This document shows positions 1-64,000 of a DNA stretch of 64,000 nucleotides, in pieces. Positions within the stretch are counted from its first letter, which is position 1; every line of letters begins with the position of its first letter. This stretch comes from Hymenobacter nitidus. GTDB taxonomy: Bacteria; Bacteroidota; Bacteroidia; Cytophagales; Hymenobacteraceae. The stretch is taken from contig NZ_JAJADQ010000006.1 of NCBI RefSeq assembly GCF_020447315.1, forward strand, positions 248,001-312,000, in the 5' to 3' direction. The position numbers were made by a program, and so were the translations under genes. The notes beneath the pieces were generated by a model, which worked only from the letters and a program-made list of their open reading frames with translations, was not told where the DNA came from and made no database searches.

Positions 1-821
1 GCAAAGCGGACCTCGGGGTCGGCTTTCACCTGCAAATACGGCAGCTGGCGCAGCAGGCGGGCCGCAGCATCCACGCGCTGCTGGTTGTAGGGCTGGTTGG
101 GAAAGATCTGCAGATACTTAGTCAGAAACCGCTTTTTGGTTTTAGTCTTGCCCACAATCTGAATGGAATCGAACAGTACCACGCGGCCCCTATCGAGCAC
201 CACGCGGCCGGTGATGTCGCCGCCGCGCAGCTCCAGGGAGTCGAGGCGGACGGCGGCAAACGGGTAGCCCTGGTTTTCGGCTTCGTTCAGGAGGTTCTGT
301 TGCAGCCGGGCCCACTCATTGGGCTCGAAGGGCTTGCCATTAAACAGCCGCTCCCGGTAGCCGGCCCGCATCATCAGCCCATCGCCGAGGTTGCCGTTGC
401 GCAGGCGGGCCCACCGGAATTTCTCGCCCACGTAGAGCTGCACATATAAGGTGTCGTGGGCCCAGCGCATGCCGTCGGCCGAGGCCGTCAGGTAGGCATC
501 GGCCTGCAGCGCCAGCACTACATCGCGCACTTCCCGAAAGGCCGCCAGCGAATCGGGTACGGTGGTGCGGTAGCGGTAGCGGCGCAGCAGGGCCTGGTCG
601 GCGGCTTCGGTTTCGAGCCGGATAACCTTACGGTCGGCGGTGCGCTGGGCTTTGCGCGTCAGGCTGGAGTCGGGCCGGGCAGCCGGGGGCGGCAGCGGCG
701 GGGTTTGCAGGGCCGGCTGGTTGGGTACGGGCAGCGTCGGGGTTTGGGCCCACGCCGAAGCCCACGGCCCGGTGAGCAGGCCGCCGCAGAGCAGCAGGAA
801 AACGAGGACGCGGGCGTACAT
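1..821 (-). CDS. BamA/TamA-like outer membrane assembly protein, N-terminal part (C-terminus outside the window)
   Basis: Translating the minus strand from the ATG at 821 gives an open frame that runs off the left edge (about 273 residues). It starts with a type I signal peptide (MYARVLVFLLLCGGLLTG, probable cleavage after AWA), followed by a Pro/Ala-rich linker. The later part has the look of POTRA repeats: YVGEKFRWARLRNG, NEAENQGYPFAAVRLDS, LFDSIQIVGKTKTKKRFL and YLQIFPNQPYNQQRVD, the usual pattern of surface-antigen/BamA/TamA relatives. The C-terminal beta barrel would lie outside the window, so the subfamily cannot be fixed. It is divergent to hemW, with a 148-bp shared upstream region. 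Family assignment is by pattern recognition only. Confidence 0.6.
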   Translation of the reverse strand, partial: MYARVLVFLLLCGGLLTGPWASAWAQTPTLPVPNQPALQTPPLPPPAARPDSSLTRKAQRTADRKVIRLETEAADQALLRRYRYRTTVPDSLAAFREVRDVVLALQADAYLTASADGMRWAHDTLYVQLYVGEKFRWARLRNGNLGDGLMMRAGYRERLFNGKPFEPNEWARLQQNLLNEAENQGYPFAAVRLDSLELRGGDITGRVVLDRGRVVLFDSIQIVGKTKTKKRFLTKYLQIFPNQPYNQQRVDAAARLLRQLPYLQVKADPEVRF

Positions 822-969
822 TTGGAAACACAAACGCGAAAACGCGCTTTTAATTTCCCGAAAATACGCGGCCGGACCTGTTTGCCGCCGCGGCAGTGAA
901 CGAACCACCGGGCCGCTGCTGTTTTCCGACGTTACGCAGGGCCATTTTCGGCCGCGCTTTCCCTTTTTC

Positions 970-2112
970 ATGGCTGGCATCTACCTCCACATTCCGTTCT
1001 GCAAGCAGGCTTGCCACTACTGCGACTTCCACTTCAGCACCTCCATGGGCCTGAAAAACCAGCTGGTCGACGCGTTGGTGCGGGAGCTGGAAATCCGGCG
1101 CGACTATCTGGGCACGGGAGCTACGCTCGAAACCATCTACTTCGGCGGCGGCACCCCGTCTTTGCTGACGGAGGCGGAGCTGGACACGATTTTCAGCGCC
1201 ATCTACCGCCATTTTCCGGTGGCTGCTACCGCCGAAATAACGCTGGAGGCCAACCCCGACGACCTCACGCCGGCCAAGCTGCGGGAGTTGGCCGCTTCGC
1301 CCGTCAACCGCCTGAGTATCGGCCTGCAAAGCTTCCACGAACCCCACCTGCGGATGATGAACCGGGCTCATTCGGCCACTGAGTCGACCTCGGCCGTACG
1401 GGCGGCCCAGGCAGCGGGCTTCGAGAACTTATCCGTGGACCTGATTTACGGCGTGCCGGCGCCCGACCACGGCCTCTGGGAACAGGATATGGCTCAGGCG
1501 TTTGCCCTGAACGTGCCCCACCTCTCCTGCTACGCCCTCACTATCGAGCCCGACACGGTGTTTGGCCGCCGCCTACGGAAAGGCAGCTTCACGGCCCCGC
1601 CCGACGACTTCGTGGCCCGGCAGTTTGAAATGCTGCTGGCCGCGCTGCCCGCCCAGGGCTACGAGCAGTATGAAATCAGCAACTTCTGCCGCCCCGGCCG
1701 CGAGTCACGCCACAATGCCAACTACTGGCGCGGCGTGCCCTACCTGGGCCTGGGCCCCAGCGCCCACTCCTTTAATGGCTACAGCCGGCAGTACGCGGTG
1801 GCCAACAACCCGCAGTACGTGAGCAGCGTGCTGGAACGGGGCGAGGTGCCGGCTACCGTCGAAACCCTCTCGCCCACCGACCGCGCCAACGAGTACCTGA
1901 TGACCTCGTTGCGCACCAGCCGCGGCTGCGACCTGGACTATCTGCACCACACCCTAGGCACCGACCTGCGCGCCAGCCGGGCTGCCTACCTGCGGGAGCT
2001 GGAGCACAATGGCTGGGCGACCGTGCGCGGCCCCCGGCTCGTGCTGACGGACCGGGGCAAGCTGCTGGCCGACCAGATTACGCTGGAGCTGTTTCTGGAG
2101 CCTGAGGCGTAA
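970..2112 (+). CDS. hemW: Radical SAM heme chaperone HemW (coproporphyrinogen III oxidase-like)
   Basis: This encodes 380 residues, the normal length for HemW. The N-terminus MAGIYLHIPFCKQACHYCDF carries the radical SAM CxxxCxxC cluster motif (C11, C15, C18). The glycine-rich SAM-binding motif FGGGTPSLL and the HNxxYW motif (HNANYW) of the HemW/HemN-like group follow. I chose the ATG at 970 because the frame upstream of it is non-homologous sequence shared with the divergent gene. HemW-type proteins bind haem and deliver it to target proteins; they are not oxygen-independent coproporphyrinogen oxidases, which they are often mislabelled as. The gene stands alone. Confidence 0.9.
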   Translation: MAGIYLHIPFCKQACHYCDFHFSTSMGLKNQLVDALVRELEIRRDYLGTGATLETIYFGGGTPSLLTEAELDTIFSAIYRHFPVAATAEITLEANPDDLTPAKLRELAASPVNRLSIGLQSFHEPHLRMMNRAHSATESTSAVRAAQAAGFENLSVDLIYGVPAPDHGLWEQDMAQAFALNVPHLSCYALTIEPDTVFGRRLRKGSFTAPPDDFVARQFEMLLAALPAQGYEQYEISNFCRPGRESRHNANYWRGVPYLGLGPSAHSFNGYSRQYAVANNPQYVSSVLERGEVPATVETLSPTDRANEYLMTSLRTSRGCDLDYLHHTLGTDLRASRAAYLRELEHNGWATVRGPRLVLTDRGKLLADQITLELFLEPEA

Positions 2113-2258
2113 CTGCCATCACAGCCGGTTGAAGCAGCCCGGCGATAACTCCTTTCCTGTTAGCGGCTTGCCAGAACGAGTAAGGCCAACTCCGTTGAAA
2201 TCCGCGAAATCTGCTTTCCGGGCTTAATCCGTGCGCCGGATTTACGTATGTTCAGAAG

Positions 2259-2678
2259 ATGAAACGCCTCGTTGATGCTCTCGTGGATGACACCGACTTT
2301 TTTGTCGAGCAAATCCAGATTACCGCTATTGTCTTTGATAACACCGACGACGTGACGGTGTGGGCCACCACGTTTTTTGATGACGACATCCACTTTTTCC
2401 ACCTGGGCCTGCAGTTCCCTTCCCTCGACCTGCTGCTGCGCCTGGCCGGGCCGCGGGCCGAAGCCCTGCAGGAACAGGTAGCCGACGCGCTGGCCACCGT
2501 TACCGACTGGCCCTGCCTGCTCGAATACACCCACGAAGACTCCCCGCCCGTACCTCTGGATGGCGTGGCCATGAAGCTTTCCTGCACCTACCCCGCCGAC
2601 GAGCCCGAGGAAGACGAAGACAGCATGCCGCATAATATCTTCTACCTGGAAGGAGTATTCATGCGCCTTGAGCCGTGA
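2259..2678 (+). CDS. Hypothetical acidic cytosolic protein
   Basis: 139 residues, starting MKRLVDALVDDTDFFVEQIQ. It is strongly acidic, with a DEPEEDED stretch near residue 125, has no signal peptide or membrane segment, and I do not recognise a family. Its stop codon overlaps the GTG start of the next gene (GTGA), so the two are probably translated together. The alternating hydrophobic/acidic pattern in the first 60 residues suggests a small alpha/beta domain, but no function can be named. Confidence 0.65.
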   Translation: MKRLVDALVDDTDFFVEQIQITAIVFDNTDDVTVWATTFFDDDIHFFHLGLQFPSLDLLLRLAGPRAEALQEQVADALATVTDWPCLLEYTHEDSPPVPLDGVAMKLSCTYPADEPEEDEDSMPHNIFYLEGVFMRLEP

Positions 2679-3388
2679 AATGGCTGATTCTCTGTCTTCA
2701 CCTACTCTGGTTTTCCGTGCCTGTACCTGCTGCTTCCGCGCGCGTTTTCTATCTGATTCCCGGCCTGGGCGCCGACGAGCGGGTCTTTAAAAACCTGCTG
2801 CCCTTGCTCGACGGCGAGGCGCACGTTATGGCGTGGCCGACGCCCGAAGCCGACGAAACGCTGCCGCATTACGTGGCTCGCATGGCCGCAGCCATTCCGC
2901 CCGAGCAGCCCTGCCTGGTCGTAGGCGTGTCGTTTGGCGGAGTAGCAGCCCTGGAAATTGCCCGTCTGCGCCCCAAAGCCCGGGCCGTGCTGGTGTCCAG
3001 CATCCCCGACGCGGATTCCCTGCCGCTGCTCCTGCGCGTTATTCGCGGTACCGGGGTCTACAAACTGTTTCCACCGCAGTGGCTGAAGCTGTTTCCTAGG
3101 GCCGGACAGTGGTATTTCGGAGTCCGGAACGGCGAGGAGTACCAGATCTTCAAACAGATTCTGCGGGACATGGACCAGGCGTATACCCGCTGGGCCATCG
3201 ACCGGCTTCTGCACTGGGATAGTACCAATGCGGGCCGCAGCATTCAGATTCTGGGCTCCCACGACCGGGTGTTTCCACCCGGTCCCGCGCCCGTCGACCA
3301 TCTGATTCCGGGCGGCACCCACTTTATGGTGCTCAGCCACGCCCCCGAAATAAGCCGCATCCTGAACACGCTACCCGCCGAAGACTGA
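2675..3388 (+). CDS. Secreted alpha/beta hydrolase
   Basis: 237 residues from a GTG start that overlaps the preceding stop codon. The first ~22 residues (MKWLILCLHLLWFSVPVPAA) look like a signal peptide. The core has an oxyanion-type strand (FYLIPGLGADERVF), a nucleophile elbow GVSFG with Ser86 as probable nucleophile, and a late GTHFMVLSH segment that could supply the catalytic His. It is small for the family and the substrate cannot be inferred. The overlap with the upstream acidic protein gene suggests a two-gene unit. Confidence 0.7.
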   Translation: MKWLILCLHLLWFSVPVPAASARVFYLIPGLGADERVFKNLLPLLDGEAHVMAWPTPEADETLPHYVARMAAAIPPEQPCLVVGVSFGGVAALEIARLRPKARAVLVSSIPDADSLPLLLRVIRGTGVYKLFPPQWLKLFPRAGQWYFGVRNGEEYQIFKQILRDMDQAYTRWAIDRLLHWDSTNAGRSIQILGSHDRVFPPGPAPVDHLIPGGTHFMVLSHAPEISRILNTLPAED

Positions 3389-3420
3389 CATTCTCTTCCG
3401 GGCGCTTTTTCCTTCACCCC

Positions 3421-4179
3421 ATGCTTGCTACCTACCCGCACCACGGGCGCACGTATTCCTTCGACCCCGCAGCCCCGCTGGATATTTCCCTGCCCCTGGC
3501 TCCGGGCCCCAATCAGGTGAACTGCTTCTGGGCCGAGCCGGTGCAGTTCGATACGATTCGGGTGGGCAGCTTCGTGGGCAGTGTGGCGCTGGGCGGCAGC
3601 ACCAACTACCAGCGCGTGCACCTGACGCCCCACGGCAATGGTACTCACACCGAGTGCTACGGTCACATCAGCCCTGAGCCCACCGCTACGCTCAACCGCT
3701 GCCTGCGCCGCTTCCTGTTCCTGGCTCAGTTGGTATCAGTCGCGCCGCGCCCCCAGCCCAACGGCGACCTGGTAGTACTACTGGCCGACGTGCAGCCGCT
3801 GCTCGAAGCGGCGGCTGTTGCTCCAGAAGCGGTAGTACTGCGCACCTTGCCCAATGACGAAGCCAAGCAGCAGCGGCAGTATTCGGGCACCAACCCAACG
3901 TATATCGAACCGGCCCTGGCCCATTACCTCGTGACCCAGAACATCGAGCACCTCCTGCTCGATCTGCCCAGCGTCGACCGGGAGGAAGACAATGGCGAGC
4001 TGCTGGCCCACCACGCCTTCTGGCAATATCCGGAGCAAACGCGCACCCACTGCACCATTACCGAGTTGATCTTCGTGCCGGATACGGTAGCCGACGGCCT
4101 GTACTTGCTGAATCTGCAGGTAACCAGCTTGGAGCTGGACGCCAGCCCGAGCAAGCCGGTACTCTACCAACTATCGTAG
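3421..4179 (+). CDS. Cyclase-family protein (kynurenine formamidase-like metal hydrolase)
   Basis: 252 residues with the hallmark metal-binding motif of the cyclase/kynurenine-formamidase family, HGNGTHTE (consensus HxxGTHxD/E), about residue 72 onward. The family hydrolyses amides or lactones with bound divalent metal; isatin hydrolases and arylformamidases belong to it. The region LLLDLPSVDREEDNGELLAHHAFW fits the conserved second half, where further metal ligands sit. No kynurenine or tryptophan catabolic genes are nearby, so the substrate is open. It ends just before a bidirectional terminator. Confidence 0.8.
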   Translation: MLATYPHHGRTYSFDPAAPLDISLPLAPGPNQVNCFWAEPVQFDTIRVGSFVGSVALGGSTNYQRVHLTPHGNGTHTECYGHISPEPTATLNRCLRRFLFLAQLVSVAPRPQPNGDLVVLLADVQPLLEAAAVAPEAVVLRTLPNDEAKQQRQYSGTNPTYIEPALAHYLVTQNIEHLLLDLPSVDREEDNGELLAHHAFWQYPEQTRTHCTITELIFVPDTVADGLYLLNLQVTSLELDASPSKPVLYQLS

Positions 4180-4206
4180 CCACCTCTCGAAAAAACACGG
4201 CAACGC

Positions 4207-4239
4207 AAAAAGGGATAGCCCGGCAGGACTATCCCTTTT
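4207..4239. terminator. Bidirectional hairpin terminator between the cyclase gene and rpmA
   Basis: A perfect 11-bp inverted repeat (AAAAGGGATAG / CTATCCCTTTT) with an 11-nt loop lies between two convergent genes. The A-run on the left and T-run on the right let it act in both directions. Confidence 0.8.
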
Positions 4240-4278
4240 CTACGTCAGATCAACTCCGGAGAGCTGTTCAGCAGTTAG

Positions 4279-4557
4279 TTACGCAGCAGCCTCAGCTACT
4301 TCCGAAACCGGAACTACCGTTACGAACGAACGGTCTTTGCGGCCTTTGCGGAACTGAACCGTGCCGTCAACCATAGCGAAAAGCGTGTGGTCCTTGCCGA
4401 TACCCACGTTCTGGCCGGGGTGGTGCTTGGTGCCGCGCTGACGCACGATGATGTTACCAGCAATGATATCTTGACCGCCGAAGATCTTCACGCCGAGACG
4501 CTTAGAATGAGATTCGCGGCCGTTGTTGGAGCTACCTACGCCTTTCTTGTGTGCCAT
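4279..4557 (-). CDS. rpmA: 50S ribosomal protein L27
   Basis: 92 residues starting [20 protein letters not shown], with the highly conserved L27 sequence [10 protein letters not shown] and [19 protein letters not shown]. It lies near the peptidyl-transferase centre of the large subunit. It follows rplU with a 103-nt gap, the usual L21-L27 operon order. The N-terminus begins directly with the mature conserved sequence, so no processing extension is present. Confidence 0.97.
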
Positions 4558-4660
4558 TGTATTAGTACTTAGTGCTTGGTTATCAGTGCTTAGAAAGTCG
4601 TGTTAGAGCCGAACGAACCTGGGATACCCCAGCCTCCAGGCACTAACAACTAAGCCCTAA

Positions 4661-4966
4661 TTAGCCGATGCTGTTGATCATTACTTTGGTGAACTGCTGA
4701 CGGTGACCGTTCAGCTTCTTGTAGCCCTTGCGGCGCTTCTTCTTGAATACCAGCACCTTGTCGCCCTGTACGTGCGACAGGATGGTGCCCGTTACGGTTA
4801 CGTCCAGCGTGGGGGCACCAATGGTGATGGTCCCGTCGCTGTCGGTCAGCAGGGCTTTGCCCAGCTCTACCGTATCGCCGACGTTGCCAGCCAGTCGGTG
4901 AGCGTATACAAATTTATTGGCTTCGACCTTGGTCTGCTTCCCGGCTATGTTGACAATTGCGTACAT
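4661..4966 (-). CDS. rplU: 50S ribosomal protein L21
   Basis: 101 residues: MYAIVNIAGKQTKVEANKFV at the start and KRRKGYKKLNGHRQQFTKV near the end, both diagnostic for L21. It is the first gene of the L21-L27 operon and follows a clear promoter 33-64 nt upstream of its ATG. Length and sequence are ordinary for the family. Confidence 0.97.
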   Translation of the reverse strand: MYAIVNIAGKQTKVEANKFVYAHRLAGNVGDTVELGKALLTDSDGTITIGAPTLDVTVTGTILSHVQGDKVLVFKKKRRKGYKKLNGHRQQFTKVMINSIG

Positions 4967-4998
4967 CGGCGTCTTCGCGTTTTCTGAAAATTGGAAGG

Positions 4999-5030
4999 CA
5001 AAAGTACAAGTACGATTTCACAAAACCAAA
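4999..5030 (-). promoter_or_regulatory. Bacteroidota-type promoter of rplU-rpmA
   Basis: On the minus strand TTTG (5027-5030) and TACTTTTG (4999-5006) are separated by exactly 20 nt, matching the -33 TTTG / -7 TAnnTTTG consensus of Bacteroidota. The ATG of rplU lies about 33 nt downstream of the -7 element. Confidence 0.65.
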
Positions 5031-5144
5031 CCTAACTCACTAATCATCATTCAGTCGGGTCGGCTTCGTAGGCTTGCTCCCTCTCCCACGGGCCCGGTAA
5101 TAGTCCCTTAAGGAACGCCTGAGCGGGTACACGCATAGCAAATT

Positions 5145-5184
5145 TGTGGATAAATCAGATTGTCCACAGGCAAAATGTGGATAA
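5145..5184. promoter_or_regulatory. Cluster of three DnaA-box-like sites upstream of nrdB
   Basis: TGTGGATAA, the exact reverse complement of the DnaA box TTATCCACA, occurs at 5145-5153 and 5176-5184. TTGTCCACA, one mismatch on the opposite strand, occurs at 5160-5168. They lie 264-303 nt before the nrdB ATG in the 481-bp gap between rplU and nrdB. In E. coli, nrdAB transcription is modulated by DnaA; whether that is so here is inference. Confidence 0.45.
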
Positions 5185-5310
5185 CTTTCCCAAAATCGGC
5201 TGATTTGCCTGGTTTCAGCCCGATTTTCACCCCGCAGCCTTCTGTGGAAATCTTTGGGTCATACAGAAAAATTAGCGGAGAAAAAACGTGAATGAGCCTG
5301 CCGCGGAGTT

Positions 5311-5318
5311 TATATTTG
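5311..5318 (+). promoter_or_regulatory. Possible -7 element of the nrdB promoter
   Basis: TATATTTG matches the TAnnTTTG consensus, 130 nt before the nrdB ATG. No convincing -33 TTTG is seen at the right distance, so the assignment is weak. Confidence 0.3.
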
Positions 5319-5447
5319 GTGCTTCGACCCGGCTAAGCCGACCCAAAAATCGGCTAAACATTTCTTCTCGGCCCAGGGTTGGCAAGCTGTTCTTCCTGCC
5401 TTATTCAGGTTTTATCCGAAGTCTTTTCCACGCCTCACTTCCCCGCT

Positions 5448-6407
5448 ATGGAACCTTTGCTCGTCGAGAACCCCAACCGCTTTGTGCTCTTCCCCATCCA
5501 GAATGATGATGTGTGGCAGATGTACAAGAAGGCCGAAGCCTCCTTCTGGACGGCCGAAGAAATTGACCTGTCCCAGGATCAGAAAGACTGGGAAAACCTC
5601 AACGACAACGAGAAGCACTTCATTTCGCACGTGCTGGCCTTCTTCGCTGCCTCCGATGGCATCGTGAACGAGAACCTGGCCGTCAACTTCATGCAGGAGG
5701 TGCAGATGCCCGAAGCCCGCTGCTTCTACGGCTTCCAGATCATGATGGAAAACATTCACTCGGAGACCTACTCCCTGCTGATTGATACTTACATCAAGAA
5801 CCCGCAGGAGAAGGACCGCCTCTTCAACGCCCTCGAAACCGTGCCCTGCGTGAAGAAGAAGGGCGAGTGGGCGCTGAAGTGGATTAACTCCGAGAACTTT
5901 GCCGAGCGCATCATTGCCTTTGCCGCCGTGGAAGGCATCTTCTTCTCGGGCTCGTTCTGCTCGATCTTCTGGCTTAAGAAGCGCGGCCTGATGCCCGGCC
6001 TGACTTTCTCCAACGAGCTGATTTCGCGCGACGAAGGCCTGCACTGCGACTTCGCCTGCCTGCTCTACAGCTACCTGCAAAACAAGCTGAGCGAGGAGCG
6101 CGTGCACAGCATTATCCGCGACGCGGTGCAGATCGAGCAGGAGTTCGTGACCGATGCCCTGCCCGTGAACCTGATTGGCATGAACGCCAAGAGCATGGCC
6201 CAGTACATCGAGTTTGTGGCCGACCGCCTCCTGCAGAGCCTGGGCTACAGTAAGATCTACAACGCTACCAACCCCTTCGACTTCATGGAAATGATTTCGC
6301 TGCAGGGCAAAACCAACTTCTTCGAGAAGCGCGTGGCCGAATACCAGAAGGCTGGCGTGATGAGTGAGCGGACCGAAAACGCCTTCTCCCTCGACGAGGA
6401 CTTTTAA
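5448..6407 (+). CDS. nrdB: Ribonucleoside-diphosphate reductase, class Ia small (radical) subunit
   Basis: 319 residues. The diiron ligands and the radical tyrosine are visible: Asp70 in FFAASDGIV, then Glu101, His104 and Tyr108 in ENIHSETY, and the second pair in AVEGIFF and RDEGLHCDF. Tyr108 marks a tyrosyl-radical enzyme rather than a class Ic Mn/Fe type. The C-terminal tail (NAFSLDEDF) is the acidic/aromatic peptide that docks on NrdA. I chose the ATG at 5448 because [17 protein letters not shown] begins the conserved sequence. nrdA lies 574 bp downstream, with a terminator between, so the two are probably separate transcription units. Confidence 0.95.
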
Positions 6408-6428
6408 GCAACGCCATTACCGAAAAGC

Positions 6429-6458
6429 AAAAGCCTGTGACTCACCTCACAGGCTTTT
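6429..6458 (+). terminator. Rho-independent terminator of nrdB
   Basis: A perfect 12-bp stem, AAAAGCCTGTGA / TCACAGGCTTTT, with a 6-nt loop, 21 nt after the nrdB stop codon. It argues against simple nrdB-nrdA co-transcription. Confidence 0.8.
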
Positions 6459-6503
6459 ACTTTTTATGCTGAGGTTATGCTGGGCTAGAAAAGCTAGTCA
6501 GGG

Positions 6504-6566
6504 TCCCCTCCTTTTTCAAATTCCGCGCATCAAGCGGCGTGAGTGCCCGAAGGGCGGGGTGGTTTA
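6504..6566. repeat. Dispersed intergenic repeat, copy in the nrdB-nrdA gap
   Basis: A CCCTCCTTTTTCAA segment followed by GTGCCCGAAGGGCGGGGTGG. The same two blocks occur in the opposite orientation at 25804-25850. GCCCGAAGGGC is itself a short hairpin. The stretch between nrdB and nrdA holds no gene. Confidence 0.55.
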
Positions 6567-6647
6567 TTGGGGCTAGAAAGCTAGAGCTATCAACAAAACA
6601 GCAGGAACCAGCATTAAAAAAGTTGTTCAACAAGTAACCACCCCTAA

Positions 6648-6670
6648 CCCCTCCTTGAAAAAAGGAGGGG
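6648..6670. repeat. Intergenic hairpin repeat in the nrdB-nrdA gap
   Basis: CCCCTCCTT (6648-6656) and AAGGAGGGG (6662-6670) form a perfect 9-bp stem, preceded by ACCACCCCTAA. A similar unit, CACCCCTAGCCCTTCTCC with AAAGGAGAAG, occurs at 25734-25757. Confidence 0.55.
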
Positions 6671-6812
6671 AACTGGCTTCTCTAACTTTGGCCCTCCTAC
6701 CCCACACTATCAAATTTGCGGCAAAATCCCAACCCTATTTCCGGGCTCATTTCGCCGCTATATAGCAGCTGCCTAATCCCGAAAAAGGGCCTGAACAGCA
6801 CTGCTTTAGCCT

Positions 6813-6842
6813 AATGTGGAAAACTTCTAAACTTTAGGTTTG
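6813..6842 (+). promoter_or_regulatory. nrdA promoter region with a DnaA-box-like site
   Basis: TAGGTTTG (6835-6842) matches the -7 consensus. Just upstream, 6813-6826 reads AATGTGGAAAACTT, which differs by one base from AATGTGGATAACTT at 5174-5187 in front of nrdB. TGTGGAAAA is one mismatch from the DnaA-box complement. The shared 14-mer suggests co-regulation of the two nrd genes; no canonical NrdR box pair was seen. Confidence 0.4.
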
Positions 6843-6981
6843 TCCTACCCACCGGAAGCCGATAACTTCCGCATCAGGAACGCCGGTTTAGCACCCGGCT
6901 TGCCTTCCTTCTGCACGTAGTCCCCGCCCTTTCACGGCGTGGTGTTTTCTCTACATCCATCCAATACAACCTCGCACGCTT

Positions 6982-9360
6982 ATGCTGGTAATCAAACGCG
7001 ACGGCCGCCGCGAATCCGTGAAATTCGACAAAGTCACGGCACGCATCGAGAAGCTCTGCTACGGGCTCAACCAGAACTTCGTCTCCCCGATTGAGGTGGC
7101 CAAGAAGGTCATCGATGGCATCTACGACGGCGTCACCACGGTGGAGCTCGACAACCTGGCGGCCGAAACCGCCGCTTCGCTCACCACCAAGCACCCCGAC
7201 TACGCCATCCTGGCCGCGCGCATTGCCGTGAGCAACCTGCACAAGGTGACCTCGAAGTCGTTTTCGAGCACCATGAAGCGCCTCTATACCTACGAGGACC
7301 CCAAGACCGGCGAGAATGCCTCGCTCATCGCCAAGGACGTGTGGGAAATCATCCACAAGCACGCCGCTACTCTGGACTCGGCCATTATCTATGACCGCGA
7401 CTACTCGTACGACTACTTCGGCTTCAAAACCCTGGAGCGCAGCTACCTGCTGCGCGTGGACGGCAAGGTAATCGAGCGGCCCCAGCACATGCTCATGCGC
7501 GTGGCCATCGGTATTCACAAGCACGACATCGAGTCGGCCATCGAAACCTACGAGCTGATGTCGGAGCGCTGGTTTACCCACGCTACCCCAACCTTGTTCA
7601 ACGCCGGCTCGCCCAAGCCCCAGCTCAGCTCCTGCTTCCTGCTCACGATGAAGGACGACTCCATCACGGGCATCTACGACACGCTGAAGAACTGCGCCCA
7701 GATTTCGCAGTCGGCCGGCGGTATCGGCCTGAGCATTCACAACGTGCGCGCCACGGGCTCCTACATCAAGGGTACGAATGGCACTAGCAACGGCATCATC
7801 CCGATGCTGAAGGTCTTCAACGACACGGCCCGCTACGTGGACCAGGGCGGTGGGAAGCGCAAAGGCGCCTTCGCCATCTACATTGAGCCCTGGCACGCCG
7901 ATATCTTCGACTTCCTGGATCTGAAGAAGAACCACGGCAAGGAGGAAAACCGCGCCCGTGACCTGTTCTACGCCCTCTGGACGCCCGACTTGTTCATGAA
8001 GCGGGTAGAGGAAAACGGCGACTGGACGCTGATGTGCCCCAACGAGTGCCCCGGCCTGGGCGACACCTGGGGCCCCGAGTTCGAGAAGCTCTACCACAAG
8101 TACGAGAAGGAAGGCCGCGGCCGCCGCACCGTGAAGGCGCAGGACCTGTGGTTTGCCATCCTGGAAAGCCAGACCGAGACCGGTACGCCCTACATGCTCT
8201 TCAAGGATGCTGCTAACAGCAAGAGCAACCAGCAGAACCTGGGCACCATCAAGTCGTCGAACCTGTGCACCGAGATTATGGAGTACACCGACGAGAACGA
8301 AATTGCGGTCTGCAACCTGGCTTCCTTGGCCCTGCCCCGCTTCCTGAAGGAAGAAGGCGGCCACCTGGTGTTCGACCACCAGAAGCTGTACGACGTGACC
8401 TACCACGCCACCAAGAATCTGAACAAGGTAATCGACATCAACTACTACCCCGTAGTGGAAGCCGAACGCTCGAACCTGCGCCACCGCCCCATCGGCCTCG
8501 GCGTGCAGGGTCTGGCCGATACCTTCATTGCCCTGCGCATGCCCTTCGAGAGCGACGAAGCCACGGGCCTGAACAAGGACATCTTCGAGACCATCTACTT
8601 CGCGGCCATGACGGCCTCCATGGATTTGGCCAAGAAGGACGGCGCCTACGAAACCTTCCCCGGCTCGCCCCTGAGCCAGGGTAAGTTCCAGTTCGACCTC
8701 TGGGGCGTGACGCCCGAGAGTGGCCGCTGGGACTGGGAAACGCTGCGGGCTCAGGTAGTAGAGCACGGCGTGCGCAACTCCCTGCTGGTGGCCCCCATGC
8801 CGACCGCCTCGACCGCGCAGATCCTGGGCAACAACGAGTCGTTTGAGCCCTACACCTCCAACATCTACGTGCGGCGCGTGCTCAGCGGCGAGTTCATGGT
8901 GGTGAACAAGCACCTGCTGAAGGACCTGGTGAAGCTCGGCATCTGGAACGAGCAGATGAAGAACGAAATCATTGCCGCCAACGGCTCGGTGCAGAACATC
9001 GACCGGATTCCCCAGCACATCAAGGACCTGTATAAGACGGTGTGGGAGATTTCCCAGCGCCGCATCATTGATATGTCGGCCGACCGGGGCGCCTACATCT
9101 GCCAGAGCCAGAGCCTGAACCTGCACGTGATGAACGTGAACTTCGGCAAGCTGACCAGCATGCACTTCCACAGCTGGAAGAAGGGCCTGAAAACCGGCAT
9201 GTACTACCTGCGCACCAAAGCCGCCGCCGACGCCATCAAGTTCACGGTGCAGAAGCAAGCCGCCGAAACCCTGGAGCCCCTGAACGTATCGGCCCAGAAC
9301 GCCTCGGACATGGCCTGCTCCCTGGATAACCCCGACGCCTGCGAGGCCTGCGGGTCGTAA
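6982..9360 (+). CDS. nrdA: Ribonucleoside-diphosphate reductase, class Ia large (catalytic) subunit
   Basis: 792 residues, full length. Residues 1 to ~90 form an ATP-cone ([18 protein letters not shown]) for allosteric activity control. Catalytic residues are visible: Cys218 in LSSCFLL and Cys444 in VCNLAS for the redox pair, Asn427, Cys429 and Glu431 in NLCTEI for the active site, and Tyr741-Tyr742 in GMYYLR for radical transfer. The C-terminus CEACGS supplies the shuttle thiols that pass electrons from thioredoxin. The first ATG fits the conserved start. It is followed after 41 bp by dinD, with no terminator between. Confidence 0.96.
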
Positions 9361-9401
9361 AAATCTCTCAACAAACTGCTACAAATTTTAGCTGCAAAAA
9401 G

Positions 9402-10265
9402 ATGTCAGTTCCGATAAACTTAGCTAAATTGGTTTTTGTTGAAGAGGCACCACTACTCAAGAACATGAATCAAAATCCTGCTTCAATACCTTCTTTCGAC
9501 GATTTTACTATCGTGGGAGAAGCGACAGACGCCGCTAAAACCTGGTGGGCAAGTGACCTTGCACAAATGTTAGGTTATAACGACATGACGTCATTTGCTA
9601 AAACCATTCGCAGAGCGATGGGAGCGTGCTTGTCTGCTAATATCGACTGCTCGGATGAGTTCTCTAAGACGAAGCGAGTAGTAGACGGTAACGTTGTAGA
9701 CGATTTTAAACTCACGCGTTTTGCTTGCTATATGGTCGTGATGAACGGCGATAGTAAAAAGCAACAAGTTGCAAGAGCTCAAGTATACTTTGCGCAACAA
9801 GCAGAACAGTTCGACCTTATTCTGGAAGGCAAGAACGATGTTGAGCGAATCATAGCTCGTGCAGAGATTACCGACGGCAACAAGTCACTCAATGCTGCAG
9901 CTGCAGCCTCTGGAGTAACAAATTTTGCAATTTTCAATGATGCTGGTTACCGAGGTCTTTATAACATGGGTATAAAGCAGGTTTCAGCAAAAAAAGGTGT
10001 GGTTAACGGTACTCTGCTAGACCATATGGGGCGTACAGAATTGGCGGCTAACTTATTTCGAATCACCCTGACAGAGGATAGGCTTAAAATGAACAACGTC
10101 AAGGGTGAAAACAATGCTTGCCTTGTCCACCGTAGCGTTGGTAAAGGTGTGAGGGACATGGTCCGAGACAATACCGGTATGTACCCTGAAGACCTTCCTG
10201 TCGAACGTAAACTAGGTGAGGTGCAAAAGCAACTGAAAAAAGCTAATAAGCAACTTAACAAGTGA
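9402..10265 (+). CDS. dinD: DNA-damage-inducible protein DinD
   Basis: 287 residues. The N-terminal ~110 residues form a Bro-N-like domain (WWASDLAQMLGYNDMTSF and LTRFACYMVVMNGDSKKQQVA). The C-terminal half carries the DinD signature ATPase-free region with HMGRTELAANLFRITLTED and the NAGYRGLYNMG-type motif (here FNDAGYRGLYNMG). E. coli DinD is SOS-induced and inhibits RecA filament activities. Base composition is clearly richer in A and T than both neighbours and codon use differs, which suggests horizontal acquisition. A second ATG at 9465 (MNQNPASIP) is an equally possible start, since the first 21 residues are not family-like. It has its own terminator. Confidence 0.85.
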   Translation: MSVPINLAKLVFVEEAPLLKNMNQNPASIPSFDDFTIVGEATDAAKTWWASDLAQMLGYNDMTSFAKTIRRAMGACLSANIDCSDEFSKTKRVVDGNVVDDFKLTRFACYMVVMNGDSKKQQVARAQVYFAQQAEQFDLILEGKNDVERIIARAEITDGNKSLNAAAAASGVTNFAIFNDAGYRGLYNMGIKQVSAKKGVVNGTLLDHMGRTELAANLFRITLTEDRLKMNNVKGENNACLVHRSVGKGVRDMVRDNTGMYPEDLPVERKLGEVQKQLKKANKQLNK

Positions 10266-10279
10266 GTTAGCCTCTAGGT

Positions 10280-10315
10280 AAAAAGCCCCTATTATTCAAC
10301 TAGTAGGGGCTTTTT
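10280..10315 (+). terminator. Rho-independent terminator of dinD
   Basis: A perfect 12-bp stem, AAAAAGCCCCTA / TAGGGGCTTTTT, with a 12-nt loop and a T-rich tail, 15 nt after the dinD stop codon. Confidence 0.85.
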
Positions 10316-10340
10316 ATTTTAAATACATCTAAGGGTGTCT

Positions 10341-10499
10341 CCCTCTCGCAGTCGCTCGGCTGTGCCGAGTGACGCTTACGCCGGAGCGGCTGTGCCGCGA
10401 GTGTCCCGCGCCGGCCGGGCCTACGAAGCGGGCGGATTCGCAGCAGAGCTGCTCAGAGCGTAGTCGTCACTCGGCATAGCCGAGCGACTGCCAAGAGGG
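10341..10499. repeat. Nested palindromic element (REP-like)
   Basis: Two 27-bp arms, 10348-10374 and 10465-10491, are inverted copies of each other with one mismatch, and each arm is itself palindromic (CTCGGC TGT GCCGAG). Short outer extensions CCCTCT and AGAGGG add to the pairing. The middle contains further small palindromes (GCGGCTGTGCCGC at 10385-10397). The element fills the gap between dinD and the convergent gene. Confidence 0.6.
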
Positions 10500-10501
10500 G
10501 C

Positions 10502-10819
10502 TCACTGCAAGCCTTTCTTAAACTTCAGGAAGTTTTGCAGGAGGCGCTTGATGTTCTCGGCCCCTACCGGGTTGGCCGAGTGAACATTGAAGTTTTCTAT
10601 CACCAGATCATTTTCGACCAGCCACTTCGCGCAGTCGTAGCCGCTTTTCATCTCGCAATCATGCTCGTCGTCCCAGCCTAAGTCATGGTCGAAGGAGATT
10701 TCCTGGGGTAGGCCTCGCTGGTTGATAGTCGCTACGAACTCATCGAAGCTCCTTACGACTTGCCAGCCTTCTCCTTTCGGCGTCCGGATATCATCTAGGT
10801 ATAGCTTGTAGCCCTGCAT
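10502..10819 (-). CDS. Cyclic-phosphate-processing receiver-domain protein (cREC-REC type)
   Basis: 105 residues from the ATG at 10819 (MQGYKLYLDDIRTP). The pattern LYLDDIRTP, SFDEFV, ISFDHDLGWDDE, GYDCAKWLV and VHSANPVGAENIKRLL is that of the small stand-alone receiver-like family thought to act on cyclic phosphates in RNA repair or ADP-ribose contexts. LDD and DHDL supply the acidic pocket. A longer reading from 10891 would run into the hairpin array, so the shorter start is preferred. No RNA ligase or repair partner lies next to it. The catalytic role is inference from the family name. Confidence 0.65.
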   Translation of the reverse strand: MQGYKLYLDDIRTPKGEGWQVVRSFDEFVATINQRGLPQEISFDHDLGWDDEHDCEMKSGYDCAKWLVENDLVIENFNVHSANPVGAENIKRLLQNFLKFKKGLQ

Positions 10820-10889
10820 GGCTCTGAAATGGGATAGTGGTGTGGAAAGCTTACAAACATACTGCCGGTAGAAATTCCTCACTCGACCC

Positions 10890-10942
10890 AAACAAAAGTT
10901 TCCAAGCTCCGCAACTGTCGCGGGGCTTGGAAACTTTTGTTT
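10890..10942. repeat. Large hairpin opening the 41-bp array
   Basis: A perfect 18-bp inverted repeat, 10890-10907 against 10925-10942 (AAACAAAAGTTTCCAAGC and its complement), with a 17-nt loop. Its right half is part of the first 41-bp unit. Confidence 0.75.
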
Positions 10943-11086
10943 TAAGGCTCCGCACCAGTTGCGGGGCTCGGCAACATTTGTTGGAAGGCAGTGTACGAGT
11001 TGCGGAGCTCAGAAACATTTGTTTTTGCCCGCTGCAACTGGTGCGGGGCTTCGAAACAGTTGTTTTCGGGCTCCGCAACTACTTGC
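10906..11086. repeat. 41-bp tandem repeat array of small hairpins
   Basis: Imperfect units start at 10906, 10947, 10988, 11029 and 11070, with an exact 41-bp spacing and about 4.4 copies. Each unit carries a dyad of the type GCTCCGCA-N5-TGCGGGGC followed by a GAAACNNTTGTTTT spacer. Compensating changes keep the dyad in several units. The array sits just upstream of the gene at 11143. Confidence 0.75.
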
Positions 11087-11142
11087 TAGTGTACAAGCAG
11101 AACGGTATATTCCTGAAGTTGTATCCTTTAACTCCTTTATCC

Positions 11143-11838
11143 ATGTCCAGTAATCCTATTGAGCCGGCTGCTACGCCGGCTAAAACGGCTAAGTCCGTGC
11201 GCCGGGCCAGCCAACTACCCACCAATGCCATTGCCCTGGCGGAGGTAGCCACTAATGCTGCCAAAGCGTGGCAAGGCTCGGAGCTGCCGGCGCTGCTCTG
11301 GCTCACCAAAACCGACTTCGCCGCCCAGGCGGCCAGCTTCGCCGAGAGCCGCGACGAGGCCGATGCGGCCGGTGATGCCCGCACCCCGCAAGCCAAACGC
11401 CTAAAGGCGCTGGATGCGCTATTGGATAAGAGCCTGACCTACGTGAAAGGCTATCTGGCGGAAGCCAAAGACGACAAAACCGCTTACTACGGCGAGTTTG
11501 GCATCGAGAAGCTGGGCAAGGCCTACCGGTTGCCCCGAACCCGCAACGAGCGGGTAAAGGCCCTGGACAAGCTGCTGCTGGCCCTCAAGGCGCATAAATT
11601 CGACAAGAACAAGTACGGCACCGCCCACTGGGAGCCCCTGGTAGCGGAGTACAAGCAGCTGGTAGCCCAAAGCACCGAAGCCAGCGGGCAGCGCAGCGGC
11701 AAGGTGAGCAGCAAGGACCAGGGCGAAGAGCAGCTGCGCAAGGCCCTGCGCGCCCTGATTCACCACATCAAGGCCCAGTTCCCGGATACGTTTGAGGCCA
11801 AGCTGCGGGAGTTTGGGTTTCAGAAGGAGAGCTATTAG
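11143..11838 (+). CDS. Hypothetical helical protein
   Basis: 231 residues from the ATG at 11143 (MSSNPIEPAATPAKTAKSVRR). It is rich in Ala, Lys, Leu and Glu with no signal peptide, so probably soluble and mostly helical. Repeated K/R-LKALD-LL segments (KRLKALDALLDKSL, ERVKALDKLLLALKAHKF) suggest two related helical hairpins. I do not recognise the family. It lies between the 41-bp hairpin array and a 92-bp palindromic element. Confidence 0.65.
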   Translation: MSSNPIEPAATPAKTAKSVRRASQLPTNAIALAEVATNAAKAWQGSELPALLWLTKTDFAAQAASFAESRDEADAAGDARTPQAKRLKALDALLDKSLTYVKGYLAEAKDDKTAYYGEFGIEKLGKAYRLPRTRNERVKALDKLLLALKAHKFDKNKYGTAHWEPLVAEYKQLVAQSTEASGQRSGKVSSKDQGEEQLRKALRALIHHIKAQFPDTFEAKLREFGFQKESY

Positions 11839-11869
11839 GGGGTTGTAGCGCTACCTGGCTTGAGCATGT

Positions 11870-11962
11870 TAGTAGCGCGAACTGTGTAGTTCGCGTGCCT
11901 GCACGACCATACGGCGCGGGGCACGCGAACTACACAGTTCGCGCTAATGGCTTTGGTGGGCC
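11870..11962. repeat. 92-bp palindromic element, copy A
   Basis: Starts TAGTAGCGCGAACTG and ends GGCTTTGGTGGGCC. A perfect 27-bp inverted repeat (TAGCGCGAACTGTGTAG and onward) encloses a ~20-bp centre, and each arm contains its own palindrome CGCGAACT-GTGT-AGTTCGCG. A second copy lies at 13173-13264 in the same orientation. Confidence 0.75.
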
Positions 11963-12130
11963 AAAAATCAATCGGTGCCGCTCCATTTCACTTCACTTCG
12001 CGCCGCCTGGAGAAATCCGGGCGGCGCAGTCGTTTTACCGGGGGGGGCACTACCCCCGACGTGCGGGATTAAATAATACATTTACTGAATATTCAGACTC
12101 TCCACTCTCGCCCCATTACTGCAAGGAACA

Positions 12131-13147
12131 ATGAAATGGATTCGTCGGCTACTGCTGGTTGTGCTCATTCTGGCCGTTGGGTTCGGGGCAGTCATGGTGG
12201 GGGCGGCGCTGCGCCCGGAGCGGCCGGTCGGGTTTCAGCGGGCCCAGGCCACTGATGCGAGCGGGCAGCCTTTCGCGGTGGGCATCTGGTACCCGACCCA
12301 GGCCCGGACTTGGCCCACGACGTGGCTGGGCCTGAGCCTGATGGACGTGGCCGCCGACGCACCCGTAGCGGGCCGCGGCTTGCCCCTCGTGGTGTTTTCG
12401 CACGGCAATTCCGGTGGCCCCGGCAGCCACGCCGACCTGGCCCTGGCCCTGGCTAGTGCAGGCTATATCGTGGCGGCCCCCATGCACAGCGGCGACAACT
12501 ACATGGACCAAAGCGCCGCCGGGACGGTCGCCTGGCTTGGCGGGCGCACCCGGCAGCTGCATGCCACCATCGACTATATGCTCCAGCGCTGGCCGGGGCA
12601 CGCCCAGCTCAACCCCGCCCGCATCGGAGCCTTTGGCTTCTCCGCCGGCGGCCTTACCGTCCTGACGGCCGCCGGGGCCCAGCCTGACCTGCGCCTGATT
12701 GCTAAGCACTGCGCCGAGACGCCCGAGGCCATCTGTGCGTTGTTGCGGGCCGGCAATTCCCCCCTGCTGGACCCCGAGCAGGCGAAGAAGGGCAACAGCT
12801 ACGTGTCCGACCCAAGAATCAAGGCCGCCGTGGTAGCCGCCCCCGGGCTAAGCTTCACGCTGGGCCCCGGGGCGCTTACTGCCGTGCGGGTGCCGGTGCA
12901 GCTATGGAGCGGCGAGCAGGACACCGTGGTTTCCTATGCCACCAATACCAAGCGGGTTCGGGAGGCTCTGGGAGCGGCGGCCGAATTCCATTCGGTGCCG
13001 GGGGCCGGGCATTTCTCGTTTCTGGCTCCCTGCGGCCCGTTGGCGCCGCCGCTGCTGTGCACCGACCAGGGGCAGTTTGATCGAAAAGCCTTTCACCGGG
13101 GCATGAATGCCAGCGTCGTTGCCTTTTTCAACAAAGCCATCCGCTAA
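12131..13147 (+). CDS. Membrane-anchored or secreted dienelactone-hydrolase-like alpha/beta hydrolase
   Basis: 338 residues. Residues 7-27 are a hydrophobic N-terminal anchor or signal. The domain VGIWYPTQ, LVVFSHGNSGGPGSH and GAFGFSAGGLT, with Ser171 as nucleophile in GFSAG, fits the predicted dienelactone hydrolase / PAF-acetylhydrolase-like group. WSGEQDTVV provides the probable acid and GAGHFSFL the His. Four cysteines in the lid region (CAETPEAIC, APCGPLAPPLLC) could form disulfides, consistent with export. Direct copies of a 92-bp palindromic element lie 168 bp before and 25 bp after it. Substrate unknown. Confidence 0.75.
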   Translation: MKWIRRLLLVVLILAVGFGAVMVGAALRPERPVGFQRAQATDASGQPFAVGIWYPTQARTWPTTWLGLSLMDVAADAPVAGRGLPLVVFSHGNSGGPGSHADLALALASAGYIVAAPMHSGDNYMDQSAAGTVAWLGGRTRQLHATIDYMLQRWPGHAQLNPARIGAFGFSAGGLTVLTAAGAQPDLRLIAKHCAETPEAICALLRAGNSPLLDPEQAKKGNSYVSDPRIKAAVVAAPGLSFTLGPGALTAVRVPVQLWSGEQDTVVSYATNTKRVREALGAAAEFHSVPGAGHFSFLAPCGPLAPPLLCTDQGQFDRKAFHRGMNASVVAFFNKAIR

Positions 13148-13172
13148 GCGCCGCGCTGGCCCGGGGCGGTTA

Positions 13173-13264
13173 TAGTAGCGCGGGCTGTGTAGTTCGCGGG
13201 CCAGAACGACCTTACGGCGCGGGCACGCGAACTACACAGTTCGCGCTACTGGCTTTGGTGGGCC
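13173..13264. repeat. 92-bp palindromic element, copy B
   Basis: Same layout and orientation as the copy at 11870-11962: TAGTAGCGCG at the start, TTACGGCGCGGG in the centre and GGCTTTGGTGGGCC at the end. The left arm has diverged (GGGC for GAAC), while the right arm is identical to copy A. Confidence 0.75.
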
Positions 13265-13339
13265 TTCCGTCGTATTCACAGCCGGTTGGGCGCAAACCTG
13301 TAAATTACCCGCTCACTCCAACCCTACTTCCGACCTGCT

Positions 13340-13867
13340 ATGCTGCCCCAACTCGTTCAAAACGCGCTTAACAAGCAAATCTTCATGGAAGCCCAGTCGT
13401 CGCAGGCCTACCTGGCTATGGCGTCGTGGGCCGAGATTCAGCCGGGCCTGGACGGGGTGACCAACTTCTTCTACCAGCAAAGCGACGAGGAGCGGGTGCA
13501 CATGCTCAAGCTGATTCGCTACGTGAACGAGCGGGGCGGTTTTGCCCTGGTGCCGGCCCTGCCCCAGCCGGTGGTTACATTTCAGTCCCTGAAGCGCGTG
13601 TTCGAGGACTTTCTGAAGCACGAAATAGCCGTGTCGGAAAGCATAAACGAGCTGGTGGGCCTCACGTTGCAGGAGCGCGACTTTGCCACCCACAACTTCC
13701 TGCAGTGGTACGTGTCGGAGCAGCTGGAAGAGGAAGCCCTGGCCCGCACCCTGAACGACAAGCTGGAGCTGGTCGGCGACGACAAGAGCGGGATTTACAT
13801 GTTCGACAAGGACATCATGCTGTTTCGGGGCAACACCGCTGCTGACGGCGCCAACGGCCGCCCGTAG
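13340..13867 (+). CDS. ftnA: Ferritin
   Basis: 175 residues, the normal length of a bacterial non-haem ferritin. The ferroxidase centre is visible: Glu17 and Tyr24 in MEAQSSQAYLAM, Glu51 and His54 in EERVHMLKL, Glu in HEIAVSESIN, and Glu/Gln in YVSEQLEEEALA. It would oxidise Fe(II) and store ferric mineral in a 24-mer shell. The gene is alone, downstream of a palindromic element. No Fur-like box was recognised. Confidence 0.93.
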   Translation: MLPQLVQNALNKQIFMEAQSSQAYLAMASWAEIQPGLDGVTNFFYQQSDEERVHMLKLIRYVNERGGFALVPALPQPVVTFQSLKRVFEDFLKHEIAVSESINELVGLTLQERDFATHNFLQWYVSEQLEEEALARTLNDKLELVGDDKSGIYMFDKDIMLFRGNTAADGANGRP

Positions 13868-13903
13868 GCAGGCCACACGCGCATTGGCCAGCCCGGCCCT
13901 GCC

Positions 13904-14338
13904 CTACGCCGCGGGGGCAACGGGCTGGCTCAGCAGCCACTGCACGGCTTCCGCTTCGGCCTCGAAGGAGCGGTAGACCAGCGGCAGACCCAGCACCTGG
14001 GTGGTAATGTAGGAGGTAGCCAGCCGCACCATCACCTCCGCCGACACGACCACGGCGCCGTGGCGGTAGCCGCCTTCCTGCACGGCCAGCGGCAGCCAGT
14101 GCTGGGCTATCCACTGCTGCTCGGCGGCCGTGAAGGGCGGCATCACGCGCTGGTCGACCAGAATGCGGCTCCAGTTGAAGCGGCCTAGGGCCAGGCGCAT
14201 GTGGGTGAATACGGCCTGGGTTTCCTCCAGCCGGCGCGTGTTGGCGCTCCAGCGCACCCGCAGGAAGCCGTTCGGATCCTGGAGCAGGCGGGCGGCGGTA
14301 TTCTCGAAGTAAAGCCGGGGGACGCGGGAATTAGGCAT
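13904..14338 (-). CDS. STAS/SpoIIAA-like protein
   Basis: 144 residues from the ATG at 14338 (MPNSRVPRLYFENTAARLL). The pattern of an opening strand, a helix (LEETQAVFTHMRLALG), a buried strand (SRILVDQRVM), a WI/WLPLAV helix and a final FEAEAEAVQWLL helix matches the small STAS-like proteins common in Hymenobacter. It is paralogous to the gene at 57157. No phosphoacceptor Ser is obvious, so an anti-anti-sigma role is not claimed. A TATCTTTG -7 element ends 7 nt before this ATG, implying a leaderless or near-leaderless mRNA. Confidence 0.6.
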   Translation of the reverse strand: MPNSRVPRLYFENTAARLLQDPNGFLRVRWSANTRRLEETQAVFTHMRLALGRFNWSRILVDQRVMPPFTAAEQQWIAQHWLPLAVQEGGYRHGAVVVSAEVMVRLATSYITTQVLGLPLVYRSFEAEAEAVQWLLSQPVAPAA

Positions 14339-14345
14339 TGCCGGG

Positions 14346-14353
14346 CAAAGATA
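14346..14353 (-). promoter_or_regulatory. -7 element of the STAS-like gene promoter
   Basis: TATCTTTG on the minus strand matches TAnnTTTG exactly. It lies only 7 nt before the chosen ATG at 14338, which excludes the longer reading from 14356. Confidence 0.4.
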
Positions 14354-14465
14354 CAACCAGTCGAAATACTACCCCGCGGCTGGCACGCGGGGCAGGCAGC
14401 CTATGAAAACCGTTTTCGCACGGTTGTGCGGCCGTTTATGTATCTAGCCAGCTGCTACGACGACT

Positions 14466-14831
14466 ATGTTTACGATACCGATGATGCTACCCAAACACTT
14501 CGGCGGCCTGCTACTGGTGCTGCTCAGTGCCACCCACGCGCCGGCCCAGACGGCGGCGCCCCGGCCCGGTTCCGCCCCCACGCCCAAAATCCTGCTACAG
14601 GGTATCTGGGCCGAGAATACTGAGGACAACGCCTTGTTCTTCGTCCGGGGCAACCACCTGACCTACGTGGAGTTCCTGGACCGGCCGCTGCGCTACACCG
14701 TTTCGGCCACCACCCTGAATATTACGCAGGTCGACGGCCCTTACCCCTGCCGCCTGCGCAAGCTCACGCCGGACAGCCTGGTATTTGAAGACCCGTACGG
14801 CAATGTGATGCGCCTGTACAAACGCCGGTAG
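14466..14831 (+). CDS. Small secreted hypothetical protein
   Basis: 121 residues, with a signal peptide ending around APAQ-TAAP (residues 1-28). The mature part (LQGIWAENTEDNALFFVRGNHLTYVEF, RYTVSATTLNITQVDG, RKLTPDSLVFEDPYG) resembles the small lipocalin-like beta-sandwich proteins of Bacteroidota. An ATG at 14484 (MLPKHFGG) is another possible start. No function can be given. Confidence 0.6.
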   Translation: MFTIPMMLPKHFGGLLLVLLSATHAPAQTAAPRPGSAPTPKILLQGIWAENTEDNALFFVRGNHLTYVEFLDRPLRYTVSATTLNITQVDGPYPCRLRKLTPDSLVFEDPYGNVMRLYKRR

Positions 14832-14893
14832 AAACGTCGGCGGCCCCTATTTCTTCTATCCTCCGGCCCTGTTTGTACACTACACCTCACTAC

Positions 14894-14934
14894 ACAGCGA
14901 AGCCCACGCTACCAGGTAACGCGGGCTTCGCTGT
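14894..14934. terminator. Bidirectional hairpin between convergent genes
   Basis: A perfect 12-bp stem, ACAGCGAAGCCC / GGGCTTCGCTGT, between the convergent genes ending at 14831 and 14972. It lacks a long T-run. Confidence 0.6.
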
Positions 14935-14971
14935 GCCGCAGGATGGAGCGGGGTTACAGTCTGTCAGGGGG

Positions 14972-15715
14972 CTAGAAGGGCAGACCGCTGAACGAGCCGT
15001 TGGAAACGGTGCGCGACACCGGTCCGTTGAGGCCCCCGATCCGGACCGCCACAAACGAATAGGTGCCCGAGGCCCGGCGCGTCTGCAGGTTCACATCCTT
15101 GATTTCCAGGACGCCGCTGGTAGTCACGGCTGGGCTCAGGCCCTGCTGGGAGGTGTAGGTCACGCCATCGGCACCCAGGAAGGTAGCCCGGTAGGTGGCG
15201 CTGGTCAGGGTGCGTTTCCCGACTTCCAGGGGGCCGCTCAGGTAGATGGTTACGTTCTGCGCGTCCCCGTTCCGAAAGGATATTTCCGTACGGGTTGACA
15301 GCACCATAGCGCTGCCCTGGGGCGGCGTCAGGGCCACTCCGTCCAGGGTGTAGGCGAATACGGACGGCACGAGAGCAGCTGTCACCAGCGGCGCCTGCAC
15401 ATCGGCCGAGGCCACGGTCACGGCAACGGGGGCCGGAGTCAGGTAGTCGGCAGCCGGCGTGAAGGTCAGCGTGTAGGAGCCGGGGGCCAGGTTCGGCAAT
15501 GAGTAGCTGCCGGCCGTTGGCATAGCCGTCCGTTGGGCGCCATCAGCGGCGGTGGCCGTCACCATCGATACCGAGCCCGCCGGACTGACTACCCCTCGCA
15601 GGGTGGCCTTCTCGACGGGAGCCGGGGCCTGTACGTCGTCGTCGCTACAGGAGGTAGTGAGCGTGGTGCCAGTGAGCAGCATACTAAACAGGCATAAACG
15701 GGCGAATTGGTACAT
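14972..15715 (-). CDS. Lipoprotein with a carboxypeptidase-regulatory-like domain
   Basis: 247 residues. The lipobox LTTSC at residues 19-23 is followed by a Ser/Asp-rich tether (SDDDVQ), which in Bacteroidota often marks surface export. Residues ~38-110 (ATLRGVVSPAGSVSMVTA, GSYSLPNLAPGSYTLTF) form a carboxypeptidase-regulatory-like sandwich. The C-terminal half (YTLDGV, VLEIKDVNLQTRRASGTYSFVA, VSNGSFSGLPF) has the DUF6252-like pattern also seen in the lipoprotein at 32466. The ligand or role is unknown. Confidence 0.7.
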   Translation of the reverse strand: MYQFARLCLFSMLLTGTTLTTSCSDDDVQAPAPVEKATLRGVVSPAGSVSMVTATAADGAQRTAMPTAGSYSLPNLAPGSYTLTFTPAADYLTPAPVAVTVASADVQAPLVTAALVPSVFAYTLDGVALTPPQGSAMVLSTRTEISFRNGDAQNVTIYLSGPLEVGKRTLTSATYRATFLGADGVTYTSQQGLSPAVTTSGVLEIKDVNLQTRRASGTYSFVAVRIGGLNGPVSRTVSNGSFSGLPF

Positions 15716-15910
15716 GTAACGGCGTAAAGCGACGGTAAAAGATGGGTCAACAAGTATAGCCTAATTTCGGCGGAGGCCTTTTGTCGCGGGGGTGTGCCGG
15801 CACAAAAAGGTGTTCCGCCGCCCTCCACCGGCAAAGCCCGTCTCGGCTACCGGGGCAGTATACGAAGAAAATCCTTGCTGCCCGGCCGTCCGCCCCACAT
15901 TATACCCTTC

Positions 15911-15953
15911 AACAGCCACCGGGTTTGCCTGTGGGCCAAGCCCGGTGGCTGTT
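15911..15953 (-). terminator. Hairpin downstream of the gene at 15995
   Basis: A perfect 13-bp stem, AACAGCCACCGGG / CCCGGTGGCTGTT, 42 nt past the stop codon. No T-run follows, so the terminator call rests on position and stem strength. Confidence 0.5.
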
Positions 15954-15994
15954 GCTTTACTCCTGTTCGAGGCTGGAGCTGATGTGCCCAGCCG

Positions 15995-16435
15995 CTACCG
16001 GGCCGCGGCCAGCAGCAGCTGGGGCCCGCGGGCTTTCAGGGTACGCACCGTGAGGGCCAGCCCCGCGGCGCCAGCGGCCATGTGCAGGGTGTAGCGGTAC
16101 TGGGTGCCCGCGGCGTTCAGCAGCAGCGCGTAGCGGCCGGTGGGCAGGTTGCGGAAGCAGAAGCGGTGCTGGTAGACCGGAGCGGCATAGGCTTCGTCGA
16201 ACAGCACCTGCCCGCTGCTTAGGCTGATAACCTGCACCCGGCCGGGCAGCGGGGCCGGGCTGGCGATGCGCACCCGGAGGCTTTCGGCGTCGGGGCTGGT
16301 GAGGGCAACGGTGGGGCTTTGCTGGGCGTGGGCCGGCGAGGTGGCGGCCAGGGCCAGCAGGCCGGCCAGCACTACAGGACGAGCGGCCAGCCGGGCGGCG
16401 GCAGCCAGGGCGGCGCAGATAGGAGCGTGTTTCAT
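15995..16435 (-). CDS. Secreted hypothetical protein
   Basis: 146 residues from the ATG at 16435 (MKHAPICAALAAAARL). It has a long Ala-rich signal peptide ending near AHAQQ (residue ~38). The mature part (ESLRVRIASPAPLPGRVQVISLSSGQVLFDEAYAAPVYQHRF, LPTGRYALLLN) is a single small beta-sandwich of the kind often placed next to T9SS or sugar-binding modules. There is no lipobox. Function unknown. Confidence 0.6.
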   Translation of the reverse strand: MKHAPICAALAAAARLAARPVVLAGLLALAATSPAHAQQSPTVALTSPDAESLRVRIASPAPLPGRVQVISLSSGQVLFDEAYAAPVYQHRFCFRNLPTGRYALLLNAAGTQYRYTLHMAAGAAGLALTVRTLKARGPQLLLAAAR

Positions 16436-16693
16436 AGCAGTAAGCGGAAAGAGAGTGGAACAACGGGGCCGCGGGAACCGGCACTGTGCGTTTTTGAACA
16501 CTGCCGCCCTCCCGCTGGCCGTAAGAAGCCAAGCGCTGTGCCAAGTGCATAAATCCTTCTACAACCACTGTTTGGCCCGTTATCGGACAGCACTGCCCCG
16601 CCCAATTGTGTCCGGACCTAGGCAGGGCGTCCGGTTTTGTGCCGTCCTGCCGTCCATATGCTCGCGGCGGCAGGCAGAGTGCTTTGGCTGCTG

Positions 16694-16721
16694 TTGCGGG
16701 CCGGTTCGGGCCTTACCTTTG
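16694..16721 (+). promoter_or_regulatory. Promoter of the DUF4269 gene
   Basis: TTG (16694-16696), a 17-nt spacer, then TACCTTTG (16714-16721), which matches TAnnTTTG exactly. The ATG at 16761 lies 40 nt downstream. The rest of the 325-bp gap between the divergent genes shows no other feature. Confidence 0.5.
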
Positions 16722-16760
16722 GGGTGCGAATCGGAATAAATCCGCTTATCGGCTGCTCGT

Positions 16761-17342
16761 ATGTCCCACTGGCCTCATCTATCCTATCTGGAACACGGTA
16801 CTGCCCGGCAGCGGCAGGCTGTGGCGGCCATTACCCGCCTGGGCATCTGGACCACACTGCAGGCGTACGCGCCGGTACTGGCGGGCACCATTCCGCTGGC
16901 GGTGGATTTGCCGGCAAGTGACCTAGACGTTATCTGCGAAGTGCCCGAGCCGGCCCTGCCCGCCTGCGAGCAGCTCCTGCGCCGGCACTACGCGCACCGA
17001 CCCGACTTCCGGCTCACTCACCGCGTGTTTCAGGACCTACCGACCATTGTGTGCGGCTTCCGGGCCGAGGGCTTTGCCTGGGAGGTATTTGGCCAGCCCC
17101 AGCCCACGGCCCGGCAGCAGGCAGTGCGCCACTTAGCCGTAGAGCAGGCCATATTGGAAGCGGGCGGCGAGGCCTGGCGTCGGGCCGTGCGGCAGCTCAA
17201 GCACAGCGGCCTGAAAACCGAGCCTGCCTTTGCCCAACTCCTGCGCCTGCCCGGCGACCCGTACGCGGCCTTGCTCACGCTGGAAGGCCTCACGCCGGCC
17301 CAGCTGCGCCCCCGCTTGGCCGGGCTGCTGCCGGCCGGATAG
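16761..17342 (+). CDS. DUF4269-family protein
   Basis: 193 residues. The patterns LAGTIPLAVDLPASDLDVICEV and LKTEPAFAQLLRLPGDPYAALLTLE are those of DUF4269, a soluble family with a nucleotidyltransferase-like core: a G[ST]-type loop followed by an LD-x-D pair that would bind metal. Here the Asp pair is DLPASDLDVI. No toxin or antitoxin partner is adjacent, since the next gene is convergent. Any nucleotidyl-transfer activity is inference. Confidence 0.75.
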   Translation: MSHWPHLSYLEHGTARQRQAVAAITRLGIWTTLQAYAPVLAGTIPLAVDLPASDLDVICEVPEPALPACEQLLRRHYAHRPDFRLTHRVFQDLPTIVCGFRAEGFAWEVFGQPQPTARQQAVRHLAVEQAILEAGGEAWRRAVRQLKHSGLKTEPAFAQLLRLPGDPYAALLTLEGLTPAQLRPRLAGLLPAG

Positions 17343-17366
17343 GCTGAGGAATGCTGCACCATTGGC

Positions 17367-17768
17367 TTAGACCGGCTCGAAGCAGGGGTAGCGGCGCTGC
17401 CGGTAAATGAGGCCGTCCTTGAACTCGAAAATCAGGCACAGCTCGGCGGCTACGCGCTGCCCGCGCTGCAGGGGGCCAATATCACTGGTGGTAGTGGCCT
17501 GCCAGAAGCCTTCGACCAGAATACTGCCGTCGGAGCTTACCTGGGTATTGCGGACGCTGAACTGCTGGCCGTGCAGCAGTTCCCGGCCTGCCCGCAGGTT
17601 ATCGAGAATTTCGCTGAACGAGCGGCGCTGCAGGGTTTTGTAGAGCGCATTGGGGTATTCGGTCTGGACCACATCGGGGTGCAGCACGGCGGCGTAGTCG
17701 GCCGGGTCGGTAGCGAATGAACCGACTAGGTCGAAATAGGTGGTGAGGACGGCTAGGTGCTCGTTCAT
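17367..17768 (-). CDS. SnoaL/NTF2-like protein
   Basis: 133 residues with the NTF2-like cone fold pattern: an opening helix with DPADYAAVLHPDVVQTEYPN, a long middle helix, then strands ILVEGFWQATT and AAELCLIFEFKDGLI. It is a close paralogue of the gene at 21566; both share the block QRRSF-x2-ILDNLRAGRELL and the ending RQRRYPCFEPV / QQRTYNCFDPF. Such proteins bind or isomerise small hydrophobic ligands, but no ligand is indicated here. Confidence 0.75.
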   Translation of the reverse strand: MNEHLAVLTTYFDLVGSFATDPADYAAVLHPDVVQTEYPNALYKTLQRRSFSEILDNLRAGRELLHGQQFSVRNTQVSSDGSILVEGFWQATTTSDIGPLQRGQRVAAELCLIFEFKDGLIYRQRRYPCFEPV

Positions 17769-17793
17769 AGGGAGGGCAGAAGAAAGGGAAGCC

Positions 17794-17822
17794 CCAAGAT
17801 AGGTCCATCGGCCGGACTACAA
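17794..17822 (-). promoter_or_regulatory. Promoter of the NTF2-like gene
   Basis: TTG (17820-17822), an 18-nt spacer, then TATCTTGG (17794-17801). The paralogue at 21566 has the same TATCTTGGGGCT block at 21993-22004, 23 nt before its own ATG, so the promoter core was duplicated with the gene. Confidence 0.4.
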
Positions 17823-17842
17823 TAGCCCAACGAAAGTTGCTG

Positions 17843-17900
17843 GGCCGCCACATGAGCAGGCGGCCCGGCTTTTGGTGGGCTGCCCGCTCATGTGGCGGCC
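17843..17900. repeat. Long intergenic inverted repeat
   Basis: A perfect 15-bp stem, GGCCGCCACATGAGC / GCTCATGTGGCGGCC, with a 28-nt loop that can itself pair further. It lies between divergent genes (17768 minus, 17975 plus), so it is not a simple terminator and could be an operator or a repeat remnant. Confidence 0.55.
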
Positions 17901-17974
17901 GGCCAGACTCGTTCCGACTACACCGAAGCCCGCTATATTTGTTTGGTTGCCTTCCCAAAGCCGTATAGCCCGCT

Positions 17975-18526
17975 ATGATTCCGCTTATCACCCACACGCC
18001 CCGCCTCACGCTTATTGCCGCCAGCCGCGCCCTGCTCACGGCCGAGCTCGACAAGCCCCGCTACTTTCCCGTTCTGCTCGGTGCCGCCCTGCCCGCCGAC
18101 TGGCCGCCCGGCAACTACGATGTAGCCACCATGCGCTACTTTCTGGAGCAGCTCACGGCGGGCGGGCGCACGGCGGCCGGCTGGTACGGCTGGTATGCTC
18201 TGCGCAAAGCCACCGACACCACCCCCACCACACTGGTGGGCGCGGGTGGTTTTCTGGGTCCGCCCGACGCGGCGGGCACGGCCGAAATAAACTACTCGGT
18301 AGCCGCTGAGTGGCGCCGCCAGGGCCTGGCCACCGAGCTGGTCGCGGGCCTGGTGCAGCAGGCCGAGCAAACGGAGATGGTGCAGCGCCTTGTGGCCCAC
18401 ACCCAGCCCCACAACCCGGAGGCGGAGGAAGTACTGCGCCGCAACGGCTTCGAGCTGCTGGGCCTGGAAGCCGACGGCCGCCTGCGCTTCGAGCGGGCCG
18501 TGACGCCGGCCCAAATCAGTCAGTAA
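17975..18526 (+). CDS. GNAT-family N-acetyltransferase
   Basis: 183 residues with the RimJ/RimL-type GNAT layout: TPRLTLIAAS at the start, VGAGGFLGPPDAAGTAEINYSVAAEWRRQGLATELV (strand 4, then the acetyl-CoA loop with RRQGLA), and a C-terminal HNPEAEEVLRRNGFELLG. It would transfer acetyl from acetyl-CoA to an amine. It opens a tight plus-strand cluster with the genes at 18557 and 18847. Confidence 0.85.
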   Translation: MIPLITHTPRLTLIAASRALLTAELDKPRYFPVLLGAALPADWPPGNYDVATMRYFLEQLTAGGRTAAGWYGWYALRKATDTTPTTLVGAGGFLGPPDAAGTAEINYSVAAEWRRQGLATELVAGLVQQAEQTEMVQRLVAHTQPHNPEAEEVLRRNGFELLGLEADGRLRFERAVTPAQISQ

Positions 18527-18556
18527 CTCAATTTGCACCTTGTTTCAGGCATTGCC

Positions 18557-18847
18557 ATGACCGAGCAGATTCTTCACTTAGCGCACCAGGCCCACGCGCT
18601 TACCGAGCAGGCCGCCGCGGCCGAAACCGATATTTGGGAACGAAAAAAGCTCGTGCTGGCCGATTTGTCGCTGCACCTGGTGCAAGCGGCCCTGCGCCAC
18701 CCCCGCCCCGATGCCCGGGAGCTGCAGCGCTACCTGTTTTCGGTACTCACCGTGGCCGACGGCTTTATGGATACTCCGGACCTGAAGCCCATGGCCGAAA
18801 CGCTACTGGCCGCCACCCAGGCGCCCGCCCCTAGCCCCCAGGTGTGA
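18557..18847 (+). CDS. Hypothetical small helical protein
   Basis: 96 residues from the ATG at 18557 (MTEQILHLAHQAHALTEQ). All-helical pattern with no signal peptide; family not recognised. Its stop codon overlaps the start of the next gene (TGATG), and the acetyltransferase upstream ends 30 nt before it. It is therefore very likely co-translated with the two acetyltransferases and might be an accessory subunit, which is inference from position only. Confidence 0.6.
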   Translation: MTEQILHLAHQAHALTEQAAAAETDIWERKKLVLADLSLHLVQAALRHPRPDARELQRYLFSVLTVADGFMDTPDLKPMAETLLAATQAPAPSPQV

Positions 18848-19401
18848 TGCTGACCATTCAGCTGACTCCCTTCCCGGTGCTGCACACCCCGCGGCTCACG
18901 CTGCGCCAGCTCACCCCCGACGACGCGCCGGCCATGCTGTTCTTCCGCTCCGACGAGGAATTTCTGCGCTACATCCCGCGGGAGAAAGAAACGACCCTGG
19001 CGCAGGCCCAGCAGCACCTGCGCCTGCTGGATAAAATCTGGGCCGACAACGAAGGCGTAACCTGGGCCATCAGCCGCCGAGGGCAGACCGAGCTGCTGGG
19101 CACCATTTGCTTGTGGCACCTACAGCCCGAAAACTACCGGGCCGAGGTGGGCTACGGCCTGCACCCGGCCCACGCCCGGCAGGGTCTGATGGCCGAAGCT
19201 CTGGCGGCCGTGGTTGCCTACAGCTTTGGGCCGCTGGGCCTGCACAGCCTAGAAGCCCAGGTAGCCCCGGATAACGCGGCTTCCATTCGGCTGCTGGAAA
19301 AGCAGGGCTTCGTGCGGGAGGGCTACTTCCGGGAGATTTACCACTTCCGGGGCAACTTCCTGGATACGGCCGTCTATTCCCTGCTGGCCCCGCGCCCATA
19401 A
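18847..19401 (+). CDS. GNAT-family N-acetyltransferase, RimJ/RimL type
   Basis: 184 residues from the ATG at 18847, which overlaps the previous stop codon. Diagnostic segments are TPRLTLRQLTPDDAPAMLFF, LLGTICLWHLQPENYRAEVGYGLHPAHARQGLMAEAL (acetyl-CoA loop ARQGLM) and LEAQVAPDNAASIRLLEKQGFVREGYFRE. This group modifies ribosomal proteins, aminoglycosides or free amines; the substrate is not apparent. It is the last gene of the three-gene cluster. Confidence 0.88.
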   Translation: MLTIQLTPFPVLHTPRLTLRQLTPDDAPAMLFFRSDEEFLRYIPREKETTLAQAQQHLRLLDKIWADNEGVTWAISRRGQTELLGTICLWHLQPENYRAEVGYGLHPAHARQGLMAEALAAVVAYSFGPLGLHSLEAQVAPDNAASIRLLEKQGFVREGYFREIYHFRGNFLDTAVYSLLAPRP

Positions 19402-19522
19402 ATAGAGCGGGCAGCAGGCAAGCAGTAAGCCGCCCAGGCACCCGGCCGCCCCAGATGACCACGCGGCGGCAAGGCGCGTAGAAGGCGAAACAAGTCTATT
19501 CTTTCACCTTACTCCCTTTGCC

Positions 19523-20809
19523 ATGCACCGCCTTCTGTTTCTGCTGTTTGTATTCGTGGCGACTGGCCTGGGTCAGCCGGCCCTGGGTGCTCCCGCCGAC
19601 GAGCTGCCGCCGCGGCCCACTCCGTTCCGCTTCATCAACGACCAGGCCCAGCTGCTGAGCCCCGCCGATGCCAAGACGCTGGAAGGCGGCCTGCGCCGCT
19701 ACGCCGACAATACCGGCACCCAGATTGTACTCGTAACCGTGCCCACCCTCGGTGGCCGCGACGTGGCCGACTACGCCCGCGCCCTGGGCGAGGCCTGGGG
19801 TGTTGGGCAGCGTGACAAAGACAACGGCCTGATAATCCTGCTCGGGGCGCAGGAGCGCAAAGTCTCCATTCAGGCGGGCTCGGGCCTGCAGAGCGCCATT
19901 ACGCCCGAGGTGACGGCGCGCGTTATCAACCAGGACATGACGCCCCGCTTCAAGCAGAACAATTACTTCGGCGGGCTGCGGGCGGGCCTCAACTCGCTGA
20001 TGCTGGCCGCCAACCCTGATTCCAACCCGCGCAAAGACCAGCCAGCTACGGCCGCCGAGCCTGCTGCGGCCACCACGGATAACATAACCCCGAGCCTGAA
20101 CAACGACCTGCCCGCCGCGGCTACCGAGCCGGCCACGACGATGCCCGTATCGGCGCCGGAGCCGGAATCGTCGGGCCTCGGGCTGGGCACGCTGGCACTG
20201 GGTGCCTTGCTCATTGGCGGCGCTATCTGGCTTATCACCCGCATGTTCCGCCGCAAGGCCACACCGCCCAGCCCTCAGGGAGCCTACCAGAACGGCAACC
20301 CCGCACCGGGCGCCGGTCCTGGTGGTACGCCCGATTTCCTGCCCAACCGCCCCAATAGCGGTGGCTATAACCAGGGCTACAGCCGACAGCCGCAAGCCCC
20401 CGATTTTCTGCCGAACCGCTCGGGGATGGGCGGGGGCAGCGGCATGGGTGGCATGCTCATGACCGGGGCTGCCGCCGCGGCCGGGGCCTATATCGGCAAC
20501 CGCATGGCCTCGGGCCACGATACCGACGCGCCCCACAGCGACCAGCTGAATTCCAACGCGGCCAACCAGAGCCTGGACCAGGGCGCGGCGGGTGCGGCCG
20601 GGGCCGCTACCGGGGGCGGATTTCCAGCCTTCGATAACTCCGGCACCACCGACGGCCCCTCCCCCGACTACTTCTCCGACGAAGCAGCGGCCAACGACGC
20701 CCCCGACTATTTCTCATCCGACGAAAGCTCTTCCTACGACGACCCTTCCTCGGGCGACTCGGGGGGCGGTGGCTTCGACGACACCGACGACAACAGCGGC
20801 TCCTGGTAG
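19523..20809 (+). CDS. TPM-domain protein (YgcG-like)
   Basis: 428 residues. A signal peptide (1-22) is followed by a TPM domain at ~30-165 (FINDQAQLLSPADAKTLEGGLRRYADNTGTQIVLVTVPTL, DNGLIILLGAQERKVSIQAGSGL), then an Ala/Thr/Pro linker, a membrane segment around 213-232 (GLGTLALGALLIGGAIWLIT) and a long Gly/Asn/Ser/Asp-rich tail ending DDTDDNSGSW. TPM domains are periplasmic modules linked to photosystem repair and envelope quality control. The tail contains a repeated PDFLPNR motif (two copies) and PDYFS (two copies). It has a strong terminator. Confidence 0.82.
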   Translation: MHRLLFLLFVFVATGLGQPALGAPADELPPRPTPFRFINDQAQLLSPADAKTLEGGLRRYADNTGTQIVLVTVPTLGGRDVADYARALGEAWGVGQRDKDNGLIILLGAQERKVSIQAGSGLQSAITPEVTARVINQDMTPRFKQNNYFGGLRAGLNSLMLAANPDSNPRKDQPATAAEPAAATTDNITPSLNNDLPAAATEPATTMPVSAPEPESSGLGLGTLALGALLIGGAIWLITRMFRRKATPPSPQGAYQNGNPAPGAGPGGTPDFLPNRPNSGGYNQGYSRQPQAPDFLPNRSGMGGGSGMGGMLMTGAAAAAGAYIGNRMASGHDTDAPHSDQLNSNAANQSLDQGAAGAAGAATGGGFPAFDNSGTTDGPSPDYFSDEAAANDAPDYFSSDESSSYDDPSSGDSGGGGFDDTDDNSGSW

Positions 20810-20829
20810 CCACTCTGTTCAAAGCACAA

Positions 20830-20863
20830 CAGAACCGCCACCTCCGATGAGGTGGCGGTTCTG
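20830..20863 (+). terminator. Rho-independent terminator of the TPM-domain gene
   Basis: A perfect 14-bp stem, CAGAACCGCCACCT / AGGTGGCGGTTCTG, with a 6-nt loop, followed by CTTTTAT. Confidence 0.85.
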
Positions 20864-20983
20864 CTTTTATAAGTTACTGGCTCAGGGAAGCCGATGCTGC
20901 TCAGCAGACATGATACAGGAATCACGCTGCATTCGTCGGGCCACTGCGGTGGTGGGTGACAACCCAACAGCTACCCCGGAAAG

Positions 20984-21025
20984 CAGTTCAGCCGCACTTT
21001 CCGGTGGGAAGGTGCGGCTGAACTG
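20984..21025 (-). terminator. Hairpin downstream of the small basic protein gene
   Basis: A perfect 14-bp stem, CAGTTCAGCCGCAC / GTGCGGCTGAACTG, with a 14-nt loop, 42 nt past the stop of the minus-strand gene at 21067. There is only a short T-run, so the terminator role is moderate. Confidence 0.45.
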
Positions 21026-21066
21026 TGGCTGGCCTCAGCTCAAGGCTGGCTTACCGGGCGCAATGC

Positions 21067-21348
21067 CTACTGATTGCGCGTTGGTGGATCGACGGTGATA
21101 ACGCCTTTGCGGGCTGGTGCGGCCTGCATCTTGCGCTTGGCTTTGCGCCGGGCGGCCCAGCGCTTGAAAAAGCCGGGCTTCCGGTGTTTTTTGCGGCCTT
21201 TGTAGCGCTTGTAGTTGGGGCGCGGCACCGGGCGTCCGTCCACGGTTGCCTCGGTGCTTGGCACGAACACTTCCGGTTCGGCAACGGCGGCCCCGGGCTC
21301 GGCCAGGGTCAATACAATCAGGAGCAGCAGAACGAAGAGCTTGTACAT
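21067..21348 (-). CDS. Small basic secreted protein, paralogue 1
   Basis: 93 residues from the ATG at 21348 (MYKLFVLLLLIVLTLAEPGA). A signal peptide is followed by an acidic/neutral stretch and then a very basic block, RPNYKRYKGRKKHRKPGFFKRWAARRKAKRK, ending ITVDPPTRNQ. The gene at 22298 has the same plan and the same key positions (PRPNYK-x-Y-x-G, RW-x2-RRKA, VD-x-PTRN). Family not recognised. Such charge suggests nucleic acid, LPS or surface binding after export; this is a guess. Confidence 0.65.
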   Translation of the reverse strand: MYKLFVLLLLIVLTLAEPGAAVAEPEVFVPSTEATVDGRPVPRPNYKRYKGRKKHRKPGFFKRWAARRKAKRKMQAAPARKGVITVDPPTRNQ

Positions 21349-21565
21349 AACGAAGAAGAGAAAATGGGTCTTACGCTTCGCACGCACAATCTGAAAGGGC
21401 CAGCAGCCTATTCACCAACCTTGCCGAGCGAATTCCTCCACCTCCACTAGCGAATACTATACCAGGATGAAAATGGTGTTTTGATGAAACGAGAAAAAGT
21501 TCATCCAGGATTCAGTCCGCTATATAATTCTTACTTCACTACGCTTAGCCGACAGGAAATTCCGG

Positions 21566-21970
21566 TTAAAAGGGGTCGAAGCAGTTGTAGGTGCGCTGCT
21601 GAATAATCTTGCCGTCCTTGAGCTCGAATATCATGCAGAACTGCGCCGCCAGTACCTGGCCCCGCACCAGAGGGCCAATGTCGTTGGCCAGCGTGGCGTG
21701 CCAGTGCGCCTCCACTACCATTGTTCCATCGCCGCAGGCGTGGGCCCGGTGCAACTCGAAATGCGGATTCAGCAGCAGCTCGCGGCCCGCCCGGAGGTTG
21801 TCCAGAATATCGGTGAAGGAGCGGCGCTGAATTTCCTTGTGCAGTAGGTTGGGATACTCGATTTGTTCCACCTCCGGGTGGAGCACCTGCGCATAGGCCG
21901 CCGGGTCGGTTTCCAGCGACTCACTTAAGCTCAGAAAGGTGGTAATTGTGTGGAGTTGTTGCTCGGCCAT
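21566..21970 (-). CDS. SnoaL/NTF2-like protein (paralogue of the gene at 17367)
   Basis: 134 residues from the ATG at 21970 (MAEQQLHTITTFLSLSESLE). It has the same architecture and many identical positions as the gene at 17367: DPAAYAQVLHPEVEQIEYPN, QRRSFTDILDNLRAGRELL and FCMIFELKDGKI. It lies between the two small basic secreted protein genes. The ATG at 22000 is rejected because the TATCTTGG promoter core (21997-22004) overlaps it. Confidence 0.75.
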   Translation of the reverse strand: MAEQQLHTITTFLSLSESLETDPAAYAQVLHPEVEQIEYPNLLHKEIQRRSFTDILDNLRAGRELLLNPHFELHRAHACGDGTMVVEAHWHATLANDIGPLVRGQVLAAQFCMIFELKDGKIIQQRTYNCFDPF

Positions 21971-22191
21971 AAATGGTAGGAAAACAGAGTGGAGCCCCAA
22001 GATAGAGGAAGTGCAGGTTCCGAACCTAGTACTCTTACTGTGGCAGGTAGGTTTGCCGCAGATCCCAAAATCAACCTAAAATCGTACTGCGGCACGGCCG
22101 GCCGCACAACGCCTGCCTCTCAGCTACTTACCAGCACCGGCGCGGGCCGTTTTCGGACTGCCCTCTCCCGGGCCAGGCCGGCACAAACACA

Positions 22192-22266
22192 AAGCACCGG
22201 CCCGGTATTTTCCTCCCAGGCCACGCCGGAGCGGAGCAAGTGGAGAAAAGCATCGGGCCGGTGCTT
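22192..22266 (-). terminator. Long inverted repeat after the small basic protein gene
   Basis: AAGCACCGGCCCG (22192-22204) and CGGGCCGGTGCTT (22254-22266) are perfect complements around a 49-nt loop whose edges can pair further. It starts 32 nt past the stop codon of the minus-strand gene at 22298. Confidence 0.4.
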
Positions 22267-22297
22267 ACCGGGGTGTGTAGGCAGGGCAACGCCCTGG

Positions 22298-22576
22298 CTA
22301 TTTGTTGCGGGTTGGCTTGTCTACTTTGATGACGGGCGTAGAGCGGTGCTTGCGCTTACGCATAGCCTTGCGGCGTAGCTTCCAGCGGCGAAATACGCCT
22401 AGCTTTTTGGCCTTGTGACGGCTGTTGCCCCGGTAAACCTTGTAGTTGGGCCGGGGAGTAGCCGCTTCTTCGGCCAACTCGGTAGTGGCGGCTGACGCTT
22501 CGACGGAAGCCAACACGGCCTGCGGATCCAGCAGCGTCATAAACGCGCAAAAGAGAATGAGTATTATTTTGTACAT
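22298..22576 (-). CDS. Small basic secreted protein, paralogue 2
   Basis: 92 residues: MYKIILILFCAFMTLLDPQA (signal peptide), a Glu/Ala-rich middle, and a basic block with PRPNYKVYRGNSRHKAKK, FRRWKLRRKAMRKRKH and the ending VIKVDKPTRNK. Clearly homologous to the protein at 21067. The ~300 bp upstream (22577-22874) are AT-rich and hold no recognised gene. Confidence 0.65.
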   Translation of the reverse strand: MYKIILILFCAFMTLLDPQAVLASVEASAATTELAEEAATPRPNYKVYRGNSRHKAKKLGVFRRWKLRRKAMRKRKHRSTPVIKVDKPTRNK

Positions 22577-22874
22577 AGCAAGGATTTAAATGTTGAAAGA
22601 ATCATTTCTCCATCCCAATACATTGCCTAAGTCCTATAACATAGGCCATTGACGCTACTAAACTAAGAATTTATGCCCGAAATATCCAAGTAGATTTGGA
22701 TAAATATTAATTTTCTCGAATAAACACAAATTGTTCTTTTCCGAGTATACAAACCCTCTGACCTTCTGCCTTTTAATGTATCTACACTTGTTATCTTTCC
22801 GCAGCGGCGCCACACGCCACGGCCAGGTCAGGCCGCTTGGGCAGACTTGGCAGAGAAGTTAGCAAGGCGTGGGG

Positions 22875-24275
22875 CTAGCTTCGTTCCTGCGGAGCGCCGG
22901 CAGTGCCGACAGCGGTCAGGAAAGCGGCCCGGGCTTCGCTGAGCAGCTGCAGGATGGCCTGGCGCTGCCGCAGTAGCTCCTGCATCACCGGACGCTTGGT
23001 GCGCAGCAGCTTCAGGGCCCGCAGGCGCAGCAGCCGGGCCTGCAGATTGTTCCAGTAGCTGAGGGCATAGAAGCCGGCCGGCGGCAGACTCAGGCCGTAA
23101 AGCAGCGTCCAGAGCCAGCTTTGGGTGAAGTGGTGCACCAGCCCGATTTGCAGGGCGTAGCCGAAGCCGAAGGTCAGAATGCCGGTGACCATCATAATGG
23201 GAGCCACGAATTCCAGGTCTTTGGTGGCCCGCTTGGCAATCATCGACGGCAGGATGTAGGGAATGTAGTTGTTGATGAGCCCGTACAGGTACAGCGGGAA
23301 GCCCAGCACGATTTTCAGGCCCGACACAGTGGCCCGCGTCCAGCGCTGCCGGCCGCCGTGGCTTGCTTCCAGCGCTTCGTCGGTAAGGCGCAGGCGGTCC
23401 AGGTCGAGCAGGTAGCTGCTGAGCTTTTCGCGCACGGCCAGCAGCCGGGCGGGGCCGTGCTTTTCAAAGTAAGGCACGGCTTCAAGCAGAGTGCGGCTCA
23501 GCAGGAAGTTGTCGTAGAGCGTTTCCTCGTCGTCGGGCACCAGATGCTCGCCGAACGTGCGCTCAATCTGCAGCACCAGCTCATCCTCGGCCGCATCGCG
23601 CGTGATAATCAGGCGCTGCTCCAGGCGCCGCCGGATTTCCTCGGTCAGGGCGTCGGCCGCCGCTTCCGGGTCGGCGTGGAAGGCCGCGGCGTAGTCGGCC
23701 ACCAGAATGGGCTTGCCGATGTTGACGAATACATCGGAACGGAACCGACTGGGGTCGAAGTAGTTGATACCAATGGGCAGGATACGCAGGCCCAGCTTGA
23801 AGTCGTGGCGGGCTTCGGCGCCGAGCGTAATGCGGGCCGCCCCGGTTTTCAGGGGCCGCAGGCGCCGCTCGCTCACGCTGGTGCCTTCCGGAAAAATCTG
23901 AATGACGCCGCCCTTGTCGAAATAGTCGTAGCACTGGCCGAAGGCGGCTTCGTTGCGCTGGGCCAACTCTTCGGGCGTCACGCCAGAGTCGCCACTTTCC
24001 GCATCCTGGCGCCGGTAAATCGGGATGCAGTTGCCCGACAGGAAAATGGCCTTGGAAATCGGGTTTTTGAAAAAGGTGCTCTTGGCCAGAAAAGCAATGG
24101 GCTGGCTGCGGCTGGCGGCCACAATCAGCGGGTCCATCAGGGTGTTGGGGTGGTTGGACACGATGAGCATGGGCCCGGGCTGCTCGAGCCGCTGGCGGTG
24201 GCGGATTTCGAGGCGGCGGAAAAACACGCGCAGCGCCACCTGCACTACGGGCTTCATAACAGTGTAAAAGAGCAT
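22875..24275 (-). CDS. 1-acyl-sn-glycerol-3-phosphate acyltransferase-like protein
   Basis: 466 residues from the ATG at 24275; ATGs at 24302 and 24257 are alternatives. The acyltransferase domain spans residues ~20-230: SNHPNTLMDP (the His-Asp catalytic motif, with one extra residue compared with the usual HX4D), GNCIPIYRRQD and FPEGTSVSE, the phosphate-binding block. The C-terminal part has three or four membrane segments (~320-410). This longer glycerolipid/lysophospholipid acyltransferase form is common in Bacteroidota and acts at the inner membrane in phospholipid synthesis. The gene stands alone. Confidence 0.82.
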   Translation of the reverse strand: MLFYTVMKPVVQVALRVFFRRLEIRHRQRLEQPGPMLIVSNHPNTLMDPLIVAASRSQPIAFLAKSTFFKNPISKAIFLSGNCIPIYRRQDAESGDSGVTPEELAQRNEAAFGQCYDYFDKGGVIQIFPEGTSVSERRLRPLKTGAARITLGAEARHDFKLGLRILPIGINYFDPSRFRSDVFVNIGKPILVADYAAAFHADPEAAADALTEEIRRRLEQRLIITRDAAEDELVLQIERTFGEHLVPDDEETLYDNFLLSRTLLEAVPYFEKHGPARLLAVREKLSSYLLDLDRLRLTDEALEASHGGRQRWTRATVSGLKIVLGFPLYLYGLINNYIPYILPSMIAKRATKDLEFVAPIMMVTGILTFGFGYALQIGLVHHFTQSWLWTLLYGLSLPPAGFYALSYWNNLQARLLRLRALKLLRTKRPVMQELLRQRQAILQLLSEARAAFLTAVGTAGAPQERS

Positions 24276-24527
24276 GGAGCTAAGTACGGCCAAACACCAC
24301 ACACGAACAACGAATCAGCAGACACCCCAGTGAATTACCAGTTTCTGTGAAGTCTGTTGCTTTGGCGCAACAGCCAGCAAAACTGCTTTTAAAGCCACCA
24401 ACAGCGCAGCTATTGACGGGGCCGAAAAGTCTGATTTTGGCAATTTTTCATCCGGCGCTCACCCAGCTCCTCTGGTTATTTCCTTGCGTGGGGAAGGCCA
24501 GTACACTGTTTGCCCGCAACTCCCGGC

Positions 24528-24572
24528 AACGATAAAGCCCCGGAACCAGCAGCGTTCCGGGGCTTTATCGTT
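24528..24572 (-). terminator. Terminator of the aromatic amino acid operon
   Basis: A perfect 19-bp stem, starting AACGATAAAGCCCCGGAAC, with a 7-nt loop, 28 nt past the stop codon of the last operon gene (24600). Confidence 0.8.
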
Positions 24573-24599
24573 GGGGTGGCCTGAAGGGCAGTGCAAGGG

Positions 24600-25673
24600 C
24601 TACTCCTGCTCCATTATCTTATTCTGGTGGTTGATAGACTCCAGGTGGACGGCGGCAAAATACTGCTCGATAAACTCGGGGGTGAGGCCCACCGACGAGC
24701 CCTGACGCTGGGCGCGCTCCAGCACCTCGTTCCAGCGGCTGGTTTGCAGGATGGTAATATCATTTTCCTTTTTGTAGACCCCAATTTTCTCGGCCACGGC
24801 CATGCGGCGGCCCAGCAGCTGGATGATTTCAGCGTCGAGCTGGTTGATTTGCTCGCGCAGGCTGGCCAGGGCCGTCAGAAACTCGCGCTGGTTGGTGGTT
24901 TCGTGGCGCCACACCAAGTCCTGAATCAGGTCGCGCAGCACTTCGGGCGTAATTTGCTGCTTGGCGTCACTCCAGGCGTTGTCGGGGTCGATGTGGCTTT
25001 CAATCATGTTGCCGTCGAAGCCCAGGTTGAGGGCCTGCTGGGCCACGGCCGCCAGCGTGTCGCGGCGGCCGCAGATGTGGCTGGGGTCGCAGAGGAGCGG
25101 CATTTCGGGGTGGCGGCGCTTCATTTCGATGGGCAGGTGCCACATTGGAGCGTTGCGGAAGTCGGTGTTGCCGTAGGAGCTGAAGCCCCGGTGAATGAGG
25201 CCCACCTGATTCAGGCCGGCCTTTTGCAGGCGCTCCACGGCCCCGGCCCACAGCTCCAGCTCGGGGTGAATAGGGTTCTTGACCAGCACCGGCACCTGCA
25301 CGCCGCGCAGCACGTTGGCAATTTCCTGCACCGAAAACGGGTTGCCGGTGGTGCGGGCGCCCACCCACAGAATGTCGACGCCGAAGGCCAGGCAGTCTTC
25401 CACGTGCTTGGCCGTGGCTACTTCCACGGCAATGGGCAGGCCGGTCAGCTCACTGGCCTTCTTGAGCCAGGGCAGGCCCTTGGTGCCCACGCCCTCGAAG
25501 CCACCGGGCTTGGTGCGGGGTTTCCAGATGCCGGCGCGCAGGGCCTGCACTTTGCCGGTGGCGGCCAGGCGCTGACAGGTTTCGAGCACCTGGGCTTCGG
25601 TTTCGGCCGAGCAAGGGCCGGAAATGAGGTAAGGCTTGTCGTCGGGCTGGCGGTTGAAGAGTGCGGATTGCAT
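24600..25673 (-). CDS. Bifunctional 3-deoxy-7-phosphoheptulonate synthase / chorismate mutase
   Basis: 357 residues from the ATG at 25673. Residues ~12-260 are a type I-beta DAHP synthase (YLISGPCSAETEAQVLETCQ, RAGIWKPRTKPGGFEG, LWVGARTTGNPFSVQEIA, PLLCDPSHICGRRDT), the first step of the shikimate pathway. Residues ~268-357 are an AroQ chorismate mutase (LREQINQLDAEIIQLLGRRMAVAEKIGVYKKEN), which turns chorismate into prephenate and may also be the feedback sensor for the fused synthase. Last gene of the operon; tyrA lies 185 bp upstream. Confidence 0.93.
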   Translation of the reverse strand: MQSALFNRQPDDKPYLISGPCSAETEAQVLETCQRLAATGKVQALRAGIWKPRTKPGGFEGVGTKGLPWLKKASELTGLPIAVEVATAKHVEDCLAFGVDILWVGARTTGNPFSVQEIANVLRGVQVPVLVKNPIHPELELWAGAVERLQKAGLNQVGLIHRGFSSYGNTDFRNAPMWHLPIEMKRRHPEMPLLCDPSHICGRRDTLAAVAQQALNLGFDGNMIESHIDPDNAWSDAKQQITPEVLRDLIQDLVWRHETTNQREFLTALASLREQINQLDAEIIQLLGRRMAVAEKIGVYKKENDITILQTSRWNEVLERAQRQGSSVGLTPEFIEQYFAAVHLESINHQNKIMEQE

Positions 25674-25733
25674 GCTGTATGAGGGGGTTAGGTTTTTGCG
25701 TTTTTTAGGGGTAGCTCTAGTTCGCCTCACCCC

Positions 25734-25757
25734 TAGCCCTTCTCCGCAAAGGAGAAG
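25734..25757. repeat. Intergenic hairpin repeat in the tyrA-DAHP synthase gap
   Basis: CACCCCTAGCCCTTCTCC followed by AAAGGAGAAG, with a CTTCTCC / GGAGAAG stem. It matches the layout of the unit at 6648-6670. Confidence 0.45.
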
Positions 25758-25803
25758 TGACTAATTTTAGTTGTTGTTCTGATTTTAGAGTCGTTCAACG
25801 ATT

Positions 25804-25850
25804 GGACCACTCCGCCCTTCGGGCACCCCACCTTGAAAAAAGGAGGGAAG
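25804..25850. repeat. Dispersed intergenic repeat in the tyrA-DAHP synthase gap
   Basis: CCACTCCGCCCTTCGGGCAC followed by CCTTGAAAAAAGGAGGGAA. This is the inverted counterpart of 6504-6566, with the same two blocks in the same relative order once reversed. Confidence 0.55.
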
Positions 25851-25858
25851 TTTTGTCC

Positions 25859-26704
25859 TTATTTTAGGATCTTCTTAATCAGGTTGGCCTGTTCAATTTG
25901 CTGGTAGACGGCGGGGTAATCCTCCTGGGAAATGAGGTGGCGCAGGTGCTGGAGCTGCTTGATGTGCTCGTCGAGCACGTCGAGCACGTTCACGCGGTTT
26001 TGGCGGAAGATGGGCACCCACATATCGGGCGAGCTTTTGGCCAGACGCACCGTAGAGGCGAAGCCGCCGCTGGCCAGGGCAAAGATCTGCTGCTCCTCTT
26101 TTTCCTTCTCCAACACTGTGAGGGCCAGGGCAAAAGAGGTGATGTGCGAAATGTGCGACACGTAGGCCGTGTGCAAATCGTGGGCGGCAGCGTCGAGGTA
26201 CTCGATGTTCATCTGGAGCTGCTCGAACAGGGCCTGCACCTGGTTCACGGCATCGGCGTCGCTCTGCTCGGCGTCGCAGATAACCAGGGTTTTGCCGGTG
26301 AACAGCTCCGGTACGGCCGCTTCGGGGCCCGAGTACTCGGTGCCGGCCATGGGGTGCACGGCCACGAAGCGGCCCCGCTGCGGGTGCCCGGCCACAGCGG
26401 CCAGCAGCATCGACTTGGTCGAGCCCACGTCGATAACGACTTGTTGTTCTACTTCTTCCAGCACCTGGGGCAGCACCGTGAGCATGGCGTCCATGGGCAC
26501 GGCCACTACCACCAGGTCGGCACGGCGCACGGCGGCGGCCAGGTCGGCAGTGCCTTCGTCGATGAGGCCCAGCGCCTGGGCAGTGCGCAGGTTTTCGGGG
26601 CTGTGGTCTACACCAATGACATGAGCGGCTAGCCCTCTCTGCCGGAGGCTCAGTGCCAACGAGCCCCCAATGAGCCCGATACCGATTACCGTTACTGTTT
26701 TCAT
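25859..26704 (-). CDS. tyrA: Prephenate dehydrogenase
   Basis: 281 residues from the ATG at 26704, which overlaps the stop codon of the aminotransferase gene (ATGA). It begins with the NAD-binding Rossmann motif (TVIGIGLIGGSLALSLR). VAVPMDAMLTVLPQVL and VIDVGSTKSMLL follow, then the catalytic/substrate block FVAVHPMAGTEYSGPEAA, with the His of HPMAG typical of TyrA. It converts prephenate to 4-hydroxyphenylpyruvate for tyrosine. A longer in-frame reading upstream overlaps the neighbouring gene and is not used. Confidence 0.93.
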   Translation of the reverse strand: MKTVTVIGIGLIGGSLALSLRQRGLAAHVIGVDHSPENLRTAQALGLIDEGTADLAAAVRRADLVVVAVPMDAMLTVLPQVLEEVEQQVVIDVGSTKSMLLAAVAGHPQRGRFVAVHPMAGTEYSGPEAAVPELFTGKTLVICDAEQSDADAVNQVQALFEQLQMNIEYLDAAAHDLHTAYVSHISHITSFALALTVLEKEKEEQQIFALASGGFASTVRLAKSSPDMWVPIFRQNRVNVLDVLDEHIKQLQHLRHLISQEDYPAVYQQIEQANLIKKILK

Positions 26705-27894
26705 ACTGCGGAAGTCGTAAAAGAAGGTTGCGCCTGGGCCGTGCGGATGCGCCCCAGGGCGGCTTCCAGCACCGCCGGAGTCTGGCACAGGCTCACCCGG
26801 ATAAACCCATTGCCGTTCGAGCCGAAGATGCCGCCGGGCGTGATGAACACCTTGGCCGCGTGCAGCAGCTCGTCGCTCAGGGCGTAGCCATCGGCATACC
26901 CAGCCGGAATAGCGGCCCACACGAACAGGCCTACTTGGTTTCGCTCGTAGGTGCAGCCGATGGTGTCGAGCAGCTCGAATACCAGCTCCCGGCGGGCGGC
27001 GTAGTGGGCATTCAGCTGCTGGTACCACGCTTCATCCAGCTGCAGGGCTTCGATGGCGGCCAGCTGCACCGGCAGAAACATACCCGAGTCGAGGTTGCTC
27101 TTGAAGCGCAGCACTTCCTGCAGCAAGTCGGCGCGGCCTAGCAGCATACCCACGCGCCAGCCCGCCATGTTGTGCGACTTGCTCAGGGAATTCAGCTCCA
27201 GCACTACTTCCCGGGCACCCGGCACCGCCAGCAGACTCTGGGCCGGCTCCTGATTCAGGATGAAGCTGTAGGGGTTGTCGTGTACTAGCAGAATATTGTG
27301 TTCCGTTGCAAACGCCACCAGCCGGGCGAAGAAAGCCGCGTCGGGTGGGGTGCCGGTGGGCATGTGCGGGTAGTTCACCCACATCAGCTTCACCCGGCTC
27401 AGGTCGCGCCGGGCAAGGGTGTCGAGGTCGGGCAGCCAGTTGTTGTCGGCCGTCAGGTCGTAGTCGATGGGCGTGGCGCCGCTCAGGTGGGCGGCGGCGC
27501 GGTAGGCCGGGTAGCCGGGGTTAGGAATCAGCACTTCGTCGCCAGCTTCCAGAAACGTCATGCTGATGTGGATGATGCCTTCCTTGGAACCCAGCAGAGG
27601 CAGCACCTCGGTTTCCGGGTTCAGCGCCACGCCATACCACCGCTCGTACCAGCCGGCCATAGCCTGGCGCAGGGCTGGCACGCCCTTGTAATTCTGGTAG
27701 GCATGGGTGGTGGGCTGCTCGGCCGCGGCCGTCAGGGCGGCCACTACGCGCGGGTGGGGCGGCATATCGGGGCTGCCGATGCCCAGGTTGATAACCTGCG
27801 CGCCGGCTTTGTTCATGCCCTCGATTTCGCGCAGCTTCTGGGAGAAGTAGTATTCCTGCGTGTGCTGAAGGCGGCTGGCAACGGAAACTTGCAT
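26701..27894 (-). CDS. PLP-dependent class I/II aminotransferase of the aromatic operon
   Basis: 397 residues. The fold-type I pattern is clear: INLGIGSPDMPPHP, YQNYKGVPALRQAMAGWY, the PLP stack region GSKEG and PNPGYPAYRAAA, WVNYPHMPTGTPP, and the Schiff-base lysine in SLSKSHNMAGWRVG. By sequence alone it sits near LL-diaminopimelate/aspartate-type aminotransferases. Placement between pheA and tyrA makes transamination of phenylpyruvate and 4-hydroxyphenylpyruvate the likely role, which is inference. Its start is 52 nt after the pheA stop codon. Confidence 0.88.
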   Translation of the reverse strand: MQVSVASRLQHTQEYYFSQKLREIEGMNKAGAQVINLGIGSPDMPPHPRVVAALTAAAEQPTTHAYQNYKGVPALRQAMAGWYERWYGVALNPETEVLPLLGSKEGIIHISMTFLEAGDEVLIPNPGYPAYRAAAHLSGATPIDYDLTADNNWLPDLDTLARRDLSRVKLMWVNYPHMPTGTPPDAAFFARLVAFATEHNILLVHDNPYSFILNQEPAQSLLAVPGAREVVLELNSLSKSHNMAGWRVGMLLGRADLLQEVLRFKSNLDSGMFLPVQLAAIEALQLDEAWYQQLNAHYAARRELVFELLDTIGCTYERNQVGLFVWAAIPAGYADGYALSDELLHAAKVFITPGGIFGSNGNGFIRVSLCQTPAVLEAALGRIRTAQAQPSFTTSAV

Positions 27895-27946
27895 GGGTTT
27901 GGGTGCTTGGGGTTGGTGCTTAGCTATTCTATTATCAACATCCGGC

Positions 27947-28780
27947 TCACTTGTGCGTCACTCCTTTATGGTACACACCCAGCACTTCGAGGCCTTCTGT
28001 CACGGACTTCATTTCCCGCAGGGCGGCTTCCAGCTGGGCCGGGTCGTCGAATTCGAGGTCGGCGTGGAAGTAGTAGTGCCAGGTTTTGGCCGGAATCGGG
28101 AACGACTGGAGCTTGGAGAGGTTGATGCCCTGGTCGGCAATGCGGATGAGCACCTGGGCCAGGCTGCCCTGGGCGTGGGTGGTGTGAAAATACACCGAGG
28201 CCTTGTTGGGCTGCTCCACGGCCACGGCATTTTCGGGGCGGGCCACCACCAGAAAGCGGGTGTAGTTCTTCTTTTCCGAGTGAATATCCTTGCCCAGAAT
28301 TTCCAGGTCGAACAGCTCGGCGGCCAGCTGGCCGGCAACGGCCGCCGTGCCCGTCCGCAGCCCTTCCCGGATGCGCTGGGCGCTCAGGGCCGTATCCTCG
28401 GTTTCGACCAGGCGCCAGGGGCCGTGCTGGCTCAGGAAGTCGGCGCACTGCAGCAGGGCCATCGGGTGAGAATGCACCTCCTGAATATCTGCCAGCTGCT
28501 GGCCGGGCAACGCCATCAGGTGCTGCCGAATCTGCAGGTACACTTCCCCCGTTACGCGCAGGTCGCCTTTGCGCAGCAGGTTGTAGTTAGGCAGGATGCT
28601 GCCGGCAATGGAGTTTTCAATGGCCATCAGCCCGTGGCGGGCGGTGCCGGCGCCCACCTGCCGCACCACTTCGCCAAAGGTGGCGCAGGGCGTCGTCAGG
28701 GCCGCGGGGCCGAAGTAGTAGCGGGCGGCTATCTGGTGGAAACTTCCTTCAAAGCCCTGGATGGCAACGGTCGGGAGCAT
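27947..28780 (-). CDS. pheA: Prephenate dehydratase
   Basis: 277 residues from the ATG at 28780 (MLPTVAIQGFEGSFHQIAARYYF). The prephenate dehydratase domain includes GLMAIENSIAGSILPNY and the catalytic TRF motif in NYTRFLVVAR. The C-terminal ~75 residues form an ACT regulatory domain (SVYFHTTHAQGSLAQVLIRIADQGINLSKLQSFPIP, FHADLEFDD) for phenylalanine feedback inhibition. It is a monofunctional enzyme, because the mutase is fused to the DAHP synthase. First structural gene of the operon, directly after a leader with two candidate attenuators. Confidence 0.95.
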   Translation of the reverse strand: MLPTVAIQGFEGSFHQIAARYYFGPAALTTPCATFGEVVRQVGAGTARHGLMAIENSIAGSILPNYNLLRKGDLRVTGEVYLQIRQHLMALPGQQLADIQEVHSHPMALLQCADFLSQHGPWRLVETEDTALSAQRIREGLRTGTAAVAGQLAAELFDLEILGKDIHSEKKNYTRFLVVARPENAVAVEQPNKASVYFHTTHAQGSLAQVLIRIADQGINLSKLQSFPIPAKTWHYYFHADLEFDDPAQLEAALREMKSVTEGLEVLGVYHKGVTHK

Positions 28781-28808
28781 GGCAATGGGTAGTGAGATGG
28801 TATAAAAA

Positions 28809-28832
28809 AAGGCCTCCGGTGTCCGGGGCCTT
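28809..28832 (-). terminator. Attenuator terminator 2 of the pheA leader
   Basis: On the minus strand AAGGCC-CCGG / CCGG-A-GGCCTT forms a 10-bp stem with one bulged A and a 3-nt loop, followed directly by seven Ts. It ends 29 nt before the pheA ATG and starts 25 nt after the stop of leader ORF 2. Confidence 0.75.
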
Positions 28833-28857
28833 GGTTTGCTGGGGTGGCTGCACGGGG

Positions 28858-28938
28858 TCAGCGGGGGCAAATCAGGGCCGGCTTCTTTGGATAAAAGAAG
28901 TAGCAGTAGCCGTAATAAAAGAAAGCGGAAGCGGACAT
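28858..28938 (-). CDS. Leader peptide 2 of the pheA operon
   Basis: 26 codons plus TGA. The peptide begins MSASAFFYYGYCYFFYPKK and ends PALICPR. Nine of the eleven residues at positions 6-16 are Phe or Tyr (four Phe, five Tyr), a density not expected by chance and typical of attenuation leaders. The aromatic codons lie at 28891-28923, just upstream of the proposed antiterminator. No Shine-Dalgarno sequence is seen, as is normal in this phylum. Confidence 0.8.
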   Translation of the reverse strand: MSASAFFYYGYCYFFYPKKPALICPR

Positions 28939-28964
28939 GTGGGACAGGTGATGGTAAACAAAAA

Positions 28965-28993
28965 AAGAGCCTCCCGGGGTGCGAGAGGCTCTT
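28965..28993 (-). terminator. Attenuator terminator 1 of the pheA leader
   Basis: A perfect 9-bp stem, AAGAGCCTC / GAGGCTCTT, with an 11-nt loop, followed by a run of T residues on the minus strand (A-run at 28960-28966). It lies 40 nt after the stop codon of leader ORF 1 and 26 nt before the start codon of leader ORF 2. Confidence 0.8.
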
Positions 28994-29033
28994 CTTAGGT
29001 ATGGTTCAGGATGCTGGACATACGGCCTCGGTT

Positions 29034-29093
29034 CTACGGTTTGGCGTAGAAAAAAAAGTAGGCAACGTAATAACGGGACTGTAAGGCGGGCAT
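29034..29093 (-). CDS. Leader peptide 1 of the pheA operon
   Basis: 19 codons plus TAG: MPALQSRYYVAYFFFYAKP. Seven of the ten residues at positions 8-17 are Phe or Tyr (four Tyr, three Phe). The ATG lies 25 nt downstream of a fair promoter. The stop codon sits 4 nt upstream of the 5' half of the proposed antiterminator, so a ribosome releasing there would block it. Confidence 0.75.
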   Translation of the reverse strand: MPALQSRYYVAYFFFYAKP

Positions 29094-29117
29094 CTCAAGT
29101 GCAGTGGTTAACTGGCC

Positions 29118-29147
29118 CAAAGGTTAGCAATGATTTTTAGACAACAA
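29118..29147 (-). promoter_or_regulatory. Likely promoter of the pheA operon
   Basis: On the minus strand TTG (29145-29147) is followed after 18 nt by TAACCTTTG (29118-29126), one base longer than TAnnTTTG. Leader ORF 1 starts 25 nt downstream. Confidence 0.4.
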
Positions 29148-29250
29148 GCGTTAGCCGCCAAAATAATTTTATACCCTTCTGACTATCAGGCTATTTTATT
29201 CGCACAAGCCGACCATAAACCCTCCATAAAGCTCACCCGGCCGCCACGAA

Positions 29251-29285
29251 AAACTCCTGACCAGTCGCCCACCAGCCAGGAGTTT
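29251..29285. terminator. Hairpin between the pheA leader and the gene at 29489
   Basis: A perfect 9-bp stem, AAACTCCTG / CAGGAGTTT, with a 17-nt loop. It would end minus-strand transcripts from the gene at 29489 before the pheA promoter. The rest of 29150-29488 holds no recognised gene. Confidence 0.5.
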
Positions 29286-29488
29286 CTTCCTCTTGATCCG
29301 TAGTGCGGGCAGCGGTTACGCCCGCCGGACCCAACCCGCGCCGGGCGGCGCCCGGCAAACTGGGGCCCCAGCCCGGTTCGGGCGGGGCCAGGCCCACCCA
29401 GCCGCCCGCAGACTAAGCGGCCGGATAGTTGGCGCATCGGCTACGGGCCGGTGGCGCAGTAGCAGCAAAAGAGCAGCGCTTCGCATGG

Positions 29489-30250
29489 CTAGTCGCGCGA
29501 AAAGGCATTTTTCACCCGCCCGGGAATCAGGCTCAACCGCTGCCACATGCCTTTCGGAGTGTATGGAGCAAAGTATCCCATTGTTTCAACCTCCATCTTC
29601 ACTTCTATAAACGGCTTCACAGGTTGTGGAATTTCTATGCTCAGGTATCCTAATTGTTGGAAAATCAGCGGAAGCTTCTGCTCATCCTTGCCTGCTGGCA
29701 GTGAGAAGTAACCATTGGAGTTAGTAACCGCATAGCGAATGGTACCTTTCAGCAGTATGGCCACTCCTGGAAGTCCATCACCGGTTTGCTTGTCGAGTAC
29801 CCGCCCGGTTATTATAACCCCAGCTTCGTCGGCTGATAGGGGCTGGTCTACTTCAACTGGTTTGGCCATAAAGTGCGGGGTCACAGCCACCTGCTCAACC
29901 GGTGCATTCCGTTCATGGACACGGCTTTGGCCTTGAGCGAAATCCGAGAACAGCGTCCGGAAACTTAGTAGCGCCACCGTAGCTGCCAAAGCCGTTTGCC
30001 ACCATGCCGTGCCGCTCGGGGCCGGCAGGGGCTGCAAAACGCGGTTCAGCTGAGTGGCGCCGAACCGGCCGCAGCCCTGCCCCGCGGAGGAAGCCAGCAC
30101 GGCCAGGATTTCGGCGTCGGTTTTCTGGGTGAAGTCAATAACCACGTGTTGGCAGGCGGCGCAGTGGCGGCCCGCGCCCTGGGGTGTCATAGCGGCCCAG
30201 GGTTGGGCGCAGGGCAAAGCAAGGTGCAGAGTGACGGGCGACTTATGCAT
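29489..30250 (-). CDS. Carboxypeptidase-regulatory-like domain membrane protein
   Basis: 253 residues. The N-terminal ~70 residues carry several cysteines (CAQPW, HCAACQHVVIDFTQ, GQGCGRFG), with the HCAACQ-VIDFT pattern of a common Bacteroidota membrane-protein N-terminus. A membrane segment follows at ~84-100. The C-terminal half is a CarboxypepD_reg-like domain (IITGRVLDKQTGDGLPGVAILLKGT, NSNGYFSLPAGKDEQ, FQQLGYLSIEIP). It follows the VWA gene by 55 nt and probably shares its transcript. Confidence 0.75.
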   Translation of the reverse strand: MHKSPVTLHLALPCAQPWAAMTPQGAGRHCAACQHVVIDFTQKTDAEILAVLASSAGQGCGRFGATQLNRVLQPLPAPSGTAWWQTALAATVALLSFRTLFSDFAQGQSRVHERNAPVEQVAVTPHFMAKPVEVDQPLSADEAGVIITGRVLDKQTGDGLPGVAILLKGTIRYAVTNSNGYFSLPAGKDEQKLPLIFQQLGYLSIEIPQPVKPFIEVKMEVETMGYFAPYTPKGMWQRLSLIPGRVKNAFSRD

Positions 30251-30305
30251 GGGAACGACTTACTTACAATGAGTTAGAAACTGATAAAAGCAAAGACCGG
30301 GCGGC

Positions 30306-32234
30306 TTAACGGGTGCCCACTGTGCCGGCCGCGGGGCTGATGCCCTCGGCCAGCTTCACCAGGCGCACAAACTCGGCCCGGTAGCCGTCGGCATCGGTGC
30401 CGCGGGCGGCCTGGGCCAGCTGGGCGGTAGTGGCGTAGGTAGCCGTGCCCCGGTGGTCGGACTGGCGCAGCAGCATGCCAAACTGGGCCACGGCCGCCGC
30501 AAAGCGCAAATTCTCCGAGGCCTGGGCCACGGGCACGGCGGCCCCGCGCAGGGTGCGCTCCAGCAGCTGGCTGGTGCTGCCCTGGGGCTGCTTGTAGCGC
30601 AGCTTCACGGTCATCAGGTCGGCGGAGGCGGGAGCAGGCCGGATGGGCGCGGGGTTGGGCTGGTACTTCAGTGGGTCGGTGCCAGTGGCCGCGCCGGGCG
30701 GAATCAGCTCGTAGAGGGCCGTGACGGTGTGGCCCGCACCCAGCTCGCCGGCGTCTTTACGGTCGTTGTTGAAGTCCTCGGCGGCCAGAGCGCGGTTTTC
30801 GTAGCCGACCAAGCGGTACTGCTGCACCCGGGCGGGGTTAAATTCGAGCTGCAGCTTCACGTCTTTGGCCAGCGTGAACAGGGTGCCGCCAAACTGCCGC
30901 ACCAGCACCCGCCGGGCCTCGTCGAGGTTGTCGAGGTAGGCGTAGTTGCCGTTGCCTTTATCGGCCAGGCGCTCCATCTTGCTGTCCTGTAAGTTGCCCT
31001 GGCCCACGCCCAGCACCGTGAGAAACACGCCCGACTCCCGCTCCTGAACAATGAGGCGCTCCATGGCGTCGTCCGAGCTTTCGCCCACGTTGAAGTCGCC
31101 GTCGGTGGCCAGCAGCACGCGGTTGTTGCCGTCCTTCTGGAACTGCTCGCGTGCTACCTGGTAGGCCAGGCGCAGGCCCGCGCCGCCCGCCGTCGAGCCG
31201 CCCGCGCTCAGCCGGTCGATGGCGGCCAGGATGTCGGCCTTGCGGTGGCCGGGCGTGGCGGGCAGCACCAGGCCGGCCGCGCCGGCATACACCACCATGG
31301 CTACCTTATCCTGGGGCCGCAGCTCCTGTACCAGCTGGCGCAGGCCGGCCTGCACCAGGGGCAGCTTATTGGGCTCATCCATCGAGCCCGACACATCCAC
31401 TAGGAACACCAGGTTGGCGGGCGGCAGCTTCTCGGTGCTCACCTGCCGGCCCTGCAAGGCTACGTGCAGCAACTGGTGCTGGGGGTTCCAGGGGCACACG
31501 GCCAGCTCGGTGGTGATGGAAACCGGGTCGGGGCCGGTGGGCTGGGGGTAGGTGTAGTGGAAGTAGTTCAGCATTTCCTCGATGCGCACGGCATCGGCGG
31601 GCGGCAGCTGGCCCTGGTTGAGGAAGCGGCGCACGTTAGAGTAGCTGGCCGCGTCCACGTCGATGGAGAAGGTGCTCAGCGGTTCCTTCTGGGCGCTGCG
31701 GAAGCCGTTTTCCTGAATGGCGGCGTAGGATTCGCCCAGGCCCGGCGCAGGGCGGGGAGGCGCGGAATCGTAGAACACATCTGCTGCAACAGGTGCATTC
31801 AGTTCACTTTTACTTTTCCGCGGCCTCCCCGCCGATGCTGCTCCCCGAATCCGGATGCCACTTACTTTGCCCGTCACTACCACCTCGTTCAACGCCTTGG
31901 CGTCGGGCGCGAGGCCCACGTTGAGCGAGTCGGTGGCCGGCACGGGCACCTCCCGGGGCACGTAGCCGACGGTGGTAAACACGAGCGTTTTGCCTCCCTT
32001 CGGAATAAGGAGTCGATAGGAACCGTCAGAGTTGCTTGAGACGCCGGTAGTGGTGCCTTTTACCAATACCGTCACGCCGGGCAGGCCCTGGCCGGTGGTG
32101 CGGTCGGAGACGCGGCCGTGAATGGTGCGCCCGGTGGCCTGCGCGGCGCGAACTTGGGGCGCCGACTGCAGCGGGCGGGCCAAAGCGGGGGCGGTCAGCA
32201 GGCAGCCGAGGGCCATCAGGAATAGCTTGTTCAT
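30306..32234 (-). CDS. VWA-domain protein with an N-terminal carboxypeptidase-regulatory-like domain
   Basis: 642 residues from the ATG at 32234 (MNKLFLMALGCLLTAPALA, signal peptide). Residues ~40-125 are a carboxypeptidase-regulatory-like domain (RTIHGRVSDRTTGQGLPGVTVLVKGT). The YfbK-type block FSIDVDAASYSNVRRFLNQGQLPPADAVRIEEMLNYF comes next, then a VWA domain with the MIDAS motif DVSGSMDE and LLATDGDFNVG, and a C-terminal DUF3520-like region. VWA proteins of this type are exported and may organise surface complexes. It lies upstream of the related gene at 29489. Confidence 0.88.
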   Translation of the reverse strand: MNKLFLMALGCLLTAPALARPLQSAPQVRAAQATGRTIHGRVSDRTTGQGLPGVTVLVKGTTTGVSSNSDGSYRLLIPKGGKTLVFTTVGYVPREVPVPATDSLNVGLAPDAKALNEVVVTGKVSGIRIRGAASAGRPRKSKSELNAPVAADVFYDSAPPRPAPGLGESYAAIQENGFRSAQKEPLSTFSIDVDAASYSNVRRFLNQGQLPPADAVRIEEMLNYFHYTYPQPTGPDPVSITTELAVCPWNPQHQLLHVALQGRQVSTEKLPPANLVFLVDVSGSMDEPNKLPLVQAGLRQLVQELRPQDKVAMVVYAGAAGLVLPATPGHRKADILAAIDRLSAGGSTAGGAGLRLAYQVAREQFQKDGNNRVLLATDGDFNVGESSDDAMERLIVQERESGVFLTVLGVGQGNLQDSKMERLADKGNGNYAYLDNLDEARRVLVRQFGGTLFTLAKDVKLQLEFNPARVQQYRLVGYENRALAAEDFNNDRKDAGELGAGHTVTALYELIPPGAATGTDPLKYQPNPAPIRPAPASADLMTVKLRYKQPQGSTSQLLERTLRGAAVPVAQASENLRFAAAVAQFGMLLRQSDHRGTATYATTAQLAQAARGTDADGYRAEFVRLVKLAEGISPAAGTVGTR

Positions 32235-32465
32235 AGAATCGGACGGGGGATAAGGGTTTCTCCCATCTGATGCAGGCGGCGGCGTGAATTCCACACCGCA
32301 GCGCAAAAAATCTTTGGCCGGCGGCCGCGGGCGGCTCCCCGAAGCAGCGCGGGGCGGTAGTCTGGCCGGGAATCCTGTCTTGCCGCTCTGCTCTTTCTAT
32401 CCTGATTGTTACCCGTTCTATACCAGTACACTTCGGGCAGCTGTGCCGGTCTACTATTCCCCTTC

Positions 32466-32999
32466 ATGAAACGTCTTCTGCTCTACGCCGCCTTACTGCT
32501 GCTCACCCAGTGCAGCAAGTGCAAACAGGAAGACCCCAGCCCCGAAAGTCAGCTGCCACCGTCCACTCAGACTGGGGCTAATACGTTCGGCTGTCTGGTC
32601 AATGGCCAGCCCTGGACGCCAAAAGGTGGGGATGGCACCGCTAATTATACTGTATCGTATGATGCGGCCTATAGAAAAGGAACCTTAAATATTTATACTT
32701 ATAGAATAACAGGAACGACAGCCTACACTTATCAAAGCATCACTTTATTCTCTGATAGTTTAACGCGTACTGGAATCTATTCTTTGACCATAGCAGGACA
32801 TCAGGAGGGACTGTTTTCTGATTTGTCCACTGGTTGTAAATTCCATGGCAATGCCCCTCACTATCGGCGTGGCAACTTAACCATCACGCGTTTGGATCTA
32901 CAAGCCGGTATCATCGCCGGCACGTTCGCCTTCACGCTCTACAAGCCCGGCTGCGACAGTATCCGCGTTACCAACGGCCGCTTCGATAAACAGCTCTGA
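32466..32999 (+). CDS. Lipoprotein of the DUF6252 type
   Basis: 177 residues from the ATG at 32466. The signal MKRLLLYAALLLLTQC has a lipobox (LTQC, Cys16), followed by a Pro/Ser-rich linker. The core FGCLVNGQPWTPKG, GTLNIYTYRITGTT, GNLTITRLDLQAGIIAGTFAFTLY and SIRVTNGRFDKQL fits DUF6252. Bases ~32640-32870 are clearly richer in A and T than the surroundings, so this lipoprotein may be evolving fast or have been imported. Confidence 0.7.
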   Translation: MKRLLLYAALLLLTQCSKCKQEDPSPESQLPPSTQTGANTFGCLVNGQPWTPKGGDGTANYTVSYDAAYRKGTLNIYTYRITGTTAYTYQSITLFSDSLTRTGIYSLTIAGHQEGLFSDLSTGCKFHGNAPHYRRGNLTITRLDLQAGIIAGTFAFTLYKPGCDSIRVTNGRFDKQL

Positions 33000-33121
33000 T
33001 CCTCCGCTCCTTCTATTGCTAGTAGCCTCGCACCCATTCCGGGTTCGGAGCCGCGCTGCGCCCAACAACGCCCCCGATGCCGTATCTTGGGCCTCGCCCG
33101 GTGCTCCCAGCCGTTATTGCT

Positions 33122-33739
33122 ATGTTTTTCAAACGCCGCCCTAAGTCGCCCACCGAGCTTTCCGACGAGGAGCTGCTGGCCCGCTACCGCCTCGACGGCG
33201 CCGTAGCCGACCTGGGCGTGCTCTACGAGCGGCACATGCCGCTGGTGTTTGCCGTGTGCCGCAAGTACCTGCGGCCCGACGAAGATGCTCAGGACGCGGT
33301 GATGCAGCTTTTCGAGAAGCTGATTGAGACGCTGCGGCGGCACGAGGTGAGCAACTTCCCGGCCTGGCTGCAGGCCACGGCCCGCAACCACTGCCTGATG
33401 ATTCTGCGGGCCCGGCAGCGGGCCGGCCCCGACGGCGCCCTGGTGTTGCATTTTCCCGACGCGGCCGATATGGAATCGGCGGGGGTGCTGCATCAGGCAG
33501 GTGATGCAACTGAAGACGAAGAACTCACCGAGGCCCGCCTGCAGGCCCTGGAACACGCCCTGGCCGATTTGCCTACGGGCCAGCGCCGCTGCCTGGAGCT
33601 GTTTTACCTCGAAAAGAAATGCTACCGCGACATTGCCGACCTCACCGGCTTCGACCTCGGGCTGGTGAAAAGCCACCTGCAAAACGGCAAGCGCAACCTT
33701 AAACGTTACCTCGACTCAGCTCCCAATGCGGCCCGCTAA
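33122..33739 (+). CDS. ECF-type RNA polymerase sigma factor
   Basis: 205 residues from the ATG at 33122. Region 2 is LYERHMPLVFAVCRKYLRPDEDAQDAVMQLFEKLIE and region 4 is ALADLPTGQRRCLELFYLEKKCYRDIADLTGFDLGLVKSHLQNGKRNLKRYL, the helix-turn-helix that reads the -35 element. It overlaps the next gene by 14 nt; that gene encodes a zinc-finger membrane protein, so the pair is a sigma/anti-sigma unit. Confidence 0.92.
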   Translation: MFFKRRPKSPTELSDEELLARYRLDGAVADLGVLYERHMPLVFAVCRKYLRPDEDAQDAVMQLFEKLIETLRRHEVSNFPAWLQATARNHCLMILRARQRAGPDGALVLHFPDAADMESAGVLHQAGDATEDEELTEARLQALEHALADLPTGQRRCLELFYLEKKCYRDIADLTGFDLGLVKSHLQNGKRNLKRYLDSAPNAAR

Positions 33740-34856
33740 TCAGCCTCCCCTCCCACCGCTGCCCCCGACCCCCGATGCGGCCGGGCACCTGCCGCTGCCC
33801 TTGCTGCGGCAGTACGTGGCCGGAGCCCTGCCCACCGCCGAGCAGCACCGCATCGAGGCCCACACCCTGAGCTGCTCCCGCTGCGCCGAAATCCTGGAAG
33901 GCCTGGAGCAGTCGGATGTGGCTACTACCGACCAGGCCCTGAGCCAGCTGCACCAGCGCCTGCACCAGCGCGTGGCTCAGGAGGCCGCCCCGCGCGGCAC
34001 TGCCCAGGCGTGGCGCGCTATGGCCGCCGTGCTGCTGCTCTTGCTGGCCAGCACGGCCGTGTGGTGGGGCTTGCGCAAGCCGCAACAACCCGCCGCCGAA
34101 CCGGTACTCGTGGCCAGCCGGCCGGAAGCGGCACCGGCGGAAGTAGCCGCGGCCAGCACAGTCGCACCCGAGAAACCCGAAACGACAGATGCGGTGGCCT
34201 CGGCGCCCGTGGTGGTGGCGGAAACGGCCGCTGCGCCAGCAGTGGCGGCGCGCCCTAACCGGCCCCGCGTGCTGGCGCAAGTGAAAAGATCCTCCCGCCC
34301 AACCCGTACAGCTACCCGCCGGCCCGCCACGGAACCCGCCGGAGCCGTCACAGCGGCGGTTGTCACGGCTGATGCGCCCACGGTAGCCTACAACGCACCG
34401 GCTCCTGCGGCAACTCAAGCCGGCAAAGCCGAAGAAACTAGTTCGGCTTTGTCGGCTGCGAAAGAGGCGGCCGATACAGTGACCAATCCGGCTCCGGCCG
34501 TGGCCAAAGCCAAGCAGGTGCTGACCGAGGAGCGAGTAGCGCGCAAAGCCGCATTGCCCCCGGCGGTTATCGTTACCCCGCAACCCGTGGGCGGCTACAT
34601 TGCTTTGCGGGAATACCTACGGCGCGAAAACAAGTTCAAGCCCGAGCACCCGACCATCGAGCTGTCGGGCACGGTGCGGGTGAAATTTACGGTAACGGCC
34701 GCGGGCAAGCTGGAGAACTTCCAGATCGTGCACGGCATGCGTTCCGACTACAACCAGGAGGCTATCCGGCTGCTGTGCGAAGGGCCGGCCTGGCAGCCCG
34801 GCGCCGCCAACGGCCGCCGCTCCGACCAGGTAGTGGAAATCAGCGTCAGCTTTTAG
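33726..34856 (+). CDS. Anti-sigma-like zinc-finger membrane protein fused to a TonB C-terminal domain
   Basis: 376 residues. Residues 42-56 (IEAHTLSCSRCAEIL) form a ZAS-type H-x3-C-x2-C anti-sigma zinc finger, and a membrane helix follows at ~95-113 (AWRAMAAVLLLLLASTAVWWG). A long Ala/Pro/Thr/Val/Lys-rich periplasmic linker runs to ~285. The C-terminal ~85 residues (GGYIALREYLRRENKF, LSGTVRVKFTVTAAGKLENFQIVHGM, NQEAIRLLCEGPAWQPG) form a TonB/energy-transducer domain. One protein thus joins sigma-factor control to a periplasm-spanning TonB module. Confidence 0.85.
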   Translation: MRPANQPPLPPLPPTPDAAGHLPLPLLRQYVAGALPTAEQHRIEAHTLSCSRCAEILEGLEQSDVATTDQALSQLHQRLHQRVAQEAAPRGTAQAWRAMAAVLLLLLASTAVWWGLRKPQQPAAEPVLVASRPEAAPAEVAAASTVAPEKPETTDAVASAPVVVAETAAAPAVAARPNRPRVLAQVKRSSRPTRTATRRPATEPAGAVTAAVVTADAPTVAYNAPAPAATQAGKAEETSSALSAAKEAADTVTNPAPAVAKAKQVLTEERVARKAALPPAVIVTPQPVGGYIALREYLRRENKFKPEHPTIELSGTVRVKFTVTAAGKLENFQIVHGMRSDYNQEAIRLLCEGPAWQPGAANGRRSDQVVEISVSF

Positions 34857-34879
34857 CGCCAGCTCCTTAAAACGGATTT

Positions 34880-34921
34880 GTCATTCTTCATCTGGCGTAC
34901 GCCTGCGAAGGCCCCTCGCCT
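34880..34921. repeat. Dispersed repeat half-site
   Basis: TGTCATTCTTCATCTGGCGTACGCCTGCGAAGGCCCCTCGCC-type sequence. It faces an inverted relative at 35007-35043 across a terminator. It is related to the elements at 36575-36620 and 41513-41620 by the TGTCxTyC ... GCGAAGGaCC pattern. Confidence 0.45.
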
Positions 34922-34949
34922 ACCCTACTCCAGCTAACTGCCAACGTGC

Positions 34950-34984
34950 AAAAGCCCCCACCACTGCAGTGGTAAGGGGCTTTT
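34950..34984. terminator. Bidirectional terminator between the anti-sigma/TonB and dodecin genes
   Basis: A perfect 9-bp stem, AAAAGCCCC / GGGGCTTTT, with a 17-nt loop that contains CCACTGCAGTGG, itself a palindrome. It serves two convergent genes. Confidence 0.75.
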
Positions 34985-35047
34985 GTATTAAATCAGGCAT
35001 GTCACTCAGGCGAGGGAGGTCCTTCGCAGGGCTCAGGCAGACGTAGC

Positions 35048-35431
35048 CTAGCCACTGTAGCCGCCGCCGCTCTGGGGCTCGGTGGCGCTGCCGCCGGGCT
35101 CTACGTCGCGGGGCAGGTCGGGCTGGGTTTTCACCTGCACCTGGCTGTAGTCGGGGCTGCCGTCGCCGGCCGGGGTGGGCGTGTCGATGGCGGCCGCGGG
35201 CTGGTGCTGGGCGCTGGGGTCCCACTTGTGCATCACCTCGAAGCTGATCTTGGCCGTGACGCGGTACTCCACAATCTTGTTGTCGCGCACGCGGCAGCTC
35301 TGGTCCTTGATGTAGATGGACTTGATGCCTTTCACCGTGGTGCTGGCTTCGGTCAGGGCGCGTTGCAGGGCATCTTCGAAGCTCTTCTCGGACGAGGCCA
35401 GAACCTCGATTACTTTTTTGATGGTGCTCAT
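35048..35431 (-). CDS. Dodecin-family protein with a C-terminal extension
   Basis: 127 residues from the ATG at 35431. Residues 1-66 form a dodecin (IKKVIEVLASSEKSFEDALQRALTEASTTVKGIKSIYIKDQSCRV, KIVEYRVTAKISFEVMHKW), a flavin-storing 12-mer in other bacteria. The remaining ~60 residues are a Pro/Gly/Asp/Ser-rich tail not found in standard dodecins of ~70 residues. The usual flavin-stacking Trp is replaced around the SIYIKD segment by Tyr, so the ligand is uncertain. The ATG at 35512 is rejected because conservation begins at MSTIKK. Confidence 0.82.
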   Translation of the reverse strand: MSTIKKVIEVLASSEKSFEDALQRALTEASTTVKGIKSIYIKDQSCRVRDNKIVEYRVTAKISFEVMHKWDPSAQHQPAAAIDTPTPAGDGSPDYSQVQVKTQPDLPRDVEPGGSATEPQSGGGYSG

Positions 35432-35795
35432 AGCTCGGAGGGGTGTTTGGATTGGTGCTTGGGAACAGGTGTACGTAGCACAAGCATAAACAGCCGTGGA
35501 TTTCAGGAGCAAAAATCAACTTCGAACCCCGTTTACGGGTCCGTTCAGCCAGGATCAGCCGCAGGCATCGCCCCGGCTTTCGTCGGTAGTTCCGGGGATT
35601 TGGTCGGTGTGGCTATAATTTAAACCCCTGATTTACAGCGGTAATTACTTTCCCGACTTCCCGCCGCTCAGCGGCTACGCACCGACTGGCACGGTTTTGT
35701 AATGTATACCCTCAGAACGCCCGCTGCTGCACTGGGCGCCCCGCCGCAGCCCGCCTTCTTCTCTCGGTATCCTCCCTCCTGTTTATTCCTTTGCC

Positions 35796-36554
35796 ATGAA
35801 CTCCAAAAGCCTTTTCGGGCGCTTGGCTGTAGCCGCGCTTTTGCTTTCTGCTTCGTTTTCCACCGCCCAGGCGCAGGTTCGCCGGGCTACGTATTCCACC
35901 GCGCCGGCCCGACCTGTGTATTCGGCTCCGGCTCGCACCGCTACGCAGGGCGTACAATTCGGCCTGCGGGCTGGCGTCAACGTTTCCGACTGGTCGGGTG
36001 ATGCCGTGCAGAGCGTGATGGACCTGGCCGGCTACACCAACGGGGCCGTTACGAAGGAAATGAAGCCCGGTTTCCATGCCGGCGTGTATGCCACCATTCC
36101 GCTCGGCCCCGGCTTTGCCGTCGAGCCCGGCGTGTCGTACTCCGAGAAGGGCGCCAAGCTGGTCGGCACGCTGCCCTGGGAGCAGTTCGACTTCCTGAAT
36201 GCCCGCGTAACGGCCACTTCGCGCATGTCTTATATTGATGTACCCGTGCTGTTCAAAGGCTACCTGACGCCCGGCTTCTACCTGTTTGCCGGTCCGCAGG
36301 CCTCGTTCCTGGTCAGCAACAAAGTGCGCGTGGAAGCCGGGGCTCTGGGCTTCAATGCCTTTTCCACCGACTTCGACGTGAAAGAGCAGTTCCGCCCCGT
36401 CGACTTCGCCGTGGTGGGTGGCCTGGGCTACCAGTTTGGCAACGGCCTGGGCTTGAGCGCCGGCTACGACTTCGGCCTCTCGTCCCTGGATAAGAACAAC
36501 AACTTCGACGCCCAGAACCGCGTCATCAAAGCCTCGCTGAACTACTCGTTCTAA
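35796..36554 (+). CDS. Outer membrane beta-barrel protein (PorT/opacity-like)
   Basis: 252 residues with a signal peptide ending near AQAQ (1-27). After a short Ala/Thr/Pro region come beta-barrel strands: QFGLRAGVNVSDWSG, PGFHAGVYATIPLGPGFAVEPGVSYSEKGAKL, SYIDVPVLFKGYLTPGFYLFAGPQ, GLGYQFGNGLGLSAGYDFGLSSLDK and a last strand with a terminal Phe (SLNYSF), as required for outer membrane insertion. An eight-strand barrel is likely. No ligand is evident. Confidence 0.82.
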   Translation: MNSKSLFGRLAVAALLLSASFSTAQAQVRRATYSTAPARPVYSAPARTATQGVQFGLRAGVNVSDWSGDAVQSVMDLAGYTNGAVTKEMKPGFHAGVYATIPLGPGFAVEPGVSYSEKGAKLVGTLPWEQFDFLNARVTATSRMSYIDVPVLFKGYLTPGFYLFAGPQASFLVSNKVRVEAGALGFNAFSTDFDVKEQFRPVDFAVVGGLGYQFGNGLGLSAGYDFGLSSLDKNNNFDAQNRVIKASLNYSF

Positions 36555-36574
36555 GCAGCCCGACGTTGTTTCGT

Positions 36575-36625
36575 CTGTCGTCCTGTAGCTGGCGTACGTG
36601 ACGCGCAGGACCTTTCTCGTCTGCG
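36575..36625. repeat. Dispersed repeat copy
   Basis: CTGTCGTCCTGTAGCTGGCGTACG followed by CGCAGGACCTTTCTCG. It shares CTGGCGTACG with 34880-34921, and the TGTCxTCCTG / GGACCTT ends with 41513-41620. Confidence 0.4.
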
Positions 36626-36646
36626 CGCCAAGCCTGATCAACTATG

Positions 36647-36682
36647 AAAAGCCCCTTACCGCTGCGGTGGTGAGGGGCTTTT
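36647..36682 (+). terminator. Terminator of the beta-barrel protein gene
   Basis: A perfect 9-bp stem, AAAAGCCCC / GGGGCTTTT, with further pairing (ACCGC / GCGGT) inside the 18-nt loop and a T-run. The 3' stretch 36683-36934 holds no gene. Confidence 0.75.
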
Positions 36683-36934
36683 TCACGTTGGCAAGAATGG
36701 TCGTTTTTATCCGGGTTGATTTAGGCTTTCGAGTTGCCGGGTACAGAAGCAGACTGCGCAAAGCCATGCCGGTCCCGCGCAGACCTATGGGGTTGTAGCT
36801 TCAACAAAGCCGGCCACTGAAATAGGCTGGCTTCCTTCGCTAAAAAGCTGGCAAATTACTAGCAGGTACGCCCCCGATTTAGGTAGTTTTACACTTCGTT
36901 TGATCTTACTTTATTCTCCTTTTTTCAGATTCTT

Positions 36935-39900
36935 ATGTCCTTTTCTACCCGATGGCTACGGCCGGTACTGGCCTTGCTATGTGCAGTTGGCACCAGCGGA
37001 GCCCAGGCAGCTTCCGGCCCCCAATTTGTTGAAAACAAAAATCAGTGGGCAGCGCCGGTTCGTTTTCGGGCCGACGTGCCGGGCGGCAGCGTGTTCCTGA
37101 CGGCTACCGGTCTGGTCTACGATTGGCGCAGTGCCGCCGACCTGCTCCGCGCCCACGATGCCGCCGAAGCAGCCACCCGCACTCACCAGCCCGCCGATGA
37201 TGTGGCGGTGCACGGCCACGCAGTATTCGTTGACTTTGTGGGGGCATCGGCGGCCGCCAAGTCGGTGGGGCAGCAGCAGCTGCCGGCGTACCACAACTAC
37301 TTTATCGGCAATGACCCAAGCCGCTGGGCCAGCCAGGTGCCGCTCTTCGAGGAAGTGCGCTACGCCAGCCTGTACCCCGGCACCGATCTGCGGGTGTACG
37401 GGACCGAAAAAGGCAGCCTCAAGTACGACTTCATTGTGCAGCCCGGTGGAAAGCCCGCAGCCATTGCGCTCCGCTACCGTGGCACCAACGGGCTGCAGCT
37501 GCAGCCCGACGGCACCCTGCTGGTGCGCACGTCCGTAACCGAAGTGGTAGAGCAGCGCCCGTATGCGTATCAGCTGGTGGGCGGCCAGCGCCGCTCGGTA
37601 CCCTGCCAGTATCGCCTTACCGACAACACACTGCGCTACGATTTCCCGCAGGGCTACGACCGTCAGCAGCCCTTGATAATCGACCCGGTCGTGGTGGCCT
37701 GCACCTATTCGGGCAGCACCGGTTCGGTGTGGGGAGCAGCCACTGGCTACGACAACGCAGGCAATATATATACCGGCGGTTTTGGCCAGGGCAGCGGGTA
37801 TCCGGTTACGCCGGGGGCCTATCAGATTTCATCCCGGGGCAGCACCGAAGTGGCTATCAGCAAGCTGAACCCGACCGGTTCCCAGCTGATATACGCCACC
37901 TATCTGGGCGGCAGCAGCTCGGACGAGGTACGGGCGCTGCGCACCAACAGCGCGGGGGAGCTGTACGTGCTGACCAGCACAAGCTCTCTGGACTTTCCCT
38001 TCACGGCGGGCTGCTACGATAATTCGGCCAACGGCTCGGGTGATCTGGCCATTACGCACTTCAATGCCACCGGTAAGGTCCTGTTAGGGTCAACCTATCT
38101 GGGGGGCAACAGCGTGGATGCGCCGGTTGAGCTGGACGTCAACAATGCCGGAGCGGTAGTGGTTGGCACTACGTTTTCGACTAACTTTCCTACTACCGTC
38201 GGGGCGTACGACCGTACCACGGTAGGCAACGACCTGTTTGTGGCCAGCCTGAATGCCTCGATGACCACGCTACAATGGAGTACTTTCCTGGGCGGTGCGC
38301 AGGGACCTGAGACCGGCACGGCCGTGCAGCTGGAGCCTACCGGCAACGTGCTGGTTACGGGTACCACCAATGCCCCCGATTTTCCGGCAACGTCCGGCGC
38401 GTTGCGCACCGGGTATGCCAATCCCGGCGACGCCTTCGTGTCTCGTTTGCGGGCCGACGGCGGCGCCCTTCTCGCTTCCACCTTTTTCGGTTCGTTGAAC
38501 GGGACTGACGCCATAACGCACGTCGATACCGATGCGGCCGGCAACGTAATAATATGCGGCACCACGTCGGGGACGCTTGCCTCCACGCCCGGCGCCCTTA
38601 CCACGCCGAATGGACGGGTTTTCATAGCGGGCCTGAACAATGCGCTTACCCAGCAACAGTTTCTGGCTAAACCCCTGAACACCTCCTTCCTGACGACTCA
38701 ATCGTTTAGGCTGGATGACTGCGGCAATATTCACCTTGCGGGCCTCGATTCCACTCCGGGCTTGCCAACCGTGAATCCGTTGCCCAATAGCGGCTTGAAT
38801 GGGTTTTACACGGCCACCCTGAACGCTACTTGCAGCACCCAATTATTCGGTTCTTACTTTAGTTCTTCAAGCCAACACGTGCACACCAACTCGCACCGGA
38901 TTGACGAGCAGGGCCGGCTGTACCAGAGCTTCTGCACGAGCGGCACCTTCCCCACCACGGCCACGGCGTATGCCCGCACTTCGCGGGCCAACGGGCTGGA
39001 TGTACTGGCCTTTAAAATTGACCAGAACACTGGCGGGGGCACTTCGGTGCAGGCGGCCGTGGCGGCTGTCGATTCGGTGTGCGCGCCTACCCAGGTGGCC
39101 TTCGTCAACAAGACCGTGGGCAGCACCCGTTTCCGCTGGGATTTTGCCGATGGCTCCGCCGTGGATACCTCCCAGGCCCCGGTGCACCTGTTTCAGAACC
39201 CTGGTACGTACCAAGTGCGTCTGGTGGCGCTGGGCACCGGCCTGGCGTGTTCCCGCAACGATACTACCTACGTGACCGTGCGCGTGAAAGCCAAGCCAAC
39301 GGTGACCCTGCCCCGCAACCTGAGTATCTGCTCCGGGGGCTCCCTCACGCTGAATGCCAGCACTCCTGGTACCACCTACCGCTGGAGCACCGGCGCTACC
39401 ACAGCCAGCATTGTGGTGAAGCAGCCCGGCAAGTACTCAGTCGTGGTTAATAACGGCGCCTGCTCGGCCCGCGACAGTACCACCGTCCGCCTGGTGGCTT
39501 CGCCCACCATCACCCCCGACACCACCGGCTGTATAGGGAGTGGCGTGGTGCTGACTACCAAGGCTGAGCCGGGCAGCACGTACCTGTGGTCGACGCAGGC
39601 AACTACGCCCAGCATTATAGCTACCACTTCGGGGCGCTACACGGTACGCGTCACGCAGGGCGCGTGCGTAGAGGAAAAGGCCGTAACCGTGACGCTGCTG
39701 CGGCCGGTGTTGCCGCCCAACATCATCACCCCCAACGGCGACGGCATAAATGATGTCTTTAAGCCCTCCAAAGCTGACTTGATAGAGCCTGGTACGCGCC
39801 TGCGCCTTTTCAACCGCTGGGGCCGGCAGGTGTATACCACTGACGACTACCGCAACGACTGGGGCCCCGGCCAGCCCGGCGGGACGTATTACTACACGCT

Positions 39901-39958
39901 GGAAAATCCGCGCTTCTGCACGCCCTACGTCAAGGGCTGGCTGGAAGTGGTGAAGTAA
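36935..39958 (+). CDS. Large secreted protein with SBBP-type propeller, PKD domain and T9SS type B C-terminal domain
   Basis: 1007 residues. A signal peptide (1-25) is followed by the N-terminal domain common to such proteins ([62 protein letters not shown]). Repeated blades follow over ~250-680, each with a [13 protein letters not shown] or TFLGGAQG motif (SBBP-like repeats). A PKD domain (~715-770, [29 protein letters not shown]) and two Ig-like repeats ([22 protein letters not shown]) come next. Residues ~928-1007 ([43 protein letters not shown]) are the gliding-motility-associated CTD that routes proteins through T9SS and tethers them at the surface. Confidence 0.92.
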
Positions 39959-40082
39959 GAGAAAGGCGTGGCGTCTTCCGCTGGCCTTCCGTACTTTCGC
40001 AGCAGCTAAGGCCTGCCATTTGGGGGACGAGCTGCTTCCATCCAGGCTTCAACAACCAGCAACCAACAACTTTCCTTCCCAC

Positions 40083-41486
40083 ATGCAATTCCGCACCGAG
40101 AAAGACACCATGGGCACCGTGCAGGTCCCCGCCGACGCCTACTGGGGCGCCCAGACCCAACGCTCTATCGAGAACTTCCAGATTGCGCAGGATATCAACC
40201 GCATGCCCAAGGAAATCATCCGGGCGTTTGCCGTGCTGAAGAAGGCCGCGGCCCTCACCAACCGCGACGCGGGCGTATTGCCGGCCGAAAAAGCCGAGCT
40301 GATCGGGAAGGTGTGCGACGAAATTCTGGAGGGCAAGCTCGCCGATTCTTTCCCGCTGGTGGTGTGGCAAACCGGCTCGGGCACGCAGTCGAACATGAAC
40401 CTGAACGAGGTTATTGCCTACCGCGGCCACGTGCTGCAGGGCGGCAGCCTCACCGATGAGAAGAAGGCCCTGGCTCCGAACGACGACGTGAACAAGTCGC
40501 AGAGCTCGAACGACACCTTCCCCACGGCCATGCACATTGCCGCCTACCAGACGCTGGTGGAAGTAACCATTCCGGGTATCACCAAGCTGCGCGACACGCT
40601 CAAGCGCAAGAGTGAGGAGTTCATGCACATCGTGAAAATCGGCCGCACCCACCTCATGGACGCCACCCCGCTGACCGTGGGCCAGGAGTTTTCGGGCTAC
40701 GCCTCCCAGCTCGACCACGGCCTGCGCGCCATCAACAACACCCTGGCGCACCTGAGCGAGCTGGCGCTGGGCGGTACCGCCGTCGGCACGGGCATCAACA
40801 CGCCTCCTGGCTACTCCGAGGCCGTGGCCAAGCACATTGCCGACTTGACTGGCCTGCCCTTCATTACGGCCGAGAATAAGTTTGAGGCCCTGGCCGCCCA
40901 CGACGCCATTGTGGAAGCCCACGGCGCGTTGAAAACGGTGGCCGCTTCGCTGATGAAGATTGCCAACGACATTCGCCTGCTGGCCTCGGGCCCGCGCGCC
41001 GGTATCGGCGAGCTGTTCATTCCCGACAACGAGCCCGGCTCCAGCATCATGCCCGGCAAGGTGAACCCCACCCAGAGCGAGGCCATGACGATGGTAGCGG
41101 CCCAGGTAATGGGCAACGACGTGGCCATCAACATCGGCGGCATGAACGGCCACTTCGAGCTGAACGTGTTCAAGCCGGTCATGATTTACAACTTCCTGCA
41201 CTCGGCCCGCCTGATTGGCGACGTGTGCGTGTCGTTCAACGACCGGTGCGCCGAGGGAATCCGGCCGCTGGAGGAAAACATCAAGAAGCACGTCGATTCG
41301 TCGTTGATGCTGGTAACGGCCCTGAACCCGCACATCGGCTACTACAAAGCCGCCGAAATTGCCCAGACAGCCCACAAAAACGGCAGCACGCTGAAGGAAA
41401 CGGCCTTGCAGCTCGGCTACCTCACCGAGGAGCAGTTCAACGAGTGGCTGAAGCCCGAGGACATGGTTGGCGAGATTAAGAAGTAA
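40083..41486 (+). CDS. fumC: Fumarate hydratase class II
   Basis: 467 residues from the ATG at 40083 ([28 protein letters not shown]). Class II fumarase signatures are present: [48 protein letters not shown] and [13 protein letters not shown], the loop holding the catalytic Ser. It interconverts fumarate and L-malate in the TCA cycle; this oxygen-stable form needs no Fe-S cluster. Single-gene unit. The upstream reading from 40020 is discarded as non-homologous. Confidence 0.96.
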
Positions 41487-41512
41487 TTTTCTTCACCTAA
41501 CATTCCCTAAAC

Positions 41513-41620
41513 CGTCTGTCATCCTGAGCCTGCGAAGGACCTTATTACGCTAGAACAAGACATTGTTATGATCTTCGTTCAACTGGCAAAAGGTCCTTCG
41601 CAAGCTCAGGATGACAGACG
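41513..41620. repeat. Inverted pair of a dispersed repeat
   Basis: CGTCTGTCATCCTGAGCCTG onward (41513-41543) and its complement (41589-41620, ending GGATGACAGACG) face each other around ~45 bp, with 1-3 mismatches. It is located between fumC and an acetyltransferase gene and can form a long hairpin. Related half-sites are at 34880, 35007 and 36575. Confidence 0.65.
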
Positions 41621-41647
41621 ATTTTAGTTCTCCCCCCTGCTCCACCC

Positions 41648-42244
41648 ATGGACTGTTCCCGCTGTATCACGCTCGAAAACTCCCGCGTCCGGCTACGGCC
41701 GCTGGAGTGCTCGGACTTTGAGGATCTGAAAGCCGTCATCTTCGACGACGACATCTGGCGCTTCACTACTACGCCCAACCCCGGCGACGCCGTGGGCCTG
41801 GCCGCCTACCTGACCCAGGCCGTGCAGGGCCGGGAAAAGCACCAGCGCTACCCCTTCGCCATCATCGACCGGCAGACGGGGCGCGTGGTGGGCAGCACCA
41901 GCTACGGCAGCTTTGCCCTACCTGAGAAGCGCCTGGAAATCGGCTGGACGTGGATTGGGCGGGACTACCAGCGCACCGGCCTGAACCGAGCCGCCAAGCA
42001 CCTGCTGCTCAAGTATGCGTTTGGCGAGTTGGGCTGCGAACGGGTAGAGCTAAAAACGGATGCCCGCAATTGGAAGTCGCGGGAGGCTATGCGTCGCATG
42101 GGCGCTACCGAGGAAGGTATTCTGCGCAGCCACATGTATACGCAGGGGGGCCTGCGCCGCGACTCGGTGTATTTCAGCATTCTGAAGCCCGAGTGGGACC
42201 AGCTGCGCCTGACGGTTTTCCGCGAATTCGACGCCCGTGGCTGA
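41648..42244 (+). CDS. GNAT-family N-acetyltransferase (RimJ/RimL type)
   Basis: 198 residues: NSRVRLRPLECSDFEDLKAV, GRVVGSTSYGSFALPEKRLEIGWTWIGRDYQRTGLNRAAKHLLLKYAF (acetyl-CoA loop QRTGLN) and ELGCERVELKTDARNWKSREAMRRMGATEEGILR. The WTWIG-RDYQRTGLN pattern is typical of acetyltransferases that act on ribosomal or other protein N-termini. It overlaps dgkA by 8 nt. Confidence 0.88.
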   Translation: MDCSRCITLENSRVRLRPLECSDFEDLKAVIFDDDIWRFTTTPNPGDAVGLAAYLTQAVQGREKHQRYPFAIIDRQTGRVVGSTSYGSFALPEKRLEIGWTWIGRDYQRTGLNRAAKHLLLKYAFGELGCERVELKTDARNWKSREAMRRMGATEEGILRSHMYTQGGLRRDSVYFSILKPEWDQLRLTVFREFDARG

Positions 42245-42620
42245 GCCCACCAACGACAGCCTGCTGCGGCGGCGCATCGCCAGCTTCGGGCACGCCTTCC
42301 GGGGCGTGGTTTCGGCTTTACGCTCGGAAGTGCACCTGCGCTTTCATGCCTTGGCGACAGTTATTGTTATCGGCCTGGGCTTCTATTTTGACATTTCCGG
42401 CTTGGAATGGGCGCTGGTGGCTTTGGCCGTGGGCACGGTATGGTCGGCGGAACTGGTGAATACGGCCGTGGAAGCGGTAGTAGACCTGGTATCGCCGGAC
42501 TATCATCCGCTGGCGGGCAAGGCCAAGGACGTGGCGGCCGGGGCAGTATTGGTAGCTGCGTTTGCGGCGCTGGCCGTGGGGCTGCTCGTATTCGGGCCCC
42601 GCGTGTGGGCCCTGGTATAA
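42237..42620 (+). CDS. dgkA: Diacylglycerol/undecaprenol kinase
   Basis: 127 residues from a GTG start inside the previous gene. The DgkA-family layout is seen: an N-terminal amphipathic part with FGHAFRGVVSALRSEVHLRFHA, a first membrane helix, the catalytic block WSAELVNTAVEAVVDLVSPDYHPLAGKAKDVAAGAVLVAA (Glu, Asn and the Lys-Asp pair), and a last helix. In Gram-negatives it recycles diacylglycerol; in other bacteria it phosphorylates undecaprenol. Which applies is not determined. Confidence 0.9.
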   Translation: MAEPTNDSLLRRRIASFGHAFRGVVSALRSEVHLRFHALATVIVIGLGFYFDISGLEWALVALAVGTVWSAELVNTAVEAVVDLVSPDYHPLAGKAKDVAAGAVLVAAFAALAVGLLVFGPRVWALV

Positions 42621-42695
42621 GCTACAAGAGCCGGATTTCAGTTGCTATGGCCATCTGCCTTAGCACGACGGCCAGCCTTGCTATATATTATAAAC

Positions 42696-42703
42696 TATAT
42701 TTG
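42696..42703 (+). promoter_or_regulatory. Possible -7 element upstream of the LVIVD gene
   Basis: TATATTTG matches TAnnTTTG in an AT-rich patch (42680-42705). A TTG 15 nt upstream is closer than usual. The 312-bp gap 42621-42932 shows no gene. Confidence 0.3.
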
Positions 42704-42932
42704 ATCCGGGAGCCCAGAGCGGCTACTGCCTTTTTGTGGGCCGCAACCGGACGTTGATGCCGGGTGAAGAGCACGTGGGAATGCTTACCTGGGCAAGAAA
42801 CAGCTGCGGCTACCCAGGCCCGGGAATTCAGGCGGCGCCGTTGGGCTGCGAGTATCCCGTGCATCCTGCCCGTACTATTCCGCCTGCCCTTACTGCTGCC
42901 AGGAAGGCTATTTCCACGCTTTGAATAAGTGC

Positions 42933-44858
42933 ATGCATAGATTTCTCCTGCTGGGCAGCTGGCTGCTGGCTCTCACGGGGGCCGCCCAGTCGCGCCCCAA
43001 AAAAGAGGTAGCCGGACTAGCATTGCGCGGGGTGCTACCGACCACAGTTGACCCGCGGCATATGGCCGTGCACGGCACTACGGCCTACGCCGTCGACTGG
43101 AACAAAACCCTGCACCTGTTCAATATCAGCACGCCCGCCAAGCCCCGTTTGCTGGGCCAGGCTACCACCAATGGCTATGCCAGCCGCGTAGTGGCCACGG
43201 CAACTACTGCGCTGGTCATTACTTCCGAGCCTGATGCAATAGAGGTATTTGATGTACGCTGCCCCGCGGCCCCGCGGCGCCTGGGCAGCTTCCCGACTGC
43301 CGCCGAAGCCGTGGATGTGCTGCTAATAGGGACCACGGCTTACGTGGCTATCCGGGACGACTCCGTGGTGCGGGTAGTGGACATACGTAACCCCGCGGCG
43401 CCCCGGGAGCTGACGCGCTTGCGGACCGCCGGAAACTCTCCGCGCCTGGCGGCGGGGCGGGCCACGCTGGCCATTACCAGCCAATCGGCCGACCTGCTGC
43501 AGCTCTACGATATTACGGAGCCCGTGCGCCCCCGCCTGCGGGGCAGCATCGCCACGGGCCTGTACCCGGCAGCCGTAGTGGTGCAGGGCACAGTGGCGGC
43601 CGTCACTTTCGAGCGGGACAATATTCTGCAGCTATTTGATATTCAGAATGCGGCAGTTCCCCGGCTGCTTAGCAGCACCGATATTCCCTGGTCGATGCGG
43701 GGCCTGAGCATGAGTGACAGCCTGGCCTACGTATGGTATAATGACGAAGTGCGGGCCTTTGAGGTACGCAATCCGCGGCAGCCCCGGGCTCTGGGCTGGC
43801 AGGCAATACCTTCTTTGAAGGCCGTTGTAGGCCATAAGAACTTGCTGCTTACCATGGCTGCCGAGCTGGACAGGGGCCCCCTGCAGGTGTGGGGCCCCAG
43901 TGCCCAGCCCGGCCCTGAATGGCAGGCCGCACCTGCGCCCCCACCGGTGCCGCCCGAGCAGCGGGGCAGCATCCGGACCAGCGCCGGGGCAACGAGCGTG
44001 GCCGTGCAGGGCGCGGTAGCCTACGTTACCAACAGCAGCAACCGCCTTCAGCTCTTCGACGTGCACGACCCGGCGGCTCCGGTCCTGCTGGGCTCCGCAG
44101 CTACCGGCCACGGCACTAGCATGGTGAAAGTAGTCGGTCCTATTGCCTACGTAGCCAATTATAACGGCAGTACCCTGGAGCTTTTCGATGTGCAGAACCC
44201 TGCTCATCCGGTGCGCCGCGGTCAGATTGCGACGGAGCCCAAACCTGCCTGCGTGGCCATAGAGGCCGGCCGGGCTTATACCGTGAGCAGCACATATGCC
44301 CAGCTGCAGATCTTCGATGTGCACCAGCCCGCCAAACCCCGCCTGCTCGGCAGCAGCCCAACGGATGCCTCGCCTTCGGGAGTTGCCGTAGCGGGCAATT
44401 ACGCCTATGTAGCCGCTACCGATGCCCAGACCCTGCAGGTATTCGAGGTGGCTAACCCCGCCAAACCGCGGCTGGTAGGCACTATAGCGACGGGGCGCAT
44501 GCCACTGAGTGTGGAAGTAGCCGCCGGCCGGGCTTACGTCAGCTGCGCGGGGAGTAGCGAGGTGCAGATTATTGACGTGCAGGACCCCGCAGCCCCGCAC
44601 CTGCTGGGGCGGGCTGCCACCCAGGATTCGCCCGGCATGCTGGCCGTGCAGGGCAATAGTCTGTACGTGGCTAACATTCGGGAAGGCACGGTACAGGTCT
44701 TCGACGTGGGCAACCCGGCCGCGCCGCGCCTGTTGACGTCGGTGCCCACGGGCCCAGCTCCGCTGGGCCTGGCCGTAAGCGGGGGCCTGGGCTACGTCAC
44801 CAGTGAAGAGCGCAGTGTGCTGCTGTTGCTAACGCTGCCCACGGCTCCGGCCCGCTAG
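42933..44858 (+). CDS. Secreted LVIVD-repeat beta-propeller protein
   Basis: 641 residues from the ATG at 42933 (MHRFLLLGSWLLALTGAAQS, signal peptide). The mature protein is almost entirely ~45-residue repeats with the pattern L-x-L/V-FDV-x2-PAxPRLLG-x3-TG-x4-VAV-x-G-x-xAYV, about twelve to fourteen of them, with a Pro-rich break near residue 330 (PAPPPVPPEQRGS). Such LVIVD repeats form beta propellers at the cell surface. The absence of a CTD or lipobox suggests periplasmic or outer-membrane-associated location. The break may separate two propellers. Confidence 0.85.
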   Translation: MHRFLLLGSWLLALTGAAQSRPKKEVAGLALRGVLPTTVDPRHMAVHGTTAYAVDWNKTLHLFNISTPAKPRLLGQATTNGYASRVVATATTALVITSEPDAIEVFDVRCPAAPRRLGSFPTAAEAVDVLLIGTTAYVAIRDDSVVRVVDIRNPAAPRELTRLRTAGNSPRLAAGRATLAITSQSADLLQLYDITEPVRPRLRGSIATGLYPAAVVVQGTVAAVTFERDNILQLFDIQNAAVPRLLSSTDIPWSMRGLSMSDSLAYVWYNDEVRAFEVRNPRQPRALGWQAIPSLKAVVGHKNLLLTMAAELDRGPLQVWGPSAQPGPEWQAAPAPPPVPPEQRGSIRTSAGATSVAVQGAVAYVTNSSNRLQLFDVHDPAAPVLLGSAATGHGTSMVKVVGPIAYVANYNGSTLELFDVQNPAHPVRRGQIATEPKPACVAIEAGRAYTVSSTYAQLQIFDVHQPAKPRLLGSSPTDASPSGVAVAGNYAYVAATDAQTLQVFEVANPAKPRLVGTIATGRMPLSVEVAAGRAYVSCAGSSEVQIIDVQDPAAPHLLGRAATQDSPGMLAVQGNSLYVANIREGTVQVFDVGNPAAPRLLTSVPTGPAPLGLAVSGGLGYVTSEERSVLLLLTLPTAPAR

Positions 44859-45046
44859 TTCGTCTGGGAGCAGTTCATGTCTGGCAGCGCATCAGGCGGC
44901 TGGTAAACGAGCTGAGGCGGATAAGCACGACCGGAATGTGCTGGCCCTGAACAATGGCTCGGCAACTGCGTAACGCAAGTTTATCTGCATCTTTGCCGCA
45001 ATACTGCTTTGTAGCAGGAGCGGATTATTGCTAACCGCCCGATCGT

Positions 45047-45514
45047 ATGCGTCTTCCTCTGCTTCTGGTCACCTCCGTGACTGTCTTATGCTCTGCCCTG
45101 GCCTGCAACCGCGGCGTAACCGTGACCACGCCCACCGACCCGCCCGTGAGCGGCAGCGTGAACGGCAACGACACTCCCAACCCCACCAGCACCAACACCA
45201 CCGACCTGCGCCCGGCCCGGGCCACCGCCTTCGACACCACTTCGCGCCCAGCCTGGCTGGAGTCCCGCATTCAGAACCACCTGGCCGAGCCCAAGCAGAA
45301 CCCACCCGTGCAGGTTTCGCGCTACCGGTATAAGGGTCAGGTTGTGTACTACGAAACTGTGGGCTGCTGTGACCAGTTTTCCAACCTCTACGACGCCAAG
45401 GGCAAGGTTATCTGCCATCCGGAAGGAGGCCTGACCGGCCGCGGCGACGGCCAATGCCCCGACTTTGACAAAAACAAAACCGGCGAAATGCTGGTTTGGC
45501 GAGACCCCCGGTAG
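45047..45514 (+). CDS. Lipoprotein of the DUF6970 type
   Basis: 155 residues with the lipobox ALAC (Cys20). After a Thr/Pro/Asn-rich linker, the core YRYKGQVVYYETVGCCDQFSNLYDAKGKVICHPEGGLTGRGDGQCPDF carries the four-cysteine pattern (CC...C...C) known from DUF6970. The cysteines may form two disulfides. Function unknown. Confidence 0.78.
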   Translation: MRLPLLLVTSVTVLCSALACNRGVTVTTPTDPPVSGSVNGNDTPNPTSTNTTDLRPARATAFDTTSRPAWLESRIQNHLAEPKQNPPVQVSRYRYKGQVVYYETVGCCDQFSNLYDAKGKVICHPEGGLTGRGDGQCPDFDKNKTGEMLVWRDPR

Positions 45515-45573
45515 GCACCTGTCCCGGTGGGCGTCCCCGCTTTCATCCGCCTTTGCATTCACCTTTTACCATT

Positions 45574-46071
45574 ATGATTAACACCAACGAAAAGCTGGGG
45601 GCCTACAACGTGTGGGCGAACGACACCCTGCTGCGCCACCTCGACGGCCTGGTAGCCGCGGGCCAGGAAATTCCGGCCGTGTGCCTGCGCCTGTTCAGCC
45701 ACGTGCTCAATGCTCAGGCCATCTGGATTGCCCGCCTCACCGGCACCAAAAGCCCGGTAAAAGTGTGGCAGGAGCACGATCTGGCCGGCTTGCACCAGCT
45801 GCACCAGCAAACATCCGGGCACCTGCACGAGCTGATTCGTACGGCGGATGAGGCCGAGCTGAGCCGCCAGATTTCCTACACCAACTCCGTGGGCGACTCC
45901 TACACCAGTCAAGTGTCCGATATTTTCACCCACGTGCCAGTGCATGCCAACTACCACCGCGCCCAGGTCGCAACCCGCCTGCGGGAAAATGGTCTGGAGC
46001 CCATCAACACCGACTTTATCACCTACTGCCGCGAGCTGTCGGCAGCCGGGGTGCCGCAGGTAAGCCTGTAG
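45574..46071 (+). CDS. DinB-family protein
   Basis: 165 residues from the ATG at 45574. The four-helix DinB fold is recognisable: LGAYNVWANDTLLRHLDGL, FSHVLNAQAIWIARLTG (first His ligand), TSQVSDIFTHVPVHANYHRAQV (HxxxH pair) and a C-terminal FITYCRE. DinB-like enzymes are metal-dependent thiol transferases or stress proteins. The three histidine positions of the metal site look intact. It has its own terminator. Confidence 0.88.
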   Translation: MINTNEKLGAYNVWANDTLLRHLDGLVAAGQEIPAVCLRLFSHVLNAQAIWIARLTGTKSPVKVWQEHDLAGLHQLHQQTSGHLHELIRTADEAELSRQISYTNSVGDSYTSQVSDIFTHVPVHANYHRAQVATRLRENGLEPINTDFITYCRELSAAGVPQVSL

Positions 46072-46094
46072 GCAACCGGCAGACGGTACTGTAT

Positions 46095-46122
46095 AGCCCT
46101 TTGGTAGCCAAACCAAAGGGCT
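46095..46122 (+). terminator. Terminator of the DinB-family gene
   Basis: A perfect 11-bp stem, AGCCCTTTGGT / ACCAAAGGGCT, with a 6-nt loop and a TTTTT tail, 24 nt after the stop codon. Confidence 0.88.
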
Positions 46123-46171
46123 TTTTGCTGGTTATACGTCACTCTCTCTTCCTTCCCCCGACTTCTTTCTT

Positions 46172-46777
46172 ATGGCTACTCCCGTAGTAAGCGCTGAGCG
46201 CCTGGCCGCCAGCTACACCTATTCCAGCTACCGCCAGCTGATTGACGCGCTGCAGGCCGAGGGCAAAACCACCGGCCCCCAGCAGTCGGAGCTGCTGACC
46301 AACTACACCCGCCTGAACGTGCAGCGCATGAGCCGCCTCGACAAAACGGTGCAGCTGCTGCCCGAACTGCGCGAGACCCTGGCCCAGGTGCGCAAGCCCT
46401 ACGCCTGGCTGATTATCACGGAAGGCTGGTGCGGCGACGCGGCCCAGATTGTACCCGTGCTGGAAGCCGTAGCGCAGGCCTCGGGCGGCACCATCACCAC
46501 GCACTACTTCCTGCGCGACGAAAACCTGGATTTGATGGATCAGTACCTCACGGCCGGGGGCCGCTCCATTCCCAAGCTCGTGGTGCTCGATGCCGCGACG
46601 CGCACGGAAGTAACTAGCTGGGGCCCTCGCCCCGCTACGGCCCAGCAGATGTTTCTGGATCTGAAAGCTCAGAACTTACCGTTTGAGGAGTTCTCGACTC
46701 AGCTGCACGGCTGGTATGCCAAAGACAAAACCCAGAGCACCCAGCAGGAGCTGACCGACTTGCTGAAGAGCCTGTAG
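46172..46777 (+). CDS. Thioredoxin-like protein (Thioredoxin_9 type) with a single active-site Cys
   Basis: 201 residues. After a ~75-residue helical part (NYTRLNVQRMSRLDKTVQLLPELRETL) comes a thioredoxin core with WLIITEGWCGDAAQIVPVLEAVA. The usual CxxC is CGDA here, so the second Cys is missing. GRSIPKLVVLDA supplies the cis-Pro loop. The family is frequent in Bacteroidota; with one Cys it cannot work as a standard dithiol oxidoreductase and may bind a partner or use glutathione-like thiols. Confidence 0.85.
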   Translation: MATPVVSAERLAASYTYSSYRQLIDALQAEGKTTGPQQSELLTNYTRLNVQRMSRLDKTVQLLPELRETLAQVRKPYAWLIITEGWCGDAAQIVPVLEAVAQASGGTITTHYFLRDENLDLMDQYLTAGGRSIPKLVVLDAATRTEVTSWGPRPATAQQMFLDLKAQNLPFEEFSTQLHGWYAKDKTQSTQQELTDLLKSL

Positions 46778-46793
46778 AAACTGCTTTTACCAA

Positions 46794-46831
46794 CAGAAAG
46801 CCCCTCACCAATGAAGATGAGGGGCTTTCTG
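46794..46831. terminator. Bidirectional terminator between the thioredoxin-like and DUF4382 genes
   Basis: A perfect 14-bp stem, CAGAAAGCCCCTCA / TGAGGGGCTTTCTG, with a 10-nt loop, between convergent genes. Confidence 0.85.
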
Positions 46832-46856
46832 CGTTTTACGTCTGGTAGCGGATACC

Positions 46857-47465
46857 TTAGCGCTGGGTACGGGCTTCCGTTTCGCCACCACCACCGTTGC
46901 CGGTGCTGGTCTGGGCTACGTAGCCTTCCAGCACGGGCTTCAGGCCATAAGTACCGTTGCCTTTAGCCACTACCTGCCAATTGGGGTCGATACCAACCAG
47001 CACGGCGTACTGCAGGCCTCCGCCCACGCGGGCATTTACTTTCACTTTCAAACCGGAAGTGGAGCCGCTGGGCGTATCCAGCGCTACTACGCGGCCATTG
47101 CTGAGGGTAATGGTATTGTTGGCGCCCAAAACCAGCCGCACTTGCTTAACGGTGCCGGCCTGGAAGCCCGAGGTCGTAAACAAAGGCGAAGCAAGCGTAG
47201 CGGAGTTCAGCAGGTTGCGCACGCCGGGCTGCACATCCGTCAAGGTAGTCCAGCTGAGGGTGCGCTCATCGGCATCCTGGCTAACTTCGATCCGCTGAAT
47301 GTCAACGCTGACGGCCTGGTAGGCGCCCGCAGACTCTTTTTCTTTCTTAGCATCCTGCGCAGTAGTCTGGGCGGCGGGGGCTGCTACATCCTTTAAAGCG
47401 TCTTCGCAGCTGGTCAGGAAAACGGCGGCCGTGAGCAGGCCCGAGCAAAGTAGGTGAGTCTTCAT
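46857..47465 (-). CDS. DUF4382 lipoprotein
   Basis: 202 residues with the lipobox LTSC (Cys20). DUF4382 signatures are AYQAVSVDIQRIEV, KQVRLVLGANNTITLSNGRVVALDTPSGSTSGLKVKVNARV and GLKPVLEGYV. A short linker after the lipobox is Lys/Glu-rich. The second DUF4382 gene at 47760 has the same core (EIRLILGPNNTVTT, LKTPSGQTSGVKL). The two are adjacent on the same strand but probably separate transcripts. Confidence 0.85.
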   Translation of the reverse strand: MKTHLLCSGLLTAAVFLTSCEDALKDVAAPAAQTTAQDAKKEKESAGAYQAVSVDIQRIEVSQDADERTLSWTTLTDVQPGVRNLLNSATLASPLFTTSGFQAGTVKQVRLVLGANNTITLSNGRVVALDTPSGSTSGLKVKVNARVGGGLQYAVLVGIDPNWQVVAKGNGTYGLKPVLEGYVAQTSTGNGGGGETEARTQR

Positions 47466-47506
47466 ACAAACGGTGGTAGAGTGAGACAGATAATAGTTTG
47501 GCGTCC

Positions 47507-47514
47507 CAAACCTA
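47507..47514 (-). promoter_or_regulatory. Possible -7 element of the DUF4382 gene at 46857
   Basis: TAGGTTTG matches TAnnTTTG, 41 nt before the ATG. The rest of the 294-bp gap (47466-47759) is AT-rich, with a TTCCCA-ATC-TGGGAA palindrome at 47616-47630 and one TTATCCACA site at 47647-47655, likely by chance. Confidence 0.4.
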
Positions 47515-47711
47515 GAAAATTACGCTGGATATTCAGGCATAGGAGGAGGTAAATATTTCCTGTATTGCATTGTTTATTAGTTATATAACATTGACAAGAA
47601 TAAAACATGCAACTATTCCCAATCTGGGAAATATTATGACCCTCAGTTATCCACACTATGCCTTTCACCGGATTCCATTGAGCAGCCAAAACGCAAAAGT
47701 AGAGGGCACAA

Positions 47712-47737
47712 AAAAGCCCGGCAGCTGCCGGGCTTTT
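47712..47737 (-). terminator. Terminator of the DUF4382 gene at 47760
   Basis: A perfect 26-bp palindrome, AAAAGCCCGGCAG / CTGCCGGGCTTTT, 22 nt past the stop codon. Confidence 0.85.
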
Positions 47738-47759
47738 CAGGCTTGGTTGCCAGTACTGC

Positions 47760-48605
47760 TTACTGGAGCTTCACTGTCGGCACGCTGGTAGCCTGGTTAT
47801 TTACCACCACAATACCCGTAGCGGTAGCCGTGCGATAAGCCTGCTGATTAGCCGGGGCAGTAGCCGTGGGAAAGAACTCGACGCGGTAGGTGCCGGAAGG
47901 AATGCCCTGGAACCGGTAGGCGCCGCTGGCATCGGCGGCCGTGCTGAATGTATCAGCCGGGGTGATGGACGAGCGGATAGCCAGAATCTGGGGCAACGCG
48001 GCGGCCGGCGTTACGGTGCCATAGATGCCGCCCGCAATTTCCTGAGCTACCAGGCGAATCACCGGCTTCAGCAGAAACCGCTCCTTTTTATCGTTACCGG
48101 GCTTCCAGTTGCCGCGCTCCACAATGGATTTGGCCACGTCGAAGTCGAGCAGCAATTGGAAGGTTTCGCCTTGGCGAAGTGTGGCTTTGTCCAACTTCAG
48201 TTTCACGCCAGAAGTCTGACCGCTGGGCGTTTTCAGCGTGTACACTTCCCCGTCGCGGGTAGTCACGGTGTTGTTGGGGCCCAGAATCAGGCGAATTTCC
48301 TTCAGGTCGCCGGGCGCGAAATCGGTGCTGACCAGCAAGGCCGAGCGGCCGTTCACGTACTCCAGCACATTGAGGGCCTGGGGCGTGAAGGGCAGCAACT
48401 GCCAGCCATTCGGGTCGTTTTCCTCTTTCAGGTGCACCTCTATCTTCTGCACATCCAGGCTGACGCGGTTGAAGTCGCCGGGCGCGTCCATCAGGCGTAC
48501 TTCCAGCTTAGAGGTGTTTTGGGCGTCCGACTCGTTGTCTTTCGAGCAGCCAGCCAGGGTGATGCCCGCTAGCAAAGCCAGGGAGAAGAGGGGTTTAAAC
48601 GTCAT
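47760..48605 (-). CDS. DUF4382 lipoprotein with a C-terminal carboxypeptidase-regulatory-like domain
   Basis: 281 residues from the ATG at 48605. Lipobox LAGC (Cys20). Residues ~33-185 are DUF4382 (KLEVRLMDAPGDFNRVSLDVQKIEVHL, GDLKEIRLILGPNNTVTTRDGEVYTLKTPSGQTSGVKLKL). Residues ~200-281 form a carboxypeptidase-regulatory-like domain (GIYGTVTPAAALPQILAI, DASGAYRFQGIPSGTYRVEFFPT). It follows the AsmA gene on the same strand across a hairpin. Confidence 0.85.
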   Translation of the reverse strand: MTFKPLFSLALLAGITLAGCSKDNESDAQNTSKLEVRLMDAPGDFNRVSLDVQKIEVHLKEENDPNGWQLLPFTPQALNVLEYVNGRSALLVSTDFAPGDLKEIRLILGPNNTVTTRDGEVYTLKTPSGQTSGVKLKLDKATLRQGETFQLLLDFDVAKSIVERGNWKPGNDKKERFLLKPVIRLVAQEIAGGIYGTVTPAAALPQILAIRSSITPADTFSTAADASGAYRFQGIPSGTYRVEFFPTATAPANQQAYRTATATGIVVVNNQATSVPTVKLQ

Positions 48606-48633
48606 ACGGCAGAGTGGGAAGGGTGGAAAATGA

Positions 48634-48672
48634 AAACGCAGAAGCCTTGACGAATGCAAGACTTCTGCGTTT
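48634..48672 (-). terminator. Terminator of the AsmA-like gene
   Basis: A perfect 11-bp stem, AAACGCAGAAG / CTTCTGCGTTT, with extra pairing (CTT / AAG) at the base of the loop, 49 nt past the stop codon. Confidence 0.7.
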
Positions 48673-48720
48673 CAGACAATAATCGGTCCTGTTTTTCCGG
48701 CTACTCTTCCCGGCTATCTT

Positions 48721-51700
48721 CTACTCTCCCGCTTTTGTGCTATCAGCTGGCGTGGGCTCGGGGGCTTTGGCGGCGGGCTTCTTCGGCTTGCCAAACAGGT
48801 TGCCCAGCGTCTGGGTAGCCTGACTTTTCAGCTTGGCCTGGGCTTCAAGACGCTTTTTCTCGATTTCCAACCGGGCTTTTTCCTCTAGTTCGGCCCGCTT
48901 GCGGTCCAGCTCCTTGCGGGCACTGTCCTGGGCTACCTGCGTATTGGCGGCCAGCTTAAGCTTGGCATCGTTCACCTTGCTTTGCACCACGCTTTGCACC
49001 AGGCTCTTGGCCACGTCCTTGGCCTGACTTTTCACGCCCCCGGTGGTCAGGGCTACCTGCGGCGACGTAACGGTACCGCCGATTTTGAGGCCCAGCGTCA
49101 CGCGCTCCGTGCCTTTGATGTCCTGCACGCCGGTGAGCTGAGTGAGCTTGGCATTCAAAGCGTTACCTACTTTGCCGGTCGGCACGTCGAGGGCCATGAC
49201 GTACTCCAGGGCGCCACCGATATTGGACGAGCCACCCAGCGTACTCTTAATCTGGCCCACATTGAAGTCGAAAGGCTTCACGATGAAGTTGCCGTTGATC
49301 AGTTCGGCGGCCACATCCTTGTTGTTTACAGCAAAGCTTTTCAGCTCCTGCAGCTGGGTCAGGGAGCTGATTTTGCTCAGTACCGGCGAGGCTCCCACGG
49401 CGGCCCGCACTACCTCAAACAGGCCCTTGCCCGTGAGCGTGCTGTAGACCGGCATCATGTCCTGGCCCATCTCGCCGCTCACGCTGAAGTTCGTGGAGAA
49501 AATGCCCTCTACCTGCGAGGCCAGCGGCACGAGTTTCTTCACCGAGTTGAAGGCCGTGAAGGCATTCTGGAAGTCGAGGTTCTTAATGTTGAGGCCCAGG
49601 TTGAACTTGGGGTGGGCCAAATCTTTGCTGGTGTAGCTGCCGGTGGTAGCGAAGTTGCCGCCCAGGGTATTGAAGGTCAGCCCGTTCATGTTCACAGCTT
49701 GGTCGCGCACAACCAGCGCGCCCTTCATGTTGTCGAGCTTCAGGTTGTCGTACACCACCTGGCCCACGTTGGCATTCAGCGTCAGGTCGAAGAACTGCGG
49801 GATTTCCAGCACGCCGTCGGCCTTGGTGGCGGTGGCCGGCGCTTTGGCGGCCGTGGTGGCACCGGCGCTGGGCTGGCCGCTCACGTTGTCCACCATCCAC
49901 TCGTTCACATTAAAGCGGCGCGAATCCACGTTCAGGGTGCCGCGCAGGCTCTGGCCGGGCGTAAACAGATAGCCCATGTAGTTCGAAATCGTGCCCGAGG
50001 CAGCAATGTCGGACGAGCCCACGAAGCCTGTCATATCGCGCAGCACAATCTGGTCGTTGTTGAACGTAGCCGTGGCTTTGGTCACCTTCACGCCCTGGGG
50101 CAGGTCCTTGCTCTTATAGGTCACATTCTGGGCATTCACGGTGCCCGAGGCCACCACGCTCTGGTAGCGGCCGGCTTCGATGTCGGCCATCTTGCCTTTG
50201 GCGGCCACGTTGCCGTTCAGGCGGCCCGTCACGGTCATGCCTTCGAGCGGGAAAATCTTGGTGAGCTTGGTCAGATCCACCACCCCTTTAATGTCAGCGT
50301 CGAAGATGGGCTTGTCGATGTTCTGGGCCGCCACGCGGCCTTCCAGCGGCTCACCGTCCAGCAGCATCCGGAAGCGGGGAATGTCGATGCGGGTGTCGTT
50401 GACCTGGCCGGTGCTGTTCAGCACGGTGCCGTTCAGCGTCAGATTTTCGATGGGGGCCGGAAACTGCTTGCTCTTCACGTAGCCGTTGGTCAGGTTCATC
50501 TTGGCATTCACCACCGGCATCTGGGTTTTGGAATAGGTGCCCTTGCCGGTAGCATCCACGAAGAGCTGCCCACGCAATACGAGGTCCTGCACGGGATACA
50601 CCTTCATCATTTCGGCCAGATCCACGTTGGCTTTCACGCGGCCGTCAATCTTCATCGGCTCCAGCCCGTCAACAATGACGTTGCCCTCCACCGGGTTTTT
50701 GCCCAGGTCCAGGTGAAACTGCTTCACATTGACTTTCACGTTGTTGGTGAAGCCCGAGGGGTTGTCCACGTTCATATCCACATTGATGTTGCGGGCCGCC
50801 TGGGGCAGCTGCGGGTAGTGGAACATGCCGTTCTTGATCTGCAGATTCACGCCGTAGCCGGGCATCTTCACCTCGTTCTGCACGCCCTTGAAGTAGCCGT
50901 CGAAGGCCACTTTGCCACCGGCTTCCACGTCTTTGAACTGCTCGGTGTAGACGCCTGGCACCAAGCTCAGAATGTTCTTGAAGTCGGTTTCAAGGGCCTT
51001 AAACGTCAGGTCGTAGGTGATGTCCGTGGCATTGGGCAGGCCGATGCTGCCCTGGAACGACGCCGGAAAGTCGTTGAGCTGCACCTTGTTGTCTTTGAAG
51101 GTGAACAGCATTTTGCCCAGGTCCATAGCCATGGTCACATCGGCCGTCAGCTTCTTCTTCGAGATATACTCGGTGCCGGCGTAGGTCATCGAGAGCTGGT
51201 CGGCCGTGGTCTGGCTCACCATGTCGAAGATGTTGCGGGTGAAGTCGCCCGAGCCGGAGTGGTTCAGCCCGCGCATTTCCATGCTGAAGGGAATGGTGCG
51301 GTCCTCGTAGCGCAGGTGGCCGTTGTTCACTTTCCAGCCTTTGATGGCCAGGCTTACCTGGCTGGTATCCTGGCCCTGGGCCGCCGCGGCCGAATCCGAA
51401 ATCATAATGTCCCAGTTGGCCCGCCCGCTTTTCAGTACTCTGGCGCTGATGTCGGGTTGGTCAAGCTCAATGGATTTAATCTTAATTTGCTCGCCCCGCA
51501 CCACGCTCATCAAATCCATCCCGACCCGGAACGAGGGCAGGTAGGCCAGCGTGTCGCGGGCAAACGAGTCTTTACCAATCACGCGCAGTTGGTCGATGCT
51601 CAGGGCCAGGTCAGGGAAAGTACTGAACAGGCTCAGGCTTACATTGCCCGGGTCGTACTCCACCTTGGCATTCACGCGCTGGGCCAGCTGCTGGTCGAGG

Positions 51701-51798
51701 GCCTGCTTGATTTTATCTTTAAATAAGATGGGCGTCAGGGCCACGGCCGCTACCACCACCACTAGGAAGATCAGTAAGCCTAACAGGAATTTGCGCAT
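48721..51798 (-). CDS. Large AsmA-family protein
   Basis: 1025 residues. An N-terminal membrane helix (FLLGLLIFLVVVVAAVALTPILF) is followed by an AsmA N-terminal domain (NVSLSLFSTFPDLALSIDQLRVIG, LPSFRVGMDLMSVVRGEQIKIKSIELDQPDISARVLKSGRANWDIM). Many repeated amphipathic strands continue to ~930, with DLTKLTKIFPLEGMTVTGRLNGNVAAKG and NLGLNIKNLDFQNAF. The C-terminal ~90 residues are a charged Lys/Glu/Ala-rich coiled coil (RKELDRKRAELEEKARLEIEKKRLEAQAKL). AsmA-like proteins bridge the periplasm and are thought to move lipids to the outer membrane. Confidence 0.88.
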   Translation of the reverse strand: MRKFLLGLLIFLVVVVAAVALTPILFKDKIKQALDQQLAQRVNAKVEYDPGNVSLSLFSTFPDLALSIDQLRVIGKDSFARDTLAYLPSFRVGMDLMSVVRGEQIKIKSIELDQPDISARVLKSGRANWDIMISDSAAAAQGQDTSQVSLAIKGWKVNNGHLRYEDRTIPFSMEMRGLNHSGSGDFTRNIFDMVSQTTADQLSMTYAGTEYISKKKLTADVTMAMDLGKMLFTFKDNKVQLNDFPASFQGSIGLPNATDITYDLTFKALETDFKNILSLVPGVYTEQFKDVEAGGKVAFDGYFKGVQNEVKMPGYGVNLQIKNGMFHYPQLPQAARNINVDMNVDNPSGFTNNVKVNVKQFHLDLGKNPVEGNVIVDGLEPMKIDGRVKANVDLAEMMKVYPVQDLVLRGQLFVDATGKGTYSKTQMPVVNAKMNLTNGYVKSKQFPAPIENLTLNGTVLNSTGQVNDTRIDIPRFRMLLDGEPLEGRVAAQNIDKPIFDADIKGVVDLTKLTKIFPLEGMTVTGRLNGNVAAKGKMADIEAGRYQSVVASGTVNAQNVTYKSKDLPQGVKVTKATATFNNDQIVLRDMTGFVGSSDIAASGTISNYMGYLFTPGQSLRGTLNVDSRRFNVNEWMVDNVSGQPSAGATTAAKAPATATKADGVLEIPQFFDLTLNANVGQVVYDNLKLDNMKGALVVRDQAVNMNGLTFNTLGGNFATTGSYTSKDLAHPKFNLGLNIKNLDFQNAFTAFNSVKKLVPLASQVEGIFSTNFSVSGEMGQDMMPVYSTLTGKGLFEVVRAAVGASPVLSKISSLTQLQELKSFAVNNKDVAAELINGNFIVKPFDFNVGQIKSTLGGSSNIGGALEYVMALDVPTGKVGNALNAKLTQLTGVQDIKGTERVTLGLKIGGTVTSPQVALTTGGVKSQAKDVAKSLVQSVVQSKVNDAKLKLAANTQVAQDSARKELDRKRAELEEKARLEIEKKRLEAQAKLKSQATQTLGNLFGKPKKPAAKAPEPTPADSTKAGE

Positions 51799-51859
51799 AC
51801 GAGTAAAGGAAAAAACGAGGAAGGAGTCGGTGCCAAGCCGCAGTATACTCAGCCCATGA

Positions 51860-51867
51860 CAAAAGTA
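51860..51867 (-). promoter_or_regulatory. Possible -7 element of the AsmA-like gene
   Basis: TACTTTTG on the minus strand matches TAnnTTTG exactly, 61 nt before the ATG. No clear -33 is visible. Confidence 0.35.
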
Positions 51868-52060
51868 GTGCAGAACTTACCGGAAGCCCGGTCTTGTACC
51901 AGTAGTTTTGCCGCAAACCCCGCCAGCGTCTTCTGCCATGCGGCCCGGCAGAAGCCACCTTGCCTAAAAGATGGATGATTTCGACATTTTAGTTCCACCC
52001 CGCACAAGCCGGCATGCACGAAAGCAGAGACCCAACGCGTTAAAGAAGTTGCTTATGCGG

Positions 52061-53134
52061 ATGTACTACATTTCTTCTGCCCGCTCTACCCGCACGGTCG
52101 GGGCTCAGCTTCGGTGGCCGCCCCTGGCCCGGTCGGTGCTGGTGCTTGGCATTAGCCTGGCCGGGCGCGGCGCGGCCCAGGGGCAGGATTTGTACTTCGC
52201 CCAGCCCTACGCCACCCGGATGCATACCAATCCGGCTTTCACCGGCCTGTTCGACGACTACAGCATCACGCTCAGCTACCGCAACCAGTTCCCGACGCTG
52301 GCCGGCACCTTTCAGACCACCCAGCTGGCCGCCGACTACCGGTTTAAAGACCAGACCAGCGCCGTGGGGCTGCTCCTGAACCTGGACCGCACCGGCGCCA
52401 TCGGCTACACGCGCATTGAGGCGGGCGGCACTTATGCCTACCACGCCCGCCTCACGCCCCAGCTCAGCTTCAGCGGCGGAGCCCAGGTGAGCTACGGTAA
52501 TCAGCGGATCAGCTATAGCAACCTAGTGTTTGGCGACCAAATCGACGCCGACGGCAGCGTGCAGGGCGGCACCCGCGAAACGCTCGACTACAACCCCGTG
52601 AGCTACCTCACCCTCGGCACGGGTGTTCTGCTCTATTCCGACCGGTTCTGGCTGAGCCTGGCGAGCCACCATCTCAACCAGCCCGACCTGGGGTTTCGCA
52701 GCCAAACTCAGTTGCCGCTCCGATTGAACTTAACCGGGGGCTATAAACATTTCTTCGTGCGTAACACAACCAAGCAGCAATACCGCGAAATCAGTTTGTC
52801 GCCTACAGTCAGCTACACCCGGCAGGGCAGCAGCCAGCGGGCCGAAGCCGGGGTCTACGCCGTGCTGACACCCATTACCCTGGGCCTTATGTACCGGGGC
52901 GTGCCTTTGCCGGGCTCAAGCAGCCCGCAGAAGATTCTGACGGCTACGGCTGGCGTGAGTTTCGGCGCATTTCGGCTCGGTTATAGCTACGATGCGAGCC
53001 TGAGTTCTTTGAGTGCCGACCTGGGGGGAGCCCACGAGCTTTCATTGGGCCTGCGGAATTTCGATTCGCTGGAAGCAGCCTGGCGCCGGTTGAAACGCCG
53101 TAATTACCCGTCAATTCCTTGCCCAGCGTTCTAA
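52061..53134 (+). CDS. sprF: T9SS PorP/SprF-family outer membrane protein
   Basis: 357 residues from the ATG at 52061; an earlier ATG at 51971 would add 30 residues with no clear signal. A signal-like region ends near AAQGQ. The PorP/SprF signature follows: DLYFAQPYATRMHTNPAFTGLFDDYSITLSYRNQFPTLAGTFQTTQLAADYRF, repeated barrel strands, a GGAQVSYGNQRISYSNLVFGDQID block and a late RLGYSYDASLSSLSADLGGAHELSL. Such proteins accompany T9SS cargo at the outer membrane. Next to gldJ, a common pairing. Confidence 0.9.
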   Translation: MYYISSARSTRTVGAQLRWPPLARSVLVLGISLAGRGAAQGQDLYFAQPYATRMHTNPAFTGLFDDYSITLSYRNQFPTLAGTFQTTQLAADYRFKDQTSAVGLLLNLDRTGAIGYTRIEAGGTYAYHARLTPQLSFSGGAQVSYGNQRISYSNLVFGDQIDADGSVQGGTRETLDYNPVSYLTLGTGVLLYSDRFWLSLASHHLNQPDLGFRSQTQLPLRLNLTGGYKHFFVRNTTKQQYREISLSPTVSYTRQGSSQRAEAGVYAVLTPITLGLMYRGVPLPGSSSPQKILTATAGVSFGAFRLGYSYDASLSSLSADLGGAHELSLGLRNFDSLEAAWRRLKRRNYPSIPCPAF

Positions 53135-53149
53135 AATTTCGTATTATTG
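53119..53149 (+). promoter_or_regulatory. Promoter of gldJ
   Basis: TTG (53119-53121), a 20-nt spacer, then TATTATTG (53142-53149), one mismatch to TAnnTTTG. It lies at the 3' end of sprF and 54 nt before the gldJ ATG, so gldJ may be transcribed on its own. Confidence 0.4.
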
Positions 53150-53202
53150 CATCCGAATTGCCTTTCATAAATCATTTTCTCTCAGGTAGTTTCAACTTGA
53201 TC

Positions 53203-54465
53203 ATGAATTTTTCCAAGTACCTGCGTTTTGCGGTAGTGGGAGCCTGTGCGCTGGCTTCCTGTAAGGGTGGACCACCCACGGCTACCAAGCCCGGTAAGTA
53301 CAGCTCGACTACGGGCATTGAGTACAATACCGAGGAAGGCATGAAAGTGGCCGACTATCAAGGCATTCCGGAAGGCCCTGGTCTGGTCTTCATCGAAGGT
53401 GGCCGGACGGTGCTGGGCACCCAGGAAGAGGACGTAACCATGACGCACGACAACATCGAGCGGACCGTTACCATCGCCTCCTTCTACATGGACGAAGCCG
53501 AGGTGGCCAACATTCACTGGCTCGAATACCTGCACTTCGTACGCAAGGACTCCTCCGAAGAAATTTACCAGCGCGCCTTGCCCGACACTACCGTGTGGGC
53601 CCGGGAGCTGTCCTTCAACGACCCCTACGTTGATTATTACCTGCGTTACCCCGGCTTCCGCTACTTCCCCGTGGTAGGTGTAAGCTGGCTGCAGGCCAAC
53701 GACTATTGCACCTGGCGTACAGCTAAAGTGAACGAACGCCTGGCTGGCGAAGGTGAAGATGGTGGCAGCGCCCCCAAGAAAAAAGGTGGCCTGTTTGGCC
53801 GCAAGAACAAGGAAGTTGAAGGCGGCGATGCTGCTGAAGGCACCGAGTCGGGCGGCGGCACCAGAATTGCCATCGAAAACGGTAACACCCTGCCAAACTA
53901 CCGCCTGCCCACCGAGGCTGAGTGGGAATACGCTGCTCAGGCTCTGATCGGCACCCAGGAAGTAGGCAACGAGAACCAGGAAAACAAGCGTATCTATCCT
54001 TGGGATGGTCGCCAGGTGCGTAACCCCTATGGAAAAAGCATGGGCTCTTTCCTGGCCAACTTTAAGCGTGGCCGCGGTGACTACGCGGGTATTGCCGGTA
54101 GCCTGAACGACGGCGCCATGATTACGGAGTACGTATATGCTTACCCACCAAACGACTACGGCCTGTACAACATGTCGGGCAACGTGAATGAATGGGTACA
54201 GGACATTTACCGTCCCCTGTCGTTTGAAGACGTGGAAGACTTGAACCCCTTCCGTCGTAATGGCTTCCTGGACCCCTCCGAGAAGTACGACAAGAAGAAC
54301 TACCAGTCGCTCATCGATGACCACGTGCGCGTGTACAAAGGCGGCTCGTGGAAAGACGTAGCCTATTGGCTGTCGCCCGGTACGCGTCGCTTCATGGCAG
54401 AAGACTCGGCTACGGCTGCTATCGGCTTCCGCTGCGCGATGATCAACGCTGGCTCGAACAAGTAA
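53203..54465 (+). CDS. gldJ: Gliding motility lipoprotein GldJ
   Basis: 420 residues from the ATG at 53203. Lipobox LASC (Cys20). The formylglycine-generating-enzyme-like core is complete: GPGLVFIEGGRTVLGTQEEDVTMTHDNIERTVTIASFYMDEAEVANIHWLEYLHFV, RYFPVVGVSWLQANDYCTWRTAKVNE, NYRLPTEAEWEYAAQ, NMSGNVNEWVQDIYRP and VYKGGSWKDVAYWLSPGTRRFM. The opening HDN/ALPDT-VWARELSFNDPYVDYY pattern separates GldJ from the related GldK. A charged insertion (~185-225) is Lys/Gly/Glu-rich. GldJ stabilises the T9SS/gliding machinery in the outer membrane. Confidence 0.9.
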   Translation: MNFSKYLRFAVVGACALASCKGGPPTATKPGKYSSTTGIEYNTEEGMKVADYQGIPEGPGLVFIEGGRTVLGTQEEDVTMTHDNIERTVTIASFYMDEAEVANIHWLEYLHFVRKDSSEEIYQRALPDTTVWARELSFNDPYVDYYLRYPGFRYFPVVGVSWLQANDYCTWRTAKVNERLAGEGEDGGSAPKKKGGLFGRKNKEVEGGDAAEGTESGGGTRIAIENGNTLPNYRLPTEAEWEYAAQALIGTQEVGNENQENKRIYPWDGRQVRNPYGKSMGSFLANFKRGRGDYAGIAGSLNDGAMITEYVYAYPPNDYGLYNMSGNVNEWVQDIYRPLSFEDVEDLNPFRRNGFLDPSEKYDKKNYQSLIDDHVRVYKGGSWKDVAYWLSPGTRRFMAEDSATAAIGFRCAMINAGSNK

Positions 54466-54484
54466 GCGGACTTACATATCCGAC

Positions 54485-54518
54485 AAAAGCCCCGATCTGG
54501 AAACAGGTCGGGGCTTTT
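54485..54518. terminator. Bidirectional terminator between gldJ and comF
   Basis: A perfect 11-bp stem, AAAAGCCCCGA / TCGGGGCTTTT, with a 12-nt loop between convergent genes. Confidence 0.85.
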
Positions 54519-54552
54519 ACTTTTAGATAATATGGGCTGGCAAAGCGGCTGT

Positions 54553-55254
54553 TTACTGCTCGGCGCAGGCAATGGTGGCAATACTAACTTGGCGGCAGCC
54601 AGCAGCCAGTAGCACGGCCACACAGGCTTCCAGGGTAGCGCCGGTCGTCAGCACATCATCGACCACTAGCACGTGCTTGCCGACTACGCTGGCTTTGTTG
54701 GCCACTTCGAACACTGTGGCTACGTTTTGCCAGCGCTGGGTGCGGTTTTTCTGAGTTTGGGAGCTGGTGTGTTCCGTACGGCAGAGTGCGGCGGCGTCCC
54801 ATGGAACCTGCAGACTGGCCGACAGCCCTTCGGCAAAGCAGTCGGACTGATTGAAGCCGCGCTTGGCCAGCTTGCGCGGGTGCAGGGGTACGGGTACTAT
54901 CAGGTCGAACTCCTGGTTGAGGCCCTGCTGAGTCAGCTCAGTGCCATACCAGCGGCCCAGCACCTGCCCCACGTCGCGCTGGCCCTGGTACTTGAGCTGG
55001 TGCAAAAGATGCTGCACGCGGCCGTGGCGCAGAAAGCGCAGGTAGCTGAGAGCATGCGTCACGGGCACCTTGCCCCAGAAGCGGCGGGCTATGGGGTTAG
55101 CTGCTTCGGGCAGCTTGTGGTAGTCGGTGTAAGGGAGCTGGGCCCGGCAGGCTGTGCAGATATGGTCTTCGCCCCGGGTCAGGGCCTCGGAGCAGGCCAG
55201 GCACACCTGCGGAAAAATCAGGCCCACAAAATCGGCGAACAGCGCTGCTAGCAT
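54553..55254 (-). CDS. comF: ComF-family phosphoribosyltransferase-like protein
   Basis: 233 residues from the ATG at 55254. An N-terminal double zinc-finger-like region (CLACSEAL, ICTACRAQLP) is followed by a phosphoribosyltransferase fold with the PRPP-binding motif VLVVDDVLTTGAT near residue 200. VPVPLHPRKLAKRGFNQSDCFAEGLS and QTQKNRTQRWQNV are the usual ComF blocks. ComF helps handle incoming single-stranded DNA in competent bacteria; here it is the only competence-related gene. Confidence 0.9.
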   Translation of the reverse strand: MLAALFADFVGLIFPQVCLACSEALTRGEDHICTACRAQLPYTDYHKLPEAANPIARRFWGKVPVTHALSYLRFLRHGRVQHLLHQLKYQGQRDVGQVLGRWYGTELTQQGLNQEFDLIVPVPLHPRKLAKRGFNQSDCFAEGLSASLQVPWDAAALCRTEHTSSQTQKNRTQRWQNVATVFEVANKASVVGKHVLVVDDVLTTGATLEACVAVLLAAGCRQVSIATIACAEQ

Positions 55255-55360
55255 AGAAAACGATGGATAGAATAAGAAATAGATATAAGTGCCGAAAAGG
55301 TACGGATTTAGAGCAGCGAATTGTGAGGTGTAGGGCCAGTTCCTCTGTATATACTTTACA

Positions 55361-56425
55361 CTAGCGCTTGGCGCGGGCATACTGGTCGGGCCAGGCCACG
55401 TCGATGCCCAGCTCCTTGGCCGCGTGCAGCGGGAAGTTAGGGTCGCGCAGCATCTCGCGGGCCAGCAGCACCAAATCGGCCTGGCCGCTGGCGACAATGG
55501 CTTCGGCCTGGGCGGCCGTGGTGATAATGCCCACCGCGCCGGTCAGGATGCCGGCCTCTTTTTTTACTTTCTCGGCAAACGCCACCTGGTAGCCCGGCCC
55601 CACCGGAATAGCAGCTGTGGGTACGTTGCCACCGGTTGAGCAGTCGAGTAGATCTACACCTTGCTCTTTAAGAATAGCGGCCAGCTGTACCGAGTCGTCG
55701 TCGCTCCAGCCGCCTTCGGTCCAGTCGGTGGCCGAGATGCGCACGAACAGCGGATACTCGGCGGGCCACTCGGCGCGGGTGGCTTCCACCACCTGCAACA
55801 GCAGCCGAATGCGGTTGTCGAACGAGCCGCCGTAGGCGTCGGTGCGGGCATTGCTCAGGGGCGAGAGAAACTCGTGCAGCAGGTAGCCGTGGGCCGCGTG
55901 CACTTCCACCACCTGAAAGCCCGCCGCCAACGCCCGCACGGTGGCTGCCCGGAAGTCCGCAATAACTTTATTAATTCCGGCCTGGTCGAGGGCTGTGGGG
56001 GCGGGCTGGCCGGCGTGGAAGGGCACGGCGCTGGGGGCTACGGTTTGCCAGCCGCCTTCCTCCGCGGGCACCACGCCGCTGCCTTTCCAGGACGTGTAGG
56101 TGCTGGCTTTGCGGCCGGCGTGGGCCAGCTGAATACCAGCTGCGGCCCCGTGCTCCTTCAGAAACGTGGTAATGCGCTGCAGGCCGGGCACATGCTCATC
56201 CTTCCAGATGCCGAGGTCGTCGGGGGTGATGCGGCCTTCGGGCGCCACGGCCGCGGCCTCGGTGATAATCAGGCCGGCCCCGCCCACGGCGCGGCTGCCC
56301 AGGTGCACCAGGTGCCAGTCGTTGGCAAAACCATCTTCGCTGCTGTACATGCACATCGGCGAAACGGTGATTCTATTCTTCAGGGTAAGGCCGCGCAGGG
56401 TAAGCGGCGAAAACAGGCTGGACAT
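55361..56425 (-). CDS. NADH:flavin oxidoreductase, old yellow enzyme (YqjM-like)
   Basis: 354 residues from the ATG at 56425. Class III old yellow enzyme features are Cys25 and Tyr27 in ITVSPMCMYSSEDG, the substrate-binding histidine pair in VEVHAAHGYLLHEFLSPLSNARTDAYGG, and the phosphate-binding GAVGIITTAAQAEAIV and LVLLAREMLRDPNFPLHAA. It binds FMN and reduces activated C=C bonds with NAD(P)H; the physiological substrate is unknown. The ATG at 56458 is less likely. Confidence 0.93.
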   Translation of the reverse strand: MSSLFSPLTLRGLTLKNRITVSPMCMYSSEDGFANDWHLVHLGSRAVGGAGLIITEAAAVAPEGRITPDDLGIWKDEHVPGLQRITTFLKEHGAAAGIQLAHAGRKASTYTSWKGSGVVPAEEGGWQTVAPSAVPFHAGQPAPTALDQAGINKVIADFRAATVRALAAGFQVVEVHAAHGYLLHEFLSPLSNARTDAYGGSFDNRIRLLLQVVEATRAEWPAEYPLFVRISATDWTEGGWSDDDSVQLAAILKEQGVDLLDCSTGGNVPTAAIPVGPGYQVAFAEKVKKEAGILTGAVGIITTAAQAEAIVASGQADLVLLAREMLRDPNFPLHAAKELGIDVAWPDQYARAKR

Positions 56426-56503
56426 AAGGCGCAGAACTAGACTTGAGGAATTAAGCACTCTAAACCCCGTTCGCGAAGCCAGGGTTTTGCCCCGCCCCCG
56501 GCG

Positions 56504-57112
56504 CTACTCCACAATCACCCCGTATTTGCTGACCAGGCCCAGCAGGCCGGTAAGCGTAAACCGGGCCTTGGTCAGCGTGTTACCGTCGGGGTCGATGGTG
56601 AACTGGGAGGCCGTGGTAAAGTCGGCGCCGGTGAGCTGGGTGTTGCGGAACACGACGCCAGCCAGCGTGCAGTCCTGAAACGCGGCCTCGGTCAGGTCGG
56701 CGCTGGTAAAGTCGGCATCGGTGAGGGAGCAACCCACGAAGCGGGTACCGCGCATCTTCTTGCCGAAAAACGAGGTGTAGTGCAGCTGGCAGCCATTGAA
56801 CCGCACCTCAAACAGGAAGTCGCGGGCGGCGGCAAACTGCAGGCCCGCCAGCTTGCAGTCGGTGAAAGTCACGTTCTGCAGCCCGGTACCCGCCAGGCTG
56901 GCCGACGACAGGTTGCAGCGCTCAAACAGACAGTCGGTGAAGCGCAGCTGGCCCAGCGGGGCCCCGGAAAAGTCGCACCCCACGAAGTGGCACTGCTCAA
57001 ACTCGGGGTCGGGGTGAGAAGCCAGCGTGTGGGCATCCCAGCGTTCAAACCGGTTTTCGGGCGCAAATACAAGGGGCTTGCGCGAAGCCGAGGCAGGGCG
57101 GCGGTGTTTCAT
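56504..57112 (-). CDS. Pentapeptide-repeat protein
   Basis: 202 residues made mostly of A(D/N)Lxx-type pentapeptides from ~35 to 175: FEQCHFVGCDFSGAPLGQLRF, FERCNLSSASLAGTGLQNVTF, KLAGLQFAAARDFLF and SLTDADFTSADLTEAAFQDCTLAGVVF. The layout resembles the QnrB/McbG right-handed quadrilateral helix, with a break at 95-120 that could form a loop. Qnr-like gyrase protection is possible but not shown. No efflux or resistance genes nearby. Confidence 0.88.
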   Translation of the reverse strand: MKHRRPASASRKPLVFAPENRFERWDAHTLASHPDPEFEQCHFVGCDFSGAPLGQLRFTDCLFERCNLSSASLAGTGLQNVTFTDCKLAGLQFAAARDFLFEVRFNGCQLHYTSFFGKKMRGTRFVGCSLTDADFTSADLTEAAFQDCTLAGVVFRNTQLTGADFTTASQFTIDPDGNTLTKARFTLTGLLGLVSKYGVIVE

Positions 57113-57156
57113 AGTGGTACGGAATCAGGCAGAGAGTAAGGGCCGGGCCCGTTTGT

Positions 57157-57570
57157 TTAGACCTGGCGCAGCAGCCAGCTCAGGGCTTCCTTTTCTTCCA
57201 CGAACCGCTCCCCCACGAAAGGCTTGTCGAGGAAGTAGGCGGCGGGCGGAAAAGCAGCATCGGCATCCTGGTCGCGCAGCGTGACGGGCGCCAGCAGATA
57301 GGCCAAATAGGTGCGGCCCCCCAGGCGCAGCTGCAGCTGGGGCAAAAACGTGGAAACCATCCACTGCGCGCCTTCCCGGTCGGTATTGAAGCGGCGCCGC
57401 CCATCGAGCAGCCAGCGGCGGCAGCCATACTCGGCCGCGTACTCGAGCAGCAGCCGGTAGCCCTGTTGCATTTCGTCCACGGTAATCAGCCGCTGCCAGC
57501 GCACCACCAGCACCTGCAGATCGGGGCGGTAGGTGACGGTCAGAAAATCGGGCGGTGTGGGCAGCGTCAT
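57157..57570 (-). CDS. STAS/SpoIIAA-like protein (paralogue of the gene at 13904)
   Basis: 137 residues from the ATG at 57570 (MTLPTPPDFLTVTYRPDLQVLVVRW). Same order of elements as the gene at 13904: opening strands, helix (TVDEMQQGYRLLLEYAAEYG), buried strand (CRRWLLDGRRRF), a W-containing helix (GAQWMVSTFLPQL) and a last EEKEALSWLL helix. No phosphoacceptor Ser is evident. It sits between the pentapeptide-repeat gene and the possible RNA region. Confidence 0.6.
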   Translation of the reverse strand: MTLPTPPDFLTVTYRPDLQVLVVRWQRLITVDEMQQGYRLLLEYAAEYGCRRWLLDGRRRFNTDREGAQWMVSTFLPQLQLRLGGRTYLAYLLAPVTLRDQDADAAFPPAAYFLDKPFVGERFVEEKEALSWLLRQV

Positions 57571-57650
57571 GCAAAGGGGCGGTAAGCCGGCAAAGCTACG
57601 GCGCAGCTTAGCAAGTTGTAACCCCAACCGCAAAGTTTAATATGGGGACA

Positions 57651-57945
57651 AAAAAACAGGCACGAGACAAAGCCTCGCGCCTGTAAACAAGCGGGTTGAG
57701 TACCAAGACACCAACCACTACTTGCCCGGAGCTGACGCCGAAGCGCCGTGCAGAGAAGTGCTGTGGGAGAGTAAAGCCAGCAGGAACGGCTTACCCAGAG
57801 ACTCCAAAAAGCGCCTTGCTGCCACCGATAAGCCTGCTGACTCTACCGCCAATTTCCTTCGCTTAGGGAGCCTGCGCAATACCTACTTGTTGGTATTTTG
57901 CGGCGAAGCGTAGCCAGCGCCACAATACAGCCATAAGTATTACGC
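57651..57945 (-). ncRNA. Possible structured RNA (unidentified)
   Basis: About 295 nt of minus-strand sequence have RNA-like features. A promoter-like pair (TTG at 57979-57981, 19-nt spacer, CACGTTTG at 57952-57959) precedes it. A terminator (57656-57684) with a run of T residues ends it. Inside are strong hairpins: a 14-bp stem joining AGTCAGCAGG-type sequence to CCTGCTGGCTTTAC, a GGCGC-TTCG-GCGTC stem with a UUCG tetraloop, and a CGCAAAATACC / GGTATTGCG stem nested in CTTCGC / GCGAAG. Conserved motifs of tmRNA, RNase P RNA and tRNA were looked for and not seen; a 6S RNA is not excluded. A 44-codon minus-strand frame inside is an alternative reading. Confidence 0.35.
57656..57684 (-). terminator. 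Minus-strand terminator upstream of the STAS-like gene
   Basis: On the minus strand ACAGGCGCGAG / CTCGTGCCTGT forms an 11-bp stem with one G-U pair and a 7-nt loop, followed by seven Ts. No annotated minus-strand gene ends here, which is the main reason to suspect an RNA gene. Confidence 0.7.
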
Positions 57946-58187
57946 GGCTCTCAAACGTGCCATAATTCTATTGGGGCGCAAGCTTGTGGGGCTGGTTTAA
58001 GTTGGTATGGCGACAGGAGTGTCTAGCAATCAGAGGGATAGTGGGTGTTGTTTCCCTGAAAATCACAATTTATTCTTTTTTATTGCGTGCGTCTTTTTCG
58101 GAATAATCCAATAAACTTGTAAATCAGTCGGAAGACTGCGCCGGCCTTGAAAGGCAGGTTTTGCGTGTCATTTGCCCCGTTGGATTT

Positions 58188-59990
58188 GTGAAGAACTTAC
58201 TGGCCCTGCTGCTGGGGTTGCTGGCTCTGCCGGCCCTGGCTCAGACGGGCGCCTCAACGCCTCAGCTTGCCCATTGCGACGCTGCCATTGAGCAGTTTAT
58301 GCAGCGCTGGAAAATTCCGGGGGCCTCAGTGGCCATCAGCCGGCACGGCAAGCTGGTGTATAGCCGGGCCTTTGGCTACGCCGACCTGGGCCGCACCGTA
58401 CCCATGCGGCCTTCCCACCTGATGCGGGTGGCCAGCGTGTCGAAGCCCGTGACGGCCACGGCCATCATGAAGCTGGTGGAAGACGGCCGTCTGGAGCTGA
58501 GCCACAAGGCGTTTGGCCCCGAGGGCTACCTGCAGTCGGACTATTACACCAGCGCCATCCGCGACGAGCGGGTGTACGACATCACGGTGCAGCAGCTGCT
58601 GGAGCACAGCGCCGGCTGGAACCGCAACAACGGCACCGACGGCTTCAGCAGCTCCGACCCCATCGACTTCCCCCTGCACGTAGCCGATGCGCTGAGTGCC
58701 CCCAACCCCGTCGGCGACTCGACCATGGTGCGCTTTCTGCTCACCAAAGGTCTGGATTTCAAGCCCGGAGCCCGGTTTGCCTATTCCAACGTGGGCTACC
58801 TGGTGCTGGGCAAGATTCTGGAGAAAGTAACCGGACAATCGTACGAAACCTGGGTGCGGGCCAATATTCTGGCCCCGGCCGGTATTCAGGAAGCGCACCT
58901 GGGCCACAACCTGCTGGCTGATAAGAACGAGCGCGAAGCCGAATATTTCAGCAAAGACCACCGCGCCTCGTGCTACGGCACCGGCAAAAACGTGTCGGCG
59001 GCCTATGGCAGCTGGAACCTGGAGGCCATGAATGCCCACGGCGGCTGGCTGTTTTCGGCCCGCGACTTGGTACGCTTTCTGGTAGCTACTGACGGCAATC
59101 CGGCCCAGCCCGACGTGCTGGCTCCGGCCACTGTGGAGCAGATGCGGGAGCCTTCGGAAAACAACCGCCACTACGCCAAAGGCTGGATGGTCAGCAAGAA
59201 GGTGAGTTGGCACACCGGCAGCCTCGACGGCACCGCCAGCTGCGTGGCCCAAACTGCCGATGGCTACACCTGGGCCATTCTGCTGAATGCCCGGGCCAAC
59301 CCCAACCGCTTCTGGAATGACCTGGAAAAGCTGGGCTGGGAGTGCGTGGAAGGCGCTACCGAGTGGCCCACGCAGGATTTCTTTCCGCCCACCCAAAATG
59401 CCAGCCACCTGCGCGGCACTATCTTGCCCACGGGCACGGCGGCCCTGCGCTGGACCAACGGCAACGGCTCCCGGCGCCTGGTGATTCTGCAGGAAGGCAG
59501 CCCGGTGGCCGCGCTGCCCCAGGACGGCACCAGCTACGCACCCGATGCGGCCTTCGGGCACGGCTCGGCGCTGGGCAAAGGCGCCTACGTAGTAGCCGCC
59601 GGCCCCGACAGCACGATAAGCCTGCGGAATCTGGCGCCCAACAAGACCTACTACGCCCGCGTGGTCGAGTACTTACAGAACGATACCACCGGCCAACAGG
59701 CCATGTACGCCCTGGACGGCAACCCGACCTGGCAGTTTCATACCCCGGCTGCCCCTTCGCTGTTAGCCAAGCTCAGCCACACCTCGGCTAAGAAAAAACC
59801 CGCCGTGAAGAAGCCGGCGGTGGCTCAGCATAAGGCCAAAGCGGCCAGCGTAAGCAAAACAGCCGCTAAAAAGCAACCCCTGGCCCCGGCGCCGGCCAAA
59901 GCCGATGCACCCACCAGTACCTCGGATTCCTACCTGAACCGGCTGCGCACCAAAGGGCGGGAACTGCTGAAGTGGTTTGCCAAAGCCTAA
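58188..59990 (+). CDS. Serine hydrolase of the beta-lactamase/class C family
   Basis: 600 residues from the GTG at 58188 (MKNLLALLLGLLALPALAQ, signal peptide). The class C-type active site is complete: Ser83-Val-Ser-Lys86 (SxxK), Tyr199-Ser-Asn201 (YxN), and an HTG motif in SWHTGSLDG near residue 345. Residues 400-525 form a beta-rich extension, and a Lys/Ala/Pro-rich stretch (~535-585) precedes the C-terminal SYLNRLRTKGRELLKWF. Probable periplasmic esterase or D-aminopeptidase-like enzyme rather than a true beta-lactamase. A TTG start at 58161 is possible but less likely. Confidence 0.85.
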   Translation: MKNLLALLLGLLALPALAQTGASTPQLAHCDAAIEQFMQRWKIPGASVAISRHGKLVYSRAFGYADLGRTVPMRPSHLMRVASVSKPVTATAIMKLVEDGRLELSHKAFGPEGYLQSDYYTSAIRDERVYDITVQQLLEHSAGWNRNNGTDGFSSSDPIDFPLHVADALSAPNPVGDSTMVRFLLTKGLDFKPGARFAYSNVGYLVLGKILEKVTGQSYETWVRANILAPAGIQEAHLGHNLLADKNEREAEYFSKDHRASCYGTGKNVSAAYGSWNLEAMNAHGGWLFSARDLVRFLVATDGNPAQPDVLAPATVEQMREPSENNRHYAKGWMVSKKVSWHTGSLDGTASCVAQTADGYTWAILLNARANPNRFWNDLEKLGWECVEGATEWPTQDFFPPTQNASHLRGTILPTGTAALRWTNGNGSRRLVILQEGSPVAALPQDGTSYAPDAAFGHGSALGKGAYVVAAGPDSTISLRNLAPNKTYYARVVEYLQNDTTGQQAMYALDGNPTWQFHTPAAPSLLAKLSHTSAKKKPAVKKPAVAQHKAKAASVSKTAAKKQPLAPAPAKADAPTSTSDSYLNRLRTKGRELLKWFAKA

Positions 59991-60150
59991 GCTGGCGAGC
60001 TGATCTGGAAGGCGGCAAGAGCGTATACAGGGCGTAAAAGTCCGGCTGGTCCGTGTACTTTGCGGGAAATGACGGCCGCCGGTTCCGGCCGGAGCCGTTT
60101 CTCTCGTCTGCCTACCGGCTGGTTCCGCCGCTTTTACTCGCTCTTCTCTT

Positions 60151-61179
60151 ATGACACAGATTCGCACCGGCCTGCTGGCCTATGGTATGTCGGGTAAGGT
60201 ATTTCATGCCCCATTCGTGGCTACTCACCCCGGTTTCGAGCTAAGCGCCGTGACGGAGCGCAGCCGCAAAGAAGCCCGGCAGCAGTATCCCGAAGTCGTG
60301 AGCTACGACAGCGTGGAAGCTTTGCTGGCCGACGAGAGCCTGGAGCTGATTGTAGTGAACACGCCCAGCAACACCCACGCCGACTTTACCCGCCAGGCTC
60401 TGCTGGCCGGCAAGCACGTGCTGCTGGAAAAGCCCGTGGCCACGTCGCCCGAGGAGGTGCGCGAGCTGTGGGCCCTGGCCCGGCAGCAGGGCAAGCACCT
60501 ACTGGCCTACCAGAACCGGCGCTGGGACAGTGACTTCCGGCTCGTAAAGCAGGTGGTGGAAAGCGGGCAGCTGGGGCAGCTCATCGAAGTCACCTTCCGC
60601 TACGACCGGTTCAAGAGTACGCTGAATCCCAAGCCGTTCAAAGAAACACCCCTGCCCGGCAGCGGCCTGCTCTACGACCTGGGGCCCCATTTGCTCGACC
60701 AGGCCATCAGCCTGTTTGGCCAGCCCCTGAAGAGCCGCAAAACCACCGGCCGCTTCCGCACCAGCACCCAGGTCGACGACTACTTCTCCATTCAGCTGCT
60801 GTATTCGGGCTTCACCGTCACGGTGGCTTCGGGCCTGCTGATGGCTGATCCGCTGCCAGCTTTTGTGCTGCACGGAACCCAGGGCAGCTTCCGCAAAAAC
60901 CGCAGCGACGTGCAAGAGGCGCAGCTCATCAGCGGCCTTTCTCCACTGGCTCCTGAGTATGGCATCGAGCCCGCCGACCAGGCCGGTACGCTCACGGTAG
61001 CCGGCGGCAACGACGTGAAGACCACCACCGTGCTGCCCGCCGAGAAGGGTGACTACACCGGCTTGTTTGATGCCGTCTATCAGACCATTCGCCACGATGT
61101 GCCTTATCCCATCCGGGAGGAGCAGCTGCTGTGGCAAAATGAAATTCTGTCCCAGACGGACGACGTGTGGGTGCTGTAG
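60151..61179 (+). CDS. Gfo/Idh/MocA-family oxidoreductase
   Basis: 342 residues. The N-terminal Rossmann domain (RTGLLAYGMSGKVFHAPFVATHPGFELSAVTERS, LIVVNTPSNTHADFTRQALLAGKHVLLEKPVATS) contains the signature EKP with the catalytic Lys. NRRWDSDFRLVKQVVESGQLGQLIEVTFRYDRFK and GSGLLYDLGPHLLDQAISLFG are typical of the YhhX/YdgJ-type subgroup. It would oxidise or reduce a sugar or inositol derivative with NAD(P). A TACTTTG element lies 89 nt before the ATG. Confidence 0.9.
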   Translation: MTQIRTGLLAYGMSGKVFHAPFVATHPGFELSAVTERSRKEARQQYPEVVSYDSVEALLADESLELIVVNTPSNTHADFTRQALLAGKHVLLEKPVATSPEEVRELWALARQQGKHLLAYQNRRWDSDFRLVKQVVESGQLGQLIEVTFRYDRFKSTLNPKPFKETPLPGSGLLYDLGPHLLDQAISLFGQPLKSRKTTGRFRTSTQVDDYFSIQLLYSGFTVTVASGLLMADPLPAFVLHGTQGSFRKNRSDVQEAQLISGLSPLAPEYGIEPADQAGTLTVAGGNDVKTTTVLPAEKGDYTGLFDAVYQTIRHDVPYPIREEQLLWQNEILSQTDDVWVL

Positions 61180-61210
61180 AATTTTGTAGACTAAGCAGTT
61201 ATGCGCTTGC

Positions 61211-61990
61211 TCAACATTCCCGGGGCCGGGCCATCTTGTTGGCCGGGTACTGCGGGTTCAGGGCGTGCAGCGTGTCGCGGAGCACTTTGGCCACTACGTA
61301 GGCTTTGTACCAGTTCTGGTCGGCGGGCACCAGGTGCCAGGGGCAGCTGGCGGGGTTGCAGTGCCGGAACACATCTTCGTATGCGCGCCGGTAGAGCGGC
61401 CATTTCTTGGCTTTGCCCGCGTCGCCGGCCTCGTATTTCCACTGCTTGGCCGGGTCGTGGAGGCGTTCCTGCAGCCGCTCGCGCTGCTCTTCCTCCGAGA
61501 CGTGCAGGTAGAACTTGAGCACCGTGGTGCCCGCCTGCTGCAATAGCTTCTCGAAAGCGTTGATGGCCGCGAAGCGCTGCCGCGCCACTTCCGCCGGTAT
61601 CAGCTTGTTTACCCGCGTGATGAGTACATCCTCGTAGTGGGAGCGGTTGAACACCTGTATCATGCCGTGGCGGGGCACCTGCTGATGCACCCGCCACAGG
61701 AAGTCATGGGTCAGCTCCTCGGCGGTAGGTTCCTTGAAGGAGTACACCCGCACACCCTGGGGGTTGATGCCGCTGAACACCTTTCGAATCAGGCCGTCTT
61801 TGCCGCTGGCGTCCATGCCCTGCAGAATGACCAGTACGCTCCGGCGGTTTTCGGCGTAGAGGCGGTTCTGCAGCTCCGCCAACTCCTGCCGCAGGTGCCT
61901 GGTTGCGCGCTGCGTGTCACCTTTGTGCAGGCCCTGCGGGGCGCGGCTCGCCAGCTGGGTCAGGTCGAAGAAAAGGGTTTTGGGGGCCAT
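61211..61990 (-). CDS. ppk2: Polyphosphate kinase 2 (PPK2)
   Basis: 259 residues. Walker A is GMDASGKDG (58-66), and lid/Walker B blocks follow: SFKEPTAEELTHDFLWRVHQQVPRHGMIQVFNRSHYEDVLITRV and VLKFYLHVSEEEQRERLQERLHDPAKQWKYEAGD. The single-domain length fits class I PPK2, which uses polyphosphate to phosphorylate nucleoside diphosphates or monophosphates. It lies between the oxidoreductase and Hsp20 genes. Confidence 0.92.
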   Translation of the reverse strand: MAPKTLFFDLTQLASRAPQGLHKGDTQRATRHLRQELAELQNRLYAENRRSVLVILQGMDASGKDGLIRKVFSGINPQGVRVYSFKEPTAEELTHDFLWRVHQQVPRHGMIQVFNRSHYEDVLITRVNKLIPAEVARQRFAAINAFEKLLQQAGTTVLKFYLHVSEEEQRERLQERLHDPAKQWKYEAGDAGKAKKWPLYRRAYEDVFRHCNPASCPWHLVPADQNWYKAYVVAKVLRDTLHALNPQYPANKMARPREC

Positions 61991-62168
61991 GGCAGGGGCG
62001 GCGGAAGGTGGGCTAAGTGGGCGTAAAGCAGGATGCCATCAACTCACAGCCTGTTAGTTACGGGTAAAAATTCAGCCAAAAAAAGTTGATCTTCTGTGTA
62101 ACCCTGCTCCATGACAAAGACGTAGAAAGCGCGTTTTTTCTGTTTCACCATTTTAACTAACCACTATC

Positions 62169-62804
62169 ATGGCTATCCAGAAATTTCAGGATTCCTTTTC
62201 TGACATGATGCCCGGCTCCTTCAGCACCATGTTAGACCGGTTCTTCAACGACTCACTGGCTTCGCGCGGCCGTCTGTCCAGCTTTTCCCCACAGATAGAC
62301 GCCTACGAAACCGAGCGAGGGTACGAAATTGAGGCCGCTTTGCCCGGCATGAAGACCGAAGACATCAAAGTCGACTTCCAGCAGGGGCGCCTGAGCATCT
62401 CCGGGGAGCGGCACTTCCGGAATGAGCAGAACCAGCGGCGCTACCACATGGTCGAAAGCTCGTTCGGCTCCTTCCACCGTTCCTTCCAGCTACCCGACAC
62501 CGTAAATCCGGAGCAGATCCAGGCCCGCTTCGAAGATGGTATTCTGCACATCACCGTCCCGAAAGACGAGCAGAAAACCATGCGCCACCAGATCCAGATT
62601 ATGGGTGGCCAAAACAACTCGGCCCAGGGTCAGATGTCGGAACGGGTGGGGCAGCAGGCCTCTGATGTAGCGGTGCAAAACGGCGACAATCCGGCCGAAA
62701 AGGCCGACGGTAAACAGGCTGAGCAAGGCCAGCGCCCGGCTTTTCAGACCAGCGTGCAAGGGCGTAGTACCCGCAACACGCAACGTTCGAACTCGGAAGC
62801 CTAA
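62169..62804 (+). CDS. hsp20: Hsp20/alpha-crystallin small heat shock protein
   Basis: 211 residues. A short N-terminal arm (FQDSFSDMMPGSFSTMLDRFFND) is followed by the alpha-crystallin domain at ~37-140 (PQIDAYETERGYEIEAALPGMKTEDIKVDFQQGRLSISGER, FHRSFQLPDTVNPEQIQARFEDGILHITVPKDEQ). The IQI motif at ~147 is the C-terminal I-x-I that docks to neighbouring subunits. The remaining ~60 residues are a Gln/Asn/Ser-rich disordered tail, unusual for Hsp20 proteins. Terminator directly downstream. Confidence 0.92.
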   Translation: MAIQKFQDSFSDMMPGSFSTMLDRFFNDSLASRGRLSSFSPQIDAYETERGYEIEAALPGMKTEDIKVDFQQGRLSISGERHFRNEQNQRRYHMVESSFGSFHRSFQLPDTVNPEQIQARFEDGILHITVPKDEQKTMRHQIQIMGGQNNSAQGQMSERVGQQASDVAVQNGDNPAEKADGKQAEQGQRPAFQTSVQGRSTRNTQRSNSEA

Positions 62805-62834
62805 ACTGCTAAGGCTGCTTCCAGCAAACTAGTC

Positions 62835-62863
62835 CAAAAGGCCTCGCAATGCGGGGCCTTTTG
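62835..62863 (+). terminator. Terminator of the first hsp20 gene
   Basis: A 9-bp stem, CAAAAGGCC / GGCCTTTTG, with further CGC / GCG pairing in the loop and a T-rich tail. Confidence 0.8.
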
Positions 62864-63086
62864 TTTTATTATAGTACTGAATTACAGATTGTTGTCGCGG
62901 GCTTTGATTAGAGCGACGTATCGTCAGCAAGGGAGTAGTTACCGCCTGATTATGCCAATGTGACTGCAATGATAACGACCGAAGGTGAATGTAAAGACAT
63001 TATGACCGGCAAAAGGACTCGGAATGCCTTAATCCAGGTTGGTACAGCGTTTGTATTTAAGCTCTCAACTAAGAAAGGAAATAGCC

Positions 63087-63470
63087 ATGAATCTGATCAG
63101 CAAAGAGTTTATTCGCAACATTGCCCCCCAGCTCGACTTGCTCAATACGTTGGGCGGCGGCACGGCCCAGGCGGCGGTGCGCATAGATACGCGCGAGCAG
63201 GGCATTGTCATTCGGGTGGCCGTGCCGGCCGTGAGTCCCGAGAACTTCCACGTGGTGCTCGACAACAGCCGCCTCACGGTGTACTGCGAGTTCCGTCATC
63301 AGCCCGAGGATAAGCTGGCCGCTCCGCTGTTTGCCCACACCCTGGATCTGCCCGCCACTCTCGACCTGGCCCGCATCGACGCGGTACATAAGGGTCACGA
63401 GCTGCAGGTGCGTATTCCCTACAAGGATGCCGCCGCTCAGAAGCGCGAAATCGAAATCAAGCAGCGCTAG
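63087..63470 (+). CDS. Divergent Hsp20-like protein
   Basis: 127 residues from the ATG at 63087 (MNLISKEFIRNIAPQLDLLN); AAGGAAATAGCC precedes it. The alpha-crystallin core is visible but diverged: AAVRIDTREQGIVIRVAVPAVSPENFHVVLDNSRLTVYCEF, LDLPATLDLARIDAVHKGHELQVRIPY, and IEI near the C-terminus as the I-x-I motif. It lacks the phenylalanine-rich N-terminal arm of the gene at 62169. The two lie in tandem but each has its own upstream region; the 282-bp gap 62805-63086 holds no other gene. Confidence 0.8.
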   Translation: MNLISKEFIRNIAPQLDLLNTLGGGTAQAAVRIDTREQGIVIRVAVPAVSPENFHVVLDNSRLTVYCEFRHQPEDKLAAPLFAHTLDLPATLDLARIDAVHKGHELQVRIPYKDAAAQKREIEIKQR

Positions 63471-63571
63471 GAATCTGCTCCTGCTGCACTATTCATACCG
63501 TCGGGGCCGACCGACACCATTGTTCCACCTGGCCACTGCCCCCGCAGTGGCTTTTTTGTTGCCCGCCCGGC

Positions 63572-63895
63572 TTAGCCGAACAGCGGAATCAGCAGCACGA
63601 AGCCCAGCAGCAGCGAGAGGTAGAACCAGCCCATCACCTGCCCGCGGTAGCGGCGCGGCAGCCGGTTGCTGAGCACCAGTACGGCCACTACCACCAGCAG
63701 CAGGTGCAGCAGCAGAAACACGACGGTCTTCACCCAGTTGCTCACAATCGTGTTTTCGGGTTGTAGCTGGTCGGCCATACCCATGCCCGAGGTAACCCAG
63801 CTCAGCAGGTAATACGCGCCTGTTTCGAATGCTACGAACAGGGCCGCGCCCGTAAGCAGCGCCAGTGGTCCGGATTTTTCGGTGATGTCAGCCAT
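63572..63895 (-). CDS. Small integral membrane protein
   Basis: 107 residues with three membrane segments (~13-33, 53-76 and 86-106): LALLTGAALFVAFETGAYYLL, VVFLLLHLLLVVVAVLVLS and GWFYLSLLLGFVLLIPLF. A short basic loop (NRLPRRYRGQ) sits between helices 2 and 3. Family not recognised. The gene at the right edge (minus) probably ends before it. Confidence 0.6.
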   Translation of the reverse strand: MADITEKSGPLALLTGAALFVAFETGAYYLLSWVTSGMGMADQLQPENTIVSNWVKTVVFLLLHLLLVVVAVLVLSNRLPRRYRGQVMGWFYLSLLLGFVLLIPLFG

Positions 63896-63917
63896 TTCAG
63901 CCCCAAGCTACAAAAAC

Positions 63918-63951
63918 AAGTCGGCCAGCGGATACCTCCACTGGCCGACTT
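63918..63951 (-). terminator. Terminator for a minus-strand gene entering from the right edge
   Basis: A perfect 11-bp stem, AAGTCGGCCAG / CTGGCCGACTT, with a 12-nt loop, followed on the minus strand by TGTTTTTG. It implies a gene ending just to its right. Confidence 0.7.
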
Positions 63952-63964
63952 CTTAAACGGAACC

Positions 63965-64000
63965 CTAAACAGGCTTAGCCTTTTTTACCTTTGCCATTAG
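63965..64000 (-). other. Probable 3' end of a gene cut by the right edge
   Basis: Two minus-strand frames end here: one finishing NGKGKKG-stop (stop at 63975-63977) and one finishing MAKVKKAKPV-stop (stop at 63965-63967). Either could be the last codons of a gene whose terminator is at 63918-63951. The frame cannot be settled from this window. Confidence 0.3.

Follow-up and report, generated by a model that had tools for sequence, protein, structure and literature searches.

Two putative Phe/Tyr leader-peptide attenuators in series upstream of the pheA operon of Hymenobacter nitidus

Introduction

The pheA gene of Hymenobacter nitidus, a member of the Hymenobacteraceae, is preceded by two short open reading frames (ORFs) rich in Phe and Tyr codons, each with a terminator-like hairpin behind it. 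This layout raises the question of whether the operon is controlled by two attenuators in series and, if so, whether these read two signals or the same one twice. The enteric pheA attenuator consists of a leader peptide with Phe codons and an intrinsic terminator; in the enteric trp type, a 1:2 protecting hairpin forms when the leader is not translated, and transcription terminates. Attenuation in the Bacteroidetes has reportedly been the subject of older comparative work. We analysed the locus within a window of 64,000 nt (contig NZ_JAJADQ010000006.1, positions 248,001 to 312,000), using sequence reading, RNA folding, a ribosome-position model and comparison with relatives. Our reading, to which we assign a probability of about 0.85, is that the pheA 5' region contains a series of two transcription attenuators of the ribosome-mediated type, both responsive to Phe as well as Tyr. 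Comparison and modelling support the claim of the initial annotation that two complete leader-peptide attenuators precede pheA.

Results and Discussion

Organization of the pheA locus

Read 5' to 3' on the minus strand, the region displays a promoter-like site, leader 1, antiterminator 1, terminator 1, leader 2, antiterminator 2, terminator 2 and pheA (Table 1). The prephenate dehydratase, the aminotransferase, the prephenate dehydrogenase and the DAHP synthase with its chorismate mutase domain constitute a Phe- and Tyr-making set, and the order of the last three genes 3' of pheA is kept in 73 of 80 named loci (the best 80 of 139). The pheA genes of Hymenobacter lucidus (L126) and of genome G037 (L002), also from this genus, share 95% identity with that of the window. 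The two Phe/Tyr-rich ORFs were found where the initial annotation had placed them, and direct reading of the sequence bore out its terminator with seven T residues behind each.

Table 1. Coordinates of the features of the pheA leader region and operon, in window positions and in minus-strand order.
Feature	Coordinates	Strand	Details
Promoter-like site	29118..29147	-	TTG (29147-29145), 19 nt, AACCTTTG (29125-29118); 5 of the 6 specified letters of TAnnTTTG
Leader 1 ORF, MPALQSRYYVAYFFFYAKP	29034..29093	-	19 aa, stop TAG; aromatic unit-1-type leader in 105/105 genus loci
Antiterminator 1, 5' half	29019..29029	-	GAGGC (29029-29025) and GTATG (29023-29019); fold, shuffle and partner-swap tests
Antiterminator 1, 3' half	28985..29003	-	CATAC (29003-28999) and GCCTC (28989-28985, common to terminator 1); fold
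Terminator 1	28960..28994	-	Stem 28994-28982 / 28976-28967, seven T 28966-28960; -20.5 kcal/mol
Leader 2 ORF, MSASAFFYYGYCYFFYPKKPALICPR	28858..28938	-	26 aa, stop TGA; tail encodes the 5' half of antiterminator 2
Antiterminator 2, 5' half	28867..28879	-	GGCC (28879-28876) and TTTGC (28871-28867); fold and partner-swap test
Antiterminator 2, apical helix	28847..28862	-	GCTG (28862-28859, overlaps stop codon) with CAGC (28850-28847); fold
Antiterminator 2, 3' half	28827..28839	-	GCAAA (28839-28835) and GGCC (28830-28827, common to terminator 2); fold
Terminator 2	28804..28832	-	Stem 28832-28823 / 28819-28809, T-run 28810-28804; -15.6 kcal/mol
pheA, prephenate dehydratase	27947..28780	-	Start ATG at 28780; Pfam PF00800, E 1.1e-53
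Aminotransferase class I/II	26701..27894	-	Pfam PF00155, E 2.6e-60
tyrA, prephenate dehydrogenase (start approximate)	25859..26707	-	Pfam PF02153 and PF20463
DAHP synthase with chorismate mutase domain	24600..25673	-	Pfam PF00793 and PF01817

ORF and terminator in combination

Terminator-like hairpins alone were rejected as evidence: a scan of positions 28000-30000 gave 3 sites versus 2.9 expected, listing terminator 1 and omitting terminator 2. Runs of five Phe/Tyr codons alone were likewise rejected, with 31 matches in the genome versus 29 in a reversed control. In the survey of these runs, 30 loci were fetched for the 31 matches, some of which overlap; only pheA leader 1 had a short ORF with a close, strong hairpin and T-run, the hairpin and T-run of locus L282 being weaker and more distant.

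A strict finder was defined to require a short ORF that starts with ATG and has a high density of aromatic codons, with a terminator within 62 nt. Of 1050 shuffled upstream regions derived from 105 loci of the genus, none contained two units by this finder and only 1 contained a single unit; the opposite strand gave 0/105, and 2000 shuffles of the H. nitidus locus yielded one unit in 5 cases and two units in none. Unlike either part alone, the combination of ORF and terminator is significant.

Conservation within the genus and distribution in Bacteroidota

A pheA match was obtained in 107 of the 120 Hymenobacter genomes searched, that of H. nitidus included. Two loci (G107, truncated, and G114, weak) were dropped and a second G099 fragment was ignored, leaving 105 usable loci. 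All 105 carry at least one aromatic leader and 82 carry two when no terminator is demanded, the leader 1 count of 105/105 taking in 23 single-unit loci. Under the strict finder, with H. nitidus included, 81 loci have two units and 24 have one, so that both the ORFs and the hairpins are kept in relatives. An intrinsic terminator lies between leader and first gene: terminator 1 is present in 82/82 tandem loci and terminator 2 in 81/82, the exception being L105, whose unit 2 was excluded from the unit 2 counts given below. The tandem also occurs in 4/4 loci of the sister genus (strict finder) and in 15 of the 17 named Hymenobacter loci (among the best 80 of 139, and overlapping with the 105).

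It might be argued that one unit is functional and the other a redundant duplicate kept by drift, an explanation that we consider improbable. It is favoured by the single-unit genus loci (24/105 in the strict count, 23 when no terminator is required) and by the single unit seen in 53 of 63 other named Bacteroidota loci (among the best 80 of 139). Against it, ORF, terminator and codon placing are kept in both units where pheA identity falls to 57%, and tandem forms occur in other lineages as well.

The lone unit of the 23 single-unit genus loci has a peptide and a terminator similar to those of unit 1, and loss of unit 2 would be the simplest account, the tree being unable to separate gain from loss. 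This tree was built from pheA (132 rows and 137 columns, with 71 of its 127 inner branches open). It requires six changes of form in all, five of them within Hymenobacter and its sister genus, and its single forms, which are of two kinds, fall into separate groups. In six single-unit loci (L034, L040, L043, L045, L046 and L050) the leader runs past the usual TAG site, and its ORF takes in the antiterminator 5' half, similar to unit 2 (sequence inspected for L034 and L045).

Another genus of the same family has 9 tandem (L208, L238-L245) and 21 single loci among 30 of 34 matching genomes, the tandems belonging to one clade. Two further genera have single units in 4/4 and 7/8 loci, the eighth giving no strict match. 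The 63 named loci from outside Hymenobacter, mostly Flavobacteriaceae and picked by pheA similarity (part of the best 80 of 139), comprise 5 tandem loci (four from Chitinophaga and one from a MAG), 53 single units and 5 loci without a strict match. Flavobacterium loci examined have one strict unit or none. An order-wide sample of 30 of 87 matching loci gave 5 tandem, 6 single and 19 without a unit; eight of the 30 belong to the family, and the 22 from other families include 3 single units and the 19 without. Occurrence of the attenuator is hence patchy in the order and falls short of universal in the phylum.

Some tandems outside the family have features of their own. Leader 1 of Chitinophaga (L143, L144, L146 and L147; about 345-240 nt 5' of pheA) additionally includes a Trp codon close to where its cluster ends, the sequence being GYFYGFYFFW in L143 and L144; judged from its codons, this leader might sense all three aromatic amino acids. 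In the Bacteroidia MAG (L160), the units, 416-111 nt before pheA, look like mutual duplicates with near-identical terminator hairpins.

Promoter-like site

We take TAnnTTTG to be the -7 box of Bacteroidota. Only 4/105 loci have an exact box (TAnnTT[T/C]G) in the 70 nt that precede leader 1; a relaxed pattern (A..TT[T/G][G/C], 45-10 nt before leader 1), chosen post hoc after the sequences had been viewed, is present in 98/105 (background 0.19 per 35 nt). In the stretch separating the units, 0/82 loci had the exact box and 11/82 the relaxed pattern, the latter not above background. Absence of the exact box there says little, because this box precedes leader 1 in so few loci. Both units are probably under one promoter. 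Further upstream, after the preceding gene, another hairpin followed by T (AACTCCTG...CAGGAGTT; 29285-29245, minus strand) was noticed by eye; it is absent from the terminator scan and is perhaps that gene's own terminator.

Coding constraint and amino acid content of the leaders

Both short leaders are rich in codons for the end products of the operon. Unit 1 leaders (n=82) contain on average 3.7 Phe and 4.0 Tyr, with minima of 1 and 3, and unit 2 leaders (n=81) contain 4.9 Phe and 4.1 Tyr, with minima of 2 and 2, so that the two amino acids occur together in both leaders for every unit counted. In the cluster columns, Phe and Tyr swap freely and both synonymous codons occur, and codons beginning with TA or TT have T or C as third base in 615/615 cases in unit 1 and 438/438 in unit 2 (1053/1053 in total). 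This result is partly circular, because the ORFs were selected by Phe/Tyr density; zero purines among 1053 third bases would be hard to get otherwise than by coding constraint.

A very different view, that the two ORFs encode small proteins with a function of their own and that the hairpins simply end small transcripts, might take support from the conservation of both ORFs as peptides. We give it very little credence, as the peptides diverge outside the aromatic cluster, the tail of unit 2 follows the antiterminator sequence, and the cluster tracks the edge of the antiterminator.

The initial annotation had also suggested a two-gate logic for an operon making two amino acids. The codon content does not suggest this, as Phe codons and Tyr codons alike occur in each of the two leaders for all units counted. 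One alternative, in which both attenuators work, one mainly for Tyr and the other for Phe, resulting in two-input logic, could draw on the edges of the clusters: those of unit 1 end in Tyr in 76/82 loci, and those of unit 2 start with Phe in 75/81 and end in Phe-Phe or Phe-Tyr in 77/81. We regard it as unlikely, given the minima above and the near-equivalence of stalls at different codons in the model described below. Codon content and model rather suggest that the series should multiply one combined signal than combine two.

Antiterminator structures

Folding reproduced the pairings previously described from the sequence, GAGGC/GTATG with CATAC/GCCTC in unit 1 and GGCC/TTTGC with GCAAA/GGCC in unit 2. 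Two details had to be amended. The symmetric 4 x 4 internal loop of unit 2 holds in part, two of the four positions on each side being paired in the minimum-energy fold. The 5' half of the antiterminator lies after the stop codon in unit 1, but inside the ORF and before the stop codon in unit 2. The apical stems differ in the antiterminator 2 folds of other species.

When the spacer was shuffled, pairing of the terminator 5' arm in unit 1 dropped from 0.80 to 0.51 (ensemble-energy z -3.7; the 5% level was reached in 68% of 82); the effect in unit 2 was weak, from 0.66 to 0.54 (z -2.8; the 5% level reached in 17% of 81 genomes). Partner swaps were performed on dereplicated sets (18 of 82 for unit 1 and 36 of 81 for unit 2). 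Native halves paired at -13.5 versus -10.8 kcal/mol for halves swapped between species in unit 1 (1 of 20000 permutations), and at -17.3 versus -15.4 kcal/mol in unit 2 (0 of 20000 permutations). Limited to helix B, the swap test gave p 0.024 in unit 1 and no signal in unit 2 (p 0.73). The triplet following stop 1 varies together with the terminator arm or loop: TCG is accompanied by CGA in 34/34 loci and AAC by GTT in 29/34, with 0 cross-matches between the two pairs, and CAG has its complement CTG in 3/9 only; independent changes are few, because the events are at the level of clades. On sequence alignments, RNAalifold predicted consensus pairs for neither unit; on four clade alignments, made from chosen subsets, it gave 6, 11, 0 and 5, of which few show compensatory changes. 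Alignment A2 excluded L047, and alignment A3 excluded L028 and L030.

Position of the ribosome and folding energetics

The ribosome was modelled with an assumed footprint covering the RNA up to 12 nt past the first base of its A-site codon. For each position we calculated the extent to which the 5' arm of the terminator pairs with upstream RNA at the stage when its 3' arm has yet to be transcribed. In unit 1 (cluster -12 to -4), modelled pairing stays at 0.78-0.80 through codon -3, falls to 0.61 and 0.37, and ends at 0.21 on the stop codon. In unit 2, it is 0.72-0.73 to codon -12, followed by 0.67, 0.51, 0.28 and 0.18 (cluster end -11) and by 0.24-0.33 on to the stop codon, itself at 0.25. In unit 1 the drop thus precedes the stop by 2 codons, in unit 2 by about 10, and both times it comes just past the cluster. 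Per genome, it falls 1-3 codons past the cluster in 76/82 copies of unit 1 and 0-1 in 77/81 of unit 2, the model locating the switch elsewhere in 6/82 and 4/81, respectively. In the model, therefore, the switch sits directly behind the control codons in two units of unlike geometry. Stalls at different codons of the cluster differ little, any of them leaving the antiterminator free. When no ribosome is placed on the RNA, upstream pairing of the terminator 5' arm persists, with means of 0.67 (unit 1), 0.70 (unit 2) and 0.56 (single units).

At equilibrium, the terminator reaches 0.81 with a ribosome at the last aromatic codon versus 0.93 at the stop in unit 1, 0.75 versus 0.94 in unit 2, and 0.97 versus 0.98 in single units. 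As the terminator prevails in every state, the switch would have to be kinetic, operating co-transcriptionally. The model and the coevolution of the halves point to an antiterminator that excludes the terminator and becomes covered once a ribosome has moved beyond the control codons; the effect at equilibrium is modest and consensus folding was negative.

Proposed mechanism

From these features we infer that, in each unit, a ribosome would translate the short peptide rich in Phe and Tyr codons. With both charged tRNAs plentiful, it would reach the stop codon and cover the 5' half of the antiterminator, so that the terminator forms. With Phe- or Tyr-tRNA in short supply, it would stall in the aromatic cluster, the antiterminator would form first during transcription, and RNA polymerase would pass. 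As Phe and Tyr codons are found in both leaders and the cluster codons are near-equivalent in the model, each unit should open if either amino acid is short. The polymerase would have to pass two gates, each with its own ribosome, and transcription of the operon would equal one reading of Phe and Tyr multiplied by a second reading of both.

Why there should be two gates is a matter of conjecture. As the arm remains paired upstream when no ribosome is present, untranslated leaders should leak; our guess is that a second gate would square this leak and suppress read-through. A broader proposal, which we advance tentatively and at somewhat less than even odds, is that the same-signal tandem is a recurrent design, evolved several times in Bacteroidota, in which two ribosomes, working independently along a single nascent transcript, sample tRNA charging and the second gate proofreads the first. 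If so, neither an accidental stall nor a failure to initiate at one of the leaders could open the operon.

Comparison with known systems

Similar to the enteric pheA attenuator (Rfam Phe_leader, RF01859), the locus has a leader with Phe codons, an intrinsic terminator and pheA 3' of it; it differs in its mixed Phe/Tyr codons, its two units and the lack of a protecting hairpin in the model. The score against RF01859 is 18.4 bits, below the cut-off of 55, and the whole window has no match in Rfam at gathering thresholds. The locus also points to a set of pheA leader peptides in Bacteroidota for which the window matched no Rfam family. Unlike in the enteric trp type, the modelled arm stays paired upstream in the untranslated leader (0.67 and 0.70), and no protecting hairpin was evident. 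Elsewhere in the H. nitidus genome, trpE is preceded by one leader with WWW, MTCPVDTIQQAWWWPFRKSGRETLCVR (C31, L206:1231-1317), with a hairpin and T-run seen by eye, and attenuation therefore looks to be in use there too; this leader scores 33.6 bits against Rfam Trp_leader, below the cut-off of 41. Before hisG, no short ORF with two His codons was found among those scanned. The candidate cis-regulatory RNA Bacteroid-trp (RF01692), described in Bacteroidetes (PMC2864571, as far as its accessible part goes), has no match in the window or at the trpE locus.

For Flavobacterium psychrophilum, the available part of a published study describes a structured 5' element before pheA, present also in other Flavobacteriaceae and without an Rfam hit, and mentions clues for leader-peptide attenuation of amino-acid operons in general (PMC9723704). 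Our locus resembles this element as a structured region 5' of pheA in Bacteroidota; the portion of the account at hand does not mention tandem units or give the sequence of the element. The initial annotation knew of no described tandem in Bacteroidota. As a structured pheA 5' element as such has been reported there, the new part in Bacteroidota is, on the available text, the tandem. No paper on a same-signal tandem of leader peptides, a tandem Phe/Tyr attenuator or a Hymenobacter attenuator was found in the open-licence literature.

A parallel for the tandem is the Salmonella mgtCBR leader, which, according to the accessible part of its description, has two leader ORFs in series that respond to ATP and proline; its stem-loops are said to be unlike intrinsic terminators, and its authors regard it as a singular example (PMC3641672). 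Both systems have two short leader ORFs in series, each acting, or in our case predicted to act, on transcription into the operon. In contrast to the different signals of mgtCBR as there described, Phe and Tyr codons are present here in both leaders of every unit counted. Attenuators are normally single, and the sole tandem of leader ORFs that we found in print answers, from what is available of its description, two different signals. A conserved same-signal pair, present in several lineages, would provide a natural test of whether gating in series sharpens a response or cuts its noise.
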